From assembly GCF_000512895.1 (NCBI RefSeq), contig NZ_CP007033.1, positions 836,001 to 900,000 of the forward strand: 64,000 nt of DNA, read 5' to 3'. The translations under genes and the position numbers were made by a program. Each line of letters starts with the position of its first letter. The first letter of the stretch is position 1. Under the pieces are notes generated by a model. That model saw only the letters and a program-made list of their open reading frames with translations, was not told the origin of the DNA and searched no databases. The DNA is from Dehalobacter restrictus DSM 9455 (lineage in GTDB: Bacteria; Bacillota; Desulfitobacteriia; Desulfitobacteriales; Syntrophobotulaceae). Shown here one piece after another: positions 1 to 64,000 of this stretch.

Positions 1-21
1 ATGATCAGCCGATCGAAATAA
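1..21 (+). CDS. possible 3' end of an upstream gene
   Basis: Frame 1 from the window edge reads six codons and then TAA at 19-21, about 20 bases before the carA start. This would fit the tail of an upstream gene in the same operon. Only six codons are visible, so neither the frame nor the product can be established. Confidence 0.25.
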   Translation: MISRSK

Positions 22-40
22 GAACAACGGAGGGATCCGC

Positions 41-1240
41 GTGCAGCAGAATGTGTATATTATCCTGGCCAATGGCCAGGTTTTTAAAGGGAAGCCTTTC
101 GGGGCAGCAGGAGAGGCAGTCGGTGAGATTGTCTTTACTACTGCAATGACCGGATATCTAGAAACCCTGACTGACCCGAGCTATTACGGGCAGATTGTGG
201 TTCAGACGTTCCCTTTGATCGGAAATTATGGGATTATTCCGAACGATTTTGAAAGTGATTCCCCGAAATTGAAAGCCTATGTTGTCCGGGAGTGGTGTCA
301 AGTTCCCTCCAACTTTCGCTGTGAGGGTGAGCTTGACGCTTTTTTAAGAGCACAGAATATTGTCGGGGTTTATGGGGTTGACACCCGGGAACTCACCAAG
401 ATCATCCGCGAGGTCGGCGTAATGAACGCCAAAATCACCGCAACCCTGGACAATCTTGAGAAAGATCTGGCTGAAATCAATGCTTATAAAATTACGGACG
501 CGATCCAGACAGTTTCCTGCAGGGAAACAATACCGACCGAGAACACCGATGTAACACGGAAGAGTATCTCATCCATTGAAATAGTCCCAACCAGAGACAT
601 AGGTAAGCCCGTTGACGTTGCCACATCTAGAGATGTAGCGACCGCCAAAGAAGTAACCGGCAAATACCGGGTGGTCCTGTGGGATTTCGGAGCGAAGGAA
701 AATATCCGGCGTGAGCTCATTAAACGCGGCTGTGAGGTTATCACGGTGCCTGCTGAGACATCCACCGAAAGTATCCTGGCTTTGCACCCGGACGGGATCA
801 TGCTTTCCAACGGACCGGGAGATCCGGCCGACAATAAGGGAATTATCGCAGAACTGAAGAAGCTTTCTGCCTCCGGTCTGCCGATCTTCGGGATATGTCT
901 CGGACATCAGCTGCTGGCGCTGGCGCAGGGTGCCGAAACGTCCAAGCTGAAATACGGGCACCGGGGCGCCAACCAGCCGGTGAAGGATTTGAAAACCGGC
1001 AGGGTCTACATTACAAGCCAGAACCATGGCTATGCGGTTGTTGCCAACAGCCTTCCTGCTCATGCCCGCATGCGTTTTGAGAATGCCAATGACGGGACTT
1101 GCGAAGGAATTGAATATCTGAATATGCCAGCTTTCTCGGCACAGTTTCATCCGGAAGCTTCGGCAGGACCCTTGGATACCAGCTATTTATTTGATCAATT
1201 TATTGATTTGATGAGGAAGGACTGCTCAACATGCCGTTAA
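41..1240 (+). CDS. carA: carbamoyl-phosphate synthase small (glutaminase) subunit
   Basis: CarA hydrolyses glutamine and passes ammonia to CarB for carbamoyl phosphate, the precursor of arginine and pyrimidines. The N-terminal small-chain domain covers about residues 1-140. A class I glutamine amidotransferase domain covers about 215-395, with nucleophile C286 in GICLGHQ and H370/E372 in AQFHPEAS completing the triad. The start is GTG, preceded by GGAGGGA. At 399 aa it is longer than most CarA. The extra length is a low-complexity linker at about residues 150-210, rich in Thr, Val, Asp and Arg with repeated DVAT units. The stop overlaps the carB start by 10 nt, so the two are translationally coupled. 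Confidence 0.95.
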
Positions 1241-4200
1241 ATAAAACAATAAAAAAAGTACTGGTCATTGGCTCAGGTCCGATCGTCATCGGGCAGGCTG
1301 CTGAATTTGATTACGCGGGGACCCAGGCGTGCAGGGCCTTGAAAGAGGAGGGGCTGGAAGTCGTTCTGATCAACTCCAATCCAGCTACGATCATGACGGA
1401 TAACGCAATGGCCGATCAAATTTACATCGAGCCGTTAACGCTGGAGACCATCAAAAGAATCATCATCAAGGAAAGACCGGACAGCATTTTATCTACGTTA
1501 GGAGGTCAGACCGGTCTGACACTTTCCATGCAGCTTGCCAAAGAAGGATTTCTAGAAAAGCAAGGTGTCAAGCTGTTGGGCGCAAATCCGGTAACCATCG
1601 ATAAAGCTGAAGACCGGCAGATGTTTAAGGATACCATGGCAGCGATCAGCGAGCCTGTCATCCCTTCTCTGGTCGTGACGGATGTCCCTGCTGCCCTCGC
1701 CTTTGCGGAGGAGATCTCCTATCCGGTCATCGTCCGTCCAGCCTTTACGCTGGGTGGAACAGGCGGGGGGATTGCCTATAATGAAATTGAGCTGCAGGAA
1801 ATTGCGGCCAACGGTCTGAGGCTTTCACCGATTACCCAGGTCCTAATTGAAAAATGTATTTCCGGGTGGAAAGAGATTGAGTTTGAAGTGATGCGGGACC
1901 GGGTGGGGAATGTTATTACCGTCTGCAGTATGGAGAATTTCGATCCGGTCGGGGTGCATACCGGGGATAGCATCGTTATCGCGCCGGCCGTTACGCTTTC
2001 GGATAAAGAATACCAAATGCTGCGTTCGGCTGCGCTGAATATTATTACAGCCCTGGAAGTGGAAGGCGGCTGCAACTGCCAGTTCGCGCTGCATCCGGAC
2101 AGCTTTGACTATGCCGTCATTGAGGTGAACCCGAGGGTATCCCGTTCCTCAGCTCTGGCCTCCAAGGCGACGGGGTATCCGATTGCTAAGGTTGCCGCAA
2201 AAATTGCGGTCGGCTATACACTCGATGAGATTAAAAACGCCGTTACAGGGAAGACCTATGCCTGTTTTGAACCGGCGCTGGATTATGTCGTGGTGAAACT
2301 GCCCAAGTGGCCGTTTGATAAATTTGTTTACGCGAAACGCACACTGGGTACGCAGATGAAAGCAACCGGTGAAGTGATGGCGATCGGCGTGAGCTTTGAG
2401 CAGGCCATTATGAAAGCGGTCAGGGGAGCGGAGATTTCCCTGGACAGCTTAAACCTGCCCAAACTCAAGAAACTGACGGATGCCGAGATTGAACAGCTGC
2501 TTGCGGTGTGCAACGATGAACGGCTTTTTGTGATATTTGAAGCGTTGCAGAGGGACATTTCTTGCGAATTGATTCATGAGATCACCAAGATTGACCTCTG
2601 GTTCTTATACAAACTGGCTCACCTTAAAGCTTTGGAGAAAGAGCTAGCCGTCGGACCTCTAACGCAGGAGCTGTACGAAGAGGCCAAGAAACTTGGGTAT
2701 CCTGATAAAGTGATTGAACGGCTTTCAGGCTGCAGGATTGAACAGGGGATTGCGCAGGGGATCTATCAGAAACGCTGGGCTTCTTACAAAATGGTCGATA
2801 CCTGCGCAGCCGAATTTGAGGCGGAGACCCCGTATTTTTACTCGACGTACGATGAAGCCAATGAGGCTGAGCAGTTTATCCAAGCCCGGAATAGCGGCAG
2901 GAAAACAATTATTGTCTTTGGATCAGGACCAATCCGAATCGGCCAGGGGATCGAGTTTGACTATGCTTCCGTACATTGTGTGTGGGCGCTGAAAAAAGCA
3001 GGCTATGAGGTCGTGATCGTCAACAATAACCCGGAGACCGTATCGACCGATTTTGACACGGCCGACCGCTTGTATTTTGAACCGCTGACCAATGAGGACG
3101 TTCTGAATGTGATTCATACGGAGCAGCCCTATGGCGTCGTCGTGGCTTTTGGCGGACAGACGGCCATTAAGCTGACGAAGTTCTTGGAAGCCCAGGGGGT
3201 ACGGATTCTGGGCACACCGGCCGACAGCATTGATGCGGCCGAAGACAGGGAACGGTTTGACGCTTTGTTGGAACGACTCTCCATTAAACGGCCTCAGGGA
3301 CATACCGTGATGAACACCGATGAAGCGTTGCAGGCGGCGAATAAGCTCGGCTATCCGGTTCTGATGCGCCCTTCCTATGTGCTTGGCGGACAAAATATGA
3401 TTATTGCGTTTAGTGATCAGGATATCTGTGAATACATGGACATTATCCTAACTTACAACATCGAAAATCCCGTACTGATCGATAAGTACCTGTCAGGTAT
3501 TGAAATCGAAGTCGATGCGATCTGTGACGGTGAAGAGATTCTGATCCCCGGGATCATGGAGCATATTGAGCGGGCCGGTATCCATTCCGGTGATTCAATT
3601 GCAGTCTATCCCGCCTGGAACTTAAGCGGAGAACTGACGGAACGGGTCATTGACTATTCCAGGAAACTGGCCCTGGCCTTAAACACCCAGGGGCTGGTCA
3701 ATATTCAGTATGTCGTTCATGCCGGAGAAATCTACGTCATCGAAGTGAATCCGCGTTCCTCAAGGACCATCCCGTATATCAGCAAAGTGACCGGCGTGCC
3801 GATGGTTGACCTCGCGACCCGGGCGATGCTTGGCGAAAAACTGACCGATATGAGCTATGGCACAGGGCTGTATAAAACCCCGCCTTATGTCGCGGTTAAG
3901 GTTCCGGTGTTTTCGTTTGAAAAACTGATCGACGTCGATGTGCAGCTGGGCCCGGAGATGAAGTCGACGGGCGAGGTGCTGGGTATCGGCAAATCGCTGG
4001 CCGAGGCGCTTTATAAGGGACTGGTGGCTGCCGGGTACAAGATGGTGAAGCAGGGTGGCGTTTTAATTACGGTTCGCAACGGCGATAAGCCGGAGATGGT
4101 TGATATCGCCAGGAAATACAGCGAGCTGGGCTTTAAACTCTATGCGACCGGCGGAACGGCCAAAGTGCTGGAGCAAGCGGGTCTGCAGGTAATTTCGGTC

Positions 4201-5298
4201 AAGAAGATTCATGAATCAGAGCATGACAATATCCAAACGCTGCTGGAAAGCGGCAAGATCCATTATATTATTTCGACTTCCGCCAAAGGCAGGCTACCCG
4301 GTCTGGACAGTGTCAAAATCCGCCGCAAGGCAGTTGAGACAGCAATTCCGTGCCTGACCTCGCTGGATACCGCCAATGCGTTAGCCAACAGTCTGAAGAG
4401 CCGGTATTCCCAGAACAACACGGAGCTTGTGGACATCAACCATATGCGCAGCGAACGGCGGCAGCTTACCTTTACAAAAATGCAGTCCTGCGGCAACGAT
4501 TATATCTATTTCAACTGCTTCGATCAACAAATCGTCAGCCCGGAATCCCTGAGTGTTTATTTATCTGATAGGCACTATGGTATCGGCGGGGACGGGATCG
4601 TGCTGATCTGCCCGTCCGACAAAGCGGATGCGAGGATGCAGATGTTCAATCTGGATGGCAGCGAAGGTAAAATGAGCGGCAATGCGCTTACATGCATCGG
4701 GAAATATCTGTACGACAACGAGATCATCGTTAAGGATCGGATTTCGATTGAAACCTTGAGCGGGACTAAAAAACTGAAACTCTATATCCAAAACGGGAAA
4801 GTCGATTCGGTCTGCGTGGATATGGGGCCGGCGGAGTTGGAACCTCAGAAGATTCCGGTTAAATTGCCGGGAGAGGTTATCGTGAATCAGCCGGTTACGA
4901 TTGCCGGTCGCGATTACCGCATCACCTGTGTGTCCATGGGGAATCCGCATAGTGTGCTTTTTGTGGAGAACCAGGAAAGCATTCAGATGGATATTGAAGG
5001 ACCGGCCTTCGAATATTCTCCGTTATTTCCGGAAAGAGTCAATGTGGAATTCGTCACGATGATTGACCGAAATACCCTCAAAATGAGGGTCTGGGAACGT
5101 GGCAACGGCGAAACGCTTGCGGCCGGTACCAGCGCCTGCGCGGCTGTCGTTGCTGCAGTGCTGAACGGTTTCTGCCAAAAAGACCAGCATATTCTGGTGA
5201 AGCTAAAAGGCGGCGACCTGGTTGTTAAATATACGGATGAGACGGTCTATATGACAGGAAAACCGGAAAAGGTATTCGAAGGAAGCGTAGAGATTTAA
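1231..5298 (+). CDS. carB: CarB fused to a cysteine-less diaminopimelate-epimerase-like domain
   Basis: Residues 1 to about 1070 form a complete CPSase large subunit: two ATP-grasp synthetase halves, each opening with a GSGPIxIGQ nucleotide motif, the oligomerisation region, and an MGS-like allosteric domain at about 935-1065. Without a stop the frame continues into a DapF-fold domain at about 1075-1355. Family motifs are kept there: GND near its start, NLDGSE, GNPH, and WERGNGET. Both catalytic cysteines are replaced: the MCGNG position reads MSGNA (Ser1149) and the ACGTG position reads AAGTS (Ala1298). Racemisation by the two-base mechanism should therefore be lost, and ligand binding or a structural role is inferred. 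An in-frame ATG at 4444 could allow internal initiation but lacks a good ribosome site. A second, unfused CarB lies at 24221-27445. Confidence 0.93.
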
Positions 5299-5307
5299 TT
5301 AACGATA

Positions 5308-5331
5308 CAATATCAATTGTAATTGATATTG
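5308..5331. repeat. perfect 11-bp inverted repeat after carB
   Basis: CAATATCAATT and AATTGATATTG are exact inverted copies separated by GT. The repeat lies 10 nt after the carB stop and just before the convergent GerAC remnant. It is AT-rich and lacks a following T-tract, so it may be an operator or weak structure and is not a typical intrinsic terminator. Confidence 0.5.
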
Positions 5332-5340
5332 CATTATAAT

Positions 5341-5609
5341 TTATTCACCCATCATCCCGGTTTGGACGATCATAGCATCGACCACGATTTCTACTTCCGC
5401 TGTAAGAAAAGCTTTCCGCCAGTCCGATCCTAGCGTCTGCCATGCTGAGAGGTTAGTATGATGGAGTTTTTCTGTAAAACCAAGAAAATCTGAATTGTAT
5501 TCCTTGGCTTTATCAACTGCCTGCGTGGAAAGATCCCGCAGCCTGTCTTCGATAATATTATGGGCTGAGCAATTCAAAGCAGATTCTGAACATTTACGCT
5601 GCTGCCACT
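5341..5609 (-). pseudogene. GerAC (Ger(x)C) spore germination lipoprotein, C-terminal remnant
   Basis: The readable peptide (about 78-90 aa) matches the end of Ger(x)C family germinant-receptor C subunits: a helix with DRLRDLSTQAVDKAKEYNSD, then DFLGF, a Trp-rich stretch (AWQTLGSDWRKAF) and the closing strand AEVEIVVDAMIVQTG. Full-length members are about 350-400 aa with a lipoprotein signal peptide. Here the frame runs into TAG near 5612 on the minus strand and the topoisomerase-like gene occupies the expected upstream position. No gerAA or gerAB is nearby. It is best read as a relic disrupted by insertion or deletion. Confidence 0.65.
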
Positions 5610-5697
5610 AACGTCCGCTTGTGGATCTGTGCAAGTCTGGTTTTCCCTGAGGGTCATCTCAGCCTCTGTTTAAAAATTCGGCTGTTTTAAGATTAAT

Positions 5698-5709
5698 TAC
5701 ACTAGTGTA
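5698..5709. repeat. 12-bp palindrome
   Basis: TACACTAGTGTA is a perfect palindrome just beyond the 3' end of the topoisomerase VI-like gene and before the GerAC remnant. It could be an operator or mark the junction of the inserted segment. Nothing further supports either reading. Confidence 0.3.
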
Positions 5710-5717
5710 GTCAAATC

Positions 5718-7937
5718 TCAAAAACGGCAATTTTTAATCATATCCTCAGACACGGCCTTAATGACATCCTTCCATAGATTGACCGGTTCCTTCTTAAGCT
5801 CCGCCTGCACTGTCTCAGCTAACCGGGTTTGGCTGTCGCCGCAGCGCTCTTTAACTTGCCGGACTGCTTGCGTAACCTGATCAGCATAGTGGTTTTGTTC
5901 CAATATTTCCGCTGCAAGCTTTTGGCCGAGTTTATCCTGAAGGCTGTGATCCAGGCTCTCCAGCATGGTACTTTCGGGCGGTATCACTTTGCCTTTATCG
6001 TAAAGCCTGATTTTTCCCTCCAGCCAGGCAAGAAACTGCGGCGTACTCATGGCGTTCAGTTCCACTCTGTAGTCCTGCAGCCAGCTCTCCCACTCGGGAT
6101 CAATATAGCTGGCCACGCCCTTCTTGCGGCCTGTTTTTCCTGCCTTTTCGATTTCCAGCCCCATGCTGACGGCTTCTTCCGGGTCCAGCCCCAGATTGAT
6201 GATCTTCACTTTTCTGCCGGGCCTGGCTTTGGTTTCATTTTGCAGGGTATCATAGATCGTCGTGCCATATGCGTCCGCGTCATGAATGCAGAAAAAAGTA
6301 ATCTCTTCCTCCGAATTCTCTCCGAGCGCATCAAGCAAATCCTTGACCGCTCCACTAGCATAACCTTTGCTGGTGAGTAAAGCCATATCATATTTCTCCG
6401 GGATTTTCTTTTCTTTGAGCACATTGAAGAAGCCTTCTTTTTCAATATACAGGATTTTATTGAACGTCCAAACGGGCTTCTGATAGTTTTCCACCGCGAT
6501 CGTGCCGATGGAAATATCCTGGCCTGAGTGGGGATGGTACAGCGTCCCCCGCTCATCCCGGTACATTAGCGGAATGTCACCGTGCTGTGCTTCATAACTG
6601 CTGATCAATTCCGTGCAGAAATAGGCGTAATCCGGTTCTTTGCCACTTTCTTTGATCACATACGGCCGGACGGCATAATAAAGCTGACGCAGGCTGAAAC
6701 GGTATTCGCCGTTGCCGCTGGCTTTAGCAATGGCTTGTTGCAGGCATGCCGCCACGACTTCTTTTTGGGATTTCTTTCGTTCCACCACATCGCCCGGCAG
6801 GGATTTTTGGGCTCTACTGACCGCCTTTTGAATGCTTTCTGCCATGGTGTCGCTGATGATCGAGAGATCCGGTTCTTTCCCATCTGTCACAACCGGGATA
6901 TAGGGCGTTATGATATTGATCAGAATAACGGCAGGTTTGGCTTTCACACATAGGATTAAACCGCAGCCGAAAATACTGAGCAAATTTTTATTGTGGTAAA
7001 TATTGACATTGCCGGTCACAGGGGATTTATTGAGCAGTACCGTTATATGGGGCGTATCGGAGGGTATCGCGTACACTTCAAGGACAAACGCTATTTCCGC
7101 GTCGTGTTCCCCTTTGACGGTCCTGGCCTTAAAGGTGCCGGCTGATTTACAATAGCCGCTGTACCCATCCAGCTTGCCGATCCGCCCCAGCCTCTCGGGA
7201 CTGACATTTTTAACCGCTGCTCGGAGCTCAGCCAAAAGCGCTTCCGTCTCATCGAACTCCAAGGCTGCGGCAGACGTCTTGGTATATTCTGCGGCTATCT
7301 TCCCGGCTTTCCCACCGGTACAACCGTCGAACTGCGTGATTAGTTCCCGGACCGATCCGCTATAGGACTGAAACAATTCAAAAAAGTTTTCACTGGTATA
7401 CCAATAGGGCGAGGTCTTTCCCCGGTAGGTTTCACCTTGGGCATATTCCATTGCCAGGCTTGCCCAGCTTGAATCGATAGGCATTTCGCCCAGAGTAAAT
7501 CTAATTTTTGTCCCGGCTTCGTCATAATCGCTTAAGCTTTCCGGGAAGGCTGTACCGTCATTTTGAAAATGGATTTTATAATTTTTGCCTCGGGTTGAAA
7601 CATAGAGTTCGCCGCCCGACGCCACTACCGCCCCGGCTACCACGCGCAGACCGTTACCCAATGCCCCCCGGGTTGGCAGTCTTAAATACTTGGAGGACCG
7701 TAGCGGCCTGTTGATGGAAAACAGTTCCGGATCGAGGCCGCTGCCGTGATCCTTAACATAAAAAAAACCGCCCTCATAACCGATTTCACAATCGCCGCCC
7801 AGATCCAGCGCATTATCCGTGAGTTCCTTGCAAACCAGCCTGGACAATTTACTTCTCGGCACCCCCGCTTTTTGGGGCAAGGTTTCCATATTTCTGAATA
7901 ATTTCCAGTCTTCCCGTTCAAAAAACATGCTCTGCAT
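5718..7937 (-). CDS. single-chain topoisomerase VI-like protein (B-type GHKL ATPase fused to A-type Spo11/Toprim)
   Basis: The 739-aa protein joins both type IIB topoisomerase subunits in one chain. The N-terminal half has Bergerat-fold ATPase motifs: E38 and N42 in CKELTDNALD, DHGSG at 63-67, and GALGNGL at 91-97. A transducer-like region with conserved Lys and Asn follows (about 270-350). The C-terminal half has a winged helix with the Spo11/TopVIA tyrosine motif RQLYY (Y420/Y421). A Toprim domain follows with E499 (LYIEKEG) and D553/D555 (HDADAYG). Bacterial B-A fusions of this kind are called topoisomerase VIII and occur mainly on plasmids and integrated elements. An SD AGGAGGA precedes the start, and Met4 is an alternative. 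The neighbouring GerAC relic supports horizontal acquisition. Whether it relaxes DNA, cleaves DNA or acts in defence cannot be read from sequence. Confidence 0.85.
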   Translation of the reverse strand: MQSMFFEREDWKLFRNMETLPQKAGVPRSKLSRLVCKELTDNALDLGGDCEIGYEGGFFYVKDHGSGLDPELFSINRPLRSSKYLRLPTRGALGNGLRVVAGAVVASGGELYVSTRGKNYKIHFQNDGTAFPESLSDYDEAGTKIRFTLGEMPIDSSWASLAMEYAQGETYRGKTSPYWYTSENFFELFQSYSGSVRELITQFDGCTGGKAGKIAAEYTKTSAAALEFDETEALLAELRAAVKNVSPERLGRIGKLDGYSGYCKSAGTFKARTVKGEHDAEIAFVLEVYAIPSDTPHITVLLNKSPVTGNVNIYHNKNLLSIFGCGLILCVKAKPAVILINIITPYIPVVTDGKEPDLSIISDTMAESIQKAVSRAQKSLPGDVVERKKSQKEVVAACLQQAIAKASGNGEYRFSLRQLYYAVRPYVIKESGKEPDYAYFCTELISSYEAQHGDIPLMYRDERGTLYHPHSGQDISIGTIAVENYQKPVWTFNKILYIEKEGFFNVLKEKKIPEKYDMALLTSKGYASGAVKDLLDALGENSEEEITFFCIHDADAYGTTIYDTLQNETKARPGRKVKIINLGLDPEEAVSMGLEIEKAGKTGRKKGVASYIDPEWESWLQDYRVELNAMSTPQFLAWLEGKIRLYDKGKVIPPESTMLESLDHSLQDKLGQKLAAEILEQNHYADQVTQAVRQVKERCGDSQTRLAETVQAELKKEPVNLWKDVIKAVSEDMIKNCRF

Positions 7938-7950
7938 TCATCCTCCTGAA

Positions 7951-7984
7951 ACAAAAAAAATATTCCAAACATTTGCTGGAATAT
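7951..7984 (-). terminator. hairpin plus T8 in the leader of the topoisomerase-like gene
   Basis: On the minus strand ATATTCCA pairs with TGGAATAT across a 9-nt loop and is followed at once by eight T residues. This is a terminator-like structure only about 10 nt before the gene's ribosome binding site. It could attenuate the gene. A short reading frame starting with ATG near 8017 (SD GGGGTGG) runs through the hairpin and could act as a leader peptide. Confidence 0.5.
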
Positions 7985-8083
7985 GATATGTTCAGGCTTA
8001 GAAAATGGACAAAACATAACCACCCCTAAAGGAGTATTCTATCGATTTATTTTACTTTTTGCCGTTTTCGAAGCTTATAACAG

Positions 8084-8135
8084 AAACATGGGGCACATCG
8101 AAACTTAAACTAAAGTTTCGTTACGCCCCATGTTT
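8084..8135 (-). terminator. two-tier inverted repeat at the end of ecfA2
   Basis: An outer stem (AAACATGGGGC / GCCCCATGTTT) encloses an inner stem (CGAAACTT / AAGTTTCG). The structure overlaps the last codons and stop of ecfA2 and probably ends or insulates the ECF transcript from the downstream topoisomerase-like gene. The T-run after it is short. Confidence 0.55.
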
Positions 8136-8987
8136 ATTTTCTTGAAGAAATCTTAGGATTTCTTCGCTGGCTTCTTGCATACTGCTGATGTCCGTTTTGA
8201 TAGCAAACCCTTTCTCAGCCAGCCGATAAACAACTTGCAAGTACTCCGGCAATTCCAGTTGATATCGACCAAGAATTTCAGGTTTCATCAGCAGGTCTTT
8301 AACGTCTCCGAAAAAGATTATGGATCCACTGTCCAAAATAGCAATCTTATCCGTGATGGCCATGATTTCTTTAAGGTTATGAGAGATCATGACCGTCGTT
8401 TCTTTTTTTTCGTGACGTTTTTTGAGTATATCCGAAAGCAGCTTCCGGCCGGCAGCGTCCAAACCTGCCATGGGTTCATCAAGGATGAGTATTTCCGGCT
8501 GAATGGCCAGCATCCCGGCAATGGCGACCCTTCTTCGCATGCCGCCGCTCAGTGTGACCGGGGACAGTTGGTTGATATTTTCCTGGTTTATACCAACCTG
8601 CCGCAGAGCATCATAGACTCTTTCTGCGACTTCTGTTTCAGGCAGGCCTAAGTTCCTCGGGCCATAGGCCACTTCATCAAAGACCGTAACTTGAAAAATC
8701 TGCTGTTCGGGATATTGAAAAACCAGCCCTGCTTTTTTCCAAAGATCTTTACTTAATTTGGGGTCCGAAGTTGGAATCCCGCATACAGTCATATGACCGG
8801 AGGTAGGCCGGATCAATCCGTTAAAATGTTGGGCAAGTGTCGATTTACCGGAACCGTTAGGTCCGAGTATGCCAAGGAATTCTCCTTTTGTTAGAGAGAT
8901 ATTAATGTCTTTGAGGGCTTGATGTTCGTAAACTGAACCGGGTAAGTACGTATAAGAAAGATGATTCGTTTCTACAACTGCAGGCAT
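8121..8987 (-). CDS. ecfA2: ECF transporter ATPase EcfA2
   Basis: This ABC ATPase is one of the two energising subunits of an energy-coupling factor vitamin or metal importer. It has Walker A GPNGSGKST, a Q-loop with the EcfA2-typical FQYPEQQIF, the signature LSGGMRRRVAIAG, Walker B ILILDEPMAGLD and an H-loop histidine (MISHNL). Its start overlaps the end of ecfA1 by 16 nt, and ecfT lies upstream, so the three form one minus-strand operon. The length of 288 aa is normal. Confidence 0.93.
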   Translation of the reverse strand: MPAVVETNHLSYTYLPGSVYEHQALKDINISLTKGEFLGILGPNGSGKSTLAQHFNGLIRPTSGHMTVCGIPTSDPKLSKDLWKKAGLVFQYPEQQIFQVTVFDEVAYGPRNLGLPETEVAERVYDALRQVGINQENINQLSPVTLSGGMRRRVAIAGMLAIQPEILILDEPMAGLDAAGRKLLSDILKKRHEKKETTVMISHNLKEIMAITDKIAILDSGSIIFFGDVKDLLMKPEILGRYQLELPEYLQVVYRLAEKGFAIKTDISSMQEASEEILRFLQENKHGA

Positions 8988-9811
8988 AGATAATCCACCA
9001 ACTCCCGGACAGATTTGACATTTTCGGGAACAGAATATCCGTTTGATCCTAATTGGTTGATCAATTGGTAAACCGTTGGGGTATCCAGTCCCAGTTCTGC
9101 CAACTTTGCACTGGCATAGACTTCCTTTGGGGTTCCCTGTAAAAAAATTGATCCGTGATCCAGAACAATCAGCCTGTCTGCCTGGACCAAATCCTCGGGA
9201 TTATGACTGATGATCAGAATGGTCATGTCTTCCTGTTTATTTAAGACCTTCAGCTGTTCGAGCAGTTCCTTCCTTCCTGTCGGATCCAGCATCGAAGTCG
9301 GCTCATCAAGAACGAGGTATTCCGGCAGCATCGCCAAGGCCGAGGCCAGAGCCACTTTTTGTTTTTGTCCGCCTGAAAGCAGATGCGGTGCATGATGCCT
9401 TTTGTCTTCGAGGCCGCACACCTGGAGTGCCCAATTAATCCGGCGATTGATTTCTGAAATTGGTAGCCCTAAATTTTCAGGGCCAAAAGAAATTTCTTCC
9501 TCAATGACAGGACTGATTAATTGATTATCGGGGTTTTGGAAAACCATACCGACAAGTCTGCGGATTTCAGGCAGTTGTTCAATGTTTGCCGTATCAAGCC
9601 CATTGATAAAGACCTTTCCATCCGTTGGTTTAAGCAGGCCATTTAATAGTTTGGCCAGGGTAGATTTTCCCGAACCATTCATCCCAAGCAAACCGACATA
9701 TTCGCCCTTCCTGATCGACAAGGAGATATCTTTCAGCGCAGGTGTTTTCCCTTGAGAGTAATCTATATAATGCTTTGTGACATTGACGAATTCGATACCT
9801 TGAGCAGTCAT
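8972..9811 (-). CDS. ecfA1: ECF transporter ATPase EcfA1
   Basis: This is the second ABC ATPase of the energy-coupling factor complex. It has Walker A GMNGSGKST, the EcfA1-typical Q-loop FQNPDNQLISPVIEEEI, the signature LSGGQKQKVALA, Walker B YLVLDEPTSMLD and the switch histidine IISHN. It pairs with EcfA2 on the cytoplasmic face of EcfT. At 279 aa it is complete. The gap to ecfT upstream is 16 nt. Confidence 0.93.
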   Translation of the reverse strand: MTAQGIEFVNVTKHYIDYSQGKTPALKDISLSIRKGEYVGLLGMNGSGKSTLAKLLNGLLKPTDGKVFINGLDTANIEQLPEIRRLVGMVFQNPDNQLISPVIEEEISFGPENLGLPISEINRRINWALQVCGLEDKRHHAPHLLSGGQKQKVALASALAMLPEYLVLDEPTSMLDPTGRKELLEQLKVLNKQEDMTILIISHNPEDLVQADRLIVLDHGSIFLQGTPKEVYASAKLAELGLDTPTVYQLINQLGSNGYSVPENVKSVRELVDYLCLQL

Positions 9812-9827
9812 ACTTTCGGCTCCTGAC

Positions 9828-10625
9828 TTATAGAAGAATGCTAATCGTAATACCTGTACCTAAAACGGCGGTCATTTGGATTAAGAACAGGATATCCCGA
9901 CGTTTCATTTGCAAACGGTTTAACCTTAACTGATTGGGATGGGAAGTAAAGCACCTGCTGTCCATCGCTTCACCCAAGTCAGCGGCCCGAACCAGGGACG
10001 CTTCAAATAAGGGGATGAGAATGGCAGTATAGCTCTTTATCCGGACGGCAATATTTGATGAATCAAATTGGGCTCCCCTTGATTTTTGAGCATTTTTTAT
10101 GATGGCCGCTTCTTCAAATAAAGTAGGAAGAAAGCGAAAAGAAATGCTGAGGATGGTTGTATAATTATGAATAGGAATATGTAATTTCCTTAATGGTAGC
10201 AGCAAGTATTCGATTCCTGCGGATAATTTGAGGGATGATGTTGTCATCAGTAAAATCATAGAGCCTAAAAATAAAATAACCAGCCGCGATATATTGATCA
10301 GCCCTAAGATCAGACCTTCTCTGGTCATACTGAGCTTTCCAACCATCAAAACGGTCTCGCCCGGCGTGAGAAATCCCTGGAAGACCAGCGTAAAAAGAAG
10401 CAGATATCTTAATTTCAATAAACTGCTCAGAATTAATTGATAGCTTAATCCGGAAGAAATAATGGCAGCAGCCATTAATAGAATCAAGAAAAGCAGAAAA
10501 TACAAATTATCGGTAATTATGACGGAAAAAATGACCAATAAGCAGCTCAATATTTTCGTTCGGGGATCCAACAAATGGAGCAGGGAATTCCCATAGACGT
10601 ATTGGCCTAATTTCATACCGATCAT
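9828..10625 (-). CDS. ecfT: ECF transporter transmembrane coupling protein EcfT
   Basis: EcfT is the membrane scaffold linking the two ATPases to substrate-binding S components. The 265-aa sequence has about five or six hydrophobic segments and the cytoplasmic coupling helices, with the ATPase-contacting Arg motifs visible as KSRGAQ and VRAADLGEAMDSR. An SD AAAGGAG precedes the ATG. It is first in the ecfT-ecfA1-ecfA2 operon. The S component may be the divergent gene at 10797, and group II ECF modules can also serve S components encoded elsewhere. Confidence 0.9.
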   Translation of the reverse strand: MIGMKLGQYVYGNSLLHLLDPRTKILSCLLVIFSVIITDNLYFLLFLILLMAAAIISSGLSYQLILSSLLKLRYLLLFTLVFQGFLTPGETVLMVGKLSMTREGLILGLINISRLVILFLGSMILLMTTSSLKLSAGIEYLLLPLRKLHIPIHNYTTILSISFRFLPTLFEEAAIIKNAQKSRGAQFDSSNIAVRIKSYTAILIPLFEASLVRAADLGEAMDSRCFTSHPNQLRLNRLQMKRRDILFLIQMTAVLGTGITISILL

Positions 10626-10638
10626 TGAAAAGGCTCCT

Positions 10639-10666
10639 TTGACAATTTCTGTTTCGTATGAATAAT
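10639..10666 (+). promoter_or_regulatory. candidate promoter for the Gx-family gene
   Basis: TTGACA at 10639-10644 and AATAAT at 10661-10666 are separated by 16 nt in the divergent ecfT/Gx intergenic region. The leader to the ATG at 10797 would be long and AT-rich. Confidence 0.4.
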
Positions 10667-10796
10667 AGTACTTATATGGGTTTAATGCAAATAAAATAAA
10701 TCTATTTGATTAAAATAAGACTTCGATTAAAACAAGACATCAAATAAAAATTGCATGATCTGAAGGGGATTGCATAATTCGGAGGAAGATCCAGTT

Positions 10797-11345
10797 ATGG
10801 AACATGTCAAAAATGTGATATCAACAAAGAAACTGGCTGTTATTGCCATTCTCGTGGCGCAAGCCTCCGTTCTTCATTATCTTGAGAGTATGTTCCCTAG
10901 TCCGCTGCCTATACCGGGAGTGAAGCTGGGTTTGGCCAATATTATTACCCTGGTGGCTTTGGTTGTCTTTGACTTTAAGACGGCCCTACAGATTACCGTA
11001 CTGCGGACAATTCTCGGCTCTCTGCTCAGTGGGACCTTATTCGGCATGGGTTTTTTTATGAGCTTTTTAGGCGCTGTTGCAGCTGCGATCGTCATGGCAG
11101 TGCTGTTATATCTATTTACAGGTCTGAGTATGGTTGGTATCAGTGTAGCAGGGGCTGTAGCCCATAATCTCGGGCAATTGGCCATGGCAGCCTTGGTTCT
11201 AAGGTTTTCAGGGATCTTTTTTTACTTGCCTGTTATGCTACTTTTTTCAGTGCCTACCGGAATCATAACCGGAATTATTATTAATGAACTGGTGAAATAT
11301 ATCAAGGCAACAAACCGGTTTAATACGCTGCTTGAGGATACGTAA
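10797..11345 (+). CDS. Gx transporter family / heptaprenyl diphosphate synthase component I-like membrane protein (putative ECF S component)
   Basis: The protein has about six hydrophobic helices and the family's early motif LPIPGVKLGLANIITLVAL, followed by Gly-rich membrane segments (SLLSGTLFGMGFF). Members of this family were named for heptaprenyl diphosphate synthase component I, but their architecture is that of ECF S components. Divergence from an ecfT-ecfA1-ecfA2 operon supports that reading. The ATG at 10797 has GGAGGA at 10781-10786. An in-frame TTG at 10770 lacks one, so the shorter 182-aa form is chosen. The substrate is unknown. Confidence 0.75.
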   Translation: MEHVKNVISTKKLAVIAILVAQASVLHYLESMFPSPLPIPGVKLGLANIITLVALVVFDFKTALQITVLRTILGSLLSGTLFGMGFFMSFLGAVAAAIVMAVLLYLFTGLSMVGISVAGAVAHNLGQLAMAALVLRFSGIFFYLPVMLLFSVPTGIITGIIINELVKYIKATNRFNTLLEDT

Positions 11346-11401
11346 AAATCTGCTAATTAATTAGACATACTACAACTTTTCAATTTGTTTTTCAATCAGT
11401 T

Positions 11402-11430
11402 TTGACAAGCATTTCTCATTCATGTAATAT
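11402..11430 (+). promoter_or_regulatory. sigma-A type promoter of the HesB-like selenoprotein gene
   Basis: A perfect TTGACA at 11402-11407 is followed after 17 nt by TAATAT at 11425-11430. It lies 36 nt upstream of the ATG at 11467. Confidence 0.8.
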
Positions 11431-11466
11431 GAATAATGATTGTCAGACTAAAAAGGAGGTGCGATT

Positions 11467-11796
11467 ATGTTTGAAGTTACTGAAATCGCGGCCAAGAGAA
11501 TTAAAGACATCATGGTGACTCAGAATATGGATGATTCTTACTTGCGGCTCTATGTAGCCGGCATTGGCTGAAGGGGGCCGAATTACGGCATGACTCTGGA
11601 TGAGTCAAAGACCCCTGACGATATATTTGATGAACAGCATGGACTAAAAATTGTCGCAGACAAGCAATTTACAGAAGTTCTTGAGGGTGTTGTAATCAAT
11701 TATATTGACACCCCCGATGGGGACCAATTTGAAATCAAATCACCCTTAAAAGGTGAGTGCGGATCGGACTGCAGTTCAGGAAGCTGCGAATCATAA
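11467..11796 (+). CDS. HesB/IscA-like selenoprotein (UGA codon 35 read as selenocysteine)
   Basis: The frame opens at ATG 11467 after AAAGGAGG and reads MFEVTEIAAKRIKDIM, a HesB/IscA-like A-type Fe-S carrier N-terminus. It meets TGA at 11569-11571 inside YVAGIG-U-RGPNYGMTLDE, then continues in frame to TAA at 11794 and ends with a CGSDCSSGSC tail. In the HesB-like selenoprotein family selenocysteine replaces the first cluster-binding Cys at exactly this position. A small stem (GCCG/CGGC, 11577-11589) starts 5 nt after the UGA and could be part of a bacterial SECIS. The total is 109 aa. It needs SelA, SelB, SelC and SelD encoded elsewhere. Ordinary gene callers would start at 11590 and lose the N-terminus. 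Confidence 0.85.
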
Positions 11797-11801
11797 AGCT
11801 C

Positions 11802-11846
11802 AAAAAAGAGATTGAATCAATCAAATTGCATCAATCTCTTTTTTGA
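11802..11846 (+). terminator. intrinsic terminator after the selenoprotein gene
   Basis: A 14-bp perfect stem (AAAAAAGAGATTGA / TCAATCTCTTTTTT) ends in a T-run a few bases after the stop codon. Confidence 0.85.
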
Positions 11847-11889
11847 TTCCTTTAATCCAAATTCAACGAAAAAATATTAAATAGGGAAA

Positions 11890-11924
11890 CAGGCTTATCT
11901 GATTTAACAGGAAGCCTTTTTTTA
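11890..11924 (+). terminator. second terminator-like hairpin
   Basis: AGGCTT at 11891-11896 and AAGCCT at 11912-11917 can pair and are followed by seven T residues. It may back up the previous terminator. Confidence 0.5.
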
Positions 11925-12014
11925 TCCCCTAAAATTGTATGTAAGCCAATCCAAATATATATTTAGCCATACGAAGAATATATCAAAATATTTAAAATAT
12001 TATGTCAAAAATTG

Positions 12015-12043
12015 TAGACATTCGACAAATTATGCAGTATATT
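12015..12043 (+). promoter_or_regulatory. promoter of the tetR-che operon
   Basis: TAGACA at 12015-12020 and TATATT at 12038-12043 are separated by 17 nt. Transcription would begin around 12050, which places the TetR start at the ATG at 12100 and leaves the palindrome at 12057-12075 in the leader. Confidence 0.55.
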
Positions 12044-12056
12044 AGGTGTAAAAGAT

Positions 12057-12075
12057 GGTAAGTAAACACTTACTT
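12057..12075. promoter_or_regulatory. palindromic operator candidate for the TetR regulator
   Basis: AAGTAA-ACAC-TTACTT forms an inverted repeat, flanked by overlapping GTAAG/CTTAC arms. It covers the predicted transcription start, as expected of a TetR autorepressor operator. Confidence 0.5.
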
Positions 12076-12099
12076 TCCAAGATAGGAGTTTATTACCAT

Positions 12100-12717
12100 A
12101 TGAATTTACTAATACATCGGAAAGAAAGCATCATCTTAACGACAATTGATCTGATCGATAAATACGGAATCCACCAAATTTCAACACGCGAGATTGCCAA
12201 AAAGCAGAATATCACCGAGGGAGCCATCTATAAGCATTTTAAAAGCAAAAATGAACTGATGCTCGGCGTCCTGGATTATTTCTCGCAGTATGACAGCGAC
12301 CTGTTCCTTACGGCCCAGCAGAAAGAAACCACGGAAGAAGCGATTATTTTTCTTGTCGAATCATTTTCTTCGTATTACGAAAATTACCCGTCAATCACCG
12401 CAGTACTTCTATCTTTGGAAATTATGCGCTATGACGAAGCGTTAAAATCAAAAGTCGAAGACATTTATTCAACGCGATTTGTTTTTTTAAAGAAAATTAT
12501 TCAGAAAGGCCAGGAGACAGGGGAAATATCTCCGAAACTATCGAGTGAGATGCTGACTGATATTATTATCGGAACCTGCGTAGCGCTTTGCGCGAGGTGG
12601 AGACTACAGCAGTATTCTTTCTCTTTACGGGGAAAATGCCTGGAGGCAGTTAACACGATCCTGGGTTCTTTCATTCAAGACAAGATTAATCCTCAAAGGA
12701 GGGAGTCCATTGATTAA
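12100..12717 (+). CDS. TetR/AcrR family transcriptional regulator
   Basis: The N-terminal 60 residues form a TetR DNA-binding domain: ILTTIDLIDKYGIHQISTREIAKKQNITEGAIYKHFKSKNELM contains the typical ALYxHF-like recognition helix (AIYKHF). The C-terminal 140 residues are an all-helical ligand domain of unknown specificity. The ATG at 12100 has AGGAG upstream. An in-frame ATG at 12055 would place the operator palindrome inside the gene and is less likely. The end overlaps cheY by 8 nt, so it is the first gene of the chemosensory operon and probably autoregulates it. Confidence 0.85.
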   Translation: MNLLIHRKESIILTTIDLIDKYGIHQISTREIAKKQNITEGAIYKHFKSKNELMLGVLDYFSQYDSDLFLTAQQKETTEEAIIFLVESFSSYYENYPSITAVLLSLEIMRYDEALKSKVEDIYSTRFVFLKKIIQKGQETGEISPKLSSEMLTDIIIGTCVALCARWRLQQYSFSLRGKCLEAVNTILGSFIQDKINPQRRESID

Positions 12718-13075
12718 AGTACTGATTGTAGATGATGCGGCATTTATGCGGCTGGCGATCAAAAATATGCTTCAGAACAACGGTTTTGAGGTCGTCGGTG
12801 AGGCTGCGAACGGGTTGGAAGGCCTGGAAAGCTATAAACAATTGCAACCTGATGTCGTTACCATGGATATTACGATGCCTGAAATGTCCGGTTTGGAAGC
12901 ATTACCTGAAATCATGAAATTTGATCCGAAAGCCAAGGTCGTGATGGTTTCCGCGATGGGACAGGAAAGTATGGTAAGGCAGGCTGTTGCGCTTGGTGCG
13001 AAGTCCTTTATTATCAAACCGTTCAAAGAGGATGTCGTAGTCAAAACCTTAAATCAGGTGAATGCATTAAAATAG
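12710..13075 (+). CDS. cheY: CheY-type response regulator
   Basis: This stand-alone receiver domain of 121 aa has the acidic pair in VDDAAF, phosphorylatable Asp in VTMDITMPEMSG, Thr/Ser switch VMVSAMGQ and Lys in IIKPFK. It would be phosphorylated by the CheA encoded next. The start is TTG preceded by AGGAGGGAG and overlaps tetR by 8 nt. No DNA-binding domain is present, so it acts through protein contacts, either on a flagellar switch or on an alternative output. Confidence 0.92.
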   Translation: MIKVLIVDDAAFMRLAIKNMLQNNGFEVVGEAANGLEGLESYKQLQPDVVTMDITMPEMSGLEALPEIMKFDPKAKVVMVSAMGQESMVRQAVALGAKSFIIKPFKEDVVVKTLNQVNALK

Positions 13076-13105
13076 TCAGTTGATATGTTTGGGGGGCAGA
13101 TAAAA

Positions 13106-15253
13106 ATGGCTGGTAATTATTCCAATGAATCCATGTTAGACCTGTATATTTTCGAAACGTCCAATCTGCTTGAACAGCTAGAGCATTCCATTCTGGCCAG
13201 TGAAAAATCCAATCATATTTCCAAAGACGATGTCAATGAGATCTTCCGGATCATGCATACCATTAAGGGTTCATCTGCAATGATGCTTTTTGACAACATC
13301 GCTTCTCTTGCCCATTCAATCGAGGACTTGTTTTATTTCATCCGCGAAAACGATCCCAGGGAGGTCGACTGCTCCGCGCTTTCGGATATTGTGCTCGAAG
13401 GTGTCGATTTTCTCAAAGTCGAACTGGAAAAAGTCAAAGCCAAAGACCCCGTTGACGGAGATGCACAGCGTCTGAAAGAGACGATTGCAGATTTCCTGAA
13501 CAAACTGAAATTACAAAATTCTTCAGCAGAAAAAGTATTTACATCCAGGAAAGAAACGAAGAAAAATTCAGTAGAAGATCTGAAGGACATGCCGGAAGAC
13601 ATAGAAGAAATAACTGAAAAAATACCTGAAGAAAAACCCAGATATTATATTGCCCCGAACATAACAGAGCCCCCGGCGGCCCTGTCTAAAAAGAACTGGT
13701 ACAAGGCTGTAATTTTCTATCAGGACGGCTGTGAAATGGAAAATATCAGAGCCTACACCGTCATCCATAATTTGAAAGAAATTGTGGACAAGTACATTTT
13801 CACCCCGGAAGATATTATTGAAAATGATCTGAGTGCTCAGGTCATTAAAGAACAGGGCTTTACAGTAGTCTTAAGGACAGATAAAAGCTATGAAGAAATG
13901 CATGAATTCTTCATGCAGACGATTTTCCTCAGAGAGCTGAAGTTGGAGCAGATCGAAGATCAGGAAGACGAACCGGTGATGAATCAACATGAGAATGCTT
14001 TAACCCCACAGATTCCTGTCCTACAGACAGTTGAAAGGGAGGAAAAGGCCGAGAAGGAAGTCTCTCTTTCTTCTGCCCAGCAGAGCATCATCAGTGTCAA
14101 TGTCGCCAAGCTGGACAGACTGATGGACCTGGTCGGAGAAATGGTGATTGCCGAGGCCATGGTTACCCAAAACCCTGACCTTAAAGGGCTGCAGCTAGAT
14201 AATTTCTATAAGGCAGCCCGGCAGTTCGGAAAAATCACCGGGGAATTGCAGGATATGGTCATGGCGATCCGGATGGTTCCGCTGTCGACGACCTTTCACA
14301 AAATGCACAGAATCGTACGCGATATGAGTAAGAAGCTGAACAAAGAAGTGCGTTTAGAGATCATCGGTGAGGAAACGGAAGTTGACAAAAATATCATTGA
14401 ACATATTTCTGATCCGCTGATGCATCTGATCCGCAACGCGATTGATCATGGGATTGAGGCGGCTGGGGAACGGGTTGCGGCAGAGAAGTCCAAAGCTGGG
14501 ACAATCACCCTGGAAGCAAAAAACGCTGGAAGCGATGTTCTGATCATTGTCAGGGATGATGGTAAAGGACTGAATAAAGAAAAAATCCTGAGCAGAGCCA
14601 GACAGAATGGCCTTCTGACCAAATCGGAACAGGAGATAAGCGACCGCGAAATCTTTAATCTGATCTTTTTGCCCGGATTTTCAACCAAAGAGAACATCAC
14701 GGAATTTTCCGGAAGAGGCGTCGGCATGGATGTCGTCTCCAAGAATATCCAGACGGTAGGCGGATCCGTTTCGGTAGACAGCACTGAAGGTGCAGGCACT
14801 GCCATTACGATGAAGATCCCATTAACATTGGCGATTATCGGCGGAATGAATATTAAAGTCGGAAATTCAAGGTATACCATACCGACAATATCCATCAGAG
14901 AATCATTCAGGCCGAAAGAATCCGATATTATCAGAGACCCTGACGAAAATGAAATGATTATGGTAAGGGGTGAGTGTTATCCGGTTATCAGGCTCCATAC
15001 GCTGTACAAAGTCAAAACTGAAATTACGGAATTAAGCCAGGGCATATTTATCATGGTTGAAGATGAAGAAACATCTTGTTGTATATTTGCTGATGAACTG
15101 CTTGGAGAACAACAGGTCGTTGTTAAAGCACTGCCGTATTACATTCAAAATTTTAAAAAAGATAACGTGTTAGGAGGGTGTACGCTTTTAGGTGACGGAA
15201 GCATTAGTTTAATCCTTGACATCCAGAGTATAACCAGACTTGTGAAGAAATAA
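13106..15253 (+). CDS. cheA: chemotaxis histidine kinase CheA
   Basis: CheA takes signals from chemoreceptors and phosphorylates CheY and CheB. Domains in order are: HPt with H51 in MHTIKGSS (about 1-110), a charged linker, a P2-like response-regulator-binding region (about 190-285), a dimerisation domain, an HATPase domain with LIRNAIDHGIE, DDGKGLN and the GRGVGMDVV G-box, and a C-terminal CheW-like domain. The ATG at 13106 follows GGGGGG. An in-frame ATG at 13085 lacks a ribosome site. The length of 715 aa is normal. Confidence 0.95.
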   Translation: MAGNYSNESMLDLYIFETSNLLEQLEHSILASEKSNHISKDDVNEIFRIMHTIKGSSAMMLFDNIASLAHSIEDLFYFIRENDPREVDCSALSDIVLEGVDFLKVELEKVKAKDPVDGDAQRLKETIADFLNKLKLQNSSAEKVFTSRKETKKNSVEDLKDMPEDIEEITEKIPEEKPRYYIAPNITEPPAALSKKNWYKAVIFYQDGCEMENIRAYTVIHNLKEIVDKYIFTPEDIIENDLSAQVIKEQGFTVVLRTDKSYEEMHEFFMQTIFLRELKLEQIEDQEDEPVMNQHENALTPQIPVLQTVEREEKAEKEVSLSSAQQSIISVNVAKLDRLMDLVGEMVIAEAMVTQNPDLKGLQLDNFYKAARQFGKITGELQDMVMAIRMVPLSTTFHKMHRIVRDMSKKLNKEVRLEIIGEETEVDKNIIEHISDPLMHLIRNAIDHGIEAAGERVAAEKSKAGTITLEAKNAGSDVLIIVRDDGKGLNKEKILSRARQNGLLTKSEQEISDREIFNLIFLPGFSTKENITEFSGRGVGMDVVSKNIQTVGGSVSVDSTEGAGTAITMKIPLTLAIIGGMNIKVGNSRYTIPTISIRESFRPKESDIIRDPDENEMIMVRGECYPVIRLHTLYKVKTEITELSQGIFIMVEDEETSCCIFADELLGEQQVVVKALPYYIQNFKKDNVLGGCTLLGDGSISLILDIQSITRLVKK

Positions 15254-15272
15254 CAAGAAAGGAGTGATTTTA

Positions 15273-15782
15273 ATGGCAGAAATGATTGCAGAAGATTATT
15301 TGGAAGAAGATACTCAGAAAAACAAGTTTTTGACCTTTTCTCTAGGCAACGAAATCTACGGGATTGAAATTAAGTACGTGACAGAAATTATCGGTATCCA
15401 GCCGGTTACTGAAGTGCCGGAGCTGCCCAATTATGTTCGTGGAATTGTCAATTTGAGAGGGAAGATCATTCCGGTCATCGATGTGCGCCTGCGTTTCAAA
15501 AAGCCATTTATGGAATACAGTGACCGGACCTGTATCATCGTGATCGACATTCAGGAAATATCAATTGGTCTGATCGTGGACAGCGTATGCGAGGTGCTTG
15601 TCATCCCTGAAGACGAAATAGTGCCTCCTCCCAGTGTTAACGGAGGTGCCAGTAACAAATACATTAAAGGAATCGGCAAGGTCGATAACAGTATCAAGCT
15701 CATTCTTGATTGCGACAAATTATTAAAAGAAGAAGAACTGTCTAATCTGACATCTACACTTAGTGAGGGGGTAATATCATGA
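15273..15782 (+). CDS. cheW: chemotaxis coupling protein CheW
   Basis: CheW bridges receptors and CheA. The single CheW domain shows the family pattern [20 protein letters not shown], then [24 protein letters not shown] and [10 protein letters not shown]. The ATG at 15273 is preceded by AAAGGAG. An upstream in-frame GTG at 15264 lies within that ribosome site. The stop overlaps the receptor gene start in an ATGA junction. Confidence 0.95.
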
Positions 15783-17449
15783 ATTTCAACAAGCTTCAAA
15801 CCAAGATTTTAGCTGGCTATATTGTCATTGTCGTCATCCTGGCAGTCATTTCTGTAGTCACTTATACCCAGGTTAATTCTATGGTCAAAGATGTTAATCA
15901 GATGACCGAAGTCGAATTTGTGAAATTCCAAATTAATGAAGACCTGGCCTTAAGCTTCACCGATGGAGCAAGTCTTGCCAGAGCCTACATGTTGTATGGA
16001 AAACAGTCCTATGTTGACGATTTCAATGCGATTTCCCAGAAGTGCACCAAACTGCAAGAGGAATTGTTAGCCATGGAGAATACGCCTGAGAACAAGGCCA
16101 TGGTAGAGAGAAGCAACGCCTGGACCGCTGCAGTAAGTGGAGAGCTGTTTGCGGCAGTCAAAGGAGGCAATGCTGCACAAATCACGGCAGTTGGAGCAAA
16201 AATTGCACCGGAAACAAAAGCCCTAATCGAATTAAATACGCAAATGGCAGAGCAAAGAGCTCAAAACATTGGTGCGGCAAAGGATCGTATTGCATCCAAA
16301 GAAACCAGAACTATAATTATACTGGCCGTCTCCACCTTGACCGCAATCGTTCTGTCGATCATCCTCGGATTTTTTATGGCTCGCTCGATCACAAACCCTG
16401 TCCGCAAACTGGTAGGAGTTTCCGATAAAATTGCTGACGGCGATTTGAATGTCGATATCGATGTCCACGGCAAAGATGAGATCGGAGCGCTTGCCAAATC
16501 GTTCTCGACCATGACGCTGACCCTGAATGAAGTGATCAGTAATATCAACAGTGCTTCCGAGCAGGTCGCTTCAGGCTCGAAGCAACTGTCCGATTCCAGT
16601 ATGGCCCTTTCCCAGGGCGCAACCGAGCAGGCTAGTTCGATTGAAGAGCTGACGGCCTCTCTGGAAGAAATCAGTTCCCAGACCAAACTCAATGCCCAAA
16701 ATGCCAATGAAGCAAACCAGCTGGCGGAAGAAGCCAAGAAGAATGCGGCCCAGGGCAACAGCCAGATGAAGGAAATGCTTAGCGCAATGGATGAAATCAA
16801 TAATTCTTCCAATAATATCTCCAAAATTATCAAAGTCATCGACGATATTGCCTTCCAGACCAATATCTTGGCCCTGAATGCTGCTGTTGAAGCTGCAAGG
16901 GCAGGACAGCACGGCAAAGGGTTCGCCGTTGTGGCAGAAGAAGTCAGAAACCTCGCAGCTCGCTCAGCCAACGCTGCTAAGGAAACAACGGATATGATCG
17001 AGGGTTCGATCAAGAATGTTGATAACGGTACCCGGATAGCAAGCGACACGGCAAAAGAATTAAACAACATTGTCGAAGGAATTTCGAAGGTAGCCAACCT
17101 GGTGAACAACATTGCAGTGGCTTCCAATGAACAGGCCATTGGCATCAACCAAATCAACCAGGGTATTGCTCAGGTCGCGGAAGTCGTTCAGACCAACTCG
17201 GCAACTGCTGAAGAGAGTGCCGCTGCAAGTGAGGAACTGGCGAGCCAGTCCGAGCTGCTGAATGTTCAGGTTGCCAAATTCAAACTGCGGAAAAACGGCC
17301 AGTACGCTTCCTTAAAAGGAATCGAAAACATGAGCCCGGATATTCTGAAAATGCTCGAGAATATGAACAGTAGTAGTCCGACTCTTGCACCAAAGGAAAA
17401 GCCAAAAAAGAAAATTGTCCTGAGTGACGACGAATTCGGCAAGTACTAA
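15779..17449 (+). CDS. membrane methyl-accepting chemotaxis protein
   Basis: This transmembrane chemoreceptor feeds the CheA/CheW complex encoded around it. Helix TM1 is at about residues 9-31, followed by an extracytoplasmic four-helix-bundle-type sensor to about 175, TM2 at about 178-200, a HAMP domain (about 200-255), and a long coiled-coil signalling domain. The hairpin tip reads [35 protein letters not shown]. Gln/Glu-rich methylation regions flank it, and a basic tail closes the protein. The sensed ligand is unknown. It is coupled to cheW by ATGA. Confidence 0.95.
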
Positions 17450-17462
17450 GTGAAATGCAAGA

Positions 17463-17494
17463 GAAGAGAGGGCCTGATTCGAGGCCCTCTCTTC
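17463..17494 (+). other. strong intra-operon hairpin between mcp and cheR
   Basis: GAAGAGAGGGCC and GGCCCTCTCTTC form a perfect 12-bp stem with an 8-nt loop. No T-tract follows, so it probably stabilises or segments the mRNA and is unlikely to end transcription. Confidence 0.6.
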
Positions 17495-17552
17495 AGAATA
17501 ACAGAAATTAGAAGTTTCTATAAAAAACGCCTGGAGAAGATGGTGGTCTGTT

Positions 17553-18368
17553 ATGATAACAATAACGGAAAAAGAATTTGTGAAGTTTGCAGCGTATATC
17601 GAAGCTAATTATGGGATTCATCTAAAAAAAGAAAAGCAATCGCTGATTAACGGCAGACTGCAGGGTGTCCTTATCGAGAACGGCTTTAAAAGTTTCTCGG
17701 AATATTACGATTTCATTACTTCACATAACGGCGGGGAGGCCATGACCACCTTTATTAATAAGATTACCACCAACCATACGTTTTTTATGCGGGAAGCGGA
17801 GCATTTTACTTTCTTAAAAGAGAACGTTCTGCCTGTGCTGGCGGCCCATTGCCGGGATAAGGATCTACGGATATGGAGCGCGGCGTGCTCCAGTGGTGAA
17901 GAACCGTATACCCTCGCGATGATCATTGATGAGTTTTTTGGCAGAGAAAAAGTCTGGTGGGATACGAAGATTCTTGCAACGGACATTTCCGATAAAGCCT
18001 TAACGATTGCCAGAAATGGCGAATACGCCAATGATAAGGTTGCGGCGCTGCCAGCGCTGTGGAGAACAAATTATTTTAAAAAGCTCGACAGGGAAAGTTC
18101 GATCGTTGTAGAAAAAATTAAGAATGAAGTGATCTTCCGCAACTTTAATCTGATGGAAAAGGTATTTCCTTTTAAAAAGAAGTTCCATGTGATCTTTTGC
18201 CGAAATGTGATGATTTACTTTGACGGGCCAACCAAAGAACAGCTTGTTCAGAAATTTTATGACATGACTGAGTATGGCGGCTACCTGTTCATCGGTCATT
18301 CGGAATCACTCAACAAAGATACAACCCAATATAAATATGTCATGCCAGCCGTATACAGAAAAGAATAA
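17553..18368 (+). CDS. cheR: chemoreceptor methyltransferase CheR
   Basis: CheR methylates receptor glutamates using S-adenosylmethionine for adaptation. The N-terminal all-helical domain is followed by a Rossmann methyltransferase with WSAACSSGEEPYTLAM, ILATDIS and VIFCRNVMIYFD. The length of 271 aa is typical. It lies between mcp and cheB in the operon. Confidence 0.95.
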   Translation: MITITEKEFVKFAAYIEANYGIHLKKEKQSLINGRLQGVLIENGFKSFSEYYDFITSHNGGEAMTTFINKITTNHTFFMREAEHFTFLKENVLPVLAAHCRDKDLRIWSAACSSGEEPYTLAMIIDEFFGREKVWWDTKILATDISDKALTIARNGEYANDKVAALPALWRTNYFKKLDRESSIVVEKIKNEVIFRNFNLMEKVFPFKKKFHVIFCRNVMIYFDGPTKEQLVQKFYDMTEYGGYLFIGHSESLNKDTTQYKYVMPAVYRKE

Positions 18369-18390
18369 TATTTAGAAGTAGGTTGATATC

Positions 18391-19410
18391 ATGGCCAAAA
18401 AAAAGATTAGGGTTTTAATTGTAGATGATTCCATCGTTTTCCGGGAGATTCTGGCCAGAGGAATCGCCAGTGACCCGGAGATCGAAGTTGTGGGTATGGC
18501 CGCAGACCCGTTTGAAGCCAGGGATAAAATCCTGGAAGTTGAACCGGACGTCATGACCTGTGATGTCCAGATGCCCAAAATGAACGGGATTGAATTTATC
18601 TGCAAGCTGCTGCCGCAATATCCGATTCCGGTGATTGTGATCAGTACGGTGAGCGATGCTGTTTTTGATGCGATGAATGCCGGGGCTGTCGAATTTGTCG
18701 GCAAGCCGGATATGAAGGCTGCGCAGAGAGTGGAAACCTTTTTAAATGAGTTGAAGATTAAGATCAAGGTAGCCTCCGTCGCCCGGATTATCCCGTCGAT
18801 GAAGGATACGACTGAAAAAGTTGAAAGCCAGCATGCCGAGAATTCGGAAAAAATCATCGCGATCGGCGCTTCCACCGGCGGAACGGAAGCCGTCTGCAAT
18901 ATCATGAAGCGACTGCCTGCGAATATGCCCGGGATCGTTATCGTCCAGCATATCCCTCCTGTTTTTTCCCGGATGTTTGCCGAGCGGCTGAATAATCAGA
19001 CCAAACTGAAGGTCCAGGAAGCTCGGACCGGGGATTACCTGGAACAGGGAATGGCCTTAGTTGCGCCTGGAGACCAGCATGTCAGAATCAAAAAGATAGC
19101 CAATCGATACAGGATTGAGTGCTTCGCAGGAGAAAAGGTCAACGGTCATTGTCCTTCCGTTGATGTCTTATTTGAATCCGTGGCCAAGGAAGCAGGCAAA
19201 AATGCGCTGGGTGTCATTTTGACCGGTATGGGATATGACGGGGCCAAGGGACTCCTGCAGATGAGAAGAAAAGGGGCCAGAACGATCGGTCAGGATCAGG
19301 ATTCCTGTGTGGTCTACGGCATGCCGAAAGTTGCTCATGATATTGGGGCCGTTGAAAGACAAACTTCTTTAATGAACATCCCTCAGTTAATTTGTACGAT
19401 GCTGAAGTAA
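18391..19410 (+). CDS. cheB: receptor methylesterase/deamidase CheB
   Basis: CheB removes methyl groups from receptors when phosphorylated by CheA. It has an N-terminal receiver with the Asp in MTCDVQMPKMNG and a C-terminal esterase with the Ser in IGASTGGTEA, the His in VIVQHIPP and the Asp in ILTGMGYDGAKG. The linker is about 30 aa. It is complete at 339 aa. Confidence 0.95.
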   Translation: MAKKKIRVLIVDDSIVFREILARGIASDPEIEVVGMAADPFEARDKILEVEPDVMTCDVQMPKMNGIEFICKLLPQYPIPVIVISTVSDAVFDAMNAGAVEFVGKPDMKAAQRVETFLNELKIKIKVASVARIIPSMKDTTEKVESQHAENSEKIIAIGASTGGTEAVCNIMKRLPANMPGIVIVQHIPPVFSRMFAERLNNQTKLKVQEARTGDYLEQGMALVAPGDQHVRIKKIANRYRIECFAGEKVNGHCPSVDVLFESVAKEAGKNALGVILTGMGYDGAKGLLQMRRKGARTIGQDQDSCVVYGMPKVAHDIGAVERQTSLMNIPQLICTMLK

Positions 19411-19423
19411 GGAATGAAGGCCA

Positions 19424-22400
19424 ATGAATAAAAGCAAAAAAAGCTACAATGTCACAACAAATGAAATGGCGTTGGCTTTGGCGTGCATCGGAGATGGTGT
19501 CGTGTATACGGATCATCTGGGAACCATTTTATACATCAATGATTCCACTGCCAGGCTTTCGGGCTGGTTGCCAGAAGAGGCTCAGGGTAAAATATTTGAA
19601 GAAGTCTTTCCAGTTATCAATAAAGAAACCGAAGAAATAATGGATTCTCCGATAGAGCTGACCATTAAAAAAAAGAAAGCTCTGGGCTTAAAAAACCATT
19701 CGGCACTGATCAAAAAAGATGGCCAAATCATCTGCATTTCGGCCAGCAGTTCCCCAGTGATCGAACAAGACGGCCAAGTCAGAGGGGTCATCTTTGTCTT
19801 CAGGGACATCACCAGAATCAAAGAAATTGAAAACGACTATAAAAATGAAGCAGAAAATTTTAGGACAATCTTTTATTCGTCTCCAGTTAATATGGTTATT
19901 ATCGATGAGCTGGCGCACATTAGCTGCGTAAACAACGCAGCACTCGAACTGATGCATGTGGAAAAACAAGATGTGCTTGGTAAAACATTTGGCGAAGCTT
20001 TCAAATGTGCAGCCAGCTTTGAACATCCCAGGGGTTGCGGCTACGCAGCGAAATGTAAGCAGTGTGAGATTACACATGCCGGCTTGCGGGCGCTTAAAAA
20101 CAATGAATCTATCGAGGGGTTGGAGTTCTCCCAATCATTTATCCTTAACGGCAAGACAAAACAATTATGGTTTCATGTCAGCATCTCCCCGCTGATGGTA
20201 GACGGCAAAAAAAATATCGTTATTGCGTTAAATGACATCACCGAAGAAAAGATACTTGAAGAGTCACTGGTTAAGTCCCGCGATTTCCAGCTGAAGCTGC
20301 TGGATTATTTCCCGGTTTCTATCTGGCGTTCCACAGAAAAAGAAATAACTTACCTGAATAAAAATCTGCTGGATTTTTTGGGTATGAACTTTGAAGAGTG
20401 CATGAATATTCACTGGTTATCAGTCATACATCCCGAAGACAAATCCGCTTATAAAGAAATACTAAAAAATGCAGAAGCGAACCATACATCTTTTGAATAT
20501 GAGCATCGCTTAAGATATCATGACGGGGAGTATCGATGGTGTCTCAGTTCAGGCGGCCCATATTATGATCTTGAAGGAGAGTATGCCGGCCTAATCGGCA
20601 TTATACTGGATATCACCGACAGAAAGATTGCTGAAGACGCTTTAAAGCGCTATCAACTGTTGTCGGAAAATGCCAGGGATATGATTATGTTCGTCTCACA
20701 GGATGGGAAAATTCTCGAAGCCAACAAAGCAGCTTTGAAAGCTTACGGCTATGATCATCTTGAAATTGTGCAAAAAACAGTTTTTGATTTTGCAGAAGAT
20801 GTGACGTTTGCCGGAGAACAACTGAAGATTGCCGTGGAAAAAGGATTCTTTATTGAAACAAACACGAAACGGAAAGATGGAAGTATAGTTCCTGTTGAAG
20901 TGAGTGCACAGACCACGATGATTAATGGCCACCAGGTGTTGTTGTGCGTGCTTAGAGAAATAACCGAACGTAAAAAAATTGAAAAACAGCTGCTGGACAG
21001 TGAAACCCGGTATCGAAATTTATATAACAATGTCACGGATGCAATCTACATCGTTGAAATTATCGAGAATGATGACCGGATTGGGAAAATAATTGAAGTC
21101 AATGATATTACCTGTCAAAGACTCGGCTATACGAGAGAGGAACTCTTTCAGCTATATCTGCCGGATATCGTTAAATACGATACGAAAGATCAAATTGAAC
21201 AATTGGAAAAGCTGATACAGCAGGGATTCGATACAGCCGAACATGTGCATGTCACTAAAGACGGAAGGGAGATCCCGGTTGAAGTCAGTATGCATCTGAT
21301 AAATATTAACGGCAAAACGTGCATATATTGCCTGGCACGGGATATATCCGAGCGGAGAGCTTCGGAGCGGGCACTAATCGAGAGTGAAGAAAAATTCCGA
21401 AGCGTTTTTGAAAATGCCAAAGATGCCATTTTCCTGGAGCAGGTTAATGAAAAAGGTGAAGTCACGATTGTCGAAGTAAATGAAGTCGCTTGCAAAGGAC
21501 TCGAATATACGCGGGATGAGCTGATCGGACATTCGCCAAAGATGATCTCCAGAATAGGCAAAGCGGAAGTGGATATATTGATGACTCAAGTTCGAAACTA
21601 TCAAACCTATGTGTTTGAAGATATCCACATTTCCAAAAATGGCAGAGAGATTCCCGTTGAGATCAATATACGGCAATTTAAACTTAATCATATAGACTAT
21701 CTCATTCTCATTGCACGGGATATTACGGAGAGAAAAAAGAATGAGGAGAGATTCATCAAGGCCAAAGAAGAAGCTGAAGCCGCGAATCGGGCCAAAAGTG
21801 AATTCCTCGCCAATATGAGTCATGAGATCCGGACACCGGTGAACGGCATCAACGGTATGATTGATTTAACGCTGGCCACTGACTTGAATCCTGAACAGCG
21901 GGATAACCTCGAAACCGCCAAAATCTGTGCCAATTCCCTGCTGGCGTTGATCAGTGATATCCTTGATTTTTCCAAGATTGAGGCCAGGAAACTCGTTGTT
22001 GAGAACATCAATTTTGACATGCATGATCTGGTTGAGAAGAATTCGAAGGTGCATACGCTGCGGGCCAGTAAAAAGAGGCTTCAATTAACGTATGATCTCG
22101 ATCCCAGCATCCCGAAGTATCTGATCGGTGATCCGAACAGACTTAGGCAGGTCCTGAATAACCTGGTTGATAACGCAATAAAATTCACGGACACCGGTAA
22201 AATATCTGTCACTTTAAACAACGTTCTGAAGACAGATCAGGACATTGAACTGAAATTTGCTGTCCAGGATACCGGAATTGGTATTTCCGAAGAAGATCAG
22301 ACCTTCCTGTTCAAAACATTTACCCAAGTCGACAGCTCTATTACCCGAAAATATGGCGGAACAGGCCTGGGGTTGGCAATTTCCAAGCAGCTAGTCGAGC

Positions 22401-23251
22401 TGATGGGTGGAACCATGGGGGTCAGCAGTCAAAAAGGAAGAGGAAGCACATTCTATTTTCCGATCAAATTTAAAATAGGAAAACTAAGCGAAACAGTGCC
22501 GTTCCTTAGACCTGACATCAGCCCAATGATCCGGCCCTTGCATATTCTTCTTGCTGAGGATGATAAGGTAAGTCAAGTCTTTCTTCGCCGCATGCTGAAG
22601 GAAAGAGGCCATCAGGTCGATACTGCAGACAATGGTTTGGAGGTCCTGGATCTTTTTAAGAAAAAAAAATATGACTTGATCCTGATGGATATCCAGATGC
22701 CCGTGATGGACGGGATAGAAGCAACGAAAAATATCAGGGAATCTGAAGGCGGCCGGACCCATACACCGATCATTGCAGTATCTGCCTATGCGTTGCAGGG
22801 TGACGAACAAAGGTTTCTGGCGATGGGAATGGATAGTTATCTGGCAAAACCGATTGACATCAACGATCTAATGAAAAAAATTGGTTCGGTGGGTCAAAAC
22901 CGGCAAGAATTTCCGGATAAGGTTGAGCTCGGGGATCACGGCGAAATTATTTTTACAAGTAAATCTGAGAATAAAGACACTGAACATTATACTTCCGTAA
23001 TGCAGGAAATCGAGCATTGCATCAAAGAACTCGACGATCATTTCGAAAGCATGCAATATGAAGCGATAGAATCGATTGCCAACCGGCTGAAAAACCTGTG
23101 CAATCAGATTGAAGCAGATGAATTGAAATTCTGTGCTTTTAAAATCGAACTGGCGAGAAGAAAAAATAATATTGGGGATGAGATTGAGTATTTCAGCTTA
23201 TTTAAAGAAGCGTATTATGTTTTTAAAAAGTCATTTCAAAAAGTCACTTAG
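19424..23251 (+). CDS. multi-PAS hybrid histidine kinase with receiver and degenerate HPt-like tail
   Basis: This 1275-aa protein has no clear transmembrane segment. About six PAS/PAC modules occupy residues 15-780. The second contains a Cys cluster at about residues 195-212 ([18 protein letters not shown]). A HisKA domain has the phosphoacceptor H800 in [11 protein letters not shown], followed by an HATPase with [16 protein letters not shown] and GTGLGLAI. A receiver has D1089 in [13 protein letters not shown]. The last 90 residues resemble an HPt helix bundle, but the expected His is Asn1220 (IANRLKNLC). It follows cheB by 13 nt, suggesting that it works with the chemosensory pathway or the receiver gene downstream. 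Confidence 0.9.
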
Positions 23252-23298
23252 CAATGAAGGAAAAGTACGAAGTAACAAAGTAATTAGGAGGGAACGGG

Positions 23299-23706
23299 AT
23301 GTTGAAGATACTCATAGCTGAAGACGATTTAGCCAGCAGAAAATATTTGTACAAATTATTATCAGAATATGGTGAGTGCGATCTGGTGGTTGATGGACTG
23401 GAAGCGATCGATGCCTATTTGATGTCGCTCAAGGAAGAGAGCCCTTATGAGCTGATCTGTCTCGATGTCATGATGCCGAAGGTCGATGGAGTCAGGGCGT
23501 TAAAGGCTATTCGGGATCTGGAAATACAAAAAGGGATTCCGTGTGAAAAACAAGCCAAGATCATTATGACGACCGTTCTGGCTGAATCGGATTATGTGCA
23601 AAAGGCCTTTGAATATGGGTGTGACGCGTATGCATCCAAACCCATCGATTCCGTCAAATTTCTGGAGGTCATGGAAAAGCTCGGAGTGGTGAAGAATACG
23701 AAATAG
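23299..23706 (+). CDS. stand-alone receiver-domain response regulator
   Basis: The single receiver domain of 135 aa has AEDDLAS, the Asp in LICLDVMMPKVDG, Thr in MTTVLAE and Lys in YASKPIDS. No output domain is present. An SD TAGGAGGG precedes ATG 23299. It is the last gene of the chemosensory operon and a likely partner of the hybrid kinase before it. Confidence 0.9.
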   Translation: MLKILIAEDDLASRKYLYKLLSEYGECDLVVDGLEAIDAYLMSLKEESPYELICLDVMMPKVDGVRALKAIRDLEIQKGIPCEKQAKIIMTTVLAESDYVQKAFEYGCDAYASKPIDSVKFLEVMEKLGVVKNTK

Positions 23707-23718
23707 GTGCTTGATGAG

Positions 23719-24036
23719 CTAGTCTTCCTTGGTGATCTTAATCTCAATATCTCTGGGCAAAGCAAGGCCGCAGGCTGCTTCCGCACCTTTGATAATTGCG
23801 GTAGGAACTGGGCAGGCGGCATGCTTGCAGTATTGGCGCGCGATTTGAAAGACAGAGGTATCACCGATTTTGCCGAAGCATTCTTCATAACCATTGACTG
23901 TTTTCAGTTCTTCGCTTAAAGGTTTCAGGCTGGGGCATTCCGTAATAATCTTGATATTCGCATTCCTGCGCTCAGCGTTGACTTCAATATTGGTCATAAA
24001 GCCGCAGGCGCCGCCGTTAACAGATACCTTGATCAT
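23719..24036 (-). CDS. conserved small Cys-containing protein of unknown function
   Basis: The 105-aa product begins MIKVSVNGGACGFMTNIEV and contains conserved-looking Cys residues at CGF, TECPSL, EECFG, YCKHAACPVP and AACGLALP. Similar small proteins occur in anaerobic Firmicutes and methanogens as an uncharacterised family (DUF6951-like from memory). The Cys pattern could bind metal or a cluster. AAGGATGTG precedes the ATG. It is transcribed convergently to the receiver gene. Confidence 0.65.
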   Translation of the reverse strand: MIKVSVNGGACGFMTNIEVNAERRNANIKIITECPSLKPLSEELKTVNGYEECFGKIGDTSVFQIARQYCKHAACPVPTAIIKGAEAACGLALPRDIEIKITKED

Positions 24037-24220
24037 GGCTTCACATCCTTATATATTAGAATTATTATTAATGGCACCGCGACAGTAGGACGGTTATGAG
24101 CGGAAATCGTTGGCATATCTAACGCTGAGGATTTCTTGTTATACACTTGCTTCACTTCTGAAATTATACGGAGAGTAATTTGGTGTTATTGGAACTTCAA
24201 TATTTGACAGGGAACCTGTA

Positions 24221-27200
24221 TTACCTTTTAATCTCAGCGTGATATTCCTGCAGGGACTTTAAGGTAATTCCAGATGCACCATTCGCGTCATAGGCGGCAA
24301 TGCCTTTGGCGCTTGCCGCTGCAGCGGTCATCGTAGTGATATACGGAACCTTATACTTAATTGCCGCTTTGCGGATATAGGCATCTGCATGTTTGCTGCG
24401 TTTGCCGGACGGCGAATTGATCACCAGATGGATTTCCTTGTTGGTGATACTATCCACGATGTTCGGACGGCCTTCATACAGCTTCTTGATTTTTTCGGCT
24501 TCGATTCCGTTCTCCAGCAGGAATTTGTGGGTCCCTTCCGTAGCCATGATCTTAAAGCCGGTCTGAGCAAAGCTCCTGGCCACCTCGAGTGCGGCAGGCT
24601 TATCGTCGTCATTAACGCTGATCAGCACAGTACCTGATTCCGGCAGCGGGGACTTGGTTGCTTCCTGTGCTTTGTAGTAGGCCAGACCAAACGAATCGGC
24701 CAGGCCGAGCACTTCGCCGGTCGAACGCATTTCCGGTCCGAGCACAGGGTCAACTTCGGTAAACATATTAAACGGGAAGACTGCTTCCTTGACTCCAAAA
24801 TAAGGTACTGTTTTGGAAGTAAAGTTTTTGACGGATGTTTCCTTACCATCATTGACAGCCATCATAATTTCGGTCGCAATACGGGCCATGGAAATATTAC
24901 AGACTTTGGATACGAGTGGTACGGTCCTTGAAGCTCTTGGATTTGCTTCCAAGACATAAACCTTGTCGTCGGCAATTGCATATTGCATGTTCATCAGCCC
25001 GATAACGTTCATCTCTTGGGCAATTTTTTTCGTGTATTCCACAATCGTCGCTAGGTGTTTTTCAGGGATGTTGATCGGCGGGATGACGCAGGCAGAGTCT
25101 CCGGAGTGGATACCGGCCAGTTCGATATGTTCCATGACGGTCGGCACAAAAGCATCCTTGCCGTCCGCGATCGCGTCGGCTTCCGCTTCGATCGCATTGC
25201 TCAGGAAACGGTCGATTAGAATCGGCCGGTCGGGCGTCACGCCTACCGCAGCTGCCATGTAACGGCTTAGCATCTCTGCGTCGTGAACAACTTCCATGCC
25301 GCGTCCACCCAAAACAAACGAAGGACGGACCATCAGAGGATAACCAATCCGGTCAGCGATAACAAGCGCTTCTTCCAGGTTGACGGCCATTCCGGATTCC
25401 GGCATTGGAATATCGAGCTTTTCCATCATCTTACGGAACAAATCACGGTCTTCAGCCAGCGCAATGGTTTCGGGAGTTGTGCCAAGAATTTTGACACCGG
25501 CTTTTTTGAGCTCATCTGCAATGTTCAGTGGTGTCTGGCCGCCAAACTGCACGATTACGCCGAGCGGTTTTTCTTTTTCGTAGATGCTCAGAACATCTTC
25601 GACGGTAAGCGGTTCAAAATAAAGCTTATCGGAGGTATCGTAGTCCGTGGAGACCGTTTCGGGATTGCAGTTCACGATGACGGTCTCGTAGCCAAGATCA
25701 CGCAGCGCAAAGGCGGTATGCACGCAGCAGTAGTCGAACTCTATGCCCTGACCGATCCGGTTCGGTCCGCCGCCGAGGATCATTACTTTTGGCTGGTTGC
25801 TGCTTGTGGTCTTGTCGGGAGCATTATAGGTAGAGAAATAATAGTAGGCATCTTCAACGCCGCTTACCGGAACAGCTTCCCATCCTTCCACTACCCCTAG
25901 GGCAGCTCGCTGTTTGCGAATCTCCGCTTCACTTAAGTTTAAGAGCATTGCAAGGTAACGGTCTGCAAAGCCGTCTTTTTTGGCCTGGGTCAGCAGTTCA
26001 TCCGGCAGATTTTTGCCGCTGTATTTTAAGATTTCTTCTTCCAGTAGCACAAGTTCTTTCATCTGCTGCAGGAAGTAAGGTTTGATATAGGTCAAAGCGT
26101 ACAGATCATTGATATCCGCGCCTTTGCGCAGCGCTTCGTAAAGGATAAACTGACGCTCGCTGGTCGGTTCAGCTAGCATGGCCATTAGTTCTTCCAGAGA
26201 CCGCTGGTGGAAATCTTTCGCAAAGCCCAGGCCGTAACGGTTGGTCTCGAGAGAGCGAATGGACTTTTGCACCGCTTCTTTGTAGCTTTTCCCGATACTC
26301 ATGACTTCGCCGACGGCGCGCATCTGGGTACCAAGCTTGTCCACCGAACCGGGAAATTTTTCGAAGGCCCAGCGTGCAAACTTGATAACAACGTAGTCGC
26401 CTGAAGGTGTGTATTTGTCCAGAGAGCCGTCTCTCCAGTAAGGGATTTCGTCCAGGGTCAGCCCTGCCGCCAGCATGGAAGAGATCAGCGCAATCGGCAG
26501 ACCTGTTGCCTTGGAGGCCAGCGCTGAGGATCGGGAAGTTCGCGGGTTGATCTCAATGATGACAACCCGACCGGTCTTCGGATCATGCGCAAACTGCACA
26601 TTGGTGCCGCCAATGACTTCAATGGCTTCGACGACAGAATAAGAATATTTTTGCAGGCGCTCCTGAAGCTCAGGACTGATCGTCAGCATTGGGGCCGAAC
26701 AAAAAGAATCGCCGGTGTGGACACCGATCGCATCGATATTTTCAATAAAACATACGGTGATCATCTGGTTTTTGGCATCACGGATGACTTCGAGCTCGAG
26801 TTCTTCCCAGCCAAGTACGGATTCTTCCACCAAAATCTGACCGACCAGGCTTGCGGCAATACCGCGGCTCGCAATTACGTTCAGTTCTTCAGCATTGTAA
26901 ACCAGACCGCCGCCGGTTCCACCCATGGTGTAGGCCGGGCGGATAACCACCGGATACCCGAGTTCCTGGGCAATCGCTTCTGCCTCTTCTACACTGTAGG
27001 CCGCTTTGCTGAGGGGCATTTCAATGCCGAGCCTGTTCATGGTTTCTTTGAAAGCAATTCGGTCTTCACCACGTTCAATCGCGTCCAGCTGAACACCGAT
27101 GACCTTAATGTTATACTTCGTAAGGACGCCTGCCTGGTGCAGCTCGGAGGAAAGGTTCAAGGCCGACTGACCGCCCAAATTTGGCAGCAGGGCATCGGGA

Positions 27201-27445
27201 CGTTCTTTGGCAATGATTTTCGTCAGACTTTCAAGGTTTAATGGTTCGATATAGGTGACATCAGCAATTCCGGGATCTGTCATGATGGTGGCAGGATTGG
27301 AATTGACCAGTACAATCTTGTAGCCCAGTTTGCGAAGCGCTTTACAGGCCTGGGTTCCCGAATAGTCAAACTCGCAGGCTTGTCCGATTACGATGGGACC
27401 TGACCCAATAATCAGGATCTTATTAATATCGGTTCTTTTTGGCAT
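24221..27445 (-). CDS. carB: carbamoyl-phosphate synthase large subunit, second copy
   Basis: This is a complete 1074-aa CarB with two ATP-grasp halves ([17 protein letters not shown] and [15 protein letters not shown]), carboxy-phosphate and carbamate active-site motifs such as [20 protein letters not shown], and an MGS-like regulatory domain at the C-terminus. Unlike the CarB at 1231 it has no epimerase-like extension. No carA adjoins it, so it either uses a small subunit encoded elsewhere or shares the one at 41. Having two CPSases, one for arginine and one for pyrimidines, is common in Firmicutes. Which of these two plays which role is not shown here. Confidence 0.95.
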   Translation of the reverse strand: MPKRTDINKILIIGSGPIVIGQACEFDYSGTQACKALRKLGYKIVLVNSNPATIMTDPGIADVTYIEPLNLESLTKIIAKERPDALLPNLGGQSALNLSSELHQAGVLTKYNIKVIGVQLDAIERGEDRIAFKETMNRLGIEMPLSKAAYSVEEAEAIAQELGYPVVIRPAYTMGGTGGGLVYNAEELNVIASRGIAASLVGQILVEESVLGWEELELEVIRDAKNQMITVCFIENIDAIGVHTGDSFCSAPMLTISPELQERLQKYSYSVVEAIEVIGGTNVQFAHDPKTGRVVIIEINPRTSRSSALASKATGLPIALISSMLAAGLTLDEIPYWRDGSLDKYTPSGDYVVIKFARWAFEKFPGSVDKLGTQMRAVGEVMSIGKSYKEAVQKSIRSLETNRYGLGFAKDFHQRSLEELMAMLAEPTSERQFILYEALRKGADINDLYALTYIKPYFLQQMKELVLLEEEILKYSGKNLPDELLTQAKKDGFADRYLAMLLNLSEAEIRKQRAALGVVEGWEAVPVSGVEDAYYYFSTYNAPDKTTSSNQPKVMILGGGPNRIGQGIEFDYCCVHTAFALRDLGYETVIVNCNPETVSTDYDTSDKLYFEPLTVEDVLSIYEKEKPLGVIVQFGGQTPLNIADELKKAGVKILGTTPETIALAEDRDLFRKMMEKLDIPMPESGMAVNLEEALVIADRIGYPLMVRPSFVLGGRGMEVVHDAEMLSRYMAAAVGVTPDRPILIDRFLSNAIEAEADAIADGKDAFVPTVMEHIELAGIHSGDSACVIPPINIPEKHLATIVEYTKKIAQEMNVIGLMNMQYAIADDKVYVLEANPRASRTVPLVSKVCNISMARIATEIMMAVNDGKETSVKNFTSKTVPYFGVKEAVFPFNMFTEVDPVLGPEMRSTGEVLGLADSFGLAYYKAQEATKSPLPESGTVLISVNDDDKPAALEVARSFAQTGFKIMATEGTHKFLLENGIEAEKIKKLYEGRPNIVDSITNKEIHLVINSPSGKRSKHADAYIRKAAIKYKVPYITTMTAAAASAKGIAAYDANGASGITLKSLQEYHAEIKR

Positions 27446-27558
27446 GTTGTATTTCCTTTCTTTATAAAAAATAAAGTTGAAATAGTGTATTTTGATGTAA
27501 AAGCCTCACAGCCATTTTATCAGAAAAAACAAGACAAGATGATGCCTTTCATAAAGAA

Positions 27559-27579
27559 TTATGTATTCTATATACATAA
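27559..27579. promoter_or_regulatory. palindromic operator candidate upstream of carB2
   Basis: TTATGTAT and ATACATAA are exact inverted copies around a 5-nt centre. Size and AT-rich half sites resemble arginine-repressor boxes, but the match to the ARG-box consensus is incomplete. Confidence 0.4.
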
Positions 27580-27601
27580 TAATCAAATACCGTTAATGTC
27601 C

Positions 27602-27658
27602 AAAAGTATTGCTATAAAAGTATTTGCATAAAAGTATTTGTTATAAGAGTATATGCTT
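27602..27658. repeat. four tandem 14-15 bp iterons
   Basis: Units beginning at 27602, 27616, 27630 and 27645 follow the pattern AAAAGTATTTGCAT with one to four changes each. The array sits between carB2 and metF. Confidence 0.7.
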
Positions 27659-27788
27659 GCAGAAATCATCGTTCTGAATTAATATATCACTAGCAGCTGT
27701 CAATCACCATGATCTGGCAACCGGCTAAACCTTAACGCAATATGCTTGACGCAGTAATAACAATAAAAAAATGGATAAGGAGAGAAGT

Positions 27789-28664
27789 ATGAAAATATCT
27801 GAATTATTCAAAACCGACAAGCCAACCTTGTCTTTTGAATATTTTCCCGCACGGACGGAAAAAAATGCGGAAACACTCGAAAAGACACTCGATGTCTTAA
27901 CAAGCCTTAATCCGAGTTTTGTTTCGGTCACCTTCGGGGCAGGTGGGTCAACAAGGGAAGGATCTTATGAACTGGTCAAGAAACTGAAGCAGGAGAAAAA
28001 GCTCGAAGTTGTTGCCTATCTCGCGGCTTATGGTTTCAGGCTGGACGAAGTGGCTGCAGTGCTGGATGCTTACCAGAACCTTGGGATTGAGAACATCCTG
28101 GCACTGCGCGGAGATCTGGGCAAAGACGGAGCGAAGGAAATTCCTGTGGATACCATTCACTACGCTTATGAGCTCGTAACGTTTGCCAAAAAGAATTATA
28201 ACTTTTGCATAGGGGTAGCAGGATATCCCGAGGGTCATCTTGAGGCACCAAGTTTGGAAAAGGATATCGAATATTTAAGGTATAAGGTGGATCAAGGCGC
28301 AGATTTTGTCATTGCCAACTTCTTTCATGACAATATTTACTTCTATCATTTGATGGAGCGCTGCCAAAAGAGCGGCATTACTGTTCCTGTTATTCCCGGC
28401 CTGATGCCTGTCTACAGTGTCAAAATGATGGAAATGCTTGCAGCAAACTGCGGGGCCATCATACCGGAACAATTGAAAAAAGGAATTGCTTCATTGCCGG
28501 AAGGCGATGCGGATGCCCTAGTGGAATTTGGTATTCAATACGCTGCGGCACAGTGCCAAGAACTCCTCCGAGAAGGAGCCTGCGGCTTGCATTTCTACAC
28601 GATGGACAGAAGCGAATCAACAGCCGGTATTGTTAAGATCCTGCGAGAGAAGGGCTTGCTGTAG
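27789..28664 (+). CDS. metF: 5,10-methylenetetrahydrofolate reductase
   Basis: This FAD-dependent TIM-barrel enzyme reduces methylene-THF to methyl-THF for methionine synthesis or the methyl branch of the Wood-Ljungdahl pathway. It shows LSFEYFPARTEKN at the N-terminus, FVSVTFGAGGSTREGS, ILALRGD, GVAGYPEGH and the C-terminal GLHFYTMDRSES. ATG 27789 has AAGGAGAG directly upstream. An in-frame ATG at 27771 lies before that site. The product is 291 aa. No acs genes are adjacent. Confidence 0.93.
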   Translation: MKISELFKTDKPTLSFEYFPARTEKNAETLEKTLDVLTSLNPSFVSVTFGAGGSTREGSYELVKKLKQEKKLEVVAYLAAYGFRLDEVAAVLDAYQNLGIENILALRGDLGKDGAKEIPVDTIHYAYELVTFAKKNYNFCIGVAGYPEGHLEAPSLEKDIEYLRYKVDQGADFVIANFFHDNIYFYHLMERCQKSGITVPVIPGLMPVYSVKMMEMLAANCGAIIPEQLKKGIASLPEGDADALVEFGIQYAAAQCQELLREGACGLHFYTMDRSESTAGIVKILREKGLL

Positions 28665-28707
28665 TTGTGATTTTTGAATAGATTTTTTTTATTCTATGCC
28701 GAAGATT

Positions 28708-28747
28708 GATCTTAGGACGAAAGTACTATCCTAAGGTCATTTTTTTA
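28708..28747 (+). terminator. intrinsic terminator after metF
   Basis: GATCTTAGGA pairs with TCCTAAGGTC (one G-T pair) and is followed by seven T residues. Confidence 0.8.
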
Positions 28748-28786
28748 TGAAGATCAAGTATTTCTACAATTTTCGCAGGAAGTAAA

Positions 28787-28795
28787 TGGTATAAT
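28787..28795 (+). promoter_or_regulatory. extended -10 promoter element
   Basis: TGGTATAAT is a consensus extended -10 element about 190 nt before the small gene at 28985. No clear -35 is seen. The rest of the 28665-28984 gap shows only the metF terminator and AT-rich sequence. Confidence 0.45.
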
Positions 28796-28984
28796 TACTT
28801 TTACTCATTAAGATTTTGAGCCAAATACGAAGGGAGAAGATAACAGATAAATTTTTAGTCAATTTCAACATGAAGATCTGTCTTAACAAAATTGATATTA
28901 ATAAAAAAATTATGGCTTCACGGCAGTAAAACCATTAATATTTCCTTTCGTGATCTTCTTTTACATCAGGAGGAGGAAATCATT

Positions 28985-29179
28985 ATGAAGATAAGAGTTT
29001 GGATCATTGACTGCATGGGGGAAAAAGCCAGACTCTGCCTGTCTGAGGATGACAATACGCCGGAAATATTAGTAGGACCAAAAGTCTTTGAAAATAAAAA
29101 AATGCTTGTTGAAGCAATCATCTATTCAAAAAAGGAAGCAAGAAAATACTTATCTAGAAATAAGCTGATGGATCAATAG
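28985..29179 (+). CDS. small hypothetical protein, 64 aa
   Basis: ATG 28985 follows GGAGGAGG at good spacing and opens a 64-codon frame: MKIRVWIIDCMGEKARLC..., charged, with a basic C-terminus and no membrane segment. A strong terminator follows, which supports a real transcription unit. The function is not recognised. Confidence 0.6.
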   Translation: MKIRVWIIDCMGEKARLCLSEDDNTPEILVGPKVFENKKMLVEAIIYSKKEARKYLSRNKLMDQ

Positions 29180-29198
29180 TTAACAGCTTATTTCCCAA

Positions 29199-29248
29199 GC
29201 AAAAGACTTCGTTTCAAATTAAGCGAAACGAAGTCTTTTGCTTTTTTT
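29199..29248. terminator. bidirectional intrinsic terminator
   Basis: A 16-bp perfect stem (GCAAAAGACTTCGTTT / AAACGAAGTCTTTTGC) has T-runs on both strands. It separates the small gene from the convergent repressor gene. Confidence 0.9.
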
Positions 29249-29268
29249 ATTCCTCTTTACTTCCTCTT

Positions 29269-29895
29269 TTAGAAAATATCTTTGATGACTTTGAACACAA
29301 CGCCAACAATTTCGACATGATCAGGTTCCAACGCCCGGTAGCTAGGGTTGGCCGGTTCAAGCGTAATTCTATTATCAACATTGTAAAACCTTTTGCAGGT
29401 CACTTCTTCCCCGTTGATCCTGGCTATTACTGTCTGCCCGTTTTGGGCCGTTTGCTGTTTTCTTACCAGCACAAGGTCGCCGTTACTGATATCTAGATCA
29501 ATCATTGAATCACCTTTAATCTTCAAGGCAAAGACCAATTCATCTTCGCGGACAAACGAACGGGGAACCGGCAAATAATCTTCAATATCTTCGAAAGGAA
29601 TGGCCGGGGTTCCGGCGGGGACTCGGCCGACGATTGGAACCATAGCAAGATCAGGAATGGTATGCCCGTTATTAAAATTCGGCAGTTCGTTCATCGCAGG
29701 GTTTTTGCCCAGCAGACTATCCAGAGAGATCCCGAAGAAATCAGAGACTTTCTGCAGAAATTTATAATCCGGTTCTCTTAAACCAAGTTCATACAAAGAC
29801 AAAGCTGAACGCGATACCTCCAGGTGTAAGGCCAACTGGTTCTGCGTAATTTTCTTCGTCCGGCGCAAATATTTTAAAGTTTCACCAAAACTCAC
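29269..29895 (-). CDS. XRE-S24 self-cleaving repressor (phage CI/LexA-like)
   Basis: The N-terminal Cro/CI-type helix-turn-helix (about residues 5-60, TQNQLALHLEVSRSALSLYE) is joined to a LexA-type S24 peptidase domain. The cleavage site is A94-G95 in GRVPAGTP, with catalytic S130 in KGDSMID and K168 in TCKRF. Such proteins repress phage genes until RecA-stimulated autocleavage after DNA damage. The 208-aa protein is divergent from the lysis-module genes, with two matching 17-bp operators between them. Its HTH is XRE-type, unlike the winged helix of host LexA, so it is not the cellular SOS regulator. Confidence 0.9.
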   Translation of the reverse strand: MSFGETLKYLRRTKKITQNQLALHLEVSRSALSLYELGLREPDYKFLQKVSDFFGISLDSLLGKNPAMNELPNFNNGHTIPDLAMVPIVGRVPAGTPAIPFEDIEDYLPVPRSFVREDELVFALKIKGDSMIDLDISNGDLVLVRKQQTAQNGQTVIARINGEEVTCKRFYNVDNRITLEPANPSYRALEPDHVEIVGVVFKVIKDIF

Positions 29896-29921
29896 ATCAT
29901 CACCTCTAAGAAAATATTCTA

Positions 29922-29938
29922 CTCTACAATGAGTAGCA
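29922..29938 (-). promoter_or_regulatory. repressor operator 2
   Basis: Read on the minus strand this is TGCTACTCATTGTAGAG, matching operator 1 at 14 of 17 positions. It is 27 nt from the repressor start and is suited to autoregulation. Confidence 0.65.
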
Positions 29939-29988
29939 ATTCAATAGGACAAAATATAAATAACAACATAAAATTCCAAAAATAGAAG

Positions 29989-30017
29989 TTGACTGCTACG
30001 CAATGTAGCAATATAAT
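29989..30017 (+). promoter_or_regulatory. repressible promoter of the lysis module with embedded operator 1
   Basis: TTGACT at 29989-29994 and TATAAT at 30012-30017 are separated by 17 nt. The palindrome TGCTACGCAATGTAGCA (29994-30010) fills the spacer, so a bound repressor would exclude RNA polymerase. Confidence 0.75.
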
Positions 30018-30081
30018 TAATATACGCTTTGAATTAAAGCGTAAGGACATTTGGTTGCGGGCAAAAAAGGGGTGTGAGGCT

Positions 30082-30621
30082 TTGCAAAAATCACAGATGA
30101 CAGACACGGAGAACATGCTGAAAAATTACTATCGAAGATTGAATGAACTGTGGGTAAAAAAGGCGATTATTGAAAACCTTAGAAAAAATGCTAATGAGAT
30201 CAGGAATATTTTGCTGGATGTCAACGAACTGGTACCTTCCAGAGGGATTGTTACACAATATATGGCTGTTTCAGGCGGTTGTGTGTACGTTTGCGACAGG
30301 TCTGCGCAAAACTATTATGAATTTACTTCATCCGTAGAAAAATTTGAGAAGAGATTAGCCGCGTTACTACACCGCGGTGTCAAACTGAAGAGTCAGATCA
30401 TCTATCTTGAATCAGCCATTGAAGGGATCACTTATGCCTTAAGTCTACTTGATCCTGTTGACCGAACAATATGTGAGAAGTGTTACGGCCTTAAGGAGCA
30501 CAGCAATATTCAAATTGCCAAAGAACTTCGGATGGACGAAAAAACGATTCGGTACAGAAGGAAAAAAATTAATCAGAAACTCAATCTTTACCTGCAGGAT
30601 TGTATGTGTGTGAATCAATAA
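30082..30621 (+). CDS. sigma-like/ArpU-type phage transcriptional regulator, copy 1
   Basis: This 179-aa helical protein has a C-terminal sigma-region-4-like helix-turn-helix (LDPVDRTICEKCYGLKEHSNIQIAKELRMDEKTIRYRRKKINQKL). The middle region is coiled-coil-like with a Gly/Cys-containing turn. Similar architectures are found in phage late-gene activators (ArpU/RinA type). The open frame extends upstream to 29989, but the promoter lies there, so the likely start is TTG 30082 with AAGGGGTG seven nt before it. It is paralogous along its whole length to the product of 30854-31399. Confidence 0.7.
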   Translation: MQKSQMTDTENMLKNYYRRLNELWVKKAIIENLRKNANEIRNILLDVNELVPSRGIVTQYMAVSGGCVYVCDRSAQNYYEFTSSVEKFEKRLAALLHRGVKLKSQIIYLESAIEGITYALSLLDPVDRTICEKCYGLKEHSNIQIAKELRMDEKTIRYRRKKINQKLNLYLQDCMCVNQ

Positions 30622-30737
30622 CTAGTACCTGTCAGCCCTGAACCTTATATACCCTGGCGGCAGATTTCTCGTAATACCGCGTTGTCGTCATTATATAATC
30701 ATTTTAGGGTTGACAAGGTGCTAGACATGCAAAGAGA

Positions 30738-30802
30738 TTTCCGAATTTTTTCCTGGCTTTTGCCGAATTAATCCTTGAAAATAACGTATGCTTGTTACAG
30801 TG
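30738..30802 (+). promoter_or_regulatory. twin element A (65 bp)
   Basis: Four blocks are shared with element B at identical spacing: TTTCCGAATTTTTTCC (30738), TTTGCCGA (30759-30766), GTATGCT (30786) and TACAGTG (30796). It ends 51 nt before the second regulator gene. It is a candidate binding site or promoter for the sigma-like regulators. Confidence 0.65.
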
Positions 30803-30853
30803 GAAGTATTCTCCATAAAGAACATACAGGAACAACCGGAGAGGAGAGTGAAC

Positions 30854-31399
30854 ATGAACGACACCGCTATGAAAGGTATGGAAGCCGCCTTGCGAAGCTA
30901 TTACCGGAAATTAGATGAACTGCAGGTCAAGAAAAGAGCTTTGGAAGCGGTGGAAAAGAATGCCGAAGATATCAGAAGAATATTATTGGATGTAAATCAG
31001 CTTATTCCTTCGAAAGGAACAGTTTCGAGTTATCGCCCCGTCACGGGAGGAGGAAACGGCTTAGTCTGTGATCCAACTGCGCAAGCTTATGCGGAATTTA
31101 CACGCTCCATGGAAAAATCGCAAAGGGAGCTTGTGATTTTGCTTGAAAAAAAGATTAGGCTAAAAATGGAGATCATGCATCTGGAATCTTCCATTGAGGG
31201 AATTGGTTTTGCGCTGAACTTGCTGGATCCTGTGGAACGGATGATTTGTGAACAGTATTATGGTTTAAAAAGGAAAAGTAATTTACAAATCGGACTGGCG
31301 TTGAATATGGACGAAAAGACCATAAGATATCGCCGAAAAAATATTAACCAGAAACTCAACGATTATTTGAAGGTAAAACACCTCGTTAAATCCGGCTAA
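30854..31399 (+). CDS. sigma-like/ArpU-type phage transcriptional regulator, copy 2
   Basis: This 181-aa paralogue of the preceding regulator shares motifs such as LDVNQLIPSKG, LESSIEGI, LLDPVERMICEQYYGL and MDEKTIRYRRKNINQKLN. The sigma-region-4-like HTH occupies the last 60 residues. ATG 30854 has GGAGAGGAG upstream. An in-frame upstream ATG at 30788 falls inside element A. Tandem duplication followed by divergence suggests a two-step regulatory relay controlling the lysis genes. Confidence 0.7.
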   Translation: MNDTAMKGMEAALRSYYRKLDELQVKKRALEAVEKNAEDIRRILLDVNQLIPSKGTVSSYRPVTGGGNGLVCDPTAQAYAEFTRSMEKSQRELVILLEKKIRLKMEIMHLESSIEGIGFALNLLDPVERMICEQYYGLKRKSNLQIGLALNMDEKTIRYRRKNINQKLNDYLKVKHLVKSG

Positions 31400-31515
31400 T
31401 AGCACAAGAATGAGACAAGCCACATATTATGCATAAGACCTGAGACTTTATGAATATTTATCTAATAAAGGACAGGTCTTATTTTCTTTGGGCTATCGGA
31501 AAGGTGGGAAAGCGG

Positions 31516-32223
31516 ATGATGTCTTTAAAGTCAGCAAGAGTATCTTACCCCTATGGTGTCAGAAACAGTGTATATGGTAAAGGTTATCACGAGGGAATTG
31601 ATTTGGTTTCAGAAAATAGAGCCATATATGCTGCTGTTGCGGGCGCTGTCATTAAGGCAGCCTATGCCGGCGGTCAGGGTGCAGATCCGGAAGGGTGGGG
31701 AAATTACGTTATCCTGAGAACCAGGAATGGCAATTACGATCTGATCCATGCCCATCTTGCCTCCGTGAAGGTGACCCGCGGACAGACAGTCAATGAAGGT
31801 GCCATTCTCGGTATGATGGGCAGAACAGGGAACACCACCGGCCCTCATCTTCATTTTGAGGTCAGAAGGGCGCCCTGGACAAACAATAACGAAATTAATC
31901 CAGCTGTGTTTCTGGGGATAGAGAACAAAGAAGGACCCGTAAAAAGTGTTTCTGCGAATTCAAGTGAGGAGGGGAAAAAGGTGGTTCAAAACATTATTTT
32001 ATGCAATCCAGGCCCGGATGAAAGAGCAGCAGCTTATCTAGCAGATCATTTAAAGGCACCGGTATGTTACCTCGCAAATGTGACGAAAGAATTCATTGAC
32101 TGTGCAGAAAAAGTCTATGTGATCGGCAACGATTATCAGGCAGCAGAAAAATCAATCAATATCATCGGTGCGGACCGTTATGATACCTGCCAAAAAGTGC
32201 TTGATCTCTGTAAAGCCAAGTAA
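31516..32223 (+). CDS. M23 metallopeptidase endolysin with CWB2-like C-terminus
   Basis: This LytM-type peptidoglycan endopeptidase has Zn ligands H25 and D29 in YHEGIDLV, HAHL and the HLHFEV motif. The C-terminal 75 residues resemble half of a cell-wall-binding repeat 2 domain (IIGADRYDTCQKVLDL). No signal peptide or membrane segment is visible, as expected of a phage-type endolysin that needs a holin. The chosen start is ATG 31516 with AAAGGTGGG upstream. An in-frame ATG at 31450 is less well placed. The next gene encodes a holin-like protein 10 nt downstream. Confidence 0.8.
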   Translation: MMSLKSARVSYPYGVRNSVYGKGYHEGIDLVSENRAIYAAVAGAVIKAAYAGGQGADPEGWGNYVILRTRNGNYDLIHAHLASVKVTRGQTVNEGAILGMMGRTGNTTGPHLHFEVRRAPWTNNNEINPAVFLGIENKEGPVKSVSANSSEEGKKVVQNIILCNPGPDERAAAYLADHLKAPVCYLANVTKEFIDCAEKVYVIGNDYQAAEKSINIIGADRYDTCQKVLDLCKAK

Positions 32224-32233
32224 GGAGGAAGTT

Positions 32234-32665
32234 ATGGATACTATTACGCTGCCCCAGTCTTTTTTTACTCTGCAGGATCTTTCATCACTCGGTGGTACAG
32301 TAATCGCTGTCTACGTCATTGTATCTTTTCTGAAAGATTACCTGAAAATATTAGGAAAGAGAATTTCCAAAGACGGGTCAGGGGACTGGATCGTGCGTCC
32401 GTCCTCTGTCCTGATTTCCTTCCTGATCATCATTTGGACACTGGTCATTCGGGAAGAGGTTAGTGCCGAAAACATTGGTCTGGCCATCATTAATGCTTTT
32501 CTTGTCGCGTTGATCGCCGGAGCGGCCCATGACTATATTGTGGCTCCAACGAAGGAGAAAGCTGTTTTGCAGGCCATGGATAAAGAGAATCTGAAAAATA
32601 ATCTTGAAAATCAAGGATCATCTGAGGCAAAAAACATATCTAATTCAAATAACATATCTGGATAA
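32234..32665 (+). CDS. holin-like small membrane protein
   Basis: The 143-aa protein has three hydrophobic helices (about residues 15-37, 55-72 and 80-102) and a hydrophilic, Asn/Lys-rich C-terminal tail. Size, topology and position directly after an endolysin without a signal peptide fit a phage holin. AAGGAGGAAG precedes ATG 32234. Overlapping upstream frames are discarded. Confidence 0.7.
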   Translation: MDTITLPQSFFTLQDLSSLGGTVIAVYVIVSFLKDYLKILGKRISKDGSGDWIVRPSSVLISFLIIIWTLVIREEVSAENIGLAIINAFLVALIAGAAHDYIVAPTKEKAVLQAMDKENLKNNLENQGSSEAKNISNSNNISG

Positions 32666-32686
32666 AAGGTTTCTAACGGATAAAGT

Positions 32687-32751
32687 TTTCCGAATTTTTT
32701 CCGGTTATTTGCCGATTTTGAAGCAAAATTTCGGGTATGCTGAGTACAGTG
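32687..32751 (+). promoter_or_regulatory. twin element B (65 bp)
   Basis: It shares with element A, at the same offsets, TTTCCGAATTTTTTCC (32687), TTTGCCGA (32708-32715), GTATGCT (32735) and TACAGTG (32745). It lies between the holin-like gene and the XhlA-like gene. Confidence 0.65.
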
Positions 32752-32760
32752 AGAATCACA

Positions 32761-32811
32761 CCAAACATAGTTTGGCAACTTAATTGGAACGTCCTTGTAA
32801 GGGCGTTTTTA
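32761..32811 (+). terminator. hairpin pair ending in a T-run downstream of element B
   Basis: CCAAAC/GTTTGG (32761-32775) forms a small hairpin. CGTCCTT/AAGGGCG (32790-32805, one G-T pair) followed by TTTTT forms an intrinsic terminator. Its place between element B and the next genes suggests an antitermination point or the end of a short RNA. Confidence 0.6.
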
Positions 32812-32831
32812 TTTTAAGTATCTAAAACGGA

Positions 32832-33014
32832 GTGCCGGAGACGGCGGGTATGATGCAATCCAGAAGGCAGGGAGGGGCCGGGGGAACTCCGCCGTATTAT
32901 TCCTTGCGGACGGATACTTATTATCACGAAGACGGCGTGACCGCCAAGGCAATCAAGACCTATCTCCTGACTTACGACCAGGATAATGCTTTGGTCAGCG
33001 AGGTGTTGCAATAA
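32832..33014 (+). CDS. doubtful small ORF, 60 aa
   Basis: A frame from GTG 32832 (or ATG 32850) encodes about 55-60 aa ending DQDNALVSEVLQ. Ribosome sites are poor and no family is recognised. It fills the space between element B and the XhlA-like gene and could be a short phage-type protein or noncoding. Confidence 0.3.
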   Translation: MPETAGMMQSRRQGGAGGTPPYYSLRTDTYYHEDGVTAKAIKTYLLTYDQDNALVSEVLQ

Positions 33015-33036
33015 GAAAACGAAGGGAGGAAAGGAC

Positions 33037-33402
33037 ATGACGGTTGAAAATGAAAAGAGTAAGAAAGGACTTGAAGAAAGATTGAAAGAGCATGAAGAGA
33101 CGCTTAAAAAGCATGATGAACGGCTGACGATCCTGGAATCTTCCTCGGTGCTGGAATCCAAGCGGCTGGATAGTTTGTGCGAGCAGTTGATGGAGTTTAG
33201 CTTTGATATCAAAGAGATGCTTAGCAGTCACGACGAAAGGATCAAAGAGCAGGAGATGGAGTGTGTCAAAAAAGAAAAAGATATTGAAAGTCTCGCCGGT
33301 TCGGTGAAAGCAGTCCTGTCCATTCTTCGATGGACTGCTACGACAGTATTCCTCCTGCTTGCAGGCTTTTTTATCTGGTACATTCAAATACGGCCCGCTT
33401 AG
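33037..33402 (+). CDS. XhlA-like coiled-coil membrane protein
   Basis: This 121-aa protein has a long charged N-terminal coiled coil (KSKKGLEERLKEHEETLKK...), one C-terminal transmembrane helix (about residues 98-117) and a short tail. This is the arrangement of XhlA/hemolysin-type lysis accessory proteins of Bacillus prophages such as PBSX. GGGAGGAAAGG precedes ATG 33037. It closes the lysis module before a strong terminator. Confidence 0.65.
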   Translation: MTVENEKSKKGLEERLKEHEETLKKHDERLTILESSSVLESKRLDSLCEQLMEFSFDIKEMLSSHDERIKEQEMECVKKEKDIESLAGSVKAVLSILRWTATTVFLLLAGFFIWYIQIRPA

Positions 33403-33410
33403 ACCAAGAG

Positions 33411-33448
33411 CCCGCTTAGGCAGAGGAAGTTTAAGCGGGTATTTTTTT
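33411..33448 (+). terminator. intrinsic terminator of the lysis module
   Basis: CCCGCTT and AAGCGGG pair, and a seven-T run follows within 3 nt. Confidence 0.8.
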
Positions 33449-33569
33449 ATTAAAATTTTGATAAATAAAAGTATATACAAGTTATTTTTTTAACAAAAAG
33501 GAATTGCTTTAATTGCGTCGAATATCCAATTAAAGTATAAATAATTGTTTGAATAAGGGGGGGAATAGA

Positions 33570-34391
33570 ATGGTCTTACTTAAGGGACAAGATGCACTTG
33601 AGGCACTCTGCGGCATATTGCCTTACGTTGTGAAGGCTCTTCCTCCTGACATGGCCTTATACGTGACGGATGGGAAAAAGTATCTTCAGGTAGCCGAGGG
33701 AGAAGAGCTTAATATTGGTATTGAAGTCGGCAGTGAGATTATGGGAACAGCTACCGAAAAATGTATGAAAGAGAACAGGAAGACCGTGTTTAATGTCCGG
33801 ACCGGGACACTGTTTCGCGGAGTAAATATACCGATACCTGATGAAAACGGAAGTCCTGTCGGGACGGTGGTATGTGCGACCGGAAGGAAGAAACAACAGG
33901 ATGTTAATGAGGTAGCTGTACAGCTGTCCAATTATCTGGATCAGATTGCCTCAGCGGTTGAGGAGGTCGCCATGGGTGCCGGGAGACTGGCCGAAGTCGG
34001 TCAAGCCCTCTCCGTGAAAGCGCAGGAATCTAATCAGAAAATTGATGAAACTGAAGTCATTATCAACACCATTACAAACATCTCGAATCAGACGAATATG
34101 CTTGGCTTAAATGCCGCGATTGAATCGGCCCGGGCCGGGGAACACGGCCGCGGGTTCGGCGTAGTTGCCCAGGAAATCAGGAAGTTAGCCGAAAACAGTA
34201 AAAAAGCAGCAGAAGAAGTCCGGCAGATTATTGAGTCGATTTCTTCGGCGGTTACCGACATGACCAATGCAGCTGAAGAATCGGGACAGATCGCCCAGCA
34301 GCAGGCTGCGGCCACTCAGGAGAATGCAGCCACGATCGATCACCTGCGGAAACTGGCGGAGACGGTTAAAGATACGGCTGCCAAACTGTAA
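33570..34391 (+). CDS. short soluble methyl-accepting chemotaxis-like protein
   Basis: This 273-aa protein has no transmembrane segment. The first 120 residues form a small sensor domain ([21 protein letters not shown]...). A shortened receptor signalling domain follows, with the hairpin tip [40 protein letters not shown] 33570 follows GGGGGG. It may sense a cytoplasmic cue and feed the CheA system. The ligand is unknown. Confidence 0.88.
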
Positions 34392-34414
34392 ATAATAACC
34401 ATGATTGAAAAAAC

Positions 34415-34488
34415 ACCTGGTATTACAGATGTCGAGGCGGGCACATTGTGTCGCTCTTCGGACTCTGTTATGCCGGGTTTTCTTTTTT
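34415..34488 (+). terminator. terminator-like long hairpin after the soluble receptor gene
   Basis: ACCTGGTATTACAGA can pair with TCTGTTATGCCGGGT, with G-T pairs and one mismatch, followed by a T-rich run. Confidence 0.5.
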
Positions 34489-34577
34489 GGATGAAGAAAA
34501 GGCAGACAAAAATAGGTTTGTCTGCGCAATTCTTACGGAATCTTATTACTTAAGGTTTATTTTATTAATGATGGCTT

Positions 34578-37500
34578 TTACTTGAGTTTAATAATCAGTT
34601 GACCGGATTTAACCTGCTGGCCTTCGCTGATTAGAATGCTTTCGATTTCTCCGTCCGTTGGGGCCATAATATTCGTCTCCATTTTCATGGCCTCAATGAT
34701 CAGCATGCTTTGTTTATTGATAATTTTTTCGTTTTCTTTGACAAACACTTTGGAGATGATTCCGGTGATCGATGAGGCGATTTCCTTTGGATTATTCGGG
34801 TCTGCCATCAGTGTGACGGAGACCTTTTCTTTTTCTTCAAAGTTCCGGTCAAAGATCCGTACTTCTCTTCTATTACCGTTGATCTCGAAAAGCAGCGTCT
34901 TATAGCCTTCTTCATCCACATCGCGGACTTCAACCAGCTTCAAGATCATGGTCTTGCCTTCGTCAAGTTCGATTTCGCTGGTCTCGCCTTCTTTCAATCC
35001 GTAGAAAAAGACGTGGCTTTCCAGGTTATAGAGATGCCCGAATTCATCCAGGGATTTGAGGTAATCGCTGTATACTTTCGGATAAAGTGCATAGCTCAGG
35101 GCGTTCCGGATATTGGGCTCTATATGGTATTCTTCCTGGAGTTTCTTATTAATTTTTTCAAAATCAATCGATTCGAGGATTTCACCGGGCCGGCAGGTAA
35201 TTGGATCCTGACCTTTCAGAACAATTTTTTGCAGTTCTTCTGGGAAACCACCCTCCGGCTGGCCTATCATCCCTTTGAAATAGTCGACGACCGAATCGGG
35301 AAACGCTAGGTTTTTTCCTTTTCCAAGCAGATTTTCTCTGGTCAGTCCGTTCTGGATCATAAAGATGGCCATATCTCCGACCACTTTGGAGGTAGGGGTA
35401 ACCTTGACGATGTCACCGAGGATCTGATTGACCTCTATATACATCGCTTTGACTTCATCAAATTTGTGGCCAAGACCAAAACTTTCCACCTGCGGCTTCA
35501 GATTGGAATACTGGCCTCCAGGAATCTCATATTTGTATATTTCAGCAGTTCCAGATTTCAGTCCGGATTCAAACTGCTCATAGAACGTTCTGGCTTCACT
35601 CCAGTAATTACAGAGCTTTTGGATATCGTCGAGGTCCATTCCCGGATCCATCTTGGTATTGCGGAGTGCAGCGATAATTGAATCCATGGAAGGCTGGCTT
35701 GTAGTCCCTGCCATCGGACTGAGCGCCGCATCAACGATATCCACCCCTGCTTCAGCCGCCATCAGAATCGTGGCGACAGCGTTTCCGCTGGTATCATGTG
35801 TATGCAGGTGGATCGGAATGGATATTTCCTGCTTCAGGGCCTTGATCAGTTTAGTTGCGGCATAGGGTTTCAGCAGGCCGGACATATCTTTGATGCCAAG
35901 TATATGGGCACCCATCTTCTCAATTTCCTTCGCCATCTTCAGGTAATAGTTCAGCGAGTATTTTTCTTTGCTTTCATCGAGGATATCCCCGGTATAGCAT
36001 AAACATACTTCTGCTATTTTTCCGGTCTTCATCACTTCGTCAAAAGCCACTTCCATACCTTTCAGCCAGTTCAGGCTGTCAAAGATCCTGAAGATATCGA
36101 TACCTTGCGTTGCGGCTTCCTGGATAAAGGCTCGGATCAGGTTGTCGGGATAGTTCGTATATCCTACGGCATTGGCGCCGCGGATCAGCATCTGGAACGG
36201 GATATTTGGGATGAGCTGTCTGAGTTTTTGCAGCCTGCGCCAGGGTGATTCCCGTAAAAAGCGGTAGGCAACATCAAACGTGGCTCCGCCCCACATTTCC
36301 ATGGAAAACAGATCACTGGCCAGGACGGAAGTTGCTTCGGCAATTGACACAAGATCCTTGGTTCGAACCCGGGTTGCCAGCAGGGACTGGTGCGCGTCCC
36401 GGAAGGTCGTGTCGGTCAGCAGTAGTTTGTTCTGGTCTTTGACCCAGGATACGAAGCTGTCAGCGCCGCGCTGCTGCAGGATGTCTCTGATTCCTGTACG
36501 TTCGGAAGGCAGTTCTATCTTTGGCACTGGGGCGATGTTATAGTCTTTCTTGGTGCTCTTGACTTCGTTGACAATCTTTTCGCCGATATATTTCAGAAGC
36601 TTTGTTTCGTAATCCTTTTTGGGTTTGATGTCAAAAAGCTCCGGCGTATCATCGATAAAATGGGTATCACATTCTCCGCTTAAGAATTTCTCGTGGTTCA
36701 TGACATTAATAAGGAAGGCTTCGTTGGTCTTGACCCCTTTGACATTCATTTCTTTAACAGAACGGATTGCTTTTTGCGTGGTTCCTTCAAACGTTCTGGC
36801 CCAGGAGATAATTTTAACGAGCAGGCTGTCATAGTAAGGTGAGATGTTCGCGCCGGTGTAGCCATTCCCGCCGTCGAGCCGGATGCCGAAACCGGAACTC
36901 GTCCGGTATACGTCAATTTTCCCTGTATCCGGCATAAAGTTTGAGAGCGGATCTTCCGTGGTAATTCTGCACTGGATCGAGTATCCGCGCGGAACAACCG
37001 ATTCCTGGGACGAAATTCCGATTTCTTTCGAATTTAGCGGGTAGCCCTGAGCGACCAGAATTTGGCTTTGAACAATATCGATCCCTGTCGTCATCTCAGT
37101 GATTGTGTGCTCGACTTGAATCCGGGGATTCATTTCAATAAAATAGTGGTTGCCATGCTTGTCAACCAGAAACTCCGCAGTGCCTGCATTAACATAATTG
37201 ACAGCTCTGGAAAGTTTAAGCGCATCCTGGTACAGGCGATCTCTGACTTCCTGGGGAATCGAAAAAGCCGGCGTGAATTCGAGAATTTTCTGATGGCGGC
37301 GCTGCACGGAGCAGTCCCGCTCATACAGATGAACGATATTGCCGTACTTGTCGGCCAGAATTTGGACTTCAATGTGTTTAGGTCTTTCTAGGTATTTCTC
37401 AATGAAAATATCTTCAATACCAAAAGCCTTCTTAGCCTCTGTTCTGGCATTATTAAATTCACGCTCCAGGTCCTTTTCACTGTAGACGACGCGCATTCCT

Positions 37501-38012
37501 CTTCCGCCGCCGCCTGCTGCCGCTTTCAGAATCACGGGATATCCATATTTCTCGGCAAAGACCACAGCTTCGTCCACGGAAGTCATCGGTTTGTCCACGC
37601 CGGGAATGACAGGAACGCCTACGCTTTGAGCCAGCAGTTTGGATTTGATTTTATCCCCGAGATTTTCGAGTGTATGAACAGACGGTCCGATATAAACAAT
37701 ACCGGCTTCCTCACACTTTTCCGCGAATTCCGGGTTTTCTGATAAGAAGCCATAGCCGGGATGAATGGCGTCAACGCCCTTTTTTAAGGCGAGGTTAATA
37801 ATTTCACCAATGCTTAAATATACTTCGATCGGTTTCTTTTTCTCACCAATCAGGTAGGATTCATCCGCTTTTGCTCTGAACAAGGCATATTTGTCTTCCT
37901 CCGAGTAAATAGCAACGGTTCTGATCCCAAGCTCTTTGCAGGCCCGAAAAACCCTGATCGCAATTTCTCCCCTGTTTGCGACCAGCACTTTATTAAAATT
38001 CTGTATTTTCAT
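34578..38012 (-). CDS. pyc: pyruvate carboxylase
   Basis: This biotin enzyme carboxylates pyruvate to oxaloacetate for anaplerosis. Domains in order are: biotin carboxylase (about 1-460, with the ATP-grasp Gly-rich loop AAAGGGGRGM and EMNPRIQVEHTITE), carboxyltransferase (about 530-830, with TTFRDAHQSLLATRVRT and the metal site HLHTHDTSG), the PYC/OADA conserved region, and a C-terminal biotinyl domain with the lysine in EAMKMETN. The length of 1144 aa is standard. AAAGGAG precedes the ATG. It is transcribed alone. Confidence 0.97.
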   Translation of the reverse strand: MKIQNFNKVLVANRGEIAIRVFRACKELGIRTVAIYSEEDKYALFRAKADESYLIGEKKKPIEVYLSIGEIINLALKKGVDAIHPGYGFLSENPEFAEKCEEAGIVYIGPSVHTLENLGDKIKSKLLAQSVGVPVIPGVDKPMTSVDEAVVFAEKYGYPVILKAAAGGGGRGMRVVYSEKDLEREFNNARTEAKKAFGIEDIFIEKYLERPKHIEVQILADKYGNIVHLYERDCSVQRRHQKILEFTPAFSIPQEVRDRLYQDALKLSRAVNYVNAGTAEFLVDKHGNHYFIEMNPRIQVEHTITEMTTGIDIVQSQILVAQGYPLNSKEIGISSQESVVPRGYSIQCRITTEDPLSNFMPDTGKIDVYRTSSGFGIRLDGGNGYTGANISPYYDSLLVKIISWARTFEGTTQKAIRSVKEMNVKGVKTNEAFLINVMNHEKFLSGECDTHFIDDTPELFDIKPKKDYETKLLKYIGEKIVNEVKSTKKDYNIAPVPKIELPSERTGIRDILQQRGADSFVSWVKDQNKLLLTDTTFRDAHQSLLATRVRTKDLVSIAEATSVLASDLFSMEMWGGATFDVAYRFLRESPWRRLQKLRQLIPNIPFQMLIRGANAVGYTNYPDNLIRAFIQEAATQGIDIFRIFDSLNWLKGMEVAFDEVMKTGKIAEVCLCYTGDILDESKEKYSLNYYLKMAKEIEKMGAHILGIKDMSGLLKPYAATKLIKALKQEISIPIHLHTHDTSGNAVATILMAAEAGVDIVDAALSPMAGTTSQPSMDSIIAALRNTKMDPGMDLDDIQKLCNYWSEARTFYEQFESGLKSGTAEIYKYEIPGGQYSNLKPQVESFGLGHKFDEVKAMYIEVNQILGDIVKVTPTSKVVGDMAIFMIQNGLTRENLLGKGKNLAFPDSVVDYFKGMIGQPEGGFPEELQKIVLKGQDPITCRPGEILESIDFEKINKKLQEEYHIEPNIRNALSYALYPKVYSDYLKSLDEFGHLYNLESHVFFYGLKEGETSEIELDEGKTMILKLVEVRDVDEEGYKTLLFEINGNRREVRIFDRNFEEKEKVSVTLMADPNNPKEIASSITGIISKVFVKENEKIINKQSMLIIEAMKMETNIMAPTDGEIESILISEGQQVKSGQLIIKLK

Positions 38013-38231
38013 TTGGTATCTCCTTTGGTCTTGAAATCAATCATCTTATTCCTACTATTATAAGGCATTGAGGGTGCGGTAAAAAGTCCTTCAGAAAAAA
38101 AATACCGGAATACAGAATTAATTGTACAAATAATCCAAGTTTTCACCAATATGATTTTGTTAAAATAGCAGAAATTCTTTGCAACGCAAACGGATACGCC
38201 AATTGTCAGATCTTAAGCATGAGGGTTTTGT

Positions 38232-39164
38232 TTATTTCTTTTGCTTTTCGCTTTGCTGTGCTTCTTGCAAAGACTTTTGAAGTGCAGCAATATTGGCCAG
38301 CGTGATTTTCCCTTTAATTTGCACAAGCTGCGTATTTTGTTCCTGGACCACCTTTTCAAGCTCCAGAATGGACATGTCCAGCTTGCCGGAATCATCCTGC
38401 TGTTTTCCTTCCAGCGCGTTATTCAGCATGGCCCAGGATGATTTAAGTTCTTTGATGGCGACTGATGCTTTTCCCCAGTCTTTAGACTCAGCGAATAAAA
38501 TGGTGCTTCGGCTGAAATAGATGATATTCTTAATTTCGGGAGAAATATTGGTTTTATAAAGCGCGTAAACATTTGGAATCTTTGCGTATAGGGCGTTTAA
38601 GGCCAGCATGATTTTCATTTTATCTTTGGTCGTCACGGATTCTGTAAGATTATTCAGGGAATTGCTAAAATCCTCAGTAAGTTTTTTGGGAGCGCCTTTT
38701 TTATTAATTTCGGGCATAATCTCATTCCATAGATAATGGAGTTTGTTAATTTCGAGTGCTGCCTGCTGGAACGGATCAGCAACCTGATTCGTATTTGTTT
38801 GCCCGGAGGAACTCTTACCCGACTGCTCTTTCTGCTGGCTGCCCCCTTCGGTTTGATTCTGGCCGTTCGTTTGGCTCTGACTGCTGCCTGCTTGATTCTG
38901 CTCACCGGTTTGAGTTTGTTCACTCTGACCGTTTGCTTCTCCTGAAACAAGGGACGGCCCTTTTAATACGCCGAAGATCTTTTCGATTGATGCCTCGACG
39001 TCTTCAAGCTGTTTAGGAATTGCTTCGGACTTTTCGGATTTTTCGGGCTGCTTGCCTGTAATTTTATTCATCATGCTGCATCCCGGAAAAAACAATAAAG
39101 AAATGATAAAAAAGCAGATTAATCTTGTAGACCAATTCCTACTTTTTATTGTAAAATATCCCAT
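38232..39164 (-). CDS. lipoprotein of unknown function with Q/N/S-rich linker
   Basis: A signal peptide ends in the lipobox LLFFPGC (about residues 24-29), so the 310-aa protein should be lipid-anchored outside the membrane. Residues about 75-130 are a low-complexity Gln, Asn, Ser and Gly-rich linker. The C-terminal 180 residues are helical (LHYLWNEIMPEINKKG...) and end in a Lys/Gln-rich coiled coil. No enzymatic motif is recognised. It is divergent from the histidine kinase gene. Confidence 0.75.
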   Translation of the reverse strand: MGYFTIKSRNWSTRLICFFIISLLFFPGCSMMNKITGKQPEKSEKSEAIPKQLEDVEASIEKIFGVLKGPSLVSGEANGQSEQTQTGEQNQAGSSQSQTNGQNQTEGGSQQKEQSGKSSSGQTNTNQVADPFQQAALEINKLHYLWNEIMPEINKKGAPKKLTEDFSNSLNNLTESVTTKDKMKIMLALNALYAKIPNVYALYKTNISPEIKNIIYFSRSTILFAESKDWGKASVAIKELKSSWAMLNNALEGKQQDDSGKLDMSILELEKVVQEQNTQLVQIKGKITLANIAALQKSLQEAQQSEKQKK

Positions 39165-39345
39165 ATAAATACTTCCTTTGTTACTTTTTTCTGTTATTAT
39201 TTGCAGTTTCTTGCTTCTTATTCTTAAGAAACTTATTGAATTAATGCCAAAGTTCTGAAATAATGGAAAGGAATATATAAAAACTGTTTACACAAGTGAG
39301 CATATTTTTGAACACTATCGGCATTTGTGGAAAGAGGTAGAAAAA

Positions 39346-41175
39346 ATGGGATTCAGTAAGTCAATTATTCAGTCGACGATGATTAAGATAACTCTGCTCA
39401 TCTTCGGGATCATGGTTATTTTATACTTTTTTATCGCAAATATTTATTGGGATGAAGAAGTATTAAAGAAAGAGTTTGAACTGATGAGTGCAGCGTCAGT
39501 TTTAGAAAATAAGATCCAAGCGCACTATACGGACATCAAGCTTTACGAAGATGATCGCAATCTTTCTGACGAAGAAAAGATAACAGAAATGAATGCGTTG
39601 CTCGGCCAGGATGTTGCCGATCTTTCCGCGAAGTACTCCAATATTCGCATGGGCTATTTTGACAAGGAAATGGATCAGAATATTATTTTTGCACCTAGTG
39701 TGGAATCCGTTGTTAAGGATCAGCTTAATGCCGAGTTCTTCCGGCTTTTTCAATCTGGGAATGCAGAATTTATCAATGAAGCGGGCGTTATTGACTGGAA
39801 CGGCCAAGGCATTATTGCGGTTGCTGTACCGCTGTATTACCAGAATACAGTGATTGGTTACACCTGGGCCGAAATAGGGACCGATAATATCTTTTATCTG
39901 TCATCGTTCAAATATGCTAAAGTGCTGGTCCCAAGCATTATTCTCTGGATCATTGTGCTGGCCATTATTAAAAAGAATATTGTCAGAATCAAGGCTTCAT
40001 TAGAGTCATTTGCCCATACAATTAAAAGCAACAGTCTGGAAAGCGTGGAGGACCTGGAAAGGCTGCCGGAACTCCAACCGGTATTTGAAGAGATCAGAAA
40101 TCACCTGGAAAGCTTGTATCAATTGAATGTTGAATTGGAAAGCTCCAATGATAAGCTCCTGACCATCATGGAAGGCATTGGCGATGGATTCTTCGCGTTG
40201 GACAAGGAGTGGTGCTTTACCTATGTCAATAAAGAGATGAAGAAAAACATGGGACACGATCGTGAAGACCTGATTGGAAGAAATATTTGGGACGTTTACA
40301 GTGTATTAGCTGATTCTGCAACGCGTGTCAACCTGAGACAGGCTTTAGAAGAGAATATATCCCTGCATTGGGAGGAATATATCTCTCCGGAAAATAAATA
40401 TTTCCAGTATCATGCCTACCCGTTTAAACAAGGCCTCACAGTTTTTGTCAGGAATATCACTGAGCTGAAACAAAGAGACAAGGAAATGCAGCGCCTGGAG
40501 CGGCTCAACCTGATCGGACAAATGGCGGCAGGGATCAGCCACGAAGTCAGAAATCCGCTGAGTACGGTCAGGGGCTTTCTGCAACTGCTGGAGGGCCAGT
40601 CTGATTCGGAACTTAAGATAGAATACATGGATCTGATGATTACGGAGATTGACAGAGCCAATGAGATTCTTACCGATTTTCTATCTGTGGCCAAAGTTAG
40701 TGCTGAAGGAACAAAAGAGGAGAATATCAACAACATTATCAACAGGTTGTATCCGATGCTGCAGGCTGATGCGCATAGTTCAGACAAAGAGCTGCTCTTG
40801 GAATTAATGGATATTCCAAGCATTGATCTCAATGAATCAGAGATTAAACAACTTATCCTTAATTTAGTCCGAAATGCTCTGGAAGAGACTGCTACGAAGG
40901 GAAAGGTCTACATCAAAACGTACCGGGTTCAGGAAGGGGTCGTTCTGGCAATCCAAGATCATGGCAAAGGAATTCCTCAGAGTGTTCAGGATACCTTGGG
41001 TACACCGTTCGTTACGACGAAAGAGAATGGGACAGGCTTAGGCCTTGCGATTTCTTTAGGTATTGTACGCAGACACCAAGCCAGGCTTGAATTTCTGACA
41101 GGGGAGGAGGGGACTACGTTTTTTATAACTTTCCCGCTTAATAATTATAGCAGTAATGAAAATGAGCAGATCTAA
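39346..41175 (+). CDS. membrane sensor histidine kinase with PAS domain (sporulation-kinase-like)
   Basis: Helix TM1 (about 8-30), an extracytoplasmic sensor (about 30-185) and TM2 (about 190-208) precede a cytoplasmic PAS domain (about 270-385). A HisKA box (GQMAAGISHEVRNPLSTVRGF) and an HATPase domain ([29 protein letters not shown]) follow. This layout resembles Firmicute Kin-type sporulation kinases, which donate phosphate to Spo0F. No response regulator is adjacent. The ATG at 39346 follows AGAGGT. It precedes the Agr-like locus, but a link is only suggested by position. Confidence 0.88.
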   Translation: MGFSKSIIQSTMIKITLLIFGIMVILYFFIANIYWDEEVLKKEFELMSAASVLENKIQAHYTDIKLYEDDRNLSDEEKITEMNALLGQDVADLSAKYSNIRMGYFDKEMDQNIIFAPSVESVVKDQLNAEFFRLFQSGNAEFINEAGVIDWNGQGIIAVAVPLYYQNTVIGYTWAEIGTDNIFYLSSFKYAKVLVPSIILWIIVLAIIKKNIVRIKASLESFAHTIKSNSLESVEDLERLPELQPVFEEIRNHLESLYQLNVELESSNDKLLTIMEGIGDGFFALDKEWCFTYVNKEMKKNMGHDREDLIGRNIWDVYSVLADSATRVNLRQALEENISLHWEEYISPENKYFQYHAYPFKQGLTVFVRNITELKQRDKEMQRLERLNLIGQMAAGISHEVRNPLSTVRGFLQLLEGQSDSELKIEYMDLMITEIDRANEILTDFLSVAKVSAEGTKEENINNIINRLYPMLQADAHSSDKELLLELMDIPSIDLNESEIKQLILNLVRNALEETATKGKVYIKTYRVQEGVVLAIQDHGKGIPQSVQDTLGTPFVTTKENGTGLGLAISLGIVRRHQARLEFLTGEEGTTFFITFPLNNYSSNENEQI

Positions 41176-41293
41176 TGATTGAACTGCCAGACTAGAAAAA
41201 ACTATAGGACTTATGAAATATTTTTAAGATTATTAAAGGAAAAATGCCAAAACTGTAGAAACTAAATACATATAATGCCAAAGGAGGAAATCG

Positions 41294-41745
41294 ATGAAGA
41301 TTCCAATAATAGCACTCATTTTGCAAGGAATACCGGAACAGATCGCTGTTGTTACTTTAGCCTATGTTATTGCGGGTATGCCTTTTGCATGGAAAAAAAT
41401 TGTTTCCATGGGGATAATTTTGGCTTTGACCTCTTATTTACTTCGATTTTTTCCAATCCTGTTTGGTTTACACACTGTGATTATGTTGGTCCTTTTATTT
41501 ATTCTTTTGTTTTTTGGGGCAAGAGTAATTTTTATGCTGGTTTGGTTGCAAGCCTTCTTGGCTTTTTAGCCTTAATTATTAGTGAGACAGTTTGTTTGTC
41601 TTTGTTAATGCCATTATTTCACGTTTCAGCTGAGATGCTAAACACAGATGTTGGATTAAGGATACTGATTACTTTACCTCAAATATTTGTTTTATTCATA
41701 GCGAGTTTAATTATTTTAAAAATAAAAAAAGGTGTTAAAAGATAG
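41294..41745 (+). pseudogene. frameshifted multi-spanning membrane protein upstream of agrB (AgrC-like sensor region)
   Basis: The first frame (ATG 41294 after AAAGGAGG) gives MKIPIIALILQGIPEQ... and about three membrane helices, then stops at 41569. The next helices (LLGFLALIISETVCLSLL..., ending KKGVKR) lie in the minus-one frame. The natural junction is near the five-T run at about 41531. Joined, the protein would be about 150 aa with 4-5 helices, like the membrane domain of Agr-type sensor kinases but without a kinase domain. It may be a true frameshift, a sequencing error in the homopolymer, or recoding. Confidence 0.6.
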
Positions 41746-41765
41746 GTATACCAGGAGGGAAGAAA

Positions 41766-42353
41766 ATGGATCTCTCTCAAATCAGTGAGCGTATTTCCCG
41801 TAATCTGACAGCTGAATTAGATTTTGATGACGATAAAAAAGAGATCATTGCTTATGGTATTGAGTCACTTGTTTTAACAGTGTTGGGTTTTTTGGCAATA
41901 ATGGGAATGGCCTTTCTTTTTAAAGCCTTGGTACCCACGGTCATCGCTGCTGTTTTCGGGGGATTTCTACGGAGAGTATCCGGTGGGGCTCATTTCGACA
42001 CGCCGCTAAAGTGCCTGGCTTTTGGGGCGGTAGTTTATTCTATTCTTGGTGTTATTGCCAAGGAAATTGTTAACTACGGTTTCCAGAGCTCCGGTTTTCT
42101 CCTGGCCTTTTTACTGTTTTCTTTGGCCCTAGTTGCTATTCTTGCCCCGGTGGACTGTGAGGCCAAACCTATTCACTCTCAAAATTTCAGAAGAAAACTT
42201 AAGATTATTTCCATAGGTTTTGTTATCCTGACGATTGGTGTAGTGTTAGTCAGTCATAACTTCCTGGTGAATACCAGTGCAGTATTGGGGATCGTTTTCC
42301 AGACGATGACCCTTCTGCCTGTATTTAATAAAAAAAGGGGGATAACAACATGA
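41766..42353 (+). CDS. agrB: AgrB-like autoinducer-peptide processing protease
   Basis: This integral membrane cysteine protease trims the AgrD precursor and forms the cyclic (thio)lactone. The catalytic pair H76 and C83 sits in RRVSGGAHFDTPLKC with the family's seven-residue spacing. About five or six hydrophobic helices surround it, and the length of 195 aa is normal. CAGGAGGG precedes the ATG. Its stop overlaps the agrD start (ATGA). Confidence 0.92.
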   Translation: MDLSQISERISRNLTAELDFDDDKKEIIAYGIESLVLTVLGFLAIMGMAFLFKALVPTVIAAVFGGFLRRVSGGAHFDTPLKCLAFGAVVYSILGVIAKEIVNYGFQSSGFLLAFLLFSLALVAILAPVDCEAKPIHSQNFRRKLKIISIGFVILTIGVVLVSHNFLVNTSAVLGIVFQTMTLLPVFNKKRGITT

Positions 42354-42472
42354 AAAAAATTCTCTACACACTGATGGCGTCCATGCTTGTACTTCTCGCT
42401 ACTGCAAGTTCTGTATTTGCCTGTGGTTATTGGGCTTATCAGCCAAAGACACCAAAGTCACTGCAAAAATAA
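42350..42472 (+). CDS. agrD: AgrD-like cyclic peptide autoinducer precursor, 40 aa
   Basis: This 40-codon gene starts at ATG 42350, overlapping the agrB stop, with AAAAAGGGGG upstream. The product has an amphipathic or hydrophobic leader (MKKILYTLMASMLVLLATAS), then the presumed signal core beginning at Cys25 (ACGYWAYQ) and the conserved acidic/Pro-containing type of tail (PKTPKSLQK). Cys25 would supply the thiolactone. The exact ring size and cleavage point are not determined. It is too short for most gene callers. Confidence 0.88.
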   Translation: MKKILYTLMASMLVLLATASSVFACGYWAYQPKTPKSLQK

Positions 42473-42505
42473 AAAAATGAGGCGGGTTTCCCGCCTCATT
42501 TTTTA
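42472..42505 (+). terminator. intrinsic terminator of the agr locus
   Basis: AAAATGAGGCGGG and CCCGCCTCATTTT pair around TTT and end in a T-run, directly after the agrD stop. Confidence 0.92.
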
Positions 42506-42560
42506 TCCTTACAATTTTTGACGCTTGTAACAGAATAAATCTTCAGTGGGAGTGTAAGAA

Positions 42561-43208
42561 ATGTCTTTAAGAATTCGGGAACCGGTCAATTCAATGTCCC
42601 ATATGCTCGGAGCTGTACTTTCGCTCTCCGGGCTGGTTCTGCTTCTGCTGCGGTCGCTGGAACACGACAGTATGGCCTATTTAGGTTCTGCCCTAGTCTT
42701 TGGGGGGAGTCTTATTCTGCTTTATTCTGCTTCGATGATCTATCACTGGGTAGTCTCCAGCGCACAGGTCATCCGTACGCTGCGGAAAATCGATCATTGT
42801 ATGATCTATGTTCTGATCGCGGGTACATATACCCCGATTTGTCTGATCACATTGCAGGGTGCGCTGGGAATGGGCTTGCTGATCGGGGTCTGGACGCTGG
42901 CCGTTTTAGGGATCGTCCTGAAGCTTGTCTGGTTCAATGCTCCTCGCTGGTTATATACCGCTTTCTATTTGCTTCTGGGCTGGATTGCCATATTTTTTAT
43001 TTACCCAATTTCTCTGGCTATTCCTGGCCAGGGCTTATTCCTTCTAATCTTAGGAGGACTGTTATATTCTGTAGGATCGGTCTTTTATGCTGTGAAACCT
43101 CAGTGGATCAGGTTGGGGAAGTTTGGGTTCCATGAAATATTTCATCTTTTTATCTTAGCAGGGAGTATTGTGCATTATTTTTTTATTTACCGGTATGTTA
43201 TGGGTTAA
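42561..43208 (+). CDS. hemolysin III family (TrhA/YqfA-like) membrane protein
   Basis: This 215-aa protein has seven predicted membrane helices and the family motifs: EPVNSMSHMLGA near the N-terminus, SMIYHWV, RKIDHCMIYVLIAGTYTP and the C-terminal FGFHEIFHLFILAGSIVHYF with metal-binding-type His residues. Bacterial members are implicated in membrane fluidity control. It is related to the PAQR receptor superfamily. Confidence 0.88.
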   Translation: MSLRIREPVNSMSHMLGAVLSLSGLVLLLLRSLEHDSMAYLGSALVFGGSLILLYSASMIYHWVVSSAQVIRTLRKIDHCMIYVLIAGTYTPICLITLQGALGMGLLIGVWTLAVLGIVLKLVWFNAPRWLYTAFYLLLGWIAIFFIYPISLAIPGQGLFLLILGGLLYSVGSVFYAVKPQWIRLGKFGFHEIFHLFILAGSIVHYFFIYRYVMG

Positions 43209-43234
43209 CACAATCATAGAGGGAGTAAAGACGC

Positions 43235-43994
43235 ATGAGATTTCTTAGATTCAAGGATGCGGAAAACCAGGTCAGGTACGGCGTATTGACAGGTCAGATG
43301 ATCCGCTATGTCAAAGGGGATATTTTTGGAGTTTATGAGGCAACGGACCAGATATGTTCGCTGGAAGATGTGCAGCTTCTGGCACCTGTTGAACCGTCCA
43401 AGGTATTATGTATCGGATTGAATTACCAGGATCATGCGATTGAATTTGGCAAGCCCATTCCTGCGGAACCTTTGCTGTTTCTTAAGCCTTCTACGAGTGT
43501 AATCGGGCCTGAAGAGAATATTGTCTATCCGCCTCAAACGCAAAACCTGCATTATGAAGCGGAGCTGGCAATCGTAATTGGCAAAAAAAGCAAAAAATGT
43601 GGCGCAAAGCAAAGCCGTTGAATATATCTTTGGTTATACGGTCGGGAACGATGTGACTGCCAGGGATATTCAGCATAAAGACGGTCAATGGTCAAGAGCA
43701 AAAGGTTTTGATACATTTTGTCCGCTGGGACCGTGGATTGAGACCGATGTTGCCGATCCTGACAACTTGGCCGTCAAGCTTACCCTGAACGGAGAAGTAC
43801 GCCAGAAATCCAACACAAAGAACCTGGTTTTCAGATGCTTTGAGCTTGTGGAATATCTGTCGGCAATCATGACTTTGCTGCCCGGTGACGTTATTTTGAC
43901 CGGAACACCTGGCGGAATTGGAGCAATGAATCCTGGAGATAGGGTAGAAGCTGATATTGAGAAGATCGGTGTGTTAAGAAATTATGTAATATAA
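43235..43994 (+). pseudogene. fumarylacetoacetate hydrolase family protein, frameshifted
   Basis: The first frame (43235-43621) carries LCIGLNYQDHAIEFGKPIPAEPLLFLKPSTSVIGPEE and the metal ligand region YEAELAIVIGKK. The second (to 43994) carries GYTVGNDVTARDIQ, WSRAKGFDTFCPLGPWI and LLPGDVILTGTPGGIGAMNPGD. One extra A in the seven-A run at about 43581 accounts exactly for the break: with six A residues the protein reads IGKKAKNVAQSKAVEYIFGYT. Intact members are about 250 aa and cleave or decarboxylate acylpyruvates. A sequencing error or slippage could rescue it. Confidence 0.75.
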
Positions 43995-44015
43995 ATAACT
44001 ATACTAAGTTAATAA

Positions 44016-44030
44016 TTGTAATTATTATAA
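44016..44030. promoter_or_regulatory. PerR-box-like site upstream of rubrerythrin
   Basis: TTGTAATTATTATAA matches the PerR consensus TTATAATNATTATAA at all but one fixed position. It lies about 150 nt before the rubrerythrin gene. Confidence 0.5.
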
Positions 44031-44181
44031 ATAACTGTTGCATAATCATATCGGATCGTTTAAAATCTTTTTAGGTCCTCAAAATATAAGATCAATTCAT
44101 ATGGAATACTTTCTGATGTTTTACATGCATTTTAGAGTTGACTAAGTACAAGGGCCAGTCTAATCAGAGAGGAGTTATGGG

Positions 44182-44718
44182 ATGAAAGATTTAAAAGGTT
44201 CAAAGACAGAAAAGAACTTAATGGAGGCTTTTGCCGGAGAATCACAGGCGAGAAACAAATATACCTATTTCGCATCTGCCGCTAAAAAAGAGGGTTACGA
44301 GCAGATTGCCGCCATCTTCTTAGAAACAGCAGAAAATGAAAAAGAACATGCGAAGATTTGGTTTAAGAAGCTCCAGGGGATTGGCTGCACGACAGAAAAT
44401 CTTGTTGCAGCTGCCGCAGGGGAAAGAGAAGAATGGACCAGTATGTACGCCAGAATGGCGCAAGAGGCCAGAGAAGAAGGATTTGGAGACATTGCCGCAT
44501 TATTCGAAGGCGTTGGGAAAATAGAAAAAGAACATGAGGAAAGGTACAAGCAGCTGCTGTCGAATCTTCAGAACAAGGAGATATTTGCCAAAAAGCAAAA
44601 TACGACCTGGAAATGCCGTAATTGCGGACATATTCATGTCGGGACTGAAGCACCTGAGACCTGCCCGGTCTGCGATCATCCGCAAGCGTACTTTGAAGTG
44701 ATTGCACAGAACTATTAA
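44182..44718 (+). CDS. rubrerythrin
   Basis: This peroxide-reducing diiron protein protects anaerobes from oxidative stress. The N-terminal four-helix bundle supplies the diiron ligands (EAFAGESQARNKYTYFA, ETAENEKEHAKIW, and a second E...EKEHE pair). The C-terminal rubredoxin-like domain binds one Fe through CRNCGH and CPVCDH. It is complete at 178 aa. GAGAGGAG precedes the ATG, and a PerR-box-like site lies upstream. Confidence 0.95.
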   Translation: MKDLKGSKTEKNLMEAFAGESQARNKYTYFASAAKKEGYEQIAAIFLETAENEKEHAKIWFKKLQGIGCTTENLVAAAAGEREEWTSMYARMAQEAREEGFGDIAALFEGVGKIEKEHEERYKQLLSNLQNKEIFAKKQNTTWKCRNCGHIHVGTEAPETCPVCDHPQAYFEVIAQNY

Positions 44719-44754
44719 TTGTTGTAGCTGTAACTAAATTCAGTATTATGGAAG

Positions 44755-44780
44755 GCGTCACAATTGTGACGTTTTTCTTA
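44755..44780 (+). terminator. intrinsic terminator of rubrerythrin
   Basis: CGTCAC-AATT-GTGACG is followed by TTTTT. Confidence 0.8.
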
Positions 44781-44791
44781 TTTCTGGGACA

Positions 44792-45017
44792 GTGTAGATT
44801 TACACGGATACTTCGCGAACACGTTTTCGCAGCATAACAGCCCAGTGAACTGTTATGGAAAAAATCCTCGCTAATATTCCAAGACCTCTGGGCTTTCAGC
44901 AAGTTAACCTATGATACCAGTCTGGGGCCACAGTCCCGCTGTGAGCGGAGTACGATACGAAGCGAGGCTTTTTGTATTGTGCCATCCGTGGTACGCGGCT
45001 ATTGTGGCCCTCAGACT
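44792..45017. ncRNA. strongly structured non-coding stretch, candidate RNA or palindromic element
   Basis: Perfect or near-perfect stems follow one another in about 225 nt. They are GTGTA/TACAC (44792-44805), GCGAA/TTCGC (44815-44830) and CATAACAG/CTGTTATG (44833-44857). An outer stem AGTCTGGGGCCACA/TGTGGCCCTCAGACT (44919-45017) encloses CCGCT/AGCGG (44936-44948) and GTGCCA/TGGTAC (44979-44994). CCTCGCT (44866) can also pair with AGCGAGG (44961), giving a pseudoknot. No open frame fits, and strand and promoter are not evident. A structured RNA is one reading and a decayed palindromic mobile element is the other. Confidence 0.45.
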
Positions 45018-45041
45018 TACCCAAACATAATGGTATTGTAA

Positions 45042-45875
45042 TCACACGGCTTTAAACGCTTCTTCTTTATTTTCCTTTTCCTTGAGTTTATGATAGAGCG
45101 CAGGATACAATTCCTCAATGCACTCGGGGCAAATGGTATGGGTGAATTCAGAGCCGGTTTGCTGGAATAGGTATTCCTCAATCGTGATCCAGCTTTCTTC
45201 CTCGGTATTAATTTTTTTGCAGCTTGAACACATCGGGATAAGCTGATTCATAGAATCGTAGGCTTCCTTCATACGGGTATAGGTCAAACTGTTGTTGATG
45301 GCCATACCGATGTAGGTTCCTACCATTTCGAGGTAAAGAATCATATCAAGATAAAACGGCGCTGACTTGCACAACAACTGAATCAGACCGATACAGTTAT
45401 CCCTGGCCATGATACGAATCAAAGCCACAGATTTAAAGCCAGCCGCAATACAATGTTTATCCTTGGTTTTAAGGACCGAAGGCAGATCATTGGCCCAGAA
45501 GCTTCCCTGAGAAGTGAAAAAAGGAATGTTCCTGTCTGCTTTTCCCTGGATAACATCCATGCAGATACACTTTGTAGACCAGAATTCATCCTGAGAAAGC
45601 TTCAGGATTTTGAGTTCAGGGTTTACGGAACACAGGGGTGGTTCTTCAGAAATCTGCATCTCAGGCAGGCCTTCACAGGCATAAAAGGGATAATCTTTGC
45701 CATCATATATGCGAATACCGATAGCGTCACAATTAGTGATCTGCTTTAAATGCTTCATAACCGCAATGATTGAGTCTTTCAAATTGATATAATTATTCAG
45801 TTCGGAGAGTATTTTTTTTGTCATAATTTCTCTGTCAAGAATCTTTAATAATTCGCTTACCTGGGTTTTCGACAT
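45042..45875 (-). CDS. GAF-domain protein with C-terminal CxxC zinc-type motif
   Basis: Residues about 25-200 form a GAF-like sensor domain (SIIAVMKHLKQITNCDAIGIRIYDG...). The C-terminal 70 residues carry the MCSSCKKI ... EFTHTICPECIEELYP module often found at the end of bacterial PAS/GAF and receiver proteins, with four Cys able to bind metal. No kinase or cyclase domain is present. The 277-aa protein is cytoplasmic and may act as a redox or ligand-responsive partner. Confidence 0.75.
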   Translation of the reverse strand: MSKTQVSELLKILDREIMTKKILSELNNYINLKDSIIAVMKHLKQITNCDAIGIRIYDGKDYPFYACEGLPEMQISEEPPLCSVNPELKILKLSQDEFWSTKCICMDVIQGKADRNIPFFTSQGSFWANDLPSVLKTKDKHCIAAGFKSVALIRIMARDNCIGLIQLLCKSAPFYLDMILYLEMVGTYIGMAINNSLTYTRMKEAYDSMNQLIPMCSSCKKINTEEESWITIEEYLFQQTGSEFTHTICPECIEELYPALYHKLKEKENKEEAFKAV

Positions 45876-46083
45876 AAATGATACCTCCTTTTCGACTCCA
45901 TATTGGTATCTTTATCTTATTACAAAAGGTGTAAATAATTTAGTATAATTTGTAAAATTGTAAAAAACAATAAAAGAAAGGAGATAGGCAGTCGAAGCAG
46001 TCGAAACTTATATCATACCTGTTCTGACAAAACTTTTGAAATTGATATCTGAAGCCTTTTGCTTAAGTCAAAAGTAGCGTTTC

Positions 46084-46341
46084 TTACTCGGTGCAGATCT
46101 CGATAAATTTGGCGTTGACGCCGGGAATTGAGTTCAAATCACCGGCAAAGGATTCCGACTCTTCGGGAGTGCCGGAAAGCTGAAGAATGATTAGCCCTGA
46201 GTCCGAACATACATTACCGGCCTCATGAAGACCCAGTCTCACGGTGATCATACAACCATATTTTGTCAAGACGCCCTGTACTTCGGCAGCATTTTTTGCC
46301 CTGTGGTTAACAGCTATAGCCATAAGCTTAAAACAAGACAT
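46084..46341 (-). CDS. TM1266-like iron-only hydrogenase system regulator
   Basis: The 85-aa protein (MSCFKLMAIAVNHRAKNAAEVQGVLTKYGCMITVRLGL...) has an ACT/NikR-C-like beta-alpha fold with the ending NSIPGVNAKFIE. It matches the pattern of the small putative regulators found with FeFe hydrogenase maturation genes (TM1266 family). The ATG at 46341 has GGAGGCTGAAC upstream, and a longer frame to 46431 lacks one. No hydrogenase genes are visible in the window. Confidence 0.7.
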   Translation of the reverse strand: MSCFKLMAIAVNHRAKNAAEVQGVLTKYGCMITVRLGLHEAGNVCSDSGLIILQLSGTPEESESFAGDLNSIPGVNAKFIEICTE

Positions 46342-46468
46342 TTGTTCAGCCTCCTTTGTCATAGAAAAATAGAGTTCTCCATTATATTTGAAGATATATT
46401 CTTGGAAGGCGTAATGATTTCCTTCTTTCACATGAACGATTTAACCGAATGACCAAAGTAATTTTGAT

Positions 46469-46483
46469 TTATAATAATTATCA
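46469..46483. promoter_or_regulatory. PerR/Fur-box-like site upstream of the flavodiiron gene
   Basis: TTATAATAATTATCA matches the PerR consensus TTATAATNATTATAA at all but one fixed position. With flanking TGAT it also resembles a Fur-family palindrome. Confidence 0.5.
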
Positions 46484-46605
46484 ATAAGTATGCTGTTGAA
46501 AAAATAATAGAAATATTATAAACTAGGTGTTAAGAGAAAATAACAAATCAATAAAATGTGAATTCTTGGAAGTGGATATCAAGACAAAGATATGAGGTGA
46601 TTTCT

Positions 46606-47769
46606 ATAAAAGCAATTCAAATTAAGGAAAATGTCTACTGGGTAGGTGGAATTGACTGGAACATCAGAAATTTTCATGGGTATCTGACCCAAAGGGGGAG
46701 TACATATAATGCTTATCTGATCATTGATGAGAAGATTACGTTAATTGACACGGTAAAGCATTACCTATTTGACGAAATGCTGGAACGGATTTCGGATGTG
46801 ATTGATCCGGCAGATATTGATTACGTTATTTCCAATCATGTTGAGCAGGACCATTCAGGAAGCTTGCCGGAAATTATGGAGATTGCCACTAAGGCAACCC
46901 TGGTCACATCCCCCAATGGGGAAAAGGGGCTCAAGGCACATTTCCGGGAAGATTGGAACTATCGGATTGTCAAATCAGGAGATGTCCTGAATATCGGCAA
47001 GAGGAATCTAACTTTTGTCCAGACCCCAATGGTACACTGGCCGGATAATATGGTGACCTACCTTGAGGAAGATAAAATTCTGTTCTCGAATGATGCTTTC
47101 GGCCAGCATATTGCTTCAACCGAGAGATTTGATGATGAGCTCCCGCTCGGGGTTATCCTGGAAGAAGCCAGGAAATATTACGCGAATATTGTCCTGCCGT
47201 ACGGCGGTCAGGTTCAAAAAGCTTTAGGAACCTTAGGCGGACTGGATGTCGAGGTAATTGCGACCAGCCATGGGCTGATCTGGCGCTCCAACATCCCGGC
47301 AATTCTCAACGAATATCAAAAATGGTCCACGAATGCCACGGAAAAAAAGGTTGTGATTGTCTATGACACGATGTGGAACGCAACGGAGATTATTGCGGAG
47401 AGCATCAGCGATGCATTTGAGAAAAAGGGCTATAACGTCCGGTTCATGGATCTAAAAAATAACCATATTTCAGATATTATGACTGAAGTGATCACAGCAA
47501 AATATATCTGCGTCGGCTCACCGACTCTGAATAATAACCTGATGCCAAGTGTAGCCAGTTTCTTAACCTATCTGAAGGGTCTGGCTCCGAAGGACAGAAT
47601 TGGACTGGCTTTCGGTTCTTATGGCTGGAGCGGCCAGAGTATCGGACAAGTCGAGCAGTATCTGAAGGACTGCGGTTTTGAAACCCTGGAAAATATCAGG
47701 ATTCAATACATTCCGGAAGAGGATCAACTGGAAGAAATGAAAGAGAAGTTGGAGGGAAATATCCTATGA
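46606..47769 (+). CDS. flavodiiron protein (oxygen or NO reductase)
   Basis: The N-terminal metallo-beta-lactamase-like domain holds the diiron site (HVEQDHSG, VHWPDNM, SNDAFGQH). The C-terminal flavodoxin domain binds FMN (VIVYDTMWNATE, SPTLNNNLMPS, FGSYGWSGQ). The enzyme reduces O2 or NO in anaerobes. Homologues start at MKAIQIKENVYWVG. Here the equivalent codon is ATA at 46606, with GAGGTGA at good spacing before it. No ATG is available, and GTG 46597 overlaps that site. The end overlaps dfx by 4 nt. The length is 387 aa. Confidence 0.9.
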   Translation: MKAIQIKENVYWVGGIDWNIRNFHGYLTQRGSTYNAYLIIDEKITLIDTVKHYLFDEMLERISDVIDPADIDYVISNHVEQDHSGSLPEIMEIATKATLVTSPNGEKGLKAHFREDWNYRIVKSGDVLNIGKRNLTFVQTPMVHWPDNMVTYLEEDKILFSNDAFGQHIASTERFDDELPLGVILEEARKYYANIVLPYGGQVQKALGTLGGLDVEVIATSHGLIWRSNIPAILNEYQKWSTNATEKKVVIVYDTMWNATEIIAESISDAFEKKGYNVRFMDLKNNHISDIMTEVITAKYICVGSPTLNNNLMPSVASFLTYLKGLAPKDRIGLAFGSYGWSGQSIGQVEQYLKDCGFETLENIRIQYIPEEDQLEEMKEKLEGNIL

Positions 47770-48146
47770 CGAATTTAAGAGAGATCTACAAGTGCAACGT
47801 CTGTGGCAATGTTGTGGAGATTGTTCACACAGGGGCTCCAGCCTTGGTATGCTGTGGCCAGCCCATGGAAAAGCTTGAGGGACGTTCGGAAGATATGGGT
47901 TTGGAAAAACACCTTCCGATAGTTCAGCCAACAGAAAAGGGCATCAAAGTAACGGTTGGCAGTATTGAGCACCCCATGGAAGAAAAACATTTTATTCAGT
48001 TTATCGAAGTTCTGACCGCAGATAAAGTCTGCCGTGTAGAGCTTAAACCTGGTCAGAAGCCTGAGGCTTCTTTCCCAGTAGATATCGCAGCCGTTCTCGA
48101 GGTCAGGGAATACTGCAATCTGCATGGGCTCTGGAAAACAAAATAG
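47766..48146 (+). CDS. dfx: desulfoferrodoxin (superoxide reductase)
   Basis: This enzyme reduces superoxide to peroxide without producing O2. The N-terminal desulforedoxin domain has CNVCG and the vicinal CC (LVCCGQ) for Fe centre I. The C-terminal SOR domain has HPMEEKHFIQFIE and CNLHGLW supplying the His4-Cys centre II. The 126-aa length is typical of 2Fe-SOR. ATGA overlap with the flavodiiron gene indicates coupled expression of a two-enzyme detoxification unit. Confidence 0.95.
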   Translation: MTNLREIYKCNVCGNVVEIVHTGAPALVCCGQPMEKLEGRSEDMGLEKHLPIVQPTEKGIKVTVGSIEHPMEEKHFIQFIEVLTADKVCRVELKPGQKPEASFPVDIAAVLEVREYCNLHGLWKTK

Positions 48147-48190
48147 ACCTACGGTTTATTATTCTTAATAGTTGATGATGTGATCATAGG

Positions 48191-48234
48191 AGAGGGATGG
48201 TATAATAAAGACTGAGATTACCATCTCTTTTTTG
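48191..48234 (+). terminator. intrinsic terminator after dfx
   Basis: AGAGGGATGGTA pairs with TACCATCTCT (one bulge) and is followed by a T-run. The rest of the 300-bp gap to nuoA holds a weaker hairpin at about 48318-48350 and the sigma-54-like site. Confidence 0.7.
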
Positions 48235-48372
48235 TTTCAGTTGATCAAATTGAAAATAAATTGTACACTTATGAATTTTTCGGAATGATATTTTGTTTTT
48301 ACGAGACTTTAACAATTTGAGAAAAAGCCTGTATTTGGGCCTTTATTTTTATAAGTTGAGTGTCGGATACTT

Positions 48373-48390
48373 CTGGCACGCATCTTGCAA
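48373..48390 (+). promoter_or_regulatory. sigma-54 (RpoN) promoter of the nuo operon
   Basis: CTGGCACG at 48373-48380 and TTGCAA at 48385-48390 give the full -24/-12 consensus TGGCACG-N4-TTGCW. It lies 57 nt upstream of the nuoA ATG, with nothing coding between. Confidence 0.75.
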
Positions 48391-48446
48391 TAATTCTCTG
48401 GTGAGAATTTAAATTCATTTTCATTTATATATAGAGGAGGTAGACA

Positions 48447-48803
48447 ATGTTAATTAACTACGCAGGGATCGCAGTAATTTTAGCGTGGGGAATTGTATTC
48501 CCAGTAATTCTGCTGGTGGTTCAGAGGCTGCTCTGTCCTAGCAATCCAACCAAGGCAAAATTGTTGACTTACGAGTGTGGCCTTGATACCCAGGGGGATA
48601 CGTGGATTCGTTTTAAAATTAGTTACTTTATGTATGCTTTAATTTTTGTGGTTTTTGATGTTGAAACAATTTTCCTCTATCCTTGGGCCATGTTGTTCCA
48701 AAATTTGGGCTTGTTTGCCATTGTTGAGATGGTGATCTTTATTGCAATTCTCATCCTTGGATTTGCCTATGCCTGGAAGGAAGGTGCTCTGGAATGGATG
48801 TAG
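48447..48803 (+). CDS. nuoA: NADH-quinone oxidoreductase subunit A
   Basis: This small membrane subunit of complex I has three helices, the conserved [10 protein letters not shown] loop after TM1 and [12 protein letters not shown]. It helps form the junction between quinone site and membrane arm. At 118 aa it is complete. GAGGAGG precedes the ATG. It is the first gene of an 11-gene nuo operon, and nuoB overlaps it by 10 nt. Confidence 0.96.
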
Positions 48804-49333
48804 TCAAGAAAAACTATAAAGTTGAAGTGCCGGAATATGAGATGCCAAACAATATTATCATGTGCAAGATCGAAGATGCGTTAAACTGGTGCCGCTCCCG
48901 GTCCTTCTGGCCGCTGACGTTCGGTTTGGCCTGCTGTGCGTTTGAAATGATGGCGGCTGGAGATGCCCGCTATGACATCGCGCGTTTCGGGTCCGAAGTA
49001 TTCAGACCTTCGCCGCGTCAGTGCGACCTTCTGATTATCGCGGGGACAGTCACGAAAAAAATGGAACCGATTGTTGCCCGACTGTATGAACAAATGGCCG
49101 AACCGAAATACGTGCTGGCAATGGGCAGTTGCGCAATCAGCGGCGGTCCGTTCAAAGACTCCTATAGTGTTGTGAAAGGAGCCGATACGTTCTTGCCGGT
49201 AGATGTCTACGTACCGGGCTGTCCGCCGAGACCCGAAGCACTGTTCTACGGACTTCTCGAGCTGCGGAAAAAAGTGACGAATCCCAGAAAGTTCGCTGAG
49301 AACAACAAGGAGAGGATCATGCAGAATGGATAA
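48794..49333 (+). CDS. nuoB: NADH-quinone oxidoreductase subunit B
   Basis: This peripheral subunit carries cluster N2, the last Fe-S centre before quinone. Ligand Cys are in [20 protein letters not shown] and [12 protein letters not shown]. It is complete at 179 aa and overlaps both neighbours by 8-10 nt. Confidence 0.96.
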
Positions 49334-49787
49334 GAAGATGGATCGTCAAGCACTGGTTGCCTTCCTTAATGAGAAGATGGATGCTCAAGCAGAAGTCTTT
49401 GAGGACAATACGGAAGGTTCCATAAAAGTATCCCGCTTGAAGCTTGTGGAGACCATGCAGGAACTTAGGGAAAATCCACAGTACAAATTCGATGTTCTGA
49501 TGAATCTAAGCTCTGTGGATTATCCGGAAAACTTCACGGTGATCTATCACCTGTTTTCGATTGAGCATAAGCACTATTTGACTGTTAAAGTGGAAATAAC
49601 CAAAGAGAATCCCTGCTGGGTACCGTCGGTCAGTTCCGTCTGGAAAGCGGCTCAGGTACACGAAAGGGAAGTTTTCGATTTGATGGGGATTCTATTTAAT
49701 GATCATCCTGATCTCAGAAGGATTCTGCTGCCGGAGGACTTTGCCGGACATCCTTTGCGCAAAGATTTTACGCAGCAGGCTGATTAA
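49326..49787 (+). CDS. nuoC: NADH-quinone oxidoreductase subunit C
   Basis: This 30-kDa-type peripheral subunit of complex I of 153 aa has the family signature [29 protein letters not shown]...HPLRKDF. It packs against NuoD and has no cofactor. It overlaps nuoB by 8 nt. Confidence 0.95.
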
Positions 49788-49822
49788 ACACCAAAATGCG
49801 AAACAGAATTTGAGGTGTAAGA

Positions 49823-50932
49823 ATGAATGACATAAGAACCCAGGAGATGAACTTAAACTTTGGTCCTCAGCACCCCAGTACGCACGGGGTGTATCGCGGA
49901 GTGTTCACAATGGAGGGCGAATATATCACCAAGTGCGTGAACCATATCGGTTATCTTCATCGCGGCATTGAAAAAATGGCGGAGTCCCGTACCTATACCC
50001 AGTTTATTCCGTACAACGGACGGTTGGACTATGTTTCAGGCATGTTGAATGAAGAGGCTTATGTCCGTACGGTGGAAAAATTGATGGGTATTTCCGATCA
50101 GGTTCCCGAACGGGCCGAATATATCCGGGTGATTATGGCTGAACTTCAGCGTATCGCCAGCCACTTGGTGTTTTATTCCTCGATGGCGCTGGACATGGCC
50201 GGTTTCACACCTTGGACCTACGGGTTCCGCGAGAGAGACACGATTTTGGATTTATTTGAAATGGCAGCCGGCAGCCGCATGATGCCGAATTATATGCGGT
50301 TTGGTGGCGTTGCAGCGGATCTAAACGAAGAATTTATGCCTGCCCTGCGCAAATTGCTCGATATCATGCCTAAATGCATGGAAGAGTACCACGGTATATT
50401 AACCGGCAATGAGATCTTCCAGGCCCGTACAAAGGGGGTTGCCTCGCTTTCCCGCGAAAAAGCTTTGAATTACGGGATATCCGGTCCTTCGGCCAGGGCT
50501 TCAGGCATTGATTATGATCTGCGTCGGGACGAGCCATATGGGATCTATGACCGTTTTAAATTCAATGTGCCGGTCCGTCAGACTGGGGACACGTTTGATC
50601 GTTATATCGTTCGTATGGACGAGATGGCTGAAAGCGTCAAAATTCTGGAACAGGCTTATAGAGAACTTCCGGAAGGTCCGGTTTTGGCCAAGGTCCCGAA
50701 AATAATTAAACCTCCTGCCGGAGAAGTCTATCACCGTATCGAGCATTCCAAAGGGCATCTTGGTTTCCATATTGTGAGTGACGGTACAGCCAAACCTTAC
50801 CGTTTAAGGATTTGTTCTCCCTGTTTTGTAAATGTGGCAGTTTTTGAAGAAATGGCTGTCGGTTTGCATCTGCAGGATGCAGTCGTTGCCTTTGCTTCCT
50901 TAGACATTGTGTTGGGAGAAATTGATCGCTAA
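49823..50932 (+). CDS. nuoD: NADH-quinone oxidoreductase subunit D
   Basis: This 49-kDa-type subunit forms the quinone pocket with NuoB and is related to NiFe-hydrogenase large subunits. It contains NFGPQHPSTHGVYRG, the HRGIEKMAE segment and the C-terminal IVLGEIDR, and lacks the hydrogenase Cys pairs. It is 369 aa and separate from nuoC. Confidence 0.96.
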   Translation: MNDIRTQEMNLNFGPQHPSTHGVYRGVFTMEGEYITKCVNHIGYLHRGIEKMAESRTYTQFIPYNGRLDYVSGMLNEEAYVRTVEKLMGISDQVPERAEYIRVIMAELQRIASHLVFYSSMALDMAGFTPWTYGFRERDTILDLFEMAAGSRMMPNYMRFGGVAADLNEEFMPALRKLLDIMPKCMEEYHGILTGNEIFQARTKGVASLSREKALNYGISGPSARASGIDYDLRRDEPYGIYDRFKFNVPVRQTGDTFDRYIVRMDEMAESVKILEQAYRELPEGPVLAKVPKIIKPPAGEVYHRIEHSKGHLGFHIVSDGTAKPYRLRICSPCFVNVAVFEEMAVGLHLQDAVVAFASLDIVLGEIDR

Positions 50933-50968
50933 CAGACAGAAACAAGAATTCAGAAGATGGAGGAAAAT

Positions 50969-52015
50969 ATGGTACTATTTCTTGTTTGGGTCGATATGTT
51001 CAGACAGTGGCTTGTTGGGATTGGAATACCGGCATTGCCTGCTGAAATATTGATTAAAACCATTCTGGTTTTAATTGTCATTATCTTTGTGCTAACGAAC
51101 CTGATTGTTCTGGTCTGGCTGGAACGTAAGTTTGCTGCTTTTTACGCTGACCGCGTTGGCCCCAACCGCCTTGGACCTGCAGGTTTTCTGCAGTTCCCAG
51201 TTGATATTGTCAAAATGCTCGGGAAAGAGGATATCATTCCCGAAAACGTGGACAGACCGGTATTTAAGATTGCCAGTATCTGCGCATTCCTTACAGCAAT
51301 TATGGGCTGGGCCGTTATTCCTCTCGGCAAAGGTATGATCCTGGAAGATTTGAATGTCGGACTATTGTACTTTATTGCGATCGGTTCTACAGGAACGATT
51401 GCCTTTGTCATGGCCGGTTTTGCTTCCAATAATAAATACGCGCTGCTCGGCGGCATGAGAACGGCTGCTCAGATGATCAGCTATGAAATTCCGCTGGCCT
51501 TTTCTTTGCTCGGCATCGTCATGATCACCGGAAGCTTAAGCCTTACCGAGATTGTCGATGCCCAGAAAAACGTCTGGTTTATCTTCCCACAGATTCTCGC
51601 CTTCTTCGCTTATTTTGTTTGTTCCATCGCGGAAACAAACCGTGGACCGTTCGACTTGGCGGAAGGGGAGCAGGAGTTGGTTGCGGGATATTTCGTTGAG
51701 TATTCGGGTATCCGCTATGCGTTGTTTATGGTCGCTGAATATACCCATCTGGTTGCGGTCTCGGCGATTGCAGCGGTTGTGTTCCTCGGCGGCTGGAATG
51801 CACCGTTTGGCTTGACCTTCATACCGGGATTCATCTGGATGATGTTTAAAATTTACTTGATGATTTTCCTGTTCATGTGGGTCAGATGGACATTTGTCAG
51901 GGTAAAGGTCGAGCATTTGATGCATATTGGCTGGAAATTCCTGATTCCGCTTACGTTATTCAATATTGTGATCACCGGCATTGGCGTTTACGTCTACCGG
52001 ATGATTGCAGGTTAA
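50969..52015 (+). CDS. nuoH: NADH-quinone oxidoreductase subunit H
   Basis: This membrane subunit closes the quinone chamber. It has eight helices with conserved LVWLERKFAAFYADRVGPNRLGP, EDIIPE and AETNRGPFDLAEGEQELVAGYFVEYSG. ATG 50969 follows GGAGG. An in-frame ATG at 50957 overlaps that site and is less likely. The length is 348 aa. Confidence 0.96.
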   Translation: MVLFLVWVDMFRQWLVGIGIPALPAEILIKTILVLIVIIFVLTNLIVLVWLERKFAAFYADRVGPNRLGPAGFLQFPVDIVKMLGKEDIIPENVDRPVFKIASICAFLTAIMGWAVIPLGKGMILEDLNVGLLYFIAIGSTGTIAFVMAGFASNNKYALLGGMRTAAQMISYEIPLAFSLLGIVMITGSLSLTEIVDAQKNVWFIFPQILAFFAYFVCSIAETNRGPFDLAEGEQELVAGYFVEYSGIRYALFMVAEYTHLVAVSAIAAVVFLGGWNAPFGLTFIPGFIWMMFKIYLMIFLFMWVRWTFVRVKVEHLMHIGWKFLIPLTLFNIVITGIGVYVYRMIAG

Positions 52016-52027
52016 GGTGGTGAAATC

Positions 52028-52441
52028 GTGTACGGACAAGGACTTTTAAAAGGCTTAAGAATATCAATCAGACACTTTTTTAAGAAGAAAGTCACGGAGA
52101 TGTACCCGGAGCAAAAGCCTAACCTGCCGAAGCGCTCCCGGGGATGGTTTGAACTGACCCCGGATAAATGTACGGCATGCGGACTTTGCGTCAACGCTTG
52201 TCCCAACGGGATTATCTCCATTGAAAGCTATAAGGATGAGAACAACAAAAGAAAGCTGGTTCAGTATCGTATGCTGATGGAAAGCTGTATTTTCTGCGGG
52301 TTTTGTGTTGAGGCCTGTCCTCAAGATGCTTTGTACAATACGCAAGCTTTTGAACAGACGGTCTTCTTCCGGGAAGATCTTAACAGAATCCTCTATAAAG
52401 CCGAGCCTCAGTCGGTTCAGGCTGAAAGGAGTGAAGCGTGA
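52028..52441 (+). CDS. nuoI: NADH-quinone oxidoreductase subunit I
   Basis: This ferredoxin-like subunit has two [4Fe-4S] clusters, bound by CTACGLCVNACP and CIFCGFCVEACP. With NuoEFG absent it is the likely entry point for electrons from a soluble donor such as ferredoxin. The start is GTG with AAGGTGG upstream. The end overlaps nuoJ (ATGA-type). It is 137 aa. Confidence 0.95.
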   Translation: MYGQGLLKGLRISIRHFFKKKVTEMYPEQKPNLPKRSRGWFELTPDKCTACGLCVNACPNGIISIESYKDENNKRKLVQYRMLMESCIFCGFCVEACPQDALYNTQAFEQTVFFREDLNRILYKAEPQSVQAERSEA

Positions 52442-52941
52442 TGGGCTTTACAGTGATGTTTTACGTAATTGCCATCGTTACCCTCGGTTCGGCACTTATG
52501 ATGGTCATCAGCAAAAATATCTTTCACAGTGCGCTTTTAATGCTGGTAGCATTCTTGGGTATTTCGGGGGTTTTTGTTCTGCTGCATGCTGATTTTCTGG
52601 CCGCCACCCAGGTTCTGATTTATGCCGGGGCGATTACGATCTTTGTTGTTTTCGCGATCATGTTTACCATGCGCGGGGATATGAAAACGACAAACTTGTT
52701 CTCCAGGAACCTGATTCCGGGAGCGCTGCTCTCGCTGATCATGATCGTCGTGAATGCAGTCATGGTGCTGACAACGAAGTGGCCGCTGAAGGCTACGACA
52801 GCTCCGGAGTCAACAGCGAAGGAAATTGCTAATCTGATGCTGACAAAATACGTCGTTGCGTTTGAAGTGACCGCAGTACTGTTGCTGGTGGCCATGCTCG
52901 GCGCGATTGTTATCGTGAAAGAGGTGAAAAAGTCCTCATGA
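52438..52941 (+). CDS. nuoJ: NADH-quinone oxidoreductase subunit J
   Basis: This membrane subunit with five helices shows the conserved VLIYAGAITIFVVFAIM segment (TM3, with the pi-bulge region). It is 167 aa, overlapping nuoI and nuoK by 4 nt. Confidence 0.95.
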   Translation: MMGFTVMFYVIAIVTLGSALMMVISKNIFHSALLMLVAFLGISGVFVLLHADFLAATQVLIYAGAITIFVVFAIMFTMRGDMKTTNLFSRNLIPGALLSLIMIVVNAVMVLTTKWPLKATTAPESTAKEIANLMLTKYVVAFEVTAVLLLVAMLGAIVIVKEVKKSS

Positions 52942-53273
52942 GTAGTATCATCGACTTTTTATTCAATATTGGATTGCCGCATTTTCTGATTCTTAGCGGA
53001 ACTCTTTTCTTCATCGGGCTTTTCAGTGTTCTGGCCAAAAGAAACCTGATTGCGATCCTCATGGGAATGGAAATCATGCTGAGTTCAGTCAACATCAACC
53101 TTGTTGCATTTAACAGATATACCACCGCTCCGGCTCTGCACGGCCACGTCTTCGCGCTTTTTGTGATCGCCTTGGCAGCAGCGGAAGTATCGGTAGGCTT
53201 GGCCTTGATTATCTCTGTCTACCGCCAGCACAAGTCAGTTGAAGCGGATGATATCGATTCAATGAAATGGTAG
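52938..53273 (+). CDS. nuoK: NADH-quinone oxidoreductase subunit K
   Basis: This is a three-helix MrpC-like proton-channel subunit with conserved Glu in LMGMEIMLSSVNINLVAF and AAAEVSVGLALII. It is complete at 111 aa. Confidence 0.95.
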   Translation: MSSIIDFLFNIGLPHFLILSGTLFFIGLFSVLAKRNLIAILMGMEIMLSSVNINLVAFNRYTTAPALHGHVFALFVIALAAAEVSVGLALIISVYRQHKSVEADDIDSMKW

Positions 53274-53310
53274 TCTTAATTCAAGATAAAGGCAGGTGTA
53301 ATTTACTATA

Positions 53311-55284
53311 ATGATTGATTTTGCTTTGAATAACGCCTGGTTGATTCCGTTGTTGCCAGCGTTGGCCTTTGCTCTGATCGTCTTTGTGACGAAACCCTCG
53401 CAAAAGCTAAGCGCTTTCATTTCCATTCTGGGCATCCTTGTATCGTTTGTACTGTCGGTTGCTATTGGAATAGGCGTACTTCAACGCGGCGAATTCTTAA
53501 TAGAACATCCTTTAAAAGTCGTTGTTCCTTGGTTCAGTATGCATGGGCTCACGATCGACGTAGGAACGCAGATCGATCCTACATCGGCCATGATGCTTTT
53601 CGTAGTGACGTTGGTCGCGTCTTTGGTCCAGATTTATTCTCTCGGCTATATGCACGGAGATCCTGGATTTTCCCGTTTTTATTCCTACCTTTCGCTCTTT
53701 GCCGCCTCGATGCTGGGGTTGGTCATTGCGCCGAACCTTCTGCAAATGTTTGTGTTCTGGGAACTGGTCGGCCTGTGTTCCTATCTGCTGATTGGTTTCT
53801 GGTACGAGAAGAATTCCGCGCGTGAAGCAGCAAAAAAGGCGTTCATTACCTGCCGGGCAGGGGACTTCGGCCTGCTTCTGGGGATTATTCTTCTGCAAGT
53901 CAACTTCGGGACCCTTGACCTGCAGGAACTCGCTGAAATGATCCCGAATTTTGCGCAGTACACCACCCTCTCGGCTGGTGCGCTGACGGCAATCGCGATC
54001 GTGCTGTTCCTCGGACCTATGGCCAAATCCGGTCAGTTCCCGTTCCATGTTTGGCTTCCCGACGCCATGGAAGGCCCTACTCCGGTCAGTGCACTGATCC
54101 ATGCGGCTACCATGGTTGTGGCAGGGGTCTATCTGGTTGGCAGAACGCTTACGCTGTTCATTACGCTTCCTACGGCAATGGTTTTTGTGGCGATTATCGG
54201 CGGTTTCACCGCAATCTTTGCGGCCTCTATTGCCTTAACGCAGACCGAGATGAAAAAGATCCTGGCTTACTCAACGGTTTCCCAGCTCGGCTACATGATG
54301 CTGGCCCTTGGAGCAGGAAGCCTTACCGCCAGTATGTTTCATTTGTTCACCCACGCTTTCTTCAAAGCGTTGCTCTTCCTTTGCGCAGGCGCTGTGCTTC
54401 ATGCGATGCACAATGAAGCCAGCATTGCGAAATACGGCGGTTTGAAAAAATACATGCCGGTTACTTATTGGACCATGCTGGTTGGCTGCCTGGCCATTTC
54501 CGGTATCTTTCCGTTTGCCGGCTTCTTCAGTAAGGACCTGATCCTGGAAGTCACCTATGCTGCTTCATCATTATCGGGACATGCTGCCGGTCCGTTTCAG
54601 GGCGTCTACACGGTCCTGTTTATTCTGGCAGCGTTGACAGCCCTAATGACGGCATTTTATATGTTCAGGATGTTCTTCATCTGCTTCCACGGTGAACTCA
54701 GAAGCCACGATGCGCATCCGCATGAAGCACCGAAGACCATGACGATCCCGCTCATCATTCTTGCTGTGTTTTCGCTGGCCGGCGGCTGGGTAGGCTGGCC
54801 GGGACTTGGGGAAGGACATGCTTTTGGTTACTTTGTCCGGTTGGGCCATTTCCACGAGGTGGAAGCAAACTGGTTCCTGATCATCCTGTCAACAGCGTTA
54901 GCGTTGATCGGAATTGGAACGGCTGCGCTGTTCTATCTGAAGAAGACATTCTCAGCTGAAGCCGTTGCCCAAAAGATCCCGTTCCTGTATAAGCTTTCGC
55001 TTAATAAATACTATATTGATGAGTTTTACCTCTGGGTCATTAATCACATCATTGATGGGTTCGGACGGATTTTGTGGTGGGTTGATGTGGTTATCGTCGA
55101 CGGTATTGTCAATGGTCTTGCGAAGCTTACCCGGGATTCAGGTGATGCTGCCCGTAGAGTCAATACCGGCAACCTTCAGCACTATGCAATGGTCTTCTTT
55201 GTTGGTGTGATCGTCCTGATCATGATTTTAACAACTGCAGACTTAGGTCAACTGAATATCGGGCTGCTGGGAGGTGTCAAGTAA
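53311..55284 (+). CDS. nuoL: NADH-quinone oxidoreductase subunit L
   Basis: This is the distal antiporter-like proton pump subunit of 657 aa. It has GDFGLLLG, the TM7 lysine region FLGPMAKSGQFPFHVWLPDAMEGPTPVSALIHAATMV, the HAFFKALLFL motif and a C-terminal lateral helix. About 16 membrane helices are predicted. Its stop overlaps the nuoM start by 1 nt. Confidence 0.96.
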   Translation: MIDFALNNAWLIPLLPALAFALIVFVTKPSQKLSAFISILGILVSFVLSVAIGIGVLQRGEFLIEHPLKVVVPWFSMHGLTIDVGTQIDPTSAMMLFVVTLVASLVQIYSLGYMHGDPGFSRFYSYLSLFAASMLGLVIAPNLLQMFVFWELVGLCSYLLIGFWYEKNSAREAAKKAFITCRAGDFGLLLGIILLQVNFGTLDLQELAEMIPNFAQYTTLSAGALTAIAIVLFLGPMAKSGQFPFHVWLPDAMEGPTPVSALIHAATMVVAGVYLVGRTLTLFITLPTAMVFVAIIGGFTAIFAASIALTQTEMKKILAYSTVSQLGYMMLALGAGSLTASMFHLFTHAFFKALLFLCAGAVLHAMHNEASIAKYGGLKKYMPVTYWTMLVGCLAISGIFPFAGFFSKDLILEVTYAASSLSGHAAGPFQGVYTVLFILAALTALMTAFYMFRMFFICFHGELRSHDAHPHEAPKTMTIPLIILAVFSLAGGWVGWPGLGEGHAFGYFVRLGHFHEVEANWFLIILSTALALIGIGTAALFYLKKTFSAEAVAQKIPFLYKLSLNKYYIDEFYLWVINHIIDGFGRILWWVDVVIVDGIVNGLAKLTRDSGDAARRVNTGNLQHYAMVFFVGVIVLIMILTTADLGQLNIGLLGGVK

Positions 55285-56822
55285 TGAATTTTCCTGTCTT
55301 AACCACCATTTTACTGGCACCGATCATCGGTGCGCTGATCAGTGTCTTTATACCGAAAGAAAGATCCGGCGCGATCAAAGCCGTTGCCGGCATCGCGACG
55401 TTCATTTCCCTTGCCCTGTCCATTTTTGTGTATTATATTTATTACACGCAGAACTTGGCTGTCGGTGGGTTCGCCTTTACGGAAGATATTCCGTTTGTGA
55501 CGGACTTGGGTGTTGTTTATTCGCTTGGGGTTGACGGCCTGAGCCTGCCTCTCCTGCTGCTGACCAACGTCATTGGCTTTTCAGCAGTGTTTTCCCGTTC
55601 CTGGAGTATCGAGAAAAGAGCCAAAGAGTTCTATATCCTGCTGCTGATCCTGATTGCCGGTGTCATGGGAACTTTTATTGCCAGGGACCTGTTTATCTTC
55701 TTCTTGTTCTATGAAGTGGTGGTCATTCCGATTTACATCATGGTGATCATCTGGGGAAGCGGCAGCAAAACAAAAGATGTCAACAAAGAATACGCCGGTA
55801 TGAAACTGACGATCTATCTACTGATCGGAAGCGCCTTCCTTCTGGCCGGATTGATTTGGATGTATGTATTGGCCGGCAATATGCTTGGAACGCCGACCTT
55901 TGATATTGAAAAGCTCGCCACGCTGAACTTCTCCAGAAACCTTCAGATTGCGATCTTTGGCTTGATGGCGCTTGGCTTCACGTCCCTGATCTCCATGTTT
56001 CCGTTTCACTCTTGGTCACCGGACGGATATGCCGGTGCGCCGACTGCGGTTTCCATGATTCACGCCGGTGTTCTGAAAAAGATTGGCGGCTATGGTCTTA
56101 TCCGGATCGGTATCTTTATCTTCCCGCTCGGTGCTAAATTCTGGGCGCCGCTGATTGCAATCCTGGCTGTCTGCAACGTGCTGTACGCGGCGTTCATCAG
56201 CCTGGCCCAAAAAGACATGAAATATGTCGTCGGATATTCCAGCGTGAGCCATATGGGTTTCGTACTGATCGGTATCGCATCGCTTAATGTGATTGGTCTG
56301 AACGGTGCGGTTGCCAATATGTTCGCGCATGGCATCATGGCGGCCCTGTTCTTCTCGGTCGTCGGCTATATCTATGCTGAAACGAAAACTAGGCATATCC
56401 CTGATCTCGGAGGGGTCGCACATCAGATGCCGCGTCTAGCCGGTGTGTTCCTAGTAGCGACGATGGCTTCGGCCGGACTGCCGGGCTTAATTACGTTTGT
56501 TCCTGAGTTTACCGTATTTATGGGTGCTTTTAGCGAACCGGCCATCAGGATTCCTGCGATTCTGGCCCTGACGGGAATTATTATTGGAGCCGTCTATGTC
56601 CTCAGAATGGCAGCCAATGTACTGTTTGGACCACGCAAGACAGAATGGGACGGAAAAATAGATATCAAAGGCTCCTATATGATTCCGGTCATCGTTCTGG
56701 TCGCGTTCACTGTCATCTTCGGTTTATTCCCATCCTTGCTGATGGATATGGTCAATTCAGGGATAACGCCTATTGCTGAAAGACTGGTCGAGGCTAGCTC
56801 CCAGATAGGAGGTAACCTGTAA
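55284..56822 (+). CDS. nuoM: NADH-quinone oxidoreductase subunit M
   Basis: This antiporter-like proton pump subunit of 512 aa shows the conserved Glu in FYEVVVIPIYIMV, the proton-channel lysine region, MFPFHSWSPDGYAGAPTAVSMIHAGVLKKIGGYGLIR and VGYSSVSHMGFV. It abuts nuoL and nuoN, with shared or overlapping stop and start codons. Confidence 0.96.
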   Translation: MNFPVLTTILLAPIIGALISVFIPKERSGAIKAVAGIATFISLALSIFVYYIYYTQNLAVGGFAFTEDIPFVTDLGVVYSLGVDGLSLPLLLLTNVIGFSAVFSRSWSIEKRAKEFYILLLILIAGVMGTFIARDLFIFFLFYEVVVIPIYIMVIIWGSGSKTKDVNKEYAGMKLTIYLLIGSAFLLAGLIWMYVLAGNMLGTPTFDIEKLATLNFSRNLQIAIFGLMALGFTSLISMFPFHSWSPDGYAGAPTAVSMIHAGVLKKIGGYGLIRIGIFIFPLGAKFWAPLIAILAVCNVLYAAFISLAQKDMKYVVGYSSVSHMGFVLIGIASLNVIGLNGAVANMFAHGIMAALFFSVVGYIYAETKTRHIPDLGGVAHQMPRLAGVFLVATMASAGLPGLITFVPEFTVFMGAFSEPAIRIPAILALTGIIIGAVYVLRMAANVLFGPRKTEWDGKIDIKGSYMIPVIVLVAFTVIFGLFPSLLMDMVNSGITPIAERLVEASSQIGGNL

Positions 56823-58252
56823 TGAATATAAACTTTTCTTTATTTACCATTGAAATTGCAACGGCACTCCTTGGACTGGTAGTTCTGGCCATTGGCCTGT
56901 TCCTGTCCAAAGAAAAACGGCATAGACTTGGTTACGTCATTGCCGTGGGACTTGCGGTGATCCTCGTATACAGTTTCGGAAGCTATGGACAGAATACCAG
57001 TGTGATGGACGGCATGTTCATCGTCGATGATTTTGCCGTGTTCTTTAAACAGCTGTTCCTGATAGCTGCCGTTCTGGTCATCCTGACCTCCACGGTGTAT
57101 GTCAGGAAAATGGGCGGCAACTATGAGTTCTATATCATCACCCTCGTTGCTGCGCTGGGCATGATGGTGCTGGTTTCCGCCGGAGACCTGCTGACACTTT
57201 ATGTCGCGCTGGAAACCATGACAATTTCATTCTACATCCTGGCAGGCTACAAGACCGATCTGAAGTCCTCTGAAGCCGGGGTCAAATACCTGATTCTCGG
57301 TGCCGTTTCCTCCGGAATCCTGCTGTACGGTTTAAGCCTGGTCTATGGCATGACTGGTACGTTTGTGATCCGTGATATTGCTGAAAGCATTAAGCAGATG
57401 GATGGATTGTCACCGGCGATTCTCGTCGGAATCATCTTCCTGCTGTCAGGACTTGGCTTTAAAGTTTCGCTGGTGCCTTTCCATATGTGGTCACCGGATG
57501 TCTACGAAGGTGCGCCGACACCTGTCACCACCTTCCTCGCCACCGGTTCCAAAGCGGCTTCTTTTGCAGCGTTGGCCCGTATCCTGATTGAAGCACTGCC
57601 AAGCTACAGCGGACAATGGACGTATATCCTGGCGATTATGGCTGCGATGACGATGGTCATCGGAAACATTGCTGCCATCCCGCAGACCAATATCAAGAGA
57701 ATGCTTGCGTACTCAAGTATCGCGCAGGCCGGCTATATTATCACGGGAATTATCGCCATAAGTTCCGCTGGGATCAAAGCAGTTGCGTTCTATTCGATGG
57801 TGTATGTGTTTGCGACGATCGGTGCTTTTGCGGTTGTCATCACATTCTCCCAGAATACGGGGAGTGAAGAGATTAAAGATTATGCAGGGCTTGCCCAGCG
57901 TTCACCGTTTATGGCCGCCGTGCTGACGGTATGTCTCCTGTCGATGGCAGGGATACCGCCTCTCGCCGGTTTTGTCGGCAAACTTTATTTGTTTTCTTCG
58001 ATCGTTAACCAGGGCTATTTATGGCTCGTCATTCTCGGTCTGGTCATGAGCATGGTTTCCGTCTATTACTATTTGCTCGTGGTTAAAGCCATGTATATGA
58101 ACGATCCTGTCTCCAGCACACCAATCAAGGTTCCGGTCGGAACCAATGTTACCCTACTGCTGATTCTGGTCCTCACGCTGGTTCTCGGTGTCTATGCCGA
58201 GCCACTGTCAGTGCTGGCAAATATGGCTGGAAATGCGATGTTTCCTTTCTGA
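56822..58252 (+). CDS. nuoN: NADH-quinone oxidoreductase subunit N
   Basis: This is the third antiporter-like pump subunit, 476 aa, with YVALETMTISFYILAGY, KVSLVPFHMWSPDVYEGAPTPVTTFLATGSKAASF and MLAYSSIAQAGYI. It ends the nuo operon. No nuoE, nuoF or nuoG occurs on either side, as in other Desulfitobacterium-type bacteria, so the enzyme probably accepts electrons from a donor other than NADH. Confidence 0.96.
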   Translation: MNINFSLFTIEIATALLGLVVLAIGLFLSKEKRHRLGYVIAVGLAVILVYSFGSYGQNTSVMDGMFIVDDFAVFFKQLFLIAAVLVILTSTVYVRKMGGNYEFYIITLVAALGMMVLVSAGDLLTLYVALETMTISFYILAGYKTDLKSSEAGVKYLILGAVSSGILLYGLSLVYGMTGTFVIRDIAESIKQMDGLSPAILVGIIFLLSGLGFKVSLVPFHMWSPDVYEGAPTPVTTFLATGSKAASFAALARILIEALPSYSGQWTYILAIMAAMTMVIGNIAAIPQTNIKRMLAYSSIAQAGYIITGIIAISSAGIKAVAFYSMVYVFATIGAFAVVITFSQNTGSEEIKDYAGLAQRSPFMAAVLTVCLLSMAGIPPLAGFVGKLYLFSSIVNQGYLWLVILGLVMSMVSVYYYLLVVKAMYMNDPVSSTPIKVPVGTNVTLLLILVLTLVLGVYAEPLSVLANMAGNAMFPF

Positions 58253-58283
58253 TGTAAATGAAGGCATCAAAGGAGTATTATCG

Positions 58284-60497
58284 ATGATATTCATCTTGGA
58301 TAATTATGATTCATTCACATACAATCTGTACCAGTATTTTGGAGAGCTCGGGGAGGAAGTACTCGCTCGGCGTCCTGAGGAGTGTACGATCGCCTGGATC
58401 CAGCAGCTGGAACCGGAGCTTATTGTGATTTCTCCGGGTCCCTGCTCACCGAATGAATCGGTCTTTGCGCTGGAAGTCATTCGGCATTTCCAGGGGAAAA
58501 TTCCGCTGCTGGGCATTTGCCTTGGCCATCAGGCGATCGGGCAGGTTTTTGAGGCTGAGGTTGTCCGGGCCAAGACGCCGGTTCATGGCAAAATATCGAG
58601 CATCATGCATGATCAATCCGGCGTATTCCGGGATATTGCCAGCCCCTTTACGGTAACCCGCTACCATTCTCTGGCCCTGCGCAGAAACAGTATACCTGCT
58701 GACTTTATTATTTCCGCGGAAACAGAAGACGGTCAGGTGATGGGGATCCGTCACCGCTATTTGCCGATTGAAGGAGTACAGTTCCATCCGGAGGCTATTC
58801 TTACAGAAAACGGTCATCAAATGCTGCGGAACGCAGTACAGGATGCCCGCAGGTGGCTTAGTGAACACGGCAAATCAAAGATGATTCAAGCGTTAAAAGC
58901 ATCTGTAATACCACAAACAATTCAGAAACCAGGAATACCAGGATCAGTAAAGACATTGGAAACACCAGAATTAGAAATATCAGAAACCCAGGAAACGCCT
59001 GATGAAGATGAAATCAAGCAGAATATCTGGCAAGTTAGGCCTTTTATCACAGATCTGAAGCCGTTCGAGATGCTTCAGGTGTTTAAAAATGCCAGAGATC
59101 CTTTCTTCTTGGACAGTGGGGACGGTTATACCGAACTTGGGAAGTATTCTTATTTTGGGGCGGATCCTTTCTTAAAGATCAGCGCTCATAGATATCAGTA
59201 TAGCATCGCAAAGAGCTGCAAAGACGAGGAACTGATCGCTTACTCCGCACCGCAGTACAGCCTAACAATTTTGAACGACTATGTCTTGAAATATCAGGCT
59301 CCTTCCGCGGCACCTTTTCCGTTTGCCGGAGGGGCTGTCGGATACTTCAGCTACGATCTGAAAAATGAGATTGAAGAATTGCCTGTACGGGTCAAAGATG
59401 ACCTTGGGATGCCGCTCTGGCGGCTGGCCTGGTATGACGGGATTGTTGTCTACGAACACGCAACGGGAACTTACAGTCTGACGGCCTGCGGCATGACGGA
59501 TCAGGGCTGCTGCGACCCCTCTCTCGCGCAGGAAAGGCTTGATAAACTGGAGAAGCTCCTCCGGCACTATGTAGAGGAACAATATTTGGCTAATGGTTCA
59601 GCAGAGCACCCCTGCACAGGAAATGAATTAGCTGTTTTCGGTATTTCCTTTGCCGAAGTTCATAAAGCTGTCTCCCAGGAACAATATTACAGGGATCTGC
59701 AGCGGGTCATTGATTACATTTATGCCGGTGATATCTATCAGGCGAATCTGGCTCAGATGTTCAGTGTCAGGTATGAAGGAGACCCCTGGGATTTGTATAA
59801 GCAGCTTCATCACAAGAATTCTGCTCCATTTGCTGCGTTCTTGCCGTATCCCGATTTTCAGATCCTGTCATCCTCTCCGGAACGGTTTATTAAGATTACA
59901 CCGGACGGAAATATTGAAACGCGCCCAATCAAGGGAACCCGGCCAAGGGGAAAAACGCCGGAGGAAGACCAAAGACTTGCAGACAAGCTGGTTAACAGTG
60001 AAAAAGACAGGGCTGAACTTACGATGATCATCGATCTCGAACGCAATGACCTTGGAAGGATCTGTGAGTTTGGATCAGTGCTTACCACAGAACTGCTGAC
60101 CCTGGAAAAATATTCGACTGTTTGGCACCTCGTTGCCACAGTCGTTGGGAAACTCAAGAAATCCTTAAAACCGGAAGAACTGATCAAAGCCATTTTCCCG
60201 GGCGGCTCGATCACCGGTGCGCCCAAAATCAGAGCGATGGAAATCATTGATGAGCTTGAACCGTATAATAGGGGTATTTACACCGGGAGCATCGGCTATA
60301 TCGGCTTCGATGGGGCCTGGGATTTAAATATTGTGATCCGGACCATTCTGCTGAAAGAGAAAACGGCGTATCTTCATGCCGGGGGAGGGATTGTTGCCGA
60401 TTCGATCCCCCAAAAAGAATATGAAGAAACAATCCATAAAGCGGGAAGGCTTCTGGAAGTTTTGGGGGTTAAGCTTGATGGGAAATCAAAACAGTAA
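58284..60497 (+). CDS. pabAB: fused aminodeoxychorismate synthase PabA-PabB
   Basis: This enzyme makes 4-amino-4-deoxychorismate from chorismate and glutamine for folate synthesis. The N-terminal amidotransferase (about 1-195) has GICLGHQAIG and GVQFHPEAI. A low-complexity linker (about 200-245, Pro/Glu/Thr-rich) leads to the PabB domain, with TRPIKGTRPRG (the Lys typical of PabB, where TrpE has Ala) and FPGGSITGAPKIRAMEIIDELE. ATG 58284 follows AAAGGAG. An in-frame start at 58188 would lie inside nuoN. The length is 737 aa. pabC follows with overlap. Confidence 0.92.
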   Translation: MIFILDNYDSFTYNLYQYFGELGEEVLARRPEECTIAWIQQLEPELIVISPGPCSPNESVFALEVIRHFQGKIPLLGICLGHQAIGQVFEAEVVRAKTPVHGKISSIMHDQSGVFRDIASPFTVTRYHSLALRRNSIPADFIISAETEDGQVMGIRHRYLPIEGVQFHPEAILTENGHQMLRNAVQDARRWLSEHGKSKMIQALKASVIPQTIQKPGIPGSVKTLETPELEISETQETPDEDEIKQNIWQVRPFITDLKPFEMLQVFKNARDPFFLDSGDGYTELGKYSYFGADPFLKISAHRYQYSIAKSCKDEELIAYSAPQYSLTILNDYVLKYQAPSAAPFPFAGGAVGYFSYDLKNEIEELPVRVKDDLGMPLWRLAWYDGIVVYEHATGTYSLTACGMTDQGCCDPSLAQERLDKLEKLLRHYVEEQYLANGSAEHPCTGNELAVFGISFAEVHKAVSQEQYYRDLQRVIDYIYAGDIYQANLAQMFSVRYEGDPWDLYKQLHHKNSAPFAAFLPYPDFQILSSSPERFIKITPDGNIETRPIKGTRPRGKTPEEDQRLADKLVNSEKDRAELTMIIDLERNDLGRICEFGSVLTTELLTLEKYSTVWHLVATVVGKLKKSLKPEELIKAIFPGGSITGAPKIRAMEIIDELEPYNRGIYTGSIGYIGFDGAWDLNIVIRTILLKEKTAYLHAGGGIVADSIPQKEYEETIHKAGRLLEVLGVKLDGKSKQ

Positions 60498-61272
60498 ATG
60501 CGGAAGCTTCGATAAAATCGAGCGTATCGGGGTTTTTGAAACGATAAAGGTTACTGCCGACGGGATCGTCGTACCTGGATTGCATTGGGAGAGGATGAGC
60601 AAGGGCGGTAAGCTTCTTGGAATCACCATTCCCGCTTATGATGAATGGCTGAATGAGATCGAGACTTACCTAAGAGAAACAGAAATCGAGCAGCTGCCAG
60701 TTGCTTTGAGAGCAGAAATCAGGAAAGATCCGAGTCTGATTTCCGATCAAAGCCAAAATCATAATCATAATAACCAGTGGCTTTTCAGCACTAGAGCAGT
60801 CTCCTATACTCGTGAACAATATGAAGAGGGTGTCCGGGTCCTGTTTATGCCGGAGCACCGGTCTGACCCTATACCGCTCAACTACATTAAATCCGCAGAT
60901 TTTCTGGATACTGCCGCTGCCCTGCGCGCGGTGCAGGGCAGCGGTGCGTTTGAAGGGATCTGGTTGAACAGCAGGGGCCAGATAATGGAGGGGACTAGAA
61001 GCAATATTTTCTTTGTAAAGGATGGGCATCTTTATACGCCTTCCCTGGAAAGCGGCTGCCTGGCCGGTATCAGAAGAAGGATCGTGATAGAAAAAGCCCT
61101 TGAGCTGACCATACCGTTCAGTGAAGGCGTTTATTATCCTGAAGACTTATTGAATGCTGATGAAGTTTTCCTTACCAATTCCCTGATGGACGTCATGCCG
61201 GTAAGAGAACTGGAAGAAAAAGTATTTCGGCTTGATGGAACACTTGGGCGTCGGCTGTCCTTGCCTATTTGA
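60478..61272 (+). CDS. pabC: 4-amino-4-deoxychorismate lyase (class IV PLP enzyme)
   Basis: PabC releases pyruvate from aminodeoxychorismate to give p-aminobenzoate. It is a fold type IV PLP enzyme with the Schiff-base lysine in LNYIKSADFL and the family motifs GFETIK-like VFETIKV, EGTRSNIFFV and SGCLAGIRRR. The chosen ATG at 60478 overlaps the pabAB end by 20 nt, and a longer frame to 60376 would overlap more. It is 264 aa, and its 3' end overlaps the convergent gene by 8 nt. Confidence 0.9.
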   Translation: MGNQNSKCGSFDKIERIGVFETIKVTADGIVVPGLHWERMSKGGKLLGITIPAYDEWLNEIETYLRETEIEQLPVALRAEIRKDPSLISDQSQNHNHNNQWLFSTRAVSYTREQYEEGVRVLFMPEHRSDPIPLNYIKSADFLDTAAALRAVQGSGAFEGIWLNSRGQIMEGTRSNIFFVKDGHLYTPSLESGCLAGIRRRIVIEKALELTIPFSEGVYYPEDLLNADEVFLTNSLMDVMPVRELEEKVFRLDGTLGRRLSLPI

Positions 61273-62584
61273 ACTGAAAAGACTCGTAGTGAAAATATCC
61301 GATACGCAGTCCGCAGGTCTTTAATTCTCTTTCCAGTTTGATCCTCAACGGTTCCGGACCGCAGAAATAGACATCAACAGTTTCGGTCTTGGGTACCGCT
61401 TCGCAAATATCTTCGGCACCCAGAAACCCTTTCGTCTGGAGATCGTGCAAATGCACGCGAATACCACTCCCGGCTGCAAGGGTTTTTATTTCATCCAAAT
61501 AGGGTCCTTCGGCTTCATTGTTATAACAGTAAAACAGGTCAATGGAATATTGCGGAGGGATCGCAGACTGGTAGAAACTGCGAAATGGCGTAATGCCGAT
61601 TCCGCCGGCCAGCCAGACCTGACGGTTTGATCCAGCCTTATAATCGAAGCGGCCGTGGGGGGAGGTTACGGCAAAAGTATCTCCCTCCTGAACGCTTTCC
61701 AGTAAAGCAGAGGTGTGATCTCCCAAAGCCTTGATCGCAAACTGTATCTCATTCTTTCGGAAAGACTGGCTTATCGTGAACGGATGAGAAGGAAATTTTT
61801 TACCTTCCTCGGTAAACTTGATAAAAGTAAATTGTCCTTCCTTATAGCGGATTCCTTTTTTAAAGGCTTTGCCGGTAATTTCAAGAGTATTTTTGGCGAC
61901 CGTGCGGATGTTCGTTACGACATAGCGGGATTGAAATGCTGTTCTTTCATAAAATCCTATACTGTAGATTGCCGAAGTCAGACCGACCAGATTAACCAGA
62001 TTCAGCCACAGCCCCAGGGCGCTTAAGCCTGTAACGGCATAGTCCGAGCTGCCGTAATAATGAATGATTCCGATCATATAAGGAATAAAAAAGAGCTTGT
62101 GAATATTCTTCCATTTTTCATAATTCATTTTCCAGGCGAACAGCGCAAGCAAGATTAAGACGATAAAAAGCAGCATGCTCAGGTTGGCGATCCCGGAAAA
62201 AAGCTCCGCCCCATTTTCCACTCCTGGTGGCGGACCATTCAAACCATGTGGACCCGGTCCCAAATTCACCCTGTTCTCCCCATAATGATTACCCTTACCT
62301 GCGTCGAGCGTAAATCGATGCACGAAGATCAAAAGAACACTCGTGATACTTAAAACTTTATGGTAAAGGTAACTTTTGTCCAGGCCATGGAACAGGGAGT
62401 CCAGCAGCGGATGACGTGTTGAAATAAAATTGACCCAGGCAAAGCAAACTAGCATGAGCGAAGCAGCCATCTCGGAGTATTGTCTGACCGGGGCAACATT
62501 CCTTAATGGTTCGCTGACTGACCAGAAGATAAAGGTCAGGATCAAAGTAAGCAGAATGAACAGGGGGCCTTGACGTTTACGCAT
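61265..62584 (-). CDS. ferric-reductase-like transmembrane flavoprotein
   Basis: The N-terminal part has about six membrane helices with His residues (LLIFVHRF, LFFIPYMIGIIHYY) typical of ferric reductase/NOX-type heme-binding domains. The C-terminal 220 residues form an FAD/NAD(P)H module: HPFTISQSF for FAD, VWLAGGIGITPFRSF for the nucleotide and FCGPEPLRIKLERELK near the end. It would carry electrons from NAD(P)H to an outside or heme acceptor. ATG 62584 has CGGAGGA. The frame upstream to 62629 lacks one. The length is 439 aa. Confidence 0.85.
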   Translation of the reverse strand: MRKRQGPLFILLTLILTFIFWSVSEPLRNVAPVRQYSEMAASLMLVCFAWVNFISTRHPLLDSLFHGLDKSYLYHKVLSITSVLLIFVHRFTLDAGKGNHYGENRVNLGPGPHGLNGPPPGVENGAELFSGIANLSMLLFIVLILLALFAWKMNYEKWKNIHKLFFIPYMIGIIHYYGSSDYAVTGLSALGLWLNLVNLVGLTSAIYSIGFYERTAFQSRYVVTNIRTVAKNTLEITGKAFKKGIRYKEGQFTFIKFTEEGKKFPSHPFTISQSFRKNEIQFAIKALGDHTSALLESVQEGDTFAVTSPHGRFDYKAGSNRQVWLAGGIGITPFRSFYQSAIPPQYSIDLFYCYNNEAEGPYLDEIKTLAAGSGIRVHLHDLQTKGFLGAEDICEAVPKTETVDVYFCGPEPLRIKLERELKTCGLRIGYFHYESFQFK

Positions 62585-62628
62585 GTTTTCATCCTCCGAG
62601 TGTAATAGAATAGTAAAGGAATAAAGCA

Positions 62629-62657
62629 ATCATACTATAGTGCTGCTATAGTATGAT
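62629..62657. promoter_or_regulatory. perfect 12-bp inverted repeat upstream of the flavoprotein gene
   Basis: ATCATACTATAG and CTATAGTATGAT are exact inverted copies around TGCTG. The repeat is 45 nt upstream of the minus-strand start and is a good candidate operator for a dimeric regulator. The remaining gap to the tRNA is AT-rich, with a TATAAT at 62820-62825 that may be the tRNA promoter -10. Confidence 0.6.
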
Positions 62658-62869
62658 GAGGTAATATATTCCACACAGACCTGCTTTTTTCCTTTAAGCG
62701 CTATTGGATACAGTGTATCACATCTGCAATTCTCCGTCAGAATGAAGTGTTTATCAAAAAATAGTTCCGGAATCATAATTTTTAATTATCTAACTCTAGC
62801 GAAAACTAGGATTATTCAGTATAATGATATTCATGTGAATTGAATAATTGTTTTTTGTTTTGAAACAGT

Positions 62870-62945
62870 GGGGATGTAGCTCAGCTGGGAGAGCGCTTGC
62901 TTCGCATGTAAGAGGTCGTGGGTTCGAATCCCATCATCTCCACCA
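62870..62945 (+). tRNA. tRNA-Ala(CGC)
   Basis: A complete cloverleaf is visible: acceptor GGGGATG/CATCTCC, D-arm GCTC...GAGC, anticodon stem CTTGC/GTAAG with loop TTCGCAT (anticodon CGC, alanine codon GCG), T-arm GTGGG-TTCGAAT-CCCAT, discriminator A and encoded CCA. A serine recombinase gene follows 145 nt downstream. Confidence 0.95.
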
Positions 62946-62954
62946 AGTTAAAAG

Positions 62955-62991
62955 CTACATTTTCTTGTGAAAAGCGCACAAGAAAATGTAG
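62955..62991 (+). terminator. 15-bp perfect inverted repeat after the tRNA
   Basis: CTACATTTTCTTGTG and CACAAGAAAATGTAG pair around a 7-nt loop, followed by a modest T-rich stretch. It may terminate the tRNA transcript or belong to the attachment region of the neighbouring recombinase. Confidence 0.6.
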
Positions 62992-63026
62992 TTTACTTTA
63001 TATATCAGCAATAAAAATATAACTTC

Positions 63027-63061
63027 GGCATGACGGCTCGTTAACTGTCATGTCTTTTTAT
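63027..63061 (+). terminator. terminator-like hairpin before the recombinase gene
   Basis: GGCATGAC pairs with GTCATGTC (one G-T pair) across 12 nt and is followed by TTTTTA. Confidence 0.55.
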
Positions 63062-63089
63062 TTTGTAAGCATAGAAAGGAGCATTTCAA

Positions 63090-63980
63090 ATGAATAACAA
63101 TATAGTCATTGAAATACCGTCTATCAAAAAAGAAGTTTTACGTGTCGCCGCTTACTGCAGGGTCAGCACAGCTTATGAAGAACAACAAACCAGTCTGGAT
63201 TCACAGATTCGATATTATACAGATTACATCAACAATCATGAGGGCTGGGTACTTGCAGATATCTATTCTGAGCAGGCATCAGGTACGCGCTTTGATAACA
63301 GAACCGCATTCAACCGTATGATGAAAGACTGCCGCGCCGGAAAAATTGATTATATCATTACCAAGTCTATCAGTCGTTTCGGGCGAAACACTCTTCCCTT
63401 TTTACGGAGCTTTAATGAACTCCTTGGTTTAGGTATTACAATTTACTTTGAAATGGAGAGGTTGGATTCGTCTGATTGGCGAATGCGAAAAATCATTACC
63501 GCAGCTGCAGCTGTTGCTCAAAGTGAAAGTGAGTCAAAGAGTGCGAATATCAAGTGGGGAATTCAACGCAGCTTTGAAAAAGGGCATGTCAAGCTGAACC
63601 ATACCAACTTCCTCGGTTACACAAAAGATGAGAATGGCAAATTGGTTATCGTTGAAGAAGAAGCCAAAATAGTCCGGCTCATTTATGATTTATACCTGAA
63701 AGGCTATGGCTACCGCAAGATTAAATCTTACCTTGAAAAGAATGACATAAAAACGGTAACGGGAAAGTCTGAATGGAGCACTTCCACCATTGACCGGATC
63801 CTTTGCAATGAAAAATATATTGGAACTATATTATCCCAAAAGAGCTATGTTGAAAATTGCCTGACTCACAAACAGGTAAAAAACAACGGTGAGTCGCCTA
63901 TGTATCTTATGGAGAATAATCACGAAGCGATTATAAGCAAGGAGGTTTTTGAGGAAGTCCAGCATAGAAAATCCTCGTAA
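63090..63980 (+). CDS. large serine recombinase, C-terminally truncated
   Basis: The N-terminal resolvase domain has the nucleophilic Ser in AAYCRVSTAYEEQ and Arg-rich catalytic residues (SISRFGRNTLPFL). The Recombinase DNA-binding domain follows (FLGYTKDENGKLVIVEEEAKIVRLIYDLYLKGYGYRKI, STSTIDRILCNEKYIG). The frame stops after 296 aa at VFEEVQHRKSS. Family members are usually 450-550 aa, with a zinc ribbon and coiled coil after this point. AGAAAGGAG precedes the ATG. With only 20 nt left in the window, a frameshift cannot be separated from true truncation. It probably marks an integrated element. Confidence 0.85.
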   Translation: MNNNIVIEIPSIKKEVLRVAAYCRVSTAYEEQQTSLDSQIRYYTDYINNHEGWVLADIYSEQASGTRFDNRTAFNRMMKDCRAGKIDYIITKSISRFGRNTLPFLRSFNELLGLGITIYFEMERLDSSDWRMRKIITAAAAVAQSESESKSANIKWGIQRSFEKGHVKLNHTNFLGYTKDENGKLVIVEEEAKIVRLIYDLYLKGYGYRKIKSYLEKNDIKTVTGKSEWSTSTIDRILCNEKYIGTILSQKSYVENCLTHKQVKNNGESPMYLMENNHEAIISKEVFEEVQHRKSS

Positions 63981-64000
63981 AGTTTGCATTAGAAGTCAGG

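Follow-up and report, generated by a model that had tools for sequence, protein, structure and literature searches.

The window, meaning the whole 64,000-nucleotide stretch of DNA analysed here, contains a compact control and lysis locus (Table 1). A repressor gene is divergent from the genes for two small regulators, which are followed by an endolysin-like peptidase gene, a gene in the holin position, and an XhlA-like gene. The spacer of the regulator 1 promoter holds a dyad (GCTACnnnnnGTAGC at 29995-30009, = GCTACGCAATGTAGC) that is maintained through paired changes in the distant congener G003 (GCTTC..GAAGC) and is also found in G013, a member of another genus. Two noncoding elements, A upstream of regulator 2 and B downstream of the holin-like gene, are the subject of this analysis.

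Table 1. Features of the locus and of related loci. Positions refer to the window unless a genome or locus is named.
Feature	Position	Strand	Basis or remark
HTH + S24 repressor (LexA/CI-like, self-cleaving type)	29269..29895	-	Pfam HTH_3, Peptidase_S24; PHROG repressor
Operator-like dyad CTACTC..GAGTAG	29919..29936		divergent intergenic region
Sigma-A promoter of regulator 1, TTGACT-17-TATAAT, 11/12	29989..30017	+	sequence
Regulator 1, 179 aa, probable TTG start; coiled coil + sigma-region-4-like HTH	30082..30621	+	weak PHROG/NCBIfam sigma matches
Element A, three 11-bp iterons TTTCCGAATTT / TTTCCTGGCTT / TTGCCGAATTA	30738..30770	+	sequence
Element A, -10-like TATGCT, predicted start near 30799	30787..30792	+	sequence
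Regulator 2, 181 aa, RinA/phrog_36-like; C-terminal sigma region 4 fold	30854..31399	+	profile matches, model
M23 peptidase, endolysin-like	31501..32223	+	Pfam PF01551 E=1.5e-22
Small membrane protein, holin position	32234..32665	+	no family match; intact, pN/pS about 0.1
Element B, three 11-bp iterons TTTCCGAATTT / TTTCCGGTTAT / TTGCCGATTTT	32687..32719	+	sequence
Element B, -10-like TATGCT, predicted start near 32748	32736..32741	+	sequence
Intrinsic-terminator-like hairpin + T run	32786..32817	+	about 40-60 nt after predicted B start
Conserved RNA leader, 5' part, truncated by tail-module deletion	32828..32887	+	comparison with relatives
Remnant, last ~40 codons of last tail-module gene	32884..33014	+	matches G004 gene end '...SGGTPPYYSVRTDTYYHEDGVTAKAIKTYLLTYDQDN..SEVLQ'
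XhlA-like lysis protein	33037..33402	+	Pfam XhlA E=5.5e-7, below gathering score; PHROG hemolysin E=2.5e-12
RNA leader copies	L014 5120-5183; L047 7997-8062, 4337-4396, 1899-1961; L091 1501-1561		upstream of tailocin tail, fibre, lysis genes
Site 3	genome 1554692 (1554692-1554746)	+	iteron pattern match; -10 = TATAAT
1,230-aa protein gene	L068 9907-13599, genome about 1554906-1558598		under site 3 iteron promoter
Site 4	genome 1983446 (1983446-1983500)	-	iteron pattern match
Orphan phage-type/fibre-like operon	L067 8349-10336, genome about 1981348-1983335		under site 4

Elements A (30738-30802) and B (32687-32751) both carry four blocks at offsets 0, 21, 48, and 58, which confirms the shared internal spacing reported in the initial annotation. 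Ungapped alignment of A with B gives 44/65 identities, and the next-best 65-mer on either strand of the window gives 34/65. Scanning the whole 2,943,336-bp genome with blocks 2-4 at ≤3 mismatches returned no copies beyond A and B, and the reversed control pattern for these blocks had zero matches in the complete genome. The same scan found exactly one A and one B in each of four other members of the genus. Between the window genome and G003, the elements are identical at 56/65 and 52/65 positions while the 60-bp flanks match at 15-24/60, and this persistence of the elements between diverging flanks indicates that they are under selection. A ~100-bp MITE-like insertion with terminal inverted repeats (CTAGTACCTGTCAGCCCTGAA ... 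TTAGGGTTGACAAGGTGCTAG) lies just 5' of A at window positions 30622-30725; it is present in G001 and G002 and absent from G003 and G004, and one of its ends occurs again at genome 160856-160880.

Written in 11-base lines, A reads TTTCCGAATTT TTTCCTGGCTT TTGCCGAATTA ATCCTTGAAAA TAACGTATGCT TGTTACAGTG and B reads TTTCCGAATTT TTTCCGGTTAT TTGCCGATTTT GAAGCAAAATT TCGGGTATGCT GAGTACAGTG. The true repeat is 11 bp, with CC at offsets 3, 14, and 25 marking three phased iterons. The functional unit consists of three 11-bp-phased iterons (TTKCCGANNTT), 21 bp, and a -10-like TATNNT at offset 49. This hexamer corresponds to block 3; both elements have TATGCT here, and other members have TATTAT, TATGAT, TATACT, or TATAAT, a range that fits a sigma-A -10. 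The two TA-rich hexamers at offsets 49 and 58 are both -10 candidates, and offset 49 is the predicted choice. Block 4 (TACAGTG), located about where transcription is expected to begin, shows no conservation beyond the genus. The initial annotation stated that neither element matches a sigma-A promoter. That statement holds for the -35, which is absent from A and B, and it fails at block 3, which aligns with TATAAT, TATACT, and TATTAT elsewhere. By this alignment A and B resemble sigma-A -10 promoters that require an activator, and the 65-bp element is better described as a putative activator-type promoter. A sigma-54 promoter and a riboswitch of known class were considered and rejected.

The two regulators are 55% identical to each other. 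The predicted structure is a long coiled coil followed by a C-terminal domain similar in fold to known sigma region 4 structures (target TM 0.69-0.83; the E values exceed 0.1, owing to the small size of the domain), and sigma region 2 is absent from the model. All family scores fall under the curated cut-offs. Regulator 2 scores 22.8 bits against the RinA family model TIGR01636 (cutoff 31.9) and regulator 1 has no match to it, so the regulators are described as working like the RinA/Ltr type and are not classed as members. The ECF/TcdR-like sigma factor scores of 29.6 and 25.4 bits are likewise below their 42.9 cutoff. The phrog_36 profile is unspecific, matching ordinary sigma factors and 12/14 control genomes. 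Because the family matches are weak and phrog_36 is unspecific, family placement depends mostly on synteny and fold. A tblastn search with regulator 2 against the phage collection had no match, the first protein scan of the genome contigs found none, and a profile search against PDB sequences returned coiled-coil noise only.

The four-block pattern finds A and B only and therefore understates the regulon, so it was replaced by an iteron pattern (TTKCCGANNTTTTKCCKNNNTNTTGCCG-N21-TATNNT, ≤3 mismatches) applied with a control to the whole genome. Four places match (0, 0, 0, and 1 mismatch), namely A, B, site 3, and site 4, and the control has no matches genome-wide. The suggested genomic check for additional sites upstream of phage-type genes was thus positive, and a count of four argues against the dispersed repeat named as a refutation. 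Sites 3 and 4 are unlinked phage-type loci. Site 3 precedes the gene for a 1,230-aa protein with SH3 repeats and M14 carboxypeptidase, Ig-like (Big_2), and M23 domains. Site 4 precedes the gene for a 187-aa phage-type protein that matches PHROGs without assigned function, followed by the gene for a 473-aa protein that has no family match and is read by us as fibre-like. The site 3 promoter is also found in G001; within the genus, site 4 occurs in this genome alone.

Site presence tracks regulator presence, in agreement with the earlier nomination of the neighbouring sigma-region-4-like regulators as candidates. In a set of 61 genomes covering the window genome, its genus, family, and order, exactly six carry iteron sites, namely G000-G004 and G013, and the same six and no others encode a close homologue of the regulators (E<1e-50). 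Because the elements are near the regulator genes, co-inheritance would by itself account for much of this co-occurrence; the unlinked sites 3 and 4 are the main argument against mere co-inheritance. Since the genome has no regulators of this close kind other than these two, control of sites 3 and 4 would have to act in trans, an indication that regulator action extends to unlinked loci of the host. In G013 a lone regulator accompanies both A and B, so one protein can apparently serve both sites, which supports the proposal of one factor for the two elements. The presence of two regulators looks like the result of a later duplication.

The claim that both elements control the lysis module is borne out for A, which lies 5' of regulator 2 and then the M23 and holin-like genes. 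It does not apply to B, which lies 3' of these genes and precedes a tail operon in G002, G003, G004, and G013. There, B is followed by genes for sheath, XkdN-like, LysM/XkdP-like, baseplate wedge, and fibre proteins and then by XhlA. The G004 operon has PHROG matches to sheath (E=4e-136), XkdN-like, and baseplate proteins, and no capsid or terminase was seen in the relatives' tail cluster. The cluster, as represented by the G004 operon, thus combines a contractile tail, a baseplate, and lysis genes in the headless arrangement of a PBSX-type tailocin. The window genome lacks the structural tail genes and by itself does not qualify as one. Its leader breaks at ~32887 and continues as the end of the final tail gene, which runs to 33014 and is followed by XhlA. 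The deletion in G001 extends from the first tail gene to XhlA, and the two different deletions show that tail loss happened twice, independently. The genes for the repressor, both regulators, the M23 peptidase, the holin-like protein, and XhlA are intact in both genomes, with pN/pS mostly 0.05-0.6 and one value above 1 that depends on a single synonymous difference. Two independent losses with lysis and control genes intact raise the question of what benefit or effect an inducible lysis cassette on its own has for the host.

These observations of sites, phasing, conservation, synteny, co-occurrence, and deletion come from sequence comparison. They make it very probable that A and B serve a domesticated contractile tailocin of the PBSX/diffocin-like kind as sigma-A promoters that depend on an activator, and that the adjacent RinA/Ltr-like regulators bind them. 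We infer regulator binding, activation, and an SOS trigger in the following scheme. DNA damage would inactivate the S24 repressor by cleavage, and regulator 1 would then be made from its operator-bearing sigma-A promoter. Regulators 1 and 2 would bind the three iterons, spaced one helical turn (11 bp) apart, and recruit sigma-A RNA polymerase. Activation of A would produce regulator 2, the M23 peptidase, and the holin-like protein, for amplification by positive feedback and for lysis, and activation of B would express the tail operon in relatives. The regulators would also switch on the two unlinked genomic loci. In the window genome, deletion of the tail operon has left the regulators, the lysis genes, and both promoters.

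Known late regulators provide precedents for this scheme. Ltr of phage phi13 depends on 18-bp repeats that precede a sigma-A TATA box, and Alt of TP901-1 recognises a set of four direct repeats located at -76 to -32 (PMC13123087). The present system resembles RinA, Ltr, and Alt in having a small phage regulator near its putative target, predicted late-gene control, and predicted SOS-induced prophage control (PMC13123087), and A and B likewise have direct repeats 5' of a -10 without a good -35. It differs in using three 11-bp iterons where phi13 has 18-bp repeats and Alt has four, in a duplicated regulator with a sigma4 fold, an extra, putatively autoregulatory promoter, and two unlinked sites, and in a promoter-proximal terminator and RNA leader. 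PBSX of Bacillus subtilis and diffocins share with the relatives the XkdN-like, sheath, LysM, and baseplate genes without a capsid, and a repressor and sigma-like regulator alongside XhlA/M23 lysis genes. The differences from them, in a comparison at the level of gene content, are the S24-type repressor, the paired regulators, and the loss of the whole structural operon in the window genome.

A wider search combined R1, a sequence-only model, with a generic iteron pattern. The same architecture was found in unrelated Firmicute prophages (G119, G124, G087/L093, L092, L095, L094, and L096). The iteron letters vary by lineage (TTTCCGA, TGCCGAG, TCCCGAG, TGACGAG) with 11-bp phasing kept, and the iteron and -10 offsets are constant in the divergent loci L047, G119, G124, and G087. 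The iteron-to--10 distance is kept in nearly all; L092 and L095 have a fourth iteron-like copy that makes placement ambiguous. At loci with readable neighbours, the sites are near a small regulator of this shape and lie 5' of late genes such as those for terminase. Applied to 257 Gb of cellular genomes, the generic pattern gave six matches, one in a prophage and five apparently chance or unrelated repeats, so the pattern is informative near phage genes only. Weak R1 matches in G386, G222, G268, G182, and G180 had no convincing phased iterons and were dropped. Three 11-bp iterons, 21 bp, and TATNNT provide an exact, searchable promoter code for a Gram-positive phage late-regulator group, tied here to a tailocin in a probably organohalide-respiring genus.

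Most structural-gene promoters of this group are followed by an intrinsic terminator. Of 12 promoters that precede genes for structural, fibre, or packaging proteins, 9 have a strict hairpin and T-run terminator within the next 85 nt, where dinucleotide shuffles give about 0.1, and these terminators begin between +1 and +40 relative to offset 61; counting the near-identical L092 and L095 once makes this 8/11. Weaker terminators were seen by eye in G087 (larger loop) and G013B (short T run), and the G124 promoter has none. None of the five regulator-gene and unlinked promoters is followed by a terminator, and the 85 bp upstream of each element are free of terminators. That several lineages place the terminator after the late promoter and not before it suggests that read-through is an additional step, a form of control so far not known for such systems.

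In the tailocins, a 60-65-nt leader lies 3' of the terminator and forms a predicted hairpin (GCCG-GNRA-CGGC) followed by a stem closing on GGC-AGGGWGGG-GCC. The GNRA loop is GAGA, GTGA, GCAA, or GAAA. Across 11 distinct copies, 94% of cells pair and three pairs changed on both sides. The covariation score was reached by no shuffle and favours an RNA structure, with a bias toward the model because the alignment was fitted to it. A search of Rfam 15 with three loci carrying an intact leader gave no family match up to E=2. The leader, carried by only a handful of independent lineages, thus appears to be a previously undescribed structured RNA without an Rfam family. The unit of iterons, terminator, and leader occurs three times in one contig, L047, before two fibre sets and the tail operon, and the distant genome G244 has one leader copy before an amidase gene. 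The two tandem fibre-gene sets (L047 2333-7658) each have a promoter-terminator-RNA unit of their own, an arrangement that may serve to diversify the fibres.

Intrinsic terminators are common between operons. The hairpin after B may accordingly end lysis-operon transcripts or act as a 5'-stabilising stem, with the leader an ordinary 5'-UTR and no antitermination, and we give this explanation a little less than an even chance. It accommodates the hairpins that start at +1 to +9. It explains less well why the terminator is always 3' and never 5' of the promoter in unrelated phages, a wasteful position for an operon end, and why the leader keeps its GNRA loops and paired changes.

As an extension of the favoured scheme, the same features allow a role like that of lambda Q, in which an iteron-loaded regulator both starts transcription and makes polymerase ignore the terminator after the late promoter. 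The sigma4-like domain might remain on the beta-flap, close to the RNA exit channel, with a possible contribution from the RNA leader. The terminator excess and its restriction to the downstream side of structural-gene promoters, the repeated units in L047, and the covariation all point in this direction. Against it, some hairpins start ≤5 nt from the predicted start, a position that may make for poor termination; the terminator could just end an upstream operon or protect a 5' end; and G124 lacks one. We know of no antitermination activity of RinA/Ltr proteins. Such a role is possible and somewhat unlikely. That the paired sigma4-like regulators are activators and antiterminators with the leader, through its GNRA and AGGGWGGG-loop hairpins, adjusting read-through is a speculative proposal that we hold to be unlikely. 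The likeness to lambda Q and pR'-tR' is one of layout only (a late promoter, a terminator close behind, a candidate regulator site at the promoter) without a demonstrated sequence relation, and the present leader is much shorter, with structured RNA 3' of the terminator. If correct, the proposal would describe a Firmicute system, in tailocins and prophages, that parallels lambda Q control. The recurring promoter-terminator order, with the RNA leader in tailocins, makes an antiterminator role of Gram-positive late activators testable.

Two further explanations concern A and B themselves. The sigma4 fold and the weak sigma70-ECF matches would suit true sigma factors of the TcdR/ECF type acting on A and B as their -35/-10 promoters; this is improbable, as the regulator model is a coiled coil with a single sigma domain, the -10 varies as a sigma-A -10 does and is TATAAT at site 3, and three iterons are unlike a single -35. 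It is extremely improbable that A and B, which are similar and separated by 1.95 kb, represent a duplication of recent origin or a repeat element without a regulatory role, whether MITE-like or a phage att site, because all five congeners and another genus carry the pair, there are no other copies, and the blocks alone are kept, with spacers not common to A and B; a dispersed repeat or att site was rejected.

Two minor features adjoin the lysis genes. Between regulator 2 and the M23 gene (window 31420-31490), a stem (ATAAGACCTG..CAGGTCTTAT) with a ~30-nt loop and a T-rich tail is possibly a second attenuator and was not seen in G003. Directly 3' of the tailocin locus, positions 33570-34391 encode a soluble MCP-signalling-domain protein whose gene is also beside XhlA in G001, G002, and G004.
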